A stretch of 22,431 nucleotides of DNA from a virus. The first letter of the stretch is position 1, and each line of letters starts with the position of its first letter. The notes beneath the pieces are model-generated. The model was given only the letters and a program-made list of their open reading frames with translations, was not told where the DNA came from and searched no databases. The stretch lies in IMG/VR virus record IMGVR_UViG_3300009108_000056, positions 1-22,431 of that record. One strand, 5' to 3'. This document shows positions 1 through 22,431 of the stretch, piece by piece. The translations under genes were made by a program, and so were the position numbers.

Positions 1-293
1 TCTGAAATGGTTGTCGCTGTTTCTGTTATCGCTTTTGTAATTTGTTTTGTGATAGTTCCTGCACCCACAGATGTTGATTCTGAAAGTGCTGTATTCAGGT
101 TTTGAACTCTTGCAAGTAGATCATCGACTACAATAGCACCACCATTTGCTGTGTCAAATATTACGCTGTCAAAAATTGCTGAATCGAATACAGTTTGCTT
201 TTCAACAATGTCAACTGTGTTTCTAATTACGGTATCAAAGATAACAGGATCGAATAAGTTGTTAGTGCCATCAAATAAGGTGGTTGAGGGCAT
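1..293 (-). CDS. Partial structural protein with FD-rich N-terminal repeats (runs off left edge)
   Basis: The ATG lies at 293..291 and the frame stays open to the window edge, giving about 97 residues. The start overlaps the stop of the upstream gene as TAATG. The N-terminus is built of degenerate units around FD-x-x-IFD-(S/T)-VI (for example NLFDPVIFDTVI, VFDSAIFDSVIFDT), followed by a Ser/Thr/Ala-rich helical-looking stretch. I do not recognise a family. Its place directly after lectin-like and fibre genes suggests another tail-tip or fibre component; that is inference from context. The C-terminus is not visible, so length and function cannot be judged. Confidence 0.7.
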   Translation of the reverse strand, partial: MPSTTLFDGTNNLFDPVIFDTVIRNTVDIVEKQTVFDSAIFDSVIFDTANGGAIVVDDLLARVQNLNTALSESTSVGAGTITKQITKAITETATTIS

Positions 294-733
294 TATACAA
301 AGTCCTTAGCCTGTAAAATTTCTTCTGCACGTTCAATCTCATATTCCTTGCCTGTGTTGCTGTTGTTGGTTTCTGTCTGACCAAATTGGTGTAGGTTTTT
401 TCTGACATCTATTATCTGACCACTGTGCCTTTGGATTATTTTCATAACCTTTGATTCTTCACTACTTGCAAACGTGAACTGCACATCTACATACGCACCC
501 ATAGGTCTTTCATTGTTTATCCAAGTCGCATTAAAACCCTCAATCTTTGGCAACATTCTGCTTCCTATCTGAACGGTTGATTGCTGTGTGAATAATTCTG
601 AATAAATGCGATTGTTAATGTCCTGTATTTCCCTGAACTTTTGAACAAGCTTTGTTGAATCTTCTACTGCCATTTTTAGACTTACTAGATTTGGAAACCT
701 CACACGAACTTTTTTGATTTTGTTTATGTTCAA
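293..733 (-). CDS. Hypothetical protein in tail gene cluster
   Basis: A 146-residue reading frame starting with TTG at 733..731, which overlaps the TGA of the upstream gene as TTGA; this tight coupling is why I accept a non-ATG start. An internal ATG (Met21) is the alternative. The first 20 residues are very basic (KIKKVRVRF), the middle is mixed alpha/beta and the C-terminus is acidic and helical. No signal peptide, membrane segment or known motif is visible. It lies between lectin-like paralogues and a partial structural gene, so a small tail or fibre-assembly role is possible, but I do not recognise the family. Confidence 0.7.
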   Translation of the reverse strand: MNINKIKKVRVRFPNLVSLKMAVEDSTKLVQKFREIQDINNRIYSELFTQQSTVQIGSRMLPKIEGFNATWINNERPMGAYVDVQFTFASSEESKVMKIIQRHSGQIIDVRKNLHQFGQTETNNSNTGKEYEIERAEEILQAKDFV

Positions 734-1413
734 GTATTATACACCTCAACATAGCGTAATCCCATACTTCTTGCAGTTGCGTCTGCGTTTTTCAAACTCA
801 TAGTAAATTCTTGTTTGCCATTTGGAAATCTTGTTGTATTTGTTGCTTTTAACACACCGTCAATATATCCATTCATGGCAGTGTCGCTTTGAGTTCCTTT
901 GAACGTATGCCAATTAGTATCTGCTGTAATATCCGTATTAGTTGCTTCTGCTGTATTTCCTGCTGCTGTTGTGAAAGAAAAATAACTACTAGCAGAATTT
1001 TCGTGAACGAATCCATTTGCATTATTAAAATAAACTCCTGATGTTGTTGATCTTAAACCAACGAATGTCTTTTGATTAGTTATCTGATATAATTTTGCAA
1101 CTGCTATCCAAGTGCAGTTTTCATTATCTGTCCACATATGAGAAGCGTTGTTTCCATTATTCAACGTCAAAACATTACCATCAACTGCACCTGTTGTAAT
1201 CTTAAATCCACCATTAACTGCGTCACTACTTTCATAAGAATTTGTGCCTGAATTATTAGTCACAGACCATTCATTAAGAACACCTGTATTTGTTCCACTT
1301 GATATTGAAGTTGAGGCTAAATTTCCTGACAACCAAGATACAAAACGTTGCCTTGCAACCGTTGACAGATTATTCGTTATCTCATAAACGGAATTAAAGG
1401 TCAATGATTCCAC
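730..1413 (-). CDS. Lectin-like tail/receptor-binding protein, paralogue 1
   Basis: A 227-residue, Ser/Thr/Asn-rich, beta-strand-rich protein. It shares the layout of the genes at 1401..2021 and 2344..2997: an N-terminal VYE-x-x-N-x-L-(S/T)-T-x-A block, a middle resembling a concanavalin-A/LamG jelly roll (NWHTFKG, then YIDGVLKATNT as in LamG-type strands) and a C-terminal RYVEVYNT matching YCEAWNH and YCEAYNV in the paralogues. The start is GTG at 1413..1411, giving a 13-base overlap with the upstream gene; a TTG three codons in is possible. Likely a fibre-tip, sugar-binding or host-recognition protein (inference from fold-like pattern and context). It is the most diverged of the three copies. 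Confidence 0.75.
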   Translation of the reverse strand: MESLTFNSVYEITNNLSTVARQRFVSWLSGNLASTSISSGTNTGVLNEWSVTNNSGTNSYESSDAVNGGFKITTGAVDGNVLTLNNGNNASHMWTDNENCTWIAVAKLYQITNQKTFVGLRSTTSGVYFNNANGFVHENSASSYFSFTTAAGNTAEATNTDITADTNWHTFKGTQSDTAMNGYIDGVLKATNTTRFPNGKQEFTMSLKNADATARSMGLRYVEVYNT

Positions 1414-2021
1414 GCCTCACAATAAGTAAAACTAGCAGTGTTGGTGGTAGCAGATAAATCATGTAAATGAACTTCAGGTTGTAATTTATCTGAATTAATT
1501 GCTGCACTTGATGTTGCACCTAATACACCGTCAATAGAAAGCCCAAAACTTGAACTACTAAGTTCTAATTTAAAAATATGAAAGTTTGTATCAACTGCTA
1601 CTGATGTGTCAAGCGTTTCACTAAATGATTCGTTTAGTCGCCAATTTGCACTGCTACCTGAATTAAAATCTACAAAAGCAACATCACTACTTGCAAGTCC
1701 GTTTGCATCTGCTAATCCAAATAATAATTCTGTGTTAGTTGTTTGACCTGTTTTTCCAACCCAGATACACGTAGAAGCCTGTGAATCAAACTGTCTTATA
1801 TTTTGTAAATTGATTTCTGTTCTTACTTGTGTTCCACCTGTGTCCAATATAACACCACCATTAACTGAATCTGACATAGCTACTGTTCCACCTGTGCTGT
1901 TTCCTGTATACCATCTGAAAGTGTCTAATGTATCGCCACTGAAATCTTCCACGAAATGCTGACCTGCAATAGTAGTTAATGGATTTAATTGCTCATATAG
2001 GGATTCTTTTGTCTGTGGCAT
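1401..2021 (-). CDS. Lectin-like tail/receptor-binding protein, paralogue 2
   Basis: A 206-residue member of the three-gene paralogous set. The N-terminal block LYEQLNPLTTIAGQHFVEDF aligns with VYESTNPLTTVAGQHMVEWF in paralogue 3, followed by a conserved S/T-G-(D/N)-x-L-x-T-x-RW motif. The centre has the LamG/concanavalin-like phrase FHIFKLELSSSSFGLSIDGV, and the end is SFTYCEAWNH. The ATG at 2021..2019 overlaps the TAA of the upstream membrane-protein gene by one base. It probably forms part of a fibre or baseplate tip that contacts the cell surface. Function is inferred from the lectin-like pattern; I cannot name a subfamily. Confidence 0.8.
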   Translation of the reverse strand: MPQTKESLYEQLNPLTTIAGQHFVEDFSGDTLDTFRWYTGNSTGGTVAMSDSVNGGVILDTGGTQVRTEINLQNIRQFDSQASTCIWVGKTGQTTNTELLFGLADANGLASSDVAFVDFNSGSSANWRLNESFSETLDTSVAVDTNFHIFKLELSSSSFGLSIDGVLGATSSAAINSDKLQPEVHLHDLSATTNTASFTYCEAWNH

Positions 2022-2347
2022 TATTGATTAGTCCTTGAATCGAATGATGTTGTTATGGTCATAGCATTAGGATATTTGACTTCTAATGTTGGATCACTTT
2101 CATAAATTTTAATAATTTCACAATTCAATTCCCCCTCAAAGATTAGAGTTGGTATGTGTTCTTCTGCCTGATGTCCTATGTCAATCTTGTAAATTTCCAC
2201 ATACATTTTATCTATGCAGACAGGTATTGTTTTCGGTTTGTCAAATGTCAATGTGTTTTCAAAATGACCTGTGAAATATAATGCACCTATTATTATTCCT
2301 GCCAAGACGACAAGCCAAAATCCTATTCCTATATTTCGTTCCATCAT
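2021..2347 (-). CDS. Small single-pass membrane protein in tail cluster
   Basis: A 108-residue protein with one hydrophobic segment at about residues 7 to 26 (IGIGFWLVVLAGIIIGALYF), preceded by a short charged N-terminus and followed by a beta-rich soluble domain with two Cys. The topology suggests an N-terminal anchor with the domain outside the cell, or a signal anchor. The ATG at 2347..2345 makes a 4-base ATGA overlap with the upstream lectin-like gene; a second ATG follows at once. It sits between two lectin-like paralogues, an odd place for a membrane protein: superinfection exclusion, adsorption or envelope modification are possible, none of which the sequence proves. Confidence 0.7.
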   Translation of the reverse strand: MMERNIGIGFWLVVLAGIIIGALYFTGHFENTLTFDKPKTIPVCIDKMYVEIYKIDIGHQAEEHIPTLIFEGELNCEIIKIYESDPTLEVKYPNAMTITTSFDSRTNQ

Positions 2348-2997
2348 ACATTATACGCCTCACAGTAACTTACTAGACTTGTTTTTGCACCTGCTGTTAA
2401 ATTCAAATCTGCTAAGAACACTTCTTGTCGTGAATCTGCCAAATAGTTTGTTTGTGTTACTATCAACGCACCATCTACTGAAAAATCAACAGACGAAGAA
2501 TTGTTTTGTATTTTCACGACCTGCCTATTAGTATGATTAGGCACTGATGAATCAACTGTGCTAAAACTTCCATCTGCCCTACATTGTGTTCTTAAATTTG
2601 TGTCTGAACTAGAATTTCTGAATCTTGCTAATTGAACTGTTGATGATGAAGCTGAAAATTCTATGTCAATCCTGTTATTACTATCTATTCTTTGATAAAC
2701 TGCTATTAACACAGCACCATTGTGTGCAAATACTTCCTTGCCACCTAAATGTATTGCAGAAGTTTCATTTAATCCTGTTCCTGATGTAAATAATATTCCA
2801 CCATTAACACTATCGTTCATTGCGACAGTTGCGTCATCTACCAATGATGTTGTCCATCTGTCTGTGTTTAATGAATTGCCTGTGAACCACTCTACCATGT
2901 GTTGACCTGCTACTGTTGTTAATGGGTTTGTAGATTCATAAACGGAATCAAAGGTTTGCCTTGATTGGTTTCGTGCTACTTGCGAATTAGCACTCAT
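2344..2997 (-). CDS. Lectin-like tail/receptor-binding protein, paralogue 3
   Basis: A 217-residue protein, closest to paralogue 2. After a polar N-terminal extension comes VYESTNPLTTVAGQHMVEWF, then TGNSLNTDRW, a beta-rich centre with SSVDFSVDGALIVTQTNY (LamG-like strand pattern) and the C-terminal YCEAYNV. The ATG at 2997..2995 follows the stop of the large fibre gene by two bases. Three tandem, diverged copies suggest duplication to broaden or switch receptor recognition, as seen with tail-fibre tip modules generally; that use here is inference. Confidence 0.8.
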   Translation of the reverse strand: MSANSQVARNQSRQTFDSVYESTNPLTTVAGQHMVEWFTGNSLNTDRWTTSLVDDATVAMNDSVNGGILFTSGTGLNETSAIHLGGKEVFAHNGAVLIAVYQRIDSNNRIDIEFSASSSTVQLARFRNSSSDTNLRTQCRADGSFSTVDSSVPNHTNRQVVKIQNNSSSVDFSVDGALIVTQTNYLADSRQEVFLADLNLTAGAKTSLVSYCEAYNV

Positions 2998-2999
2998 GG

Positions 3000-4622
3000 T
3001 TAACCACTACTCGTTGAAGCGTCTTGTGTGTATTCTAATACGATTCCTAATAATTCTACGTTTGATCCTGCTTCTAACGTATCTGATCCTGCGTTTCTGT
3101 TTATTTGTATTTGAACAAGGTCTGCGTTTGCAGGGCTTCCACCAACTGTTATTGCACCTGTCTGTGCTGTAACATGAAGATCATTTGTTGCTATGAAAAC
3201 ATCTGTCACTGCAACTGCTGTTCCGAATGAAGCGTTTAACGTATCGTCATTTGAAATTGCTACTGCTGATACTTCAAATGCACCTGTGTCGCCAACTGAT
3301 GTGGTTGTCGTATCTTCCATAGTCCAATAAATTTTTGCCTTGATTGTTCCTGCGTTCCAATTTTCAGGTGGTGTCCATGTGAATGTGCAACGTGAATCAA
3401 TACTTGCGTGTTCAGGCAATACTACTGATGAAACTGATACACCGTTTGATAATACTCTTGTCTGACCGTAACTTGTTGCTGTTCCTGCTGTGCTACTAGG
3501 TGTTGGAATAAACGCACCACCATCACACCAAAATTGTTGACTTCCAAATCCACCACCACTTGTTGCCCAACTTGGAACACCACTTGCAAGAGTAAGAACT
3601 TGATCGTCATCACCTGCTGTAAGTTTTGCCAAAGTGTTGCTACCACTTGCATACAAAATATCGCCTGTGGCATAGGTTGTTTGACCTGTTCCACCATTAT
3701 CATCTGCTATTGCTGTGCCTGTCCATGTTCCTGATGTAATAGTTCCAAGCGTTGTGACATTTGTAGTTCCTGCCCATGTAGATAATGCTGTGTTTTCAAC
3801 GTTGTTTATTGATAAGTCTGTCCTGACATCTGCCACTTCTTCGCCAATTATACCTGTGGTTGTGAACTTAGCATATTCGCCTGTTGCTGTTCCACTACCG
3901 TCAATCTTAACTGCATTAGTATCTGCAATTCCAAAAGTTAGTGTTGCTTGTTTTGCATTGATTTGTGTCTGTGCGTTTGAAGATAAGGTATTGATATATT
4001 GCAATTCAGCATTTGTGACAGTTCCATCTGCTAGTTTGGTTGCATTAATTCCTGTTCCTAAATATCCATCTGCAACTGCTGTTCCCTGCCATGTGCCTGT
4101 TGCGATTGTTCCCACTTGTGTTAATGATGATGTGACAACGCCACTTGCTAATGTTGTTCCTGTTAAATCCCCTGCGTCAACTGTTGCACCCCCACCATAT
4201 TCAACCCATTCTAAGTTTGCACCGATTGTTCTTGCCATTAAGATTAATGGAACTGTCGTGCTTAGTGTCTTACTTGCACCACCCAATAATCTGATGTTGC
4301 CTGATCCACCACTTGCATTGTGAGTAATTGTAATTGCATCTTCGCCTGATTTTCCAATCAGATAAATTAAATCAAATTCGTTGTTGTCTGTTGGTGTTAA
4401 TGTGTTAAGTGTTCCATCTGCTTGAATTTCTATTACACTGCCTGATGGCACAATAGCATTTCCTGATATTGTTCCTGATTGTTTTACAAATCCAAACAGA
4501 CCTGATTGATCTAAAGAATCATTCCAAGCATTAACCGAAACCTGTTTGCCAGAATCGTTGCTTCCGGTGGCAACGACATCGTGATTTCCCCAACCTTTTT
4601 GGTCTTGATTATCTCTTGGCAT
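3000..4622 (-). CDS. Tail fibre-like protein with repeats
   Basis: A 540-residue Gly/Thr/Ala-rich protein. Two copies of a fibre repeat are visible: VGTIATGTWQGTAVADGYLG at about residues 170 to 189 and LGTITSGTWTGTAIADDNGG at about 292 to 311. Residues about 319 to 354 carry the phrase TGDILYASGSNTLAKL followed by QVLTLASGVPSWAT, widespread in phage tail fibres and tail-collar proteins. The N-terminus (residues 1 to 45) is likely the virion-attachment part and the C-terminal 180 residues a beta-rich tip. It precedes three lectin-like genes, consistent with a fibre/receptor-binding locus. The ATG at 4622..4620 is the first in frame, nine bases after the upstream stop. Confidence 0.85.
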   Translation of the reverse strand: MPRDNQDQKGWGNHDVVATGSNDSGKQVSVNAWNDSLDQSGLFGFVKQSGTISGNAIVPSGSVIEIQADGTLNTLTPTDNNEFDLIYLIGKSGEDAITITHNASGGSGNIRLLGGASKTLSTTVPLILMARTIGANLEWVEYGGGATVDAGDLTGTTLASGVVTSSLTQVGTIATGTWQGTAVADGYLGTGINATKLADGTVTNAELQYINTLSSNAQTQINAKQATLTFGIADTNAVKIDGSGTATGEYAKFTTTGIIGEEVADVRTDLSINNVENTALSTWAGTTNVTTLGTITSGTWTGTAIADDNGGTGQTTYATGDILYASGSNTLAKLTAGDDDQVLTLASGVPSWATSGGGFGSQQFWCDGGAFIPTPSSTAGTATSYGQTRVLSNGVSVSSVVLPEHASIDSRCTFTWTPPENWNAGTIKAKIYWTMEDTTTTSVGDTGAFEVSAVAISNDDTLNASFGTAVAVTDVFIATNDLHVTAQTGAITVGGSPANADLVQIQINRNAGSDTLEAGSNVELLGIVLEYTQDASTSSG

Positions 4623-4631
4623 TGAAGTTGC

Positions 4632-5171
4632 CTAACCGAGTGTTAAAGTCCATGTGACAGTGAGTGTATCAGATGACGCTAGACTAACCGCAGTGAACAC
4701 GCTTTCATGCCCTATTGTGCCACCAACTGCTAACTGATTAAAAGTTCCAGACATCTGAACATTTGTGTGAGTGCCTGTTGAGGTAAATGTTTTTGCTAAG
4801 GTTGTGCTATTAGTTCCTGTTGAATGGGAATTGGTTGTTGCAGCAGCACGTTGCAAACCACCTGTTGTTATTTCTGATGGTAGTGCTGTATCAGTTGCGT
4901 CTGCACCTGATGAATCAGTTGTTAATGCTATGAAGTTCATTCCAACCCCACCTGCTGACGTATTCGTATAGAATTGTGCTATTGCATAATCCCTACCGTT
5001 ATTGGTTAGCAAGTTTGGTTTGTCTTGACAAATTATTTCTTCAGTGTCTTTGCCTTGATTTTTTACTATTGTGACATAGCCATGAATTATTGAATTATCA
5101 CTTACTGCTTTTCTATTAACTAATTTAACATCTGCACTTTCATTGATTGCTGTGTGTTCGTCACAACTCAT
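4632..5171 (-). CDS. Phage structural protein, probable tail/baseplate-associated
   Basis: I place the start at ATG 5171..5169 because it overlaps the TGA of the upstream gene as ATGA, giving 179 residues; an upstream in-frame GTG at 5183 would add four. The central part reads LLTNNGRDYAIAQFY, then a Gly/Ala stretch, FIALTTDSSGADATDTALPS and GGLQRAAAT. That series (LTN-x-GRD, then IALT-x-S and LP-x-E-I-x-x-GGL-x-R) recurs in many phage tail-fibre or baseplate-adjacent proteins. The C-terminal half is beta-rich (TWTLTLG end). A virion structural role is likely; the exact position is not known. Confidence 0.75.
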   Translation of the reverse strand: MSCDEHTAINESADVKLVNRKAVSDNSIIHGYVTIVKNQGKDTEEIICQDKPNLLTNNGRDYAIAQFYTNTSAGGVGMNFIALTTDSSGADATDTALPSEITTGGLQRAAATTNSHSTGTNSTTLAKTFTSTGTHTNVQMSGTFNQLAVGGTIGHESVFTAVSLASSDTLTVTWTLTLG

Positions 5172-5383
5172 TGTGCTTTGCACACCTCACATAATACGTC
5201 AGGATAACTCTTACCGTTTTTCAGTTTGCCTGTCCATTCAAATTCTACATTATCGCCACAAGTCACACAAGCTGAATTTCCTTTGTATGTTTTTATGACA
5301 GTTCCTAAATGTTCATTCCATTCTGCTAATGTATCGCAAGAAAAATCATTATCAAAATCTTTGTATGTTTTTCCCAAACCCAT
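5168..5383 (-). CDS. Small zinc-ribbon-like protein
   Basis: A 71-residue protein whose second half has two CxxC knuckles, CVTC at residues 39 to 42 and CEVC at about 65 to 68, separated by a short basic and aromatic stretch: the pattern of a single-zinc ribbon. The first half is acidic (YKDFDNDF) and could be an interaction surface. It lies at the head of a leftward block that follows a promoter-like element at 5406..5420, and its stop overlaps the next gene as ATGA. It could be a small regulator or a metal-stabilised structural adaptor; I cannot choose from sequence. Confidence 0.7.
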   Translation of the reverse strand: MGLGKTYKDFDNDFSCDTLAEWNEHLGTVIKTYKGNSACVTCGDNVEFEWTGKLKNGKSYPDVLCEVCKAQ

Positions 5384-5405
5384 AGGAATAATTGAGATTC
5401 TTTTA

Positions 5406-5420
5406 GATAATAGAACTATT
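5406..5420 (-). promoter_or_regulatory. Promoter-like element AATAGTTCTATTATC
   Basis: On the minus strand this reads AATAGTTCTATTATC, starting on the TAG stop of the upstream gene and ending 22 bases before the ATG at 5383. The core TTCTATTATC recurs at 11521..11540, and near-copies are at 9316..9333 and 13966..13980. The AT-rich core sits where an archaeal TATA box would be for a near-leaderless transcript. Confidence 0.5.
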
Positions 5421-5808
5421 CAAGCAACGGATCACTTTTCATTGGTTCAGTGATATACGCTTTCGTTTGTGCTACACGCTTTGTTCTGTTCGTAGGATCG
5501 GCAGTTAGAATTTCGACTAATGTGTTAAAGGTTTCCTGATAATGATCTTTCCAATATTTTGCTGAATCAAAGTTTTGTTTTCTAGCCATGTATATTGAAG
5601 CCACATATTGATTCACAGCTTGTTGTGCTGTTGTAAGATTAACACCTGTCAATGGCAGTTGTTCTGCGTATGCTGTCATTTGATTTGTGAAATATTGATC
5701 AGCTTTTAGACCAAGCTGTGACAGAATAGAATCATCAGATTCAACGTTCAGTGGAATATTCAAAAGATTCTTTGTTTCTAGTAATACGAAATAAACCAAG
5801 TTAATCAC
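5416..5808 (-). CDS. Hypothetical head-tail connector-region protein
   Basis: A 130-residue, mostly helical protein (for example AQQAVNQYVASIYMARKQNF, then AKYWKDHYQETFNTLVEIL). It starts at GTG 5808..5806, which overlaps the TAA of the 59-residue gene upstream by eight bases. It is the second gene after the major capsid protein, the usual place for head-completion or adaptor proteins, and its helical character would fit an adaptor. No motif proves this. The TAG stop lies inside the promoter-like element for the next block. Confidence 0.7.
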   Translation of the reverse strand: MINLVYFVLLETKNLLNIPLNVESDDSILSQLGLKADQYFTNQMTAYAEQLPLTGVNLTTAQQAVNQYVASIYMARKQNFDSAKYWKDHYQETFNTLVEILTADPTNRTKRVAQTKAYITEPMKSDPLLE

Positions 5809-5980
5809 TCTGCATGGCTATTTCTGCTTCTCTTAGCTGTGCTTCTGTTTGTAGATACAGTGTTTCAGTATTGATTGGTGCAGTGTTGCCACCACCTTGC
5901 CATAAGCCTTGATCAAGTGAAGTGAATAATGCAGGTCTTTTACCTGTTAAGTTCTTTTCCATAAACTCATTACCTGTCAT
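5801..5980 (-). CDS. Small hypothetical protein (59 aa) after the capsid gene
   Basis: A 59-residue frame from ATG 5980..5978 to TAA 5803..5801. It begins MTGNEFMEKNLTGKRP, has a Gly-rich turn (WQGGGN) and ends in a charged helix with LQTEAQLREAEIAMQ. Support comes from the eight-base overlap with the next gene, an AT-rich promoter-like region just upstream and the filling of what would otherwise be a 230-base gap in a gene-dense operon. Its role is unknown; the position after the capsid gene suggests a minor head or connector component. Confidence 0.6.
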   Translation of the reverse strand: MTGNEFMEKNLTGKRPALFTSLDQGLWQGGGNTAPINTETLYLQTEAQLREAEIAMQSD

Positions 5981-6047
5981 GGTTAATCTTTGGTTTGTGT
6001 AAATAAAAGAAAAATGAAAGTGTTTTAGAGAGATCTTACTCTTTTAT
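5981..6047 (-). promoter_or_regulatory. Capsid-gene terminator and/or promoter of the tail block
   Basis: A 67-base gap after the capsid gene. On the minus strand it contains T-rich tracts (CATTTTTCTTTTATTT), which could end the abundant capsid transcript, and the sequence CTTTTATTTAC centred about 24 bases before the ATG at 5980, a possible TATA box. No strong hairpin is seen. Confidence 0.35.
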
Positions 6048-7082
6048 CTATGCACTAACGCCTGTTAGTTTTCGACCTGCGTCATTTGTGGTTTTCAATG
6101 GTTGTAAGAATTGCCTGATAACATATCCGTCAGCTCCTCTGTATGGATCTCTGAATGATTCTGCAATCGTGGGTCCTTCTCCAAGCAACATTGTTCTGCT
6201 ATCAAAGATAGTAGCAACGGTGTTTGTGAAACCTACATCGACAACGCTTTTGATTGATGGCATTTTTGGTAAGTCGAAGACTCCCGAAAATTCTCTATCA
6301 TCTGGTCTTGTTGCGGCGTGAATGAATGTGTTTGAAAGATAGTCAGAAATAACTCGTGGGTGAACACATAATGTGTCAGGTCTGAAATGATTGCTTGTGA
6401 TTGTCACAACTGCGTCAACGAGATCATTTAATGGGTTTCTCGCATTGAAATCTCCATCTGAAATCATAGCTCCCCAATCTCCACACGCTGTTGCTGTGAG
6501 GGATTCGATTGCTGTGACTATTTGCTCGTTTGCGGCTTGTGCTAATGCACCTGAAGCTTGGTCAATCTCAAACTGCATTGGTTCAATAGTTCCCTTTAAT
6601 CTGCTCTCGTCAGATTCATAAATCGAAATCACGTTCTTCCACAATCTCAACTGAGCTTGTGTGAATGTGTTTGATTTCTGATCTGCTTGTGCTAATTCTG
6701 GAACTTTTTTGTTTGCACCAAACTTGTTCGTAATTGGAACATTAAGTTGCAATTTTGGAACAGGTATTCTGCGAACTGCATGAATTGCGTTAAAGTCACG
6801 CCATTCTCTACGAATGACCTCACTTAGCAAATCTATTACAGTTATGTTTGCCAATGACGTTGCGTCAATATTACCACTCTTGAAAGCTCGTTCTGCCGAT
6901 CTAAATGTTTCATAGGATATTGGTTCAATTCTTCCATCGCCTATTTTCTTATCAGGATTTAATTTTGCGATTGCTTCCATACCATAGTCTTTGCTGAAGT
7001 CTGTGCCATCGCCATCAAATTTCCCTGCATAGAATTTTCGGTTGTATGGAGAATATGTGATTGCTATATTGTCTTTGACCAT
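6048..7082 (-). CDS. Major capsid protein (HK97-fold type)
   Basis: A 344-residue protein placed directly after a prohead protease/scaffold and a decoration-like gene, the usual order for an HK97-type capsid gene, and of typical length. Visible features fit: a helical, charged N-terminal arm; a segment RREWRDFNAIHAVRRIPVPK like the E-loop/N-arm to P-domain transition; the helical IDQASGALAQAANEQIVTAI as a spine helix; and a C-terminal half with FRPDTLCVHPRVISDYL and TIFDSRTMLLGEGPTIA, typical of A-domain strands. It forms the icosahedral head. The ATG at 7082..7080 follows the upstream coding region directly. The assignment relies on context and length more than on any single motif. Confidence 0.8.
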   Translation of the reverse strand: MVKDNIAITYSPYNRKFYAGKFDGDGTDFSKDYGMEAIAKLNPDKKIGDGRIEPISYETFRSAERAFKSGNIDATSLANITVIDLLSEVIRREWRDFNAIHAVRRIPVPKLQLNVPITNKFGANKKVPELAQADQKSNTFTQAQLRLWKNVISIYESDESRLKGTIEPMQFEIDQASGALAQAANEQIVTAIESLTATACGDWGAMISDGDFNARNPLNDLVDAVVTITSNHFRPDTLCVHPRVISDYLSNTFIHAATRPDDREFSGVFDLPKMPSIKSVVDVGFTNTVATIFDSRTMLLGEGPTIAESFRDPYRGADGYVIRQFLQPLKTTNDAGRKLTGVSA

Positions 7083-7523
7083 CTAGAATCCCAACCTCAC
7101 TATTATAACATCGCCATCTGCGGCATCGGTAGGTGCTAAGCTTTCATTTTCGTGTGCAATATATCTTCCGACATGAGTTTCTGCACCAAGTATTGCTGTC
7201 GCAACAACTGCGTCAGAGTTAGCATCTGCCTTTACAGCTTCGCCAACTTTGATTGCACCACCTGCTTCAACATACACATAGGTATTTCCTACTGCACATC
7301 GAATTTGTAAATCCCCAGCACTGCCACTTGAATTGTCAACTGATTCAATAGCAACGAATAATCCTCGTGCTATTGTTCCAACTGAATTCGTTGCGGCTAC
7401 TGCGTTTCCACTTGCGTCTAATGCGACCAATTTTCCTATTGTCAAACTTGTTGATGCTGCAACATTGAAACTTAAAATTTCAATTCCAGTGGATCGTGCC
7501 AACTGTCCGATTGTTGCTGCCAT
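7083..7523 (-). CDS. Probable capsid decoration/stabilisation protein (DUF2190-like)
   Basis: A 146-residue Ala/Gly/Val-rich all-beta protein. The pattern SLTIGKLVALDASGNAVAAT, then GTIARGLFVAIESVDNSS and GGAIKVGEAVKADA resembles DUF2190-type head proteins, which have an SH3-like beta domain and cement or decorate HK97-type heads. It sits between the protease/scaffold gene and the major capsid gene, the normal place for a decoration protein. The ATG at 7523..7521 overlaps the upstream TAA by one base. The family call is by eye. Confidence 0.65.
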   Translation of the reverse strand: MAATIGQLARSTGIEILSFNVAASTSLTIGKLVALDASGNAVAATNSVGTIARGLFVAIESVDNSSGSAGDLQIRCAVGNTYVYVEAGGAIKVGEAVKADANSDAVVATAILGAETHVGRYIAHENESLAPTDAADGDVIIVRLGF

Positions 7524-9094
7524 TATGCCAAATCTCCTCTAATACTTCTTAGGAAATCATCGCCTGTCTTATCAGAACTAACACTAGCATATTTGACCTG
7601 ATAACGTGGAGAGTTGTTTGTTGCAACTACCTGTTCGTAATCAGCTTTCAAGCTTTCGAGTGTTTCACTGTCTAACTTGCTTAGCTTTGCGTATTCTGCT
7701 TCTGCGTTGACTTTCCCTAGTTTAGATTTTGCTTCGACAATCGAGTTGATGATTGGTTCTAGTTTTGCAGTTTTGATATGAGCTTTCAAAGCTTTGACTT
7801 CTGCTTTCAGAACTGAAACCTGTTTGGCAAGTCTTGAATCTCTTAGAAATTCTTTTTGCTTGTCAGTTAAATCAAGTTTGTCTTCATCTTCAGCGTCTTC
7901 TTTGTCGTCTTCATCTTCTGCTTTTTTCTTAGATTTTTTCATTTCCTCGTCATGTTGTTTTTCATTTTCGTTTGACAAGTCTTGTGCGTCTTTCTTGTCT
8001 TCTTCGTCTTCTGCGTCTTCTTTCTTTTCTTCTTCTTGTCCGTATCGATTTTTCATGTTATTGGATTTTTTTGAATTTTTAGACTTAACAGAAGTATTTT
8101 GTTTCTTATTTTTGCTAAATGATTGCATTTGTAATTCATAATCCTCTAATTCCTTTTCATACTGTTCTTTGGTCTTTCCCTCTTTGGTTGGCATGGTAAT
8201 TTTCTTTTTGTTCTTACTTGTGATTTCGGGTTCTTGTGCTTCCTTTTTCTTTTTCTTTAAGAGGTCAACTTTTGTAATATTGTCAAGTGATTCCTGATCA
8301 ATGTTTGCCTTTTGTGGTTGCCCACGCTGTTGCCATTTTTTAATAAAATTATACATCATACTAAGGAATGCTTCTTTCTGTTCATCAGTATCATGTGAGG
8401 CACTTGTTTCATCGCATTCAGAATAACATATTGCTAATGCCTGATCATCTATTTCCTTTCCATGTTCACGTTTCTTGCTAATACAATCTTCAACGCATTT
8501 TGAAGCTTGACCAATAATTCGTTTCCCTGCCATTGTGACTTCTGTAAATTTACCACATGGGCTTCGACTTGCTTCAACCTTGTTTAACGTGCTTAGACAA
8601 GTTTCTTTGTCGCCTGAACATTTGCCTTTGATTTGTGCCTTTTCTATTGTGTATGCTGGTTCTGCTACACCTGCAACGTGAGCTCCTTCCCAAGAATCAA
8701 TAACTGCGTTTCCGTTAACGTCCATTTCATCTGCATTGTTGAACACTATGCTAGGCGATACAAAATTTACTGATTCGCCTTTTAGAATGTCAATGGCTTC
8801 CTTGTTTGTAATTTCTGCCACACCATAAGCCTTGCCTGATCGTTCTTCTATACCAACCATAATGATATTTCCAACACGATATTTTTCCTGCTGAACTAAC
8901 AGATCATCGCCATCTCTTGCACTAGGGTGGTCATAATCTGCTGTTAAAACAAAAGGTTTTCCAATAAACGAATCAAGTCCATCTCTAAGACTTTTTTCTG
9001 TAACTCCCCACTTGTTCAGATTTAGTGTTGCGTCTAACAGAAAGAATTTGATAAAGAATTTGTCTTGATCTTCAAATCTAATTAAGCCTGACAT
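7523..9094 (-). CDS. Prohead protease fused to acidic scaffold
   Basis: A 523-residue protein with two parts. Residues 1 to about 155 look like a viral prohead serine protease: GKPFVLTADYDHP with His56, a core strand YGVAEITNKEAIDIL, and VNFVSPSIVF with candidate nucleophile Ser113 or Ser115, followed by EGAHVAGVAEPAY. Residues about 159 to 228 are Cys-rich, containing a CVEDCISKKREHGKEI unit and AICYSEC. Residues about 270 to 410 are extremely Lys/Asp/Glu-rich, and 410 to 490 form a predicted coiled coil, as in scaffold domains. The protein would template head assembly, cleave itself and the capsid proteins, and leave the shell. Start ATG 9094..9092. The protease call is good; the exact catalytic residues are inference. 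Confidence 0.75.
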   Translation of the reverse strand: MSGLIRFEDQDKFFIKFFLLDATLNLNKWGVTEKSLRDGLDSFIGKPFVLTADYDHPSARDGDDLLVQQEKYRVGNIIMVGIEERSGKAYGVAEITNKEAIDILKGESVNFVSPSIVFNNADEMDVNGNAVIDSWEGAHVAGVAEPAYTIEKAQIKGKCSGDKETCLSTLNKVEASRSPCGKFTEVTMAGKRIIGQASKCVEDCISKKREHGKEIDDQALAICYSECDETSASHDTDEQKEAFLSMMYNFIKKWQQRGQPQKANIDQESLDNITKVDLLKKKKKEAQEPEITSKNKKKITMPTKEGKTKEQYEKELEDYELQMQSFSKNKKQNTSVKSKNSKKSNNMKNRYGQEEEKKEDAEDEEDKKDAQDLSNENEKQHDEEMKKSKKKAEDEDDKEDAEDEDKLDLTDKQKEFLRDSRLAKQVSVLKAEVKALKAHIKTAKLEPIINSIVEAKSKLGKVNAEAEYAKLSKLDSETLESLKADYEQVVATNNSPRYQVKYASVSSDKTGDDFLRSIRGDLA

Positions 9095-9095
9095 A

Positions 9096-9296
9096 TCAAC
9101 TGCAATCTATTTTCATTTTGTAGCACCATTCAAAATATGGATTTAATTCTGCTGGTGTAATTTGTTCTATTTTCTTTTCGTCAATAATTGGAAAATTTAC
9201 AGGTAAATCAAAGTCTGCTGATTCTGCTGTTGCTATTGATAGAACAGAAGTAAGTATAACAAGCGTGGCAACTATGCCAAGTATTTCATAATTCAT
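9096..9296 (-). CDS. Small secreted or membrane-tethered protein
   Basis: A 66-residue protein. Residues 3 to 24 are a hydrophobic signal peptide or anchor (EILGIVATLVILTSVLSIAT) with an ATA/ESA region that could be cleaved, followed by about 40 acidic residues ending with two Cys (EWCYKMKIDCS). It would act at or outside the cell membrane. It starts at ATG 9296..9294, 19 bases after a promoter-like element, and leads into the protease/scaffold gene one base later. Function is unknown; its location inside a head operon is unexpected. Confidence 0.65.
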   Translation of the reverse strand: MNYEILGIVATLVILTSVLSIATAESADFDLPVNFPIIDEKKIEQITPAELNPYFEWCYKMKIDCS

Positions 9297-9315
9297 ATAT
9301 TTTTTTTAATGATTT

Positions 9316-9333
9316 GATAATAACAGAAGTATT
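9316..9333 (-). promoter_or_regulatory. Promoter-like element with core TTCTGTTATTATC
   Basis: The minus strand reads AATACTTCTGTTATTATC, beginning on the TAA stop of the preceding gene and ending 19 bases before the ATG at 9296. It shares 12 of 13 core positions (TTCTRTTATTATC) with the element at 11521..11540. Probably drives the protease, decoration and capsid genes. Confidence 0.5.
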
Positions 9334-9475
9334 ATGGTAGGTGTCTGTCTTTGTAATCCCATCTGCCTGTGCCTGTTCTTTGTTTCCTGTTTCGCCACTC
9401 ATTGAAATAATATCCAATAGTGCAACCACCTACAAAATAGCAAAGACACATGAAATGCCAAAACCATTCATTCAT
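9332..9475 (-). CDS. Tiny single-pass membrane protein (47 aa)
   Basis: I choose ATG 9475..9473 (MNEWFWHFMCLCYFVGG...) because it overlaps the stop of the upstream Cys-rich micro-gene (ATGAATGA). An in-frame GTG at 9529 would extend the protein through the region where that micro-gene is read in another frame. The 47 residues comprise one aromatic and Cys-rich membrane segment (about 4 to 25) and a strongly basic tail (NEWRNRKQR, GRWDYKDRHLP), giving N-out/C-in topology by the positive-inside rule. Function unknown; a lysis or membrane-remodelling peptide is one possibility. Confidence 0.5.
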   Translation of the reverse strand: MNEWFWHFMCLCYFVGGCTIGYYFNEWRNRKQRTGTGRWDYKDRHLP

Positions 9476-9554
9476 GGCAATCACATTCACATTCTGTTTC
9501 GTTGTAATGAACTTCATTATAGTGACCACACTTTATACAGTAATTATCATTCAA
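9468..9554 (-). CDS. Cys-rich zinc-binding micro-protein (28 aa)
   Basis: Starts with TTG at 9554..9552, overlapping the stop of the MuF-like gene by eight bases; ends at TGA 9470..9468. The 28 residues include CIKCGH at 6 to 11 and CECDCHE at 22 to 28: two knuckles able to bind one zinc ion. The CDCHE tail is shared with the separate micro-gene at 18826..18912, which argues that the frame is real despite its size and TTG start. Role unknown; small zinc proteins of this kind may act as regulators or binding adaptors. Confidence 0.45.
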   Translation of the reverse strand: MNDNYCIKCGHYNEVHYNETECECDCHE

Positions 9555-10017
9555 TGCTCTGCACCCATTTCAATATCTTTTCTATACTTGCACTTCTTGG
9601 TTTGTGTGTCTTTGACTTGCTTTGCCATTTCTGATTCTTATCCATGTATTCAATAATCAAATCAACTTTTTTCTGTGTAAGATATTTCTTATCTTTTTTT
9701 ACCACGTTTTTCCTCTGTCTGTTTGTAAGTTTGTTTCTGCGTTTAACATCACGTCTACTAGAAATGTCTGTGACAATCTGACCTGTTGCTTCATCAACGT
9801 AATAACACCTGCAACGAGGATGTGTATCGTCAGGGATAATTGGTCTAAGAGGATCATCAATGTCAAATGCAATTCCTGCTAATGGCAAACAAATTTTATC
9901 GTCAACTCTGAAATCTCTTTGTGTTGTGAAAACCACTCGAAATGGTTTTTCATCATCAATTAATTCAAATGCCCTAACTGCGTTTCTTATTGCTTTTAGT
10001 TTTTTCAGTGTCAGCAT
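9547..10017 (-). CDS. MuF / SPP1 gp7-like head morphogenesis protein, short form
   Basis: A 156-residue protein. Residues 26 to 73 match the C-terminal signature of Mu gpF/SPP1 gp7 proteins: FRVVFTTQRDFRVDDKICLP (compare D-x-x-VC-x-x-C/L), a short loop, then DDTHPRCRCYY (His66, Cys69, Cys71), the classic HPxCRC ending. A Lys-rich helical tail follows. Family members are usually larger, with an N-terminal helical domain; here only the minimal core remains. In other phages these proteins act in head assembly and are packaged as minor capsid or ejection proteins. It begins at ATG 10017..10015, 44 bases inside the portal gene, as expected for portal/gp7 pairs. Confidence 0.65.
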   Translation of the reverse strand: MLTLKKLKAIRNAVRAFELIDDEKPFRVVFTTQRDFRVDDKICLPLAGIAFDIDDPLRPIIPDDTHPRCRCYYVDEATGQIVTDISSRRDVKRRNKLTNRQRKNVVKKDKKYLTQKKVDLIIEYMDKNQKWQSKSKTHKPRSASIEKILKWVQSIE

Positions 10018-11506
10018 TTTTTATCATGTCCTCAATTTTGCCTAAGACTTCAAGCTTCTTTGCGTCTAGTGCGTGTTTAATCAATTCATCGTCAATTCGT
10101 TTTGCTGATACAGTTGGTGTTTGATTCATAGTCTTGTTGATTTGTTTGTTCACAATATCCTGTGCAGTGTTAACAGGCACGTTTCCCTGTGGAACGTTTG
10201 TTGTCTGTGTTGGTGCTTGTGCAAGTTCTGTCTTGTATTCTTCTAAGTTCAATAATTCTAATAATTGATCATCAGGCATATTGGGGAATATTCCCTTGAC
10301 TCGTAATACTGCGTCAACCAAGTCAAACCAACTTTCAACAATAATACTTTCAAATTCTGTCTTGACACGAACAACATCTAGCAAGTCGCCAAATCCCATC
10401 TTAATCATATTTCGTTCATACCATTGTTTTGAAACCATGTCTGCAATCCAATCTCGTTTTGCCTTAACTACACCTGCTAGGAAAAACTGTATCTTGCCAA
10501 TCAGTGTTGCCCTGTTTTGATCTTCTTCACGCCCAAGCAAAGCACTAGGAACAGCAAAGTTCCCAATAATAATTCTCTCGTAAAAACTAGCAAGATCAAC
10601 CATCTCTCGTATCTTTGGTTCAAGATCAAGTTTTTCAAATGTGACTTCATCATTTGCGTCAACACTAACAGCATTGAACGCACCTGCCTTAAGTGAATTA
10701 AGCAAAGTGTTCATGTCATTTTCTGCGTCTGATTTTGTTCTTCCCATTTTCTTAATTAGGAACATTCCATAACCTGACCACATTGATGTTGCTACTTCGG
10801 GCATATCATATTCTACAATTCTACGCCATGCACGACTTGCACCAACCACTCTTTGCAAATCCGAATAACCATACCACATTGTTCTTCGTTTAGGCGAATC
10901 AGGTCTGTTGACTAAATACAGCATTTCGTCAGGTGTAATTTCATCAGCAGGATATGTTGTGATAACTTTTTCCAATCCCCAATTCTTTTGATTTAGGAAT
11001 ACTCTGCCCAAGTCACGTGGGTGTATTATCTTTAATGCCTTTGGTAATCCCTTTCCCTCAAATGCAACAACACAGCGACCAAACACCATTGTCATTGTGA
11101 TTGCGTCTTTCAGTTTCTTTTCAAAGTTAATCTTCCTATCATACTCAACCAACTCGTTCAATTCTGTTTCATATTTTTTCAACGCTGTTTTCTTCTGTTC
11201 ATCTGTCATTCCATGATCGTCAATCAGTTCAAAGTTTGGCTTGATACCATTCCCAAAAGTGTATTCAACAAGTTTGTCGATTACTGCACCTGCTACACTG
11301 CTTCCCCAAACATCTTCAAACTGTTCAAGTTCGGTGTCAGTGTAAGATGGATTAGAATACATATACAGGAAATTGTCTGTGCTTAATCTCTTAGACGCAC
11401 TTGCATAGCTTGACGGTTTTGATTTTTGAGCTGGAACTGCCTTTGAATTTATTACGAATTTATTAGAACTATTTTTAACCTTAGTTTTTCGAGTTGCCAA
11501 TAACAC
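9974..11506 (-). CDS. Portal protein
   Basis: A 510-residue protein between terminase and head morphogenesis/protease genes. It has the portal look: a charged N-terminal arm, IDKLVEYTFGNGIKPNFELI, then VFGRCVVAFEGKG, IIHPRDLGRVFLN and VNRPDSPKRRTMWYGYSDLQ, and the clip/stem-like segment ending FAVPSALLGREEDQNRATLI, which matches the conserved portal phrase P-x-x-LLG followed by an N-R helix. The C-terminal 100 residues are Gln/Thr-rich, then helical. Twelve copies would form the ring for DNA entry at one capsid vertex and dock the terminase. It starts at GTG 11506..11504, 14 bases after a promoter-like element. Confidence 0.85.
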   Translation of the reverse strand: MLLATRKTKVKNSSNKFVINSKAVPAQKSKPSSYASASKRLSTDNFLYMYSNPSYTDTELEQFEDVWGSSVAGAVIDKLVEYTFGNGIKPNFELIDDHGMTDEQKKTALKKYETELNELVEYDRKINFEKKLKDAITMTMVFGRCVVAFEGKGLPKALKIIHPRDLGRVFLNQKNWGLEKVITTYPADEITPDEMLYLVNRPDSPKRRTMWYGYSDLQRVVGASRAWRRIVEYDMPEVATSMWSGYGMFLIKKMGRTKSDAENDMNTLLNSLKAGAFNAVSVDANDEVTFEKLDLEPKIREMVDLASFYERIIIGNFAVPSALLGREEDQNRATLIGKIQFFLAGVVKAKRDWIADMVSKQWYERNMIKMGFGDLLDVVRVKTEFESIIVESWFDLVDAVLRVKGIFPNMPDDQLLELLNLEEYKTELAQAPTQTTNVPQGNVPVNTAQDIVNKQINKTMNQTPTVSAKRIDDELIKHALDAKKLEVLGKIEDMIKNADTEKTKSNKKRS

Positions 11507-11520
11507 AAAAGAGATTAAAT

Positions 11521-11540
11521 GATAATAATAGAACTTTATT
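11521..11540 (-). promoter_or_regulatory. Promoter-like element with core TTCTATTATTATC
   Basis: Minus-strand AATAAAGTTCTATTATTATC, two bases after the TAG of the zinc micro-gene and 14 bases before the portal GTG. Its core is nearly identical to that at 9316..9333 and overlaps in sequence with those at 5406 and 13966. Probably the promoter of the portal-MuF block. Confidence 0.5.
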
Positions 11541-11542
11541 GC

Positions 11543-11641
11543 CTATTCTGTGCAATTACAGGTCTTAACAGAAATCACATTACCATGAATATCAATATCC
11601 CAATTCATGTTGATTTCACTATTACACTTTTGACACATCAT
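11543..11641 (-). CDS. Zinc-ribbon micro-protein (32 aa)
   Basis: ATG at 11641..11639 overlaps the upstream TGA as ATGA; the stop is TAG 11545..11543. The 32 residues are MMCQKCNSEINMNWDIDIHG followed by NVISVKTCNCTE. CxxC at 3 to 6 and CxC near the end would bind one zinc ion, with a short acidic hairpin between. The translational coupling and the intact zinc pattern support a real gene. Like the other Cys micro-genes in this window it probably acts as a small binding or regulatory factor; nothing more specific can be said. Confidence 0.5.
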   Translation of the reverse strand: MMCQKCNSEINMNWDIDIHGNVISVKTCNCTE

Positions 11642-11832
11642 GTTGTTTCGGATTCATCGCCTTTGATTTTCTTTTGTTCATCAATACAGGCTTGTGCCAT
11701 AACTGATATTTTTCTAAGTGTAGTATGTTCCTTTTCTGCAACTTCAGTAGGCTTATGCTTTGCAAATGCTAGTTCATACCAATTCATAATGTTATGATAA
11801 TCGCTAATGCTTAGTTCAATTTCCATACTCAT
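11638..11832 (-). CDS. Small helical hypothetical protein
   Basis: A 64-residue protein, start ATG 11832..11830, overlapping the TGA of the terminase nuclease gene as ATGA; a second ATG two codons in is possible. It is almost entirely helical and charged (ISDYHNIMNWYELAFAKHKP, then a Lys/Glu-rich helix), ending in a disordered acidic tail. No motif is recognised. Coupling to the terminase nuclease suggests a packaging accessory or co-expressed regulator, which is inference from position only. Confidence 0.65.
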   Translation of the reverse strand: MSMEIELSISDYHNIMNWYELAFAKHKPTEVAEKEHTTLRKISVMAQACIDEQKKIKGDESETT

Positions 11833-12500
11833 TTTGGAAACATCACTTGAACGCTTGTTGCTGTGGTATAGTTGGGAACACCTGTGCCAAACATATTGTC
11901 AGATTGCTCTGTGAACTTCTTTGTGACCACCTGCATATCTTGGTGCATACCATCATTGCTTTTGATAAAATTTCTGCCAATGAAACAGGCTAACATTAAT
12001 GCCATTACAGTGTCGTCATGTTCGTTGCCCTCTGCTCGATAACTTGCGTTTCCTGCTTCTGTTATGACTTCACTGAAAATTGAAATTTGTCTTTTAAGTT
12101 CGTCAATGTCCTTATTGCTTTTCTTAGGAAACTTGATACGATTATTTTGAAACATTCTTGCCAACCATAATACCATTTGATTCTTAGGCATGACACGACC
12201 TGTATTGATCTTTGATTGGTCTTTGACTTCTCTTGTTGTAAAGACAGGAATTACATTAGGAATATGATGATGATATTTCAGTTCCTCAAAAACGTGTTCG
12301 CCTGTGTTGTTTATCTCTACACTGTAATAATCAAACGGTTTGGTATTGTGTATGTTTGCAATCAGGTTTTCAACGTCAAGATAATTTCTGCCTAGCCAAG
12401 TCTTAACACCAATAACATAGACATTATTGTTCTTGATCTCTATACCTACAAAAGCAAAGCTATCTTTCTTCTTGCCACTGTCTAGCCCTGCAATCCTCAT
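11829..12500 (-). CDS. Large terminase nuclease domain (separate gene)
   Basis: A 223-residue protein matching the RNase H-fold nuclease half of large terminases. The first strand carries the first metal-binding Asp (IAGLDSGKKKDSFAFVGIEI, Asp7), the second acidic site is in YYSVEINNTGE (Glu62), and the third is EGNEHDDTVMALMLA (Asp162/Asp163), the usual D-D before a final helix. Two Mg/Mn ions held here would cut the concatemer at the start and end of packaging. The family is normally C-terminal to the ATPase in one chain; here it is an independent gene in the same frame but separated by several stops and a different gene. It starts at ATG 12500..12498 with an ATGA overlap. Confidence 0.8.
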   Translation of the reverse strand: MRIAGLDSGKKKDSFAFVGIEIKNNNVYVIGVKTWLGRNYLDVENLIANIHNTKPFDYYSVEINNTGEHVFEELKYHHHIPNVIPVFTTREVKDQSKINTGRVMPKNQMVLWLARMFQNNRIKFPKKSNKDIDELKRQISIFSEVITEAGNASYRAEGNEHDDTVMALMLACFIGRNFIKSNDGMHQDMQVVTKKFTEQSDNMFGTGVPNYTTATSVQVMFPK

Positions 12501-12688
12501 TTTATTAACGCCTTTAAGTTGTGCATAATTTCTTCAAGCAAATCTTGTTGTGCTGATACTAATTTTTTTATCTTTTCAATTTCCGTCTGCTGAACTTCTA
12601 CTATGTGATCAATCACTTCAAGATGTTGTGCATTTGATTCCTGTGCGTTTGCTATTTGAAATAGCGTTGGTAAGTCAGTTATTTCCAT
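12497..12688 (-). CDS. Coiled-coil protein between the two terminase halves
   Basis: A 63-residue protein read in a different frame from both terminase halves. From about residue 8 it is one long amphipathic helix (LEVIDHIVEVQQTEIEKIKK, then QDLLEEIMHNLKALIK) with heptad-like spacing of I, V and L: a likely coiled coil that could oligomerise. It starts 14 bases before the end of the ATPase gene and overlaps the nuclease gene by ATGA, so all three are probably translated together. It may tether ATPase and nuclease or replace the linker of a one-chain enzyme. That role is a hypothesis. Confidence 0.7.
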   Translation of the reverse strand: MEITDLPTLFQIANAQESNAQHLEVIDHIVEVQQTEIEKIKKLVSAQQDLLEEIMHNLKALIK

Positions 12689-13565
12689 ATTCTTCTACCT
12701 CAAAATCTTCTAAAGCTTCGTTTGATATAACACCAAATATTGATGAACGTGATGAAGTGAACTGACACCTGTATTCTTGATCAACGTCAATGTCTGTGCG
12801 TTTCAGTTCTTCATTCATTTCTTGCTGTGTGTAAATCCAACCAATAGCATTTGTAAAATCATATTGAATTTTCTTATAGTCATTTTCGTGCATGGCTAGT
12901 TCGTAAAAGAATCCACGCTGACCTCGTGGCGTTGATACTAGAAAGACATCTGACTTGTTTGTGTGTAAGATTGGTTCAAGTGCGTCCAGCACAACACTAT
13001 CATCAACAAGCCCGAAATGTGCTGCTTCGTCAACTACCACTGCTTTGATTTTTGTTTCTCCTCTAATGGCTTCTGAATTACTAGGCTTCCCTTCAATTTC
13101 TGTTCCGTTGTCGAGGATAATATTCAAGTCATGTTTGTCGTCTTTTACTGTCCATCTAATTTCATTGAACAGCATTTTCAATCTGTTCATAACTGTCTTG
13201 GTTGTCTTTTCCCTTGTTCCTGCTATGATCATAATCTTGCCACCAACATATTTGTGAAAGCAGTGATACTGCACTATTCTTAGAACTATCTCTGTTAAGC
13301 CAATTTGCCTTGACTTGTTAATGTGAAACTTAACCTGTCTGTCTTCCATTGATTGTGTGATTAGGTCTAACTGATGAGGCATGAATTTCATTGGTTGCAA
13401 CGTGGCAGGGTGTTTTGGTAATCCGACAACGTGAGAGAAACAGCAGTTGTTTTTTCTATTTACCTTACCACAAAAAAATTTTAATCTTGCTATGTCAATT
13501 TGAGCTGTCTGATTTTGATAGCTGTCCTGAAACATTGGTTTTGACATTCGATCCATCAAGTCCAT
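12675..13565 (-). CDS. terL: Large terminase ATPase subunit (packaging motor)
   Basis: A 296-residue protein with the ASCE ATPase half of TerL. The P-loop is HINKSRQIGLTE at residues 81 to 92: the Lys usual before Thr (T4-type SRQxGKT) is Leu90 and a Lys sits at position 84, like the relocated Lys of lambda gpA (KSARVGYS). Walker B is IKAVVVDEAAHF (Asp179, Glu180) and the coupling motif is FLVSTPRG (211 to 215). It would pump DNA through the portal. The chain ends where the nuclease would start; the nuclease is encoded at 11829..12500. Start ATG 13565..13563 overlaps terS by 71 bases; Met4 or Met7 are alternatives. Confidence 0.85.
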   Translation of the reverse strand: MDLMDRMSKPMFQDSYQNQTAQIDIARLKFFCGKVNRKNNCCFSHVVGLPKHPATLQPMKFMPHQLDLITQSMEDRQVKFHINKSRQIGLTEIVLRIVQYHCFHKYVGGKIMIIAGTREKTTKTVMNRLKMLFNEIRWTVKDDKHDLNIILDNGTEIEGKPSNSEAIRGETKIKAVVVDEAAHFGLVDDSVVLDALEPILHTNKSDVFLVSTPRGQRGFFYELAMHENDYKKIQYDFTNAIGWIYTQQEMNEELKRTDIDVDQEYRCQFTSSRSSIFGVISNEALEDFEVEEYGNN

Positions 13566-13950
13566 GCTTTCTCAATAATTGGGTTGGAGCATCTCTTAAA
13601 AGACGAATTAAATCAATAGAAGTTTCTTTCTTTAATGCTTCTGCTTCAAGCTTATCTCTTACTGCTGTGTTTGTGTCATTTGCTATAAGCTCACACTGCC
13701 TGATTGTCCTTAGCAACCTGTCTTTCGTTAATAGAATTTCAGTTGCTATCAAGTCATTTCTTTCCACTTGAAGTGTTATCTTATCCTGTTCGTATATCGC
13801 ATGACAGTGCCAAGCAAAAGTTCTGTCTGCCATGTTCATGTGTTGTTTGATTTCAGTTGGTGTTGATCCTATTGTAAAATATCTTCTTATCTCGTTTCTA
13901 ATTGTTTCCAACTGTTGTTTCGTATTGCGTTTTTTCGCCAATGAGTGCAA
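13495..13950 (-). CDS. terS: Small terminase subunit (TerS)
   Basis: A 151-residue protein directly before the large terminase. The N-terminal part has a helix-turn-helix shape (TIGSTPTEIKQHMNMADRTF) for binding the packaging site, then a long helical oligomerisation region (KDRLLRTIRQCELIANDTNT, EALKKETSIDLIRLLRD), and a basic/polar tail. It would recognise viral DNA and start TerL. The frame begins at TTG 13950; a TTG three codons later gives MAKKRNTKQQ, a more natural N-terminus and a better distance (about 24 bases) from the promoter-like element. A 10-base tandem repeat lies across the first start. The family call rests on order, size and HTH. Confidence 0.7.
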   Translation of the reverse strand: MHSLAKKRNTKQQLETIRNEIRRYFTIGSTPTEIKQHMNMADRTFAWHCHAIYEQDKITLQVERNDLIATEILLTKDRLLRTIRQCELIANDTNTAVRDKLEAEALKKETSIDLIRLLRDAPTQLLRKHGLDGSNVKTNVSGQLSKSDSSN

Positions 13951-13965
13951 TAAAATGCAATAAAA
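13946..13965. repeat. Perfect 10-base tandem repeat TGCAATAAAA x2 before terS
   Basis: TGCAATAAAA occurs twice head to tail at 13946..13955 and 13956..13965, immediately upstream of (and touching) the small terminase start. Short iterations next to terS are the kind of site bound by small terminases or by a regulator. Two copies could also arise by chance slippage in AT-rich DNA. Confidence 0.5.
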
Positions 13966-13980
13966 CTAATAGAACTATTT
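13966..13980 (-). promoter_or_regulatory. Promoter-like element AAATAGTTCTATTAG
   Basis: Minus-strand AAATAGTTCTATTAG sits on the TAG stop of the ParB-PRTase gene and shares ATAGTTCTATTA with the element at 5406..5420. It lies 15 to 24 bases upstream of the two possible terS starts and probably begins the packaging transcript. Confidence 0.5.
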
Positions 13981-14808
13981 TGCCATTCTGTCTGCTTCGT
14001 GCCTATCCCAAGGAAATATCACATACTCTGTGCCAATCGTTTCAGTAGCAAATGTGACATCTGTTGGCGTGGCTACACCTTTTCTTTTGAATAGGAAATA
14101 GAATCTGGTATTCTTCTTTACCTGTGACTTTATTTTTTTGTATGTTTTGCCACTGTCATAAATGTCGTCTATTATCAAGTCGCCTGATAGGTCATCTACG
14201 AGTATTTTTTCAACGCCAAGCTTGTCTGCCAATAAACGTGCAGGAACAAGACCACCACGCGAAACAGTGGATATTGACTTAACTTTATAATTTATTTCCT
14301 TTGCAAGTGTGTTAATGTATTCTTCAATTTTTATCCATGTGACAGGAACAATGGCAGTTGATTCGACTTCTAGTTTTGGATCATACTTCAACGCTGTTAG
14401 CAGGGCTATTTCCTTTGCTGGAATGTTTGTTTGTTTTTGCAGTATGTCAAGAGGAATTGATTTTTGTAAAACTGCTAGAACTGATCCTGTTTCAACAGGT
14501 GTTAGATAACCACGTTCTCTGTTGATTCTAACTGTCAGAATTTTGGCTTTGTCGTTATCCACATCTTCAACAATGCAAGGAACTTTTTTTGCACCTAGTT
14601 TTTTGAGTGCTAGATACCTGTGTTCCCCATCAATTATGATACCTTTTTTGTTGATAATTATACTGCCATAGAACTTGTTTTGCTGTATGTCGTCCTTTAA
14701 CGATTCAAATATTTTGTTTGGCATGAAGTTTGGATTGTAGTTATTGGGTTTTACCTCGTCAACATCTTTCCATACCACCTCGTTTGAAAATTCTACTTGT
14801 TTAGGCAT
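13975..14808 (-). CDS. ParB-like domain fused to purine-type phosphoribosyltransferase
   Basis: A 277-residue fusion. Residues 1 to about 140 are a ParB/Srx-like domain: VDEVKPNNYNPN, then IIIDGEHRYLALKKLGAKKV with the D-G-E-H-R signature at 60 to 64. Residues about 155 to 277 are a type I phosphoribosyltransferase: VSRGGLVPARLLADKLGV (183 to 199), the PRPP-binding loop LIIDDIYDSGKT (211 to 222, Asp214, Asp215, Asp218) and a C-terminal YVIFPWDRHE resembling the Gpt (xanthine-guanine PRTase) ending. It overlaps dpdA by 16 bases, so it is translated with the deazaguanine cassette. A purine PRTase could salvage or process preQ0 or guanine, with ParB giving DNA or nucleotide binding; that link is inference. 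Confidence 0.8.
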   Translation of the reverse strand: MPKQVEFSNEVVWKDVDEVKPNNYNPNFMPNKIFESLKDDIQQNKFYGSIIINKKGIIIDGEHRYLALKKLGAKKVPCIVEDVDNDKAKILTVRINRERGYLTPVETGSVLAVLQKSIPLDILQKQTNIPAKEIALLTALKYDPKLEVESTAIVPVTWIKIEEYINTLAKEINYKVKSISTVSRGGLVPARLLADKLGVEKILVDDLSGDLIIDDIYDSGKTYKKIKSQVKKNTRFYFLFKRKGVATPTDVTFATETIGTEYVIFPWDRHEADRMAK

Positions 14809-15566
14809 TGTTTCATCTCCTCATGTTCATTAATTTGTCTTTCCATTTCAAGAAGTCTGTGTATTGCATAACGCTGTAAATCAAGATTCTGTTGTTGGTT
14901 TATGCGATATGGCAAGGCTTTTGCATTTGTGACCATGCCTGTATATGATACCGAACCATTGTATGGCGATCTTCTGCTTACCATACTCGAATCAACAGAG
15001 TGTATGCGTTCAGTTCCTATTCCCATTATTACACGAAAATTGGTTAAGCCTAACAAGTGTATTTTCTTATCTTTTGGTATTATCTCAAACATTTTTTTGG
15101 TGTAGTTAACCATTTCTCGATCATTGAATTTTGCTTGTGCATAGCCTGAAAGGGCAACATAATCTGAATTTTTACAATAATAGATTAGATGTTCTATTGG
15201 ATCAAGTTTCCCTGCCACTCTATGAAATACAGGAATGACATCAAGTCCTGCCTTTTTCATTGTCTTAAAATTTTCAAAACCTTGTTCAGCGTTTCCAATT
15301 ACGTCAAGGTTAATCATTGAGTATAACCTATTTTTATTGGCTTTGCAATAAGCAATATACTCATCTAAATCAATTTCTTTTTTTAGTGTCCATGCTGAAT
15401 ATGCACCCGAATCAAGAAGAATGTTTGCCTTTGGGTTAAGACCTAAAATATAATCAACATACTGACTTTTTCTTTCATACCAATAGGAAACAAGATGATT
15501 TTCTACACCCACATCAACGAAGTTTTGAACTCCCTGTTTCTCATAATCAACGAAAAATATCTTCAT
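14793..15566 (-). CDS. dpdA: DpdA-like DNA 7-deazaguanine transglycosylase
   Basis: A 257-residue TGT-superfamily protein. NILLDSGAYSAW (Asp52-Ser-Gly) corresponds to the base-recognition D-S-G-G loop of tRNA-guanine transglycosylase; PVFHR and YVALSGYAQAKF are the next barrel strands; IHLLGLTNFRVIMGIGTERI resembles the H-x-LG-x-(T/G) strand; and IHSVDSSMVSRRSP carries Asp192, the candidate nucleophile. It is much shorter than tRNA TGTs (about 370 or more) and lacks their C-terminal zinc site, as expected for phage DpdA, which exchanges guanine in DNA for preQ0 or a derivative. It overlaps folE by 20 bases and sits with queC, queD and queE. Which DNA sites are modified cannot be told. Confidence 0.85.
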   Translation of the reverse strand: MKIFFVDYEKQGVQNFVDVGVENHLVSYWYERKSQYVDYILGLNPKANILLDSGAYSAWTLKKEIDLDEYIAYCKANKNRLYSMINLDVIGNAEQGFENFKTMKKAGLDVIPVFHRVAGKLDPIEHLIYYCKNSDYVALSGYAQAKFNDREMVNYTKKMFEIIPKDKKIHLLGLTNFRVIMGIGTERIHSVDSSMVSRRSPYNGSVSYTGMVTNAKALPYRINQQQNLDLQRYAIHRLLEMERQINEHEEMKQCLNK

Positions 15567-16074
15567 TCTTTATCCTCGCTAGAAACTCTAATTTCGCATT
15601 CTGCTCTTGCATAAAACCGTCCAAGACCTGTGTGTTCACTGTGATTGTGCTAGTGTTAATTCCCCTGCCATACATACAGGTATGAACACAGCTAACAGCA
15701 ACGCCTATTCCTTTCGGGTTTAAGATTTCCTTAATCTTGTCTGCAATTTCCTGTGTCACGTTTTCTTGAAGTGTTGGCTTTGACGCTATTGAATCAACCA
15801 ATCTTTGAAACTTTGATAGTCCAAGTATTTTGCCATTAGGAATATAGGCAATATTACAGAATCCAAAGAATGGTAGTAAGTGATGTTCGCAAAACGAAAA
15901 CAGTTTGATTTTATTCAACACTATCATTTCGTCAGTAATCGTGTCAAACACTGTAAATTTATTATAAGCACGTTTAGATTCTAATTCCTTTGAAAAATTA
16001 TCAACTCGTGCAGTTGTATCAAATGGAAAGTTGCTACCACCTAATAATTTAAAATATTCTTTAGATGTGTTCAT
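15547..16074 (-). CDS. folE: GTP cyclohydrolase I
   Basis: A 175-residue type IA GTP cyclohydrolase, which opens GTP to dihydroneopterin triphosphate, the first step of preQ0 synthesis. The zinc and catalytic motif is FSFCEHHLLPFFG (Cys62, His64, His65), followed by ILGLSKFQRLVDSIASKPTL, ENVTQEIADKI and the closing VHTCMYGRGI (His131, Cys133, Arg137). The N-terminal extension common in the family is short. The reading frame overlaps queC by 14 bases and dpdA by 20. Archaea commonly use other GTP cyclohydrolases (MptA/FolE2 type), so a bacterial-type FolE would point to horizontal origin if the host is archaeal. Confidence 0.93.
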   Translation of the reverse strand: MNTSKEYFKLLGGSNFPFDTTARVDNFSKELESKRAYNKFTVFDTITDEMIVLNKIKLFSFCEHHLLPFFGFCNIAYIPNGKILGLSKFQRLVDSIASKPTLQENVTQEIADKIKEILNPKGIGVAVSCVHTCMYGRGINTSTITVNTQVLDGFMQEQNAKLEFLARIKNEDIFR

Positions 16075-16807
16075 TTTTTAATTCCTCAATATTTTTAGAA
16101 AATTCAATTTCTTTAACGTTTCCAGAAAAAATATGTTTGTGTTTTTCTATGTAATTAGTAGAAACAAATGGGTCTTTCATACATTTTTCACTTTCAATAT
16201 TTTCTAGCTTGAAAATTAATGCTCTACTAAAACATTGCCAACATTCGCCACATGGAAATTGTTGTGTAAAATTATAACAAGAAACGGTTTTTAATATTTC
16301 GTTTTTTGTTGCAAGTTTATTTGTTAAAGCATATTTGACCAAATTTCTTTTACTAAGATTTAATTCTACTATTGGAAATCTAACTTTAATTGAATTTTTT
16401 ATGAATGGCGACAATACATAACTTAAAAGATCAGAAGTAGCCTGTCTAAAATGTTCATTTTTGTCTGTTGAATTTGGATAATCGTCTTCCCATGTAGAAC
16501 CTAACCATATTTCGTCAGGTAAATCTAAACTTCCTAGCAATACAGTAAAAACTAAATTTCTTCCAGAAATGTAAATTGATCCTTTATTCACTTTTTTATT
16601 TTTAGATAACAAATAATGATCTTCGTCTATTAGTTTCACTTCTCTTATTTTAACAAAAGAGGGCAAACTTTCAATTTCTTTTTGTTCTGAGATACTTCCA
16701 TGTTTAAAATACATGGCAGAGATTTCTGCATTTGGATATTTCTTTTGTGCATAACGATATAATAAAAAACTGTCTAACCCACCTGAATACAAAATAGATA
16801 TTTTCAT
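16061..16807 (-). CDS. queC: 7-cyano-7-deazaguanine (preQ0) synthase
   Basis: The ATG at 16807..16805 is chosen because it overlaps the queE stop as ATGA and gives MKISILYSGGLDS, the usual QueC N-terminus (248 residues); an upstream ATG at 16849 would add 14 unrelated residues. The PP-loop SGGLDS is at 8 to 13, the SGRNLVF strand (usually PGRN) at about 81 to 87, and the zinc site is Cys177, Cys186, Cys189 and Cys192 (CYN...PCGECWQC). It converts carboxydeazaguanine plus ammonia and ATP to preQ0. The gene is strikingly AT-rich (12 and 14 G+C per 60 in the lines at 16561 and 16321, against 27 in queE at 17161), suggesting a separate origin. Confidence 0.93.
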   Translation of the reverse strand: MKISILYSGGLDSFLLYRYAQKKYPNAEISAMYFKHGSISEQKEIESLPSFVKIREVKLIDEDHYLLSKNKKVNKGSIYISGRNLVFTVLLGSLDLPDEIWLGSTWEDDYPNSTDKNEHFRQATSDLLSYVLSPFIKNSIKVRFPIVELNLSKRNLVKYALTNKLATKNEILKTVSCYNFTQQFPCGECWQCFSRALIFKLENIESEKCMKDPFVSTNYIEKHKHIFSGNVKEIEFSKNIEELKNEHI

Positions 16808-17397
16808 CGCATTTCTAATATCTTGTGCTGTTGTATCATTATTTTCCAATCGGAAAGATTATGGTGTGCTATCATTTTGGTTATTCTTATGATGTCTGAA
16901 TCAACAGGTTGAAAGGTCTTAACGCCTTTGAAATTATTAAAATAGCCAACATAGAATTTCAAGTCCTTTTCGTTTGTCACAACACATTTGACTTCGTGTG
17001 TATTTTCAAGAATCTGATCACTGAAATTCATTTTTGAATAAAGCATTTTGGGCGAACAGCAAACCCAATCAATTTCTTTTACTATTGGCGAATAATACAT
17101 TCCACTCGTTTCAATCTGTGTCTTAATTCCGTTTTGTTTTAGTAGCCTGACAAGTTTTGTGAGGTCTTGTTCTAACGGTTCGCCACCTGTTATGCAAACC
17201 CACTTTGCATTGAATTGGTTTGCTCTTTTGACAATGTCTTCTTCTTTTGTTGTTGCGTCTTTTTCTTTCCATGTGTATTTGGTATCACAAAAATAACAAC
17301 CAACTGCACAACCCTGCGTTCTAACAAAATATTGCATGACACCTGTGTTCTCTCCCTCGCCTTGAACAGAGTAAAATTCTTCGTTAATCGCTAACAT
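16804..17397 (-). CDS. queE: 7-carboxy-7-deazaguanine synthase (radical SAM)
   Basis: The start at ATG 17397 gives MLAINEEFYSVQGEG, the standard QueE N-terminus, 197 residues, overlapping queD by 14 bases; ATGs at 17409 and 17436 are in-frame alternatives. The iron-sulphur cluster motif is CAVGCYFC (Cys30, Cys34, Cys37 in this numbering), followed by the SAM-binding WVCITGGEP. It rearranges carboxytetrahydropterin to carboxydeazaguanine. Downstream conserved blocks include IETSG and DWVCCSPK, with a C-terminal WKIMIQQHKILEMR (the family often has W-x-x-S-x-Q-x-HK). All residues expected for activity are visible. Confidence 0.92.
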   Translation of the reverse strand: MLAINEEFYSVQGEGENTGVMQYFVRTQGCAVGCYFCDTKYTWKEKDATTKEEDIVKRANQFNAKWVCITGGEPLEQDLTKLVRLLKQNGIKTQIETSGMYYSPIVKEIDWVCCSPKMLYSKMNFSDQILENTHEVKCVVTNEKDLKFYVGYFNNFKGVKTFQPVDSDIIRITKMIAHHNLSDWKIMIQQHKILEMR

Positions 17398-17731
17398 ATT
17401 CCATTCCATACTTGTGAGTTTCTTGAATATAGACATCTACTTTTTTGTTTAGTCCTTTGCCGACTTGTTGTGACAGGTATTCTACCAACTGTTCTGTCTT
17501 GCCAAGCCCAAGCGTGTCTGTGATATTTTTCCCTGCCATGTTTGCAAGTATTTTTTCTGTTTCAAGCTTAACGGTTTTGAAATCAATAAACTCGTCATTT
17601 AGCAGTGGAACAGTAATTATGATAACTGAATCATGTTCGTGTGGTGTTTCACAGGTTTTATCGACAAGATTTTGTTCATTGGGAATTTGGTGTAAGAAAC
17701 TCAATTTGGTCTTATAATGGATTTTACGCAA
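17384..17731 (-). CDS. queD: QueD-like 6-carboxytetrahydropterin synthase, catalytic dyad apparently missing
   Basis: A 115-residue 6-pyruvoyl-tetrahydropterin synthase-fold protein. Zinc ligands His14, His31 and His33 and catalytic Cys27 are present (FLHQI, CETPHEH), as are Asp50-Phe51, the GKTEQLVEYL helix (usual PT-x-E) and Glu104 in IQETHKYGMEY. Aligned without gaps to E. coli QueD from its IIDF motif, the catalytic Asp70-His71 (LDH) correspond to Ala66-Gly67 here, so the proton-relay pair seems lost. Either the enzyme works differently or its step is supplied by the host. The TTG start at 17731 is the only plausible one; the first gene of the deazaguanine cassette. Confidence 0.8.
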   Translation of the reverse strand: MRKIHYKTKLSFLHQIPNEQNLVDKTCETPHEHDSVIIITVPLLNDEFIDFKTVKLETEKILANMAGKNITDTLGLGKTEQLVEYLSQQVGKGLNKKVDVYIQETHKYGMEYVSD

Positions 17732-17758
17732 TGAAATTAGAAATAGAAGTAGCCATTA

Positions 17759-17773
17759 GAGAACTAATTTAAA
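17759..17773 (-). promoter_or_regulatory. Possible TATA element for the deazaguanine cassette
   Basis: Minus-strand TTTAAATTAGTTCTC directly after the oligo-T terminator and about 28 to 41 bases before the queD TTG. TTAAATTAG is also found before the metalloprotease gene at 19526. A weaker match to the TTCTATTA element used elsewhere. Confidence 0.3.
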
Positions 17774-17804
17774 AAAAAAAGAAAAGGTGTGAATTGTTAT
17801 TCAC
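17770..17804 (-). terminator. Hairpin plus oligo-T terminator ending the metalloprotease transcript
   Basis: On the minus strand GTGAATAACAATTCAC (17804..17789) folds into a perfect 6-pair stem with a 4-base loop, followed by CACCTTTTC and a run of ten T. The TAA of the upstream gene lies in the loop, so translation end and terminator coincide. It separates the protease block from the deazaguanine cassette. Confidence 0.65.
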
Positions 17805-18036
17805 TTTTGGTTTGTTCTATTTTGTTGAGTTCAGCGTGTGTTGCAAAGAATTTTGATACCACGAGTTTTTCAAGTGGTGTTTCAAAGGTTATTCTTTCAA
17901 CGTCTGTGCGATCTTCTTTCAAAATGAATTTGTCGCCTGTCACAGATGTTGCTGATACCTCAACTTGTTTTTCGTGCTTTGCGTTTTCAGTGACCTTAAT
18001 TCTAAGGTGCTGAACGTCAGGTTCCATGTTTGACAT
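17797..18036 (-). CDS. Small hypothetical protein (79 aa)
   Basis: A 79-residue charged protein from ATG 18036..18034, 21 bases after the metalloprotease stop; its stop codon lies in the terminator hairpin. It alternates short strands (LRIKVTEN, KQVEVSATSV, KFILKED) with a C-terminal helix (ATHAELNKIEQTKSE), suggesting a small beta barrel or sheet plus helix. No known family is recognised. It is the last gene of the unit carrying two extracellular-type metalloproteases and could be a partner or inhibitor of them, which is a guess from position. Confidence 0.65.
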   Translation of the reverse strand: MSNMEPDVQHLRIKVTENAKHEKQVEVSATSVTGDKFILKEDRTDVERITFETPLEKLVVSKFFATHAELNKIEQTKSE

Positions 18037-18057
18037 TAAACGTTGTTAATGCGTGAC

Positions 18058-18825
18058 TTAGATAAACTTTGAATCAACAATCACGTTTCTTTGTGTGTAG
18101 GGCTTGTGACCACCAAAACCATCTGCACCGTATAGTTTTATCATCATATCAATGTCCTTTTCAGTAACGTGCTTTTCCTGATCTTCAAAAACATTAATGC
18201 TGAAATACATGATTGGATCATAATCACATTCTTGAACTCGACAATCTGATGTGACATAGTAATGCTCAATTCCAAGCCCATGCCCAAATTCGTGCAATAT
18301 GATATTTCTTAAGTCATTATCAGGTATCTGTTTCCATACTGTTTCTATTCCTGACGTTGATTCTGTCATTGATTCGCCAAGTTGTATTCCTATTCGTTTT
18401 TCTATTGTGTAGAGATCAACTTCAACCCAAAAATAATATCGCCATGACTTGCTAAAATCAAAGCCTGTGCGACCTACACTGTGATTCGCTTCGCCATAAG
18501 GAAAGTTCACAAATATTGTGCAGTGTGGATAATCTTCAACTGTTAATTTATCATGTTCAATAAAATCATATTCTGTAATATTCATAACCCAATTTCCACC
18601 TCTTGTTTCAAGCTTATCCTGCCATTCATTGATTGCAGAATGTGTCAATACTGATATTTCTTCTGCTCGTTGTTCGGGCAACATTATGCAGACCTGTGGA
18701 TTATATTTGTGCTGAACACCCATTGTCCTGTAATAATCTGCATAGGCTTCTGCTGTAAATAATCCAATCACTGCGAATGTGACAATTAGACAAATTGCAA
18801 ACCAAATTAAAAGTGTAAATTTCAT
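18058..18825 (-). CDS. Membrane-anchored or secreted matrixin-type metalloprotease
   Basis: A 255-residue zinc protease. Residues 4 to 23 form a signal peptide or anchor (TLLIWFAICLIVTFAVIGLF), with AEAYAD as a possible cleavage site. The catalytic motif is HEFGHGLGIEHY: His178, Glu179, His182, His188 (HExxHxxGxxH), and the Met-turn is DPIMYF (Met206), defining a metzincin close to matrixins (M10). Four other Cys could form disulphides outside the cell. Archaea lack murein, so a protease that cuts S-layer or surface proteins is a plausible release or entry enzyme. The start ATG 18825..18823 abuts the stop of the Cys micro-gene. Confidence 0.85.
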   Translation of the reverse strand: MKFTLLIWFAICLIVTFAVIGLFTAEAYADYYRTMGVQHKYNPQVCIMLPEQRAEEISVLTHSAINEWQDKLETRGGNWVMNITEYDFIEHDKLTVEDYPHCTIFVNFPYGEANHSVGRTGFDFSKSWRYYFWVEVDLYTIEKRIGIQLGESMTESTSGIETVWKQIPDNDLRNIILHEFGHGLGIEHYYVTSDCRVQECDYDPIMYFSINVFEDQEKHVTEKDIDMMIKLYGADGFGGHKPYTQRNVIVDSKFI

Positions 18826-18912
18826 CTAGTCTGCCTGTTTTGATATGTGTTCCATTATACAATCACTGCACATTGTCATGTTCGTTTCATGGCAATCACA
18901 GATACAGTTCAT
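18826..18912 (-). CDS. Cys-rich zinc-binding micro-protein (28 aa) between the proteases
   Basis: ATG 18912..18910 overlaps the upstream stop as ATGA; the TAG at 18828..18826 directly precedes the next ATG. The protein is MNCICDCHETNMTMCSDCIM plus EHISKQAD: Cys3, Cys5, Cys7, His8, then CSDC at 15 to 18, enough for one zinc site. The CDCHE block is shared with the micro-gene at 9468..9554. Both flanking genes are metalloproteases, so it could be a zinc chaperone or cysteine switch, but this is speculation. Confidence 0.5.
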   Translation of the reverse strand: MNCICDCHETNMTMCSDCIMEHISKQAD

Positions 18913-19526
18913 AGTCTTGCTTTTTTGTTTCTTAGCATATGCTTAACCCTGCTGTAAATTCTTCCATGCCATTTTCTTCTGCCATATTTTTCGCATATTC
19001 GATTAATGTCATAATTTGATAAATTCATCTGTCCGTTATACTGCCACCACATAACAGATTTCTTATCAGAAACATCATGGGTTAAACCCAAACAATGTCC
19101 TAATTCATGTATCATCACATGAACTAGGGAAAAACTGCCAGATTTTTTACCGTTAACTGTCCACAGGTAATCTTCATTGAAAACTATCGTTCCTTGATGT
19201 TTGGTTTTTGGATAATAGGCATAAGCCAAAACATTTTTTTTTTCACTAAAAATTTTATCATTTTTTGCATGACAAAAATTAATTTTAATGTCTGGATTTT
19301 CCCCACGAGTGCTTCTGAGTTTTAATGGAATTTCTATGTTCCATGTTGTGAAAGCCAAGTTCACAGCACGTTTCTCTATGCTTCTGCCATCGATGTCCAC
19401 ACTATCTCTTTGCAAAGCATAGGTCACAATTTGTTTCGTCCACCTGTGTTGCCAATGCGTCTGCTTCTCCTCTGTGAACGCTAGCTCTCCGTTGGGCTTA
19501 GATTTTACAAGACAAACTGATTCCAT
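18909..19526 (-). CDS. Matrixin-type (MMP-like) metalloprotease without signal peptide
   Basis: A 205-residue protein with the layout of a matrix metalloprotease catalytic domain: YALQRDSVDI, a helix with VNLAFTTWN, the strand NPDIKINFCH, the metal-binding NVLAYAYYP and GTIVFNEDYLWT (as in MMP VLAHAFFP and I-x-FD-x-x-E-x-WT), then HELGHCLGLTHD (His140, Glu141, His144, His150) and the Met-turn SVMWW (Met159). No N-terminal signal is seen, so it may be a virion component, or released through a holin-like pore, unlike its neighbour. The ATG at 19526..19524 is about 21 bases downstream of a TATA-like box. Confidence 0.85.
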   Translation of the reverse strand: MESVCLVKSKPNGELAFTEEKQTHWQHRWTKQIVTYALQRDSVDIDGRSIEKRAVNLAFTTWNIEIPLKLRSTRGENPDIKINFCHAKNDKIFSEKKNVLAYAYYPKTKHQGTIVFNEDYLWTVNGKKSGSFSLVHVMIHELGHCLGLTHDVSDKKSVMWWQYNGQMNLSNYDINRICEKYGRRKWHGRIYSRVKHMLRNKKARL

Positions 19527-19546
19527 AAACTAATGGAAAATAAATT

Positions 19547-19556
19547 CTAATTTAAG
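19547..19556 (-). promoter_or_regulatory. TATA-like element before the metalloprotease unit
   Basis: Minus-strand CTTAAATTAG lies with its centre about 26 bases before the ATG at 19526, the spacing expected for an archaeal leaderless transcript, and just downstream of an oligo-T terminator. The following TTCCATTAG also resembles the TTCTATTAG element seen elsewhere. Confidence 0.45.
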
Positions 19557-19560
19557 AAAT

Positions 19561-19577
19561 TAAAAAAAGAAAAAAGG
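19561..19577 (-). terminator. Oligo-T terminator after the DUF932-like gene
   Basis: Minus-strand CCCTTTTTTCTTTTTTTA starts about 28 bases after the TAA at 19607..19605. No hairpin is needed for archaeal oligo-T termination and none is obvious. It divides the right-end block from the metalloprotease unit. Confidence 0.5.
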
Positions 19578-19604
19578 GAAGTTTGTATGAATTAACAGCG
19601 TCTT

Positions 19605-20738
19605 TTAACGTGCTATTATTTCAGATTGTCGTCTGTTTCCGAAATTAAACATTCGACATATTGTTGCGTGTCTTTTGAGTTGTGCCGTCATGGAAGAAGA
19701 CATAACGTCTTCATCGTGTGTTAAGATGTTAGTGAGTTCATTGAATAGTTCGTATTCAGTCACAGCTTCTATGCCATAGCCAATTTCTTCCTTATCTTTC
19801 ACAGAAATAACATTGTAAGGTTTGTCGCCTTTTTTTTCTGCCTTAACTCTTTCGACAGTAATGCAGTGCAACTGTTCGTTAACAGATACAGGCATTTCAT
19901 TACAAATCTTGTATGCCATTTCCATAGTGAGTGGTGTTTGTTTCAAGTCTTTGAAGTCATTTGCAAAGCCAACTGCAAGTTCTAATTGAAGTGCGATTTT
20001 TTCTCCTAACAAATCTTCGTTAAGTGACTTTGTGTGTGTTTGTCTTTTGACAAGTGCTTCCATAAAGAGTTCGGGTGTTAGGTATCTTTGTTGCAACTTA
20101 ATGTTGTGTGACCATGCTTGTTTTACTTTTTCAAGTATGTGTTCAAAGTGCTTTCCCTCAATGTTGCCTTGCCAACCTTTCACAGCGTTCATAAATCCAT
20201 GAAACTGATTCATGCAAAGCAATCGAAGTGTGAATGGCACAACGTGAAGTGCTGTTGTTCCGTCCATTGTGTTGACAACGGTTATTCCTGTTTCGATTCT
20301 GTCAGGGTTGTTAGGATCGTTACTCACATCAACTGTGCGTTGTGCTTTGAACGAGGCTAACATATACCTGCCATCTTTTTGAATCACTGCACCTTGCTGG
20401 TTGTATTTGTATTTGTAATGACTAACCATAACAGGTTGTTCAATCATTGTCAATTTGATACCAAGTTCGTCTGCCACTTGTTTAACGATTTTTACAATTC
20501 GTGAATGAGGCATGACTTGATAACGTATTGTTGATTTCCAAGCACCCTTGTTTTCAAGGTCTTGGATAATGCAGATACCTGTTGGTTTGCCATTGACAAT
20601 AACTTGTTCGGTTAAGATGTCATCGCGTTTGAAAGTGTTGTGTGAAACTTGCTGGAACGTCTTGTTTGCTAATTCACTGATTTCGGATTCAGTGTATTCG
20701 TCCAACGGATTCAACTCGGTTGTAGTTCGGGTGTTCAT
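19605..20738 (-). CDS. DUF932-like (phage/plasmid TIGR03299-type) protein
   Basis: A 377-residue soluble protein. The centre TTALHVVPFTLRLLCMNQFH resembles the conserved phrase of DUF932 proteins (T-P-x-RL-x-C-x-N) found on phages and plasmids, preceded by a beta-rich part (GRYMLASFKAQRTVDVSNDP) and followed by a long helical region (EHILEKVKQAWSHN...). The biochemical role of this family is not established; it is often expressed early. The ATG at 20738..20736 has a TATA-like AGTTATATTC about 30 to 37 bases upstream in the divergent region shared with the rightward gene. Family call by eye, moderate. Confidence 0.55.
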   Translation of the reverse strand: MNTRTTTELNPLDEYTESEISELANKTFQQVSHNTFKRDDILTEQVIVNGKPTGICIIQDLENKGAWKSTIRYQVMPHSRIVKIVKQVADELGIKLTMIEQPVMVSHYKYKYNQQGAVIQKDGRYMLASFKAQRTVDVSNDPNNPDRIETGITVVNTMDGTTALHVVPFTLRLLCMNQFHGFMNAVKGWQGNIEGKHFEHILEKVKQAWSHNIKLQQRYLTPELFMEALVKRQTHTKSLNEDLLGEKIALQLELAVGFANDFKDLKQTPLTMEMAYKICNEMPVSVNEQLHCITVERVKAEKKGDKPYNVISVKDKEEIGYGIEAVTEYELFNELTNILTHDEDVMSSSMTAQLKRHATICRMFNFGNRRQSEIIAR

Positions 20739-20841
20739 ATTATTGACAATTTAACAAAGTCAGTGAATATAACTATTGAATATGCTTTACACACAAAAAA
20801 TCACTCAATCCTTATAATCACTAGAATTAACAATGTGTTTA
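20739..20841. promoter_or_regulatory. Divergent promoter region
   Basis: A short gap between a leftward and the only rightward gene. Leftward: AGTTATATTC (minus strand, 20774..20765) about 30 bases before the ATG at 20738. Rightward: CTTATAATCA at 20811..20820, centred about 26 bases before the ATG at 20842. The spacing supports near-leaderless transcripts both ways and argues for 20842 over 20833 as the rightward start. Confidence 0.5.
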
Positions 20842-21033
20842 ATGGAAAGCACCAAAAAACTCAAAGCTTTGCTATGTGAAACTTGCAAAGAAAATCCTGT
20901 ATGGGCTGACAGTTCTGCACACTATTATGATAAGCAGACACCAATCTATTATGCAGATGAATGTTTATCATGTCTAGTCAAGTCACAAAAAGAAAGATTC
21001 CGAGTGCGTCCAGCCACCGGAAGCAAATACTGA
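20842..21033 (+). CDS. Rightward zinc-finger-like protein
   Basis: The only gene on the plus strand. From ATG 20842 it encodes 63 residues (an ATG three codons upstream at 20833 would add MCL). It has CETC at 12 to 15 and CLSC at 41 to 44, two CxxC knuckles flanking an aromatic, acidic middle (HYYDKQTPIYYADE), and a basic end (KSQKERFRVRPATG) that could contact DNA or RNA. With its own divergent promoter it is a candidate transcription regulator of the flanking leftward genes; it could equally be an anti-host factor. An oligo-T terminator follows at once. Confidence 0.7.
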   Translation: MESTKKLKALLCETCKENPVWADSSAHYYDKQTPIYYADECLSCLVKSQKERFRVRPATGSKY

Positions 21034-21076
21034 ATAATCCCTTTTTTCTTTTTTTTATTTTACTAAAAGATTATTC
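21032..21076. terminator. Bidirectional terminator between convergent genes
   Basis: Just after the rightward gene's TGA comes CCCTTTTTTCTTTTTTTTATTTT on the plus strand (oligo-T signal). It is bracketed by a perfect 8-base inverted repeat, GAATAATC at 21032..21039 and GATTATTC at 21069..21076; the latter carries the TAA stop of the leftward membrane gene. The long loop makes the repeat less certain than the T tract. Confidence 0.55.
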
Positions 21077-21229
21077 GTTTCTATGCTTGATCTGATCTGC
21101 TACAATGAATGCTGCAATAGGTGCTAATACCGCAACTGCTTGTTCAGTTGTTGCTACTACATCTTTTGCAATAAGCAGTGCAGAAACTAACGCATAGGAA
21201 ATTAATCCCAAGTATCTTGTTGTCCACAT
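21071..21229 (-). CDS. Small two-helix membrane protein, holin-like (52 aa)
   Basis: Runs from ATG 21229..21227 to TAA 21073..21071. The 52 residues hold two hydrophobic helices, about 6 to 21 (YLGLISYALVSALLIA) and 31 to 47 (AVAVLAPIAAFIVADQI), joined by a short polar loop, with a basic C-terminus (KHRNE). Small size, two helices and a charged tail fit class II holins, which open the membrane so lysis enzymes can act; the window's metalloproteases would be their clients. It lies 16 bases after the upstream 324-residue gene. Small membrane proteins have other roles, so holin is only a working label. Confidence 0.55.
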   Translation of the reverse strand: MWTTRYLGLISYALVSALLIAKDVVATTEQAVAVLAPIAAFIVADQIKHRNE

Positions 21230-21245
21230 ATCTATCACATCAGAA

Positions 21246-22220
21246 TTACTTGTTATTATGAACTATCGGTTGTTTCATGTCCATGTCGAGTTTCATGCGT
21301 TCACACTGCTGATTAAACCAATCGTAAGCCAACCATGAAACCTGTTTCTTGCAGTGTGGACAAATTAAGAAAACCGTCTTAAACCACGCTATTAATTTTT
21401 CAGACTTTTCCAGATTACGAATAACGTTGTTGGTCATGTGTTTTGGTGTTATGTTGATCAGCTTTGCAACGTGGGCAACTGTGGTAGTGGTTAATTGTAA
21501 AATGTATGCCTTAATCTTTTCAAACTCGCCAACCTTTTGTCTAGCGTCAGAATTGTTAACTGCGTGAAGAACTAACGCCTGATAGTGTTTTACCTCGTCT
21601 TCTAATTTTTTCATATCTTGTTTAGTATAAGATTCGTCTATTGCCTTTGCAACTGTTTCGTATTTGTAATATTTTTTGACTTGGTCTTGCAACAAGTCCG
21701 AAATGTCTTCACACAGATAAGCAAGGCTTTGAAAATAGCTAATGATTGGATTTGAATAAGGTCTTTTCTGTGACTTGTCCTGTTTTGTCTTTTGTGTCTT
21801 AACGGTTTCCTGTTTCTCAATCGGATCAGGTGCAGGAGTATAATGCTTGTTTGATTTTATAATATCGCCACATTCACACACTTTTTCAAAACTGTCGCCC
21901 ACAAAATTATGTTCGTGTTCAATTCGCCCATAGAGAGAATTGCCATTAGTTCCATATCCTCTTTTTTCAGAATCGTTGAAAAGATTATAGAATTTATCGT
22001 TGCGTTGATACTTGATTCCATTTTCTATCAGTTTGGCGTTAATATAAGAAGCTAGATCCGAATCTTTTAAACCTGAAACTTGACCTGTTTTTAGCAACGG
22101 TCTTGAAACCTCGATTAATTTTCTTATCAAGTCAGTTTTTGTTTTAACATCTGTTTCGTCAACTTGGATAAGATCTGCCAATAACTGATCATGTTGTTTC
22201 AATAGTTCAACATTCGTCAT
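21246..22220 (-). CDS. Zinc-site and helix-turn-helix protein, possible regulator
   Basis: A 324-residue protein. The N-terminal 100 residues are helical and charged; CECGD (Cys115, Cys117) with nearby His103/His105 may bind a metal; residues about 130 to 155 form a Lys/Gln/Pro-rich linker; then helices and, at about 246 to 273, TTVAHVAKLINITPKHMTNN, a helix-turn-helix pattern; then CPHCKK (287 to 292) and a second Cys region. The order suggests a DNA-binding protein with zinc-stabilised ends. I do not recognise a family. An AT-rich palindromic promoter region precedes the ATG at 22220, fitting autoregulation, which is unproven. Confidence 0.6.
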   Translation of the reverse strand: MTNVELLKQHDQLLADLIQVDETDVKTKTDLIRKLIEVSRPLLKTGQVSGLKDSDLASYINAKLIENGIKYQRNDKFYNLFNDSEKRGYGTNGNSLYGRIEHEHNFVGDSFEKVCECGDIIKSNKHYTPAPDPIEKQETVKTQKTKQDKSQKRPYSNPIISYFQSLAYLCEDISDLLQDQVKKYYKYETVAKAIDESYTKQDMKKLEDEVKHYQALVLHAVNNSDARQKVGEFEKIKAYILQLTTTTVAHVAKLINITPKHMTNNVIRNLEKSEKLIAWFKTVFLICPHCKKQVSWLAYDWFNQQCERMKLDMDMKQPIVHNNK

Positions 22221-22259
22221 AAAAAATCAGAGAAATATTATTCTAATATACCTATTCAA
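22221..22259 (-). promoter_or_regulatory. Promoter region with AT palindrome
   Basis: Minus-strand GGTATATTAGAATAATATTT lies about 25 to 32 bases before the ATG at 22220. It contains the perfect inverted repeat ATATTA-TTC-TAATAT at 22235..22249, which may be both TATA box and operator for the downstream regulator-like gene. Confidence 0.4.
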
Positions 22260-22394
22260 TCAATCTGAACAGGTTATTTCTGCACCACACTTGAAACACT
22301 TTTCGTGGCAGGGTTGAAGACTAGCCATAACACTGTCGCAACGTGGACAGATTACATCTTTCTTTATGTGTGGCACATAAACCACTGTGGACAT
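22260..22394 (-). CDS. Two-knuckle zinc-ribbon micro-protein (44 aa)
   Basis: ATG 22394..22392 to TGA 22262..22260, 44 residues. CPRC at 16 to 19, Cys29-His30, CFKC at 33 to 36 and a late Cys42 give the layout of a zinc ribbon with spare ligands (PRCDSV, PCHEKCFKCGAEITC). The start is followed by a beta-like VVYVPHIKK. It precedes the 324-residue zinc/HTH gene in the same direction and could be a small transcription or replication factor. The window edge prevents seeing the upstream gene. Confidence 0.65.
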   Translation of the reverse strand: MSTVVYVPHIKKDVICPRCDSVMASLQPCHEKCFKCGAEITCSD

Positions 22395-22413
22395 ATTTCG
22401 AGTTAAATTACAG

Positions 22414-22426
22414 GTGTTTAATGGAA
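22414..22426 (+). repeat. 13-base repeat of the rightward gene's start region
   Basis: GTGTTTAATGGAA at 22414..22426 is identical to 20835..20847, which spans the ATG of the rightward zinc-finger gene. It may mark the start of another rightward gene leaving the window (ATG 22421, with CATATTTC about 26 bases upstream), or, read on the minus strand (TTCCATTAAAC), a variant of the TTCTATTA promoter element for the micro-gene at 22394. Confidence 0.35.
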
Positions 22427-22431
22427 CTATT

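Follow-up and report, generated by a model that had tools for sequence, protein, structure and literature searches.

A probable 7-deazaguanine DNA-modification cassette, with a proposed mechanism, in a viral island that exchanges whole pathways and has queC as a second exchange point

Described systems closest to the locus

The locus reported here lies in a window of 22,431 nt (the whole stretch of viral DNA analysed, IMG/VR record IMGVR_UViG_3300009108_000056), and among described systems it shares its gene set (FolE, QueD, QueE, QueC or Gat-QueC, and DpdA) with phage 9g and CAjan-type phages, whose DpdA belongs to the same family. It differs from these phages in its QueC subfamily, its compact operon and its ParB_N-phosphoribosyltransferase (PRTase) gene, and in having neither a Gat domain nor the Asp-His dyad of QueD. 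A second likeness is to the que cluster of Menderavirus (Stenotrophomonas phages), where a QueC that is 39% identical to that of the window has the same TDKN motif, a GTP cyclohydrolase and QueE are encoded nearby, and a TGT-like protein and a gene annotated as a phosphoribosyltransferase are found. The Menderavirus TGT-like protein (403 aa) is, however, not detectably related to the window DpdA (phmmer), the cluster includes a myo-inositol-1-phosphate synthase, and the host is bacterial.

A DpdA4 subfamily is known from archaeal viruses. Among archaeal tailed viruses, the Druskaviridae haloviruses HVTV-1 and HCTV-5 possess a preQ0/G+ pathway and deazaguanines have been measured in HVTV-1 DNA (PMC8651126; PMC8306585); the Druskaviridae differ from the window in their canonical YPDC QueC, their QueF-type gene and the spread-out position of their genes. 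The initial annotation also took the present virus to be archaeal, which is plausible: TerL has many distant matches among phage records and, of the GenBank terminase hits listed, a Nitrososphaera provirus gave the smallest E-value, a match backed by a profile comparison (6.6e-28). The host is probably archaeal, but the portal of that provirus did not match the window portal, nothing among 50,697 phage records matched the portal or the capsid, and scans of genome contigs with portal and terminase alignments, aimed at a host via a provirus, found no relative.

Bacterial Dpd systems likewise combine a TGT-like DpdA with a ParB-superfamily partner (DpdB), and a DpdB-like role has already been suggested for ORF1 of mycobacteriophage CRB2 (PMC6392294; PMC12839542). 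Unlike bacterial DpdB, the ParB_N domain of the window is fused to a purine phosphoribosyltransferase, and ParB_N proteins gave no match to the DpdB profile (PADLOC, 21 proteins, E up to 1, among the 25/28 families listed). In one relative (L021) the same slot holds a CmoA/CmoX/CmoY 5-carboxymethylcytosine system (PMC12783734), also with ParB_N, which differs in its chemistry (cytosine, not guanine) and does not occur in the window.

Operon layout and the predicted transglycosylase

Six genes, queD, queE, a queC-like gene, folE, dpdA and ParB_N-PRTase, follow one another in the same orientation, all on the minus strand (Table 1). The initial annotation had placed the first five consecutively, as was recovered here, but closed the cassette at dpdA (14793) and missed the sixth gene, which overlaps dpdA by 16 nt. 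Its range of 4 to 20 bases for the overlaps holds for three further pairs (4, 14 and 20 nt) but not for queD/queE, which overlap by 53 nt as called, or less should a downstream ATG serve as the QueE start. For queC, translation probably begins at the ATG at 16807, which forms an ATGA overlap with queE; the extra N-terminal residues of the annotated QueC are read-through of the queE end. The arrangement is not due to chance, since it recurs in relatives L002, L003 and L004; in the window, L002-L005, L039 and L040, the operon closes with ParB_N-PRTase.

Table 1. Features of the modification locus, with the evidence for each.
Feature	Position	Strand	Evidence or context
queD-like (6-carboxytetrahydropterin synthase), TTG start	17384..17731	-	Pfam PTPS 2.9e-5; alignment with nine other viral QueDs
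queE, radical SAM 7-carboxy-7-deazaguanine synthase	16804..17436	-	TIGR04322 2.7e-35; phrog_2076 2.3e-33
queC-like, divergent viral TDKN subfamily	16061..16807	-	phrog_1550 1.7e-25; Pfam 4.7e-15; motifs, tree, model, GC
folE, GTP cyclohydrolase I	15547..16074	-	Pfam 1.6e-45
dpdA, predicted DNA-guanine transglycosylase (9g-type)	14793..15566	-	phrog_887 2.5e-36; 9g DpdA (phmmer); AF2 model
ParB_N + 6-oxopurine (xanthine/guanine-type) phosphoribosyltransferase, last operon gene	13975..14808	-	ParB_N 2.8e-6; phrog_8995 1.3e-16
Exchanged segment	16057..16807		blastn; 100-nt breakpoint counts
Modification island	13495..18057		between matrixin-like gene 18058-18825 and terminase genes
Small-terminase-like ORF	13495-13950		island edge

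FolE (CEHH and HTC) and QueE (CxxxCxxC) have intact motifs, as had been noted earlier. QueD, the weakest of the five pathway genes by match, keeps a zinc-binding His (H14) and CxxxHxH (CETPHEH). When it was aligned with nine other phage QueDs, all of which have the catalytic Asp-His dyad, the DH segment proved to be missing from the QueD of the window, L004 and L039. The queD-like gene is itself conserved in L003, L004 and L039. Because the usual catalytic Asp-His is lacking, the host may have to supply the QueD step.

DpdA matched 9g DpdA at E of about 1e-15 in a small set (phmmer), in which Seurat was also matched, and alignment confirmed the previously described D-S-G loop (at D52) and candidate nucleophile Asp (D192, in SVDSS). 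A PDB sequence search with DpdA gave no match; in the structure search, TGTs accounted for almost all of the 50 best PDB matches of the AlphaFold model (AF2, pLDDT 83), so that the protein resembles TGT by predicted fold and 9g-type DpdA by sequence. The precursor pathway is identical to that for queuosine or archaeosine, and with its TGT fold DpdA might be thought to serve in modification of host tRNA instead of viral DNA. This is exceedingly improbable given that DpdA has 257 aa and no TGT CxCxxC zinc site, that it is close to the DpdA of phage 9g, an enzyme that did not substitute for TGT in E. coli (PMC6884629), and that it adjoins ParB_N at a site that holds DNA methyltransferases and TAGT in relatives. 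Sequence, predicted fold and the conservation of the operon all give good support to a 7-deazaguanine DNA-modification pathway with DpdA, as proposed in the initial annotation, and insertion of 7-deazaguanine into viral DNA by the predicted DpdA is the best reading.

The PRTase domain of the partner gene is closest to GpT-1 and XGPRT structures, enzymes that act on 6-oxopurines. A search for viral genes similar to the ParB_N of the window yielded 73, of which 29 have a DpdA in the locus, a proportion that overstates the general rate since the set was drawn with a DpdA-linked member. In 23 of the 73, dpdA ends between 60 nt inside and 500 nt before the ParB_N start, and most of the remaining six DpdA loci show larger overlaps from extended ORF starts. 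No ParB_N gene adjoins dpdA in phage 9g, the DpdA of which needs no partner of its own to give E. coli a restriction-resistance phenotype (PMC6884629).

Exchange at queC and across the island

At the nucleotide level the exchanged segment (Table 1) matches neither L002 nor L003, while both of its flanks match at 93-96% (blastn). Unrelated queC genes fill the same slot in relatives, and the breakpoint is the queC start codon: shared nucleotides number 94-95 per 100 before the ATG and about 50 per 100 after it, and queC identity is ∼48% at aligned codons. The slot was compared directly in the only three genomes with near-identical flanks, and is empty in the more distant relatives L039 and L040. 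A common N-terminus, MENNDTTAQDIRN, was considered as partial queC homology and rejected, as it represents read-through of the queE overlap. An AU test rejects a single clade for the four QueCs (p 3e-74); a clade of L003 with L002/L004 is not rejected (p 0.25), so that the case for a separate origin of the L003 QueC, a canonical preQ0-type enzyme, is that these proteins are 40% identical although the DNA around their genes is 93-96% identical. The GC content of the window queC falls to 26.9%, against 34-38% in neighbouring genes, and a close second copy of this allele was not found in IMG/VR, both of which would fit an assembly chimera. A chimera is nonetheless very improbable, as the replacement is gene-exact, beginning at the ATGA overlap and leaving the 14-nt queC/folE overlap intact, L003 carries an equally exact but different replacement, and in L039 and L040 the slot is empty.

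In relatives with 70-85% identical terminase, the cassette gives way at the same site to other modules (C5-methyltransferase, CmoA/CmoX/CmoY-like, TET-associated glycosyltransferase or ParB-methyltransferase) or to nothing, with at least seven module changes on the terminase tree. Judging from these sequence comparisons, we read the locus as an island of DNA-modification genes that is subject to diversifying pressure and within which queC forms a nested point of exchange. The repeated replacement of the final-step gene and of the whole cassette looks like an arms race over viral DNA disguise.

The TDKN-type QueC and candidate end products

The QueC of the window retains the SGGLDS ATP loop, the C-x8-CxxCxxC zinc cysteines and the RN pair. 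The initial description of its motifs as intact holds for the loop and the cysteines, but YxQxHxxE is lost (FKHGSISEQKE in the window, a position that varies across the clade), as is the YPDC substrate motif, which TDKN replaces throughout the clade. The tree places this QueC in a separate viral clade, a subfamily common to Menderavirus and other large phages. Both the Tyr131 motif and YxQxHxxE (Y35) are required in E. coli QueC, as mutagenesis (Y131A, Y35A) has demonstrated (PMC13329287), and by sequence the window enzyme is not of the canonical type (cluster 1 of PMC13329287). The earlier conclusion that the base would be preQ0 itself was not borne out, and does not follow because QueC is non-canonical in its motifs and in its clade. 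The modelled fold matches Cap9 (Z 17.2), QueC (Z 15.9) and QatC (Z 15.6), with values too close to discriminate; no qatA/B/D or CD-NTase partner was seen among the window genes, and PADLOC assigned the protein QueC only.

It is possible, if doubtful, that the cassette makes plain preQ0 and that this QueC is a fast-evolving preQ0 synthase in which TDKN replaces YPDC with no change of product. The ATP loop, RN pair and zinc cysteines are those of such an enzyme, the fold matches QueC as well as it does Cap9 and QatC, the QueC that L003 acquired by exchange is of the canonical preQ0 type, and the window has no QueF, ArcS or GAT partner, although finishing enzymes could lie outside it because the contig, of 22 kb, is a fragment. 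Against this, the clade does not conserve the residues at Y35 and Y131, a C-terminal extension is present that is missing from canonical QueC, and QatC demonstrates that similar changes may be accompanied by loss of the ability to make preQ0 (PMC13329287). A QueC that halts at 7-amido-7-deazaguanine (ADG), leaving dADG in the DNA, is quite unlikely: the QueC reaction is known to pass through ADG, and Campylobacter phages CP220/CPt10 are reported to have dADG in place of every dG (PMC8306585), but in a related Campylobacter phage, CP20, QueC retains FPDC and falls outside the TDKN clade, and nothing specific ties TDKN to ADG. We suggest tentatively, as a proposal that is on balance unlikely, that the TDKN QueC acts as a viral ligase, activating 7-carboxy-7-deazaguanine (CDG) and coupling it to some amine that is not ammonia, which would place an undescribed amide-linked 7-deazaguanine in the DNA of these viruses, Menderavirus and other large phages.

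Whichever base results, the locus is likely to be a 7-deazaguanine DNA-modification cassette within an island that exchanges whole pathways, with queC as a second exchange point, and a mechanism can be proposed. FolE would convert GTP to dihydroneopterin triphosphate, from which QueD (or a host QueD) and QueE would produce CDG; the TDKN-type QueC would adenylate the CDG carboxylate and hand CDG to an amine, yielding a final base that may be an amide, a nitrile or a less common amide. DpdA would then exchange guanine for this base at chosen sites in replicated viral DNA, with the ParB_N domain as its putative DNA- or NTP-binding partner, in a role like that ascribed to DpdB in bacterial Dpd systems, while the fused phosphoribosyltransferase may salvage the guanine freed by DpdA and so drive the exchange forward. 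The altered viral DNA would be expected to resist host nucleases.

If this reading is correct, the ParB_N partner suggests an accessory factor that serves DNA-modifying enzymes of unrelated kinds and that in this virus carries its own guanine-salvage domain, and the TDKN subfamily would point to undescribed deazaguanine chemistry in cultured phages (Menderavirus). Were the QueC a ligase, swapping queC alone would alter the chemistry of the viral genome. One gene position may set the modified base of an otherwise constant genome, such that the disguise could be changed in one recombination step, and the natural near-isogenic variants would provide a testable group with predictions for each QueC type.

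DpdA and the other operon genes

All five genes placed by the initial annotation on this single IMG/VR record of 22,431 bases (queD, queE, queC, folE, and dpdA) are present, followed by a sixth, encoding a ParB_N-phosphoribosyltransferase (PRTase) fusion, that overlaps dpdA by 16 nt. Family assignment is strongly supported for FolE, QueE, and DpdA, moderately for QueC, and weakly for QueD, which lacks the catalytic dyad. DpdA has no match in Pfam; it matches the 9g-type family phrog_887 (2.5e-36) and, by phmmer in a small set, the DpdA proteins of 9g and Seurat (about 1e-15), and in the run including these it showed no similarity to the Menderavirus 403-aa TGT-like protein. The structure search proposed earlier for DpdA, performed with an AlphaFold model (pLDDT 83), returned almost exclusively tRNA-guanine transglycosylases from the PDB, consistent with the predicted function, and relatives keep the D-S-G loop (D52) and the putative SVDSS nucleophile (D192). 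The predicted 7-deazaguanine DNA-modification cassette is real and well supported, and is of a kind already known.

Features of the window and of related or compared viruses
Locus	Positions	Feature	Basis
Window (minus strand)	17731 down to 13975	operon queD, queE, queC-like, folE, dpdA, ParB_N-PRTase fusion	
Window; L004; L039	17384-17731; 114-461; 264-611	QueD family without catalytic Asp-His segment, kept across the virus group	
Window	18058-18825; 18909-19526	two matrixin-type metalloproteases upstream of the island, conserved within the virus group	PF00413
Window	11829-13565	split large terminase: ATPase gene 12675-13565, nuclease gene 11829-12500, 63-aa ORF between	
L002; L004	149-763; 1038-1652	QueC with FPDN replacing YPDC	
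L024; L027; L029; L010	4378-6840; 4493-6786; 4836-6397; 8257-10741	myo-inositol-1-phosphate synthase	
L050 (Flavobacterium phage immuto); L053 (Rhizobium phage RHEph04)	5004-5885; 2489-3325	QueC-like, canonical zinc cysteines absent	
L015, L017		island: ParB_N, C5-methyltransferase	
L019, L032		island: Asn-synthase-like, C5-methyltransferase	
L021	4558-7556	island: ParB_N, CmoA, Asn-synthase-like, C5-methyltransferase	TIGR00740, 1.4e-45 (CmoA)
L020; L022	1756-2616; 1-2317	island: TET-associated glycosyltransferase	Pfam PF20691
L033-L036	577-1452 (L035); 242-1117 (L036)	island: TET-associated glycosyltransferase	similarity
L037, L038		island: ParB_N fused to methyltransferase-like domain	

QueC type and product

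In the window QueC the ATP loop, RN pair, and zinc cysteines are retained, whereas both YxQxHxxE and YPDC are lost; its clade carries TDKN instead and has, in addition, a C-terminal extension. E. coli QueC activity is abolished by Y35A and by Y131A, and QatC, which has lost the same two motifs, no longer makes preQ0 (PMC13329287). Identity is 44% to the QueC of another virus (L024), 39% to a Menderavirus QueC-like protein, and only 21-23% over the full alignment to the QueCs of the closest viral relatives. In the QueC tree the window protein groups with Menderavirus, L024, and three further viruses (L027, L028, and L030; 96/95); this clade plus a Vibrio phage protein (100/99) is recovered, and the window clade stands apart from every canonical and Gat-QueC form. 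The fold is QueC-like, with about the same closeness to Cap9, QueC, and QatC. The prediction of preQ0 itself does not follow, because the motifs are lost, the clade is separate from canonical QueC, and the fold does not discriminate. Our tentative and rather doubtful suggestion is that TDKN-type QueC joins 7-carboxy-7-deazaguanine (CDG) to an amine other than ammonia, giving a new amide-linked deazaguanine, also in cultured Menderavirus. In several large phages, a gene for myo-inositol-1-phosphate synthase immediately precedes TDKN QueC, in most cases with a small ORF after it that looks HAD-like by eye; this possibly points to inositol-related decoration of a deazaguanine.

The ParB_N-PRTase partner

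Scanning with an alignment of ParB_N-PRTase proteins gave 80 viral loci. Outside the window virus group, dpdA shares the locus with 29 of 73 ParB_N genes, a set biased by the query used, and nearly always lies directly upstream; 23 of the 29 pass a strict gap limit (-60 to +500 nt), and most others are larger overlaps that come from extended ORF starts. A DpdB-like partner is not a new idea, since a gene of a mycobacteriophage has been proposed to play such a role (PMC6392294) and bacterial DpdB, a ParB-like ATPase used for insertion with which some clusters dispense, has been described (PMC12839542). The DpdB profile was absent among the PADLOC matches listed for the ParB_N proteins. The PRTase half is nearest to GpT-1 and xanthine-guanine phosphoribosyltransferases and may serve guanine salvage; in L028 and L030, TDKN QueC is immediately preceded by a separate PRTase-like gene.

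Exchange of queC and of the whole module

Exchange of queC is argued from three genomes with near-identical flanks (the window and relatives L002 and L003), a more distant relative (L004), and two with an empty slot (L039 and L040). DNA on both sides of queC is 93-96% identical among the three; the window equals L002 and L003 at 95 and 94 of the 100 nt before the ATG, and at 48 and 51 of the first 100 nt of queC. The slot holds a TDKN-type gene of 26.9% GC in the window and a canonical YPDC QueC in L003, while the L002 QueC is 87% identical to that of L004, their FPDN type probably being ancestral. One shared clade for the four QueCs was rejected (AU test, p 3e-74). Recombination was patchy, because L003 differs also in the 5' portions of folE and dpdA. 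The final Asn of FPDN is common with YPDN of 9g Gat-QueC, which does not complement E. coli queC (PMC6884629). L039 and L040 encode QueE, FolE, DpdA, and ParB_N-PRTase (QueD in L039; L040 begins within queE), and their slot is about 330 bp with only tiny ORFs and no QueC; these cassettes would deliver CDG unless QueC comes from the host.

Among the matches listed, the terminase had its lowest E-value to Nitrososphaera provirus Nvie-Pro1 (3e-15; profile 6.6e-28), and profile searches of genome contigs with portal and terminase alignments found no cellular relatives. The split ATPase/nuclease arrangement also occurs in relatives such as L004, L015, L021, and L005. In the terminase-based relatives compared, the island is bordered, where visible, by matrixin-like genes upstream and small terminase/terminase genes downstream, and the genes between vary; L016, L018, and L041 have no recognisable modification gene there. 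The L021 module is comparable to the CmoA/CmoX/CmoY system (PMC12783734) and likely directs 5-carboxymethylcytosine amide hypermodification. In L022 the glycosyltransferase is accompanied by a PIG-L deacetylase and another large ORF, which suggests base hypermodification of a sugar type. The terminase tree (21 rows) requires a minimum of seven module changes. What is new in the window cassette is its QueC type, the ParB_N-PRTase fusion, and exchange at two nested levels, that of queC and that of the entire module.
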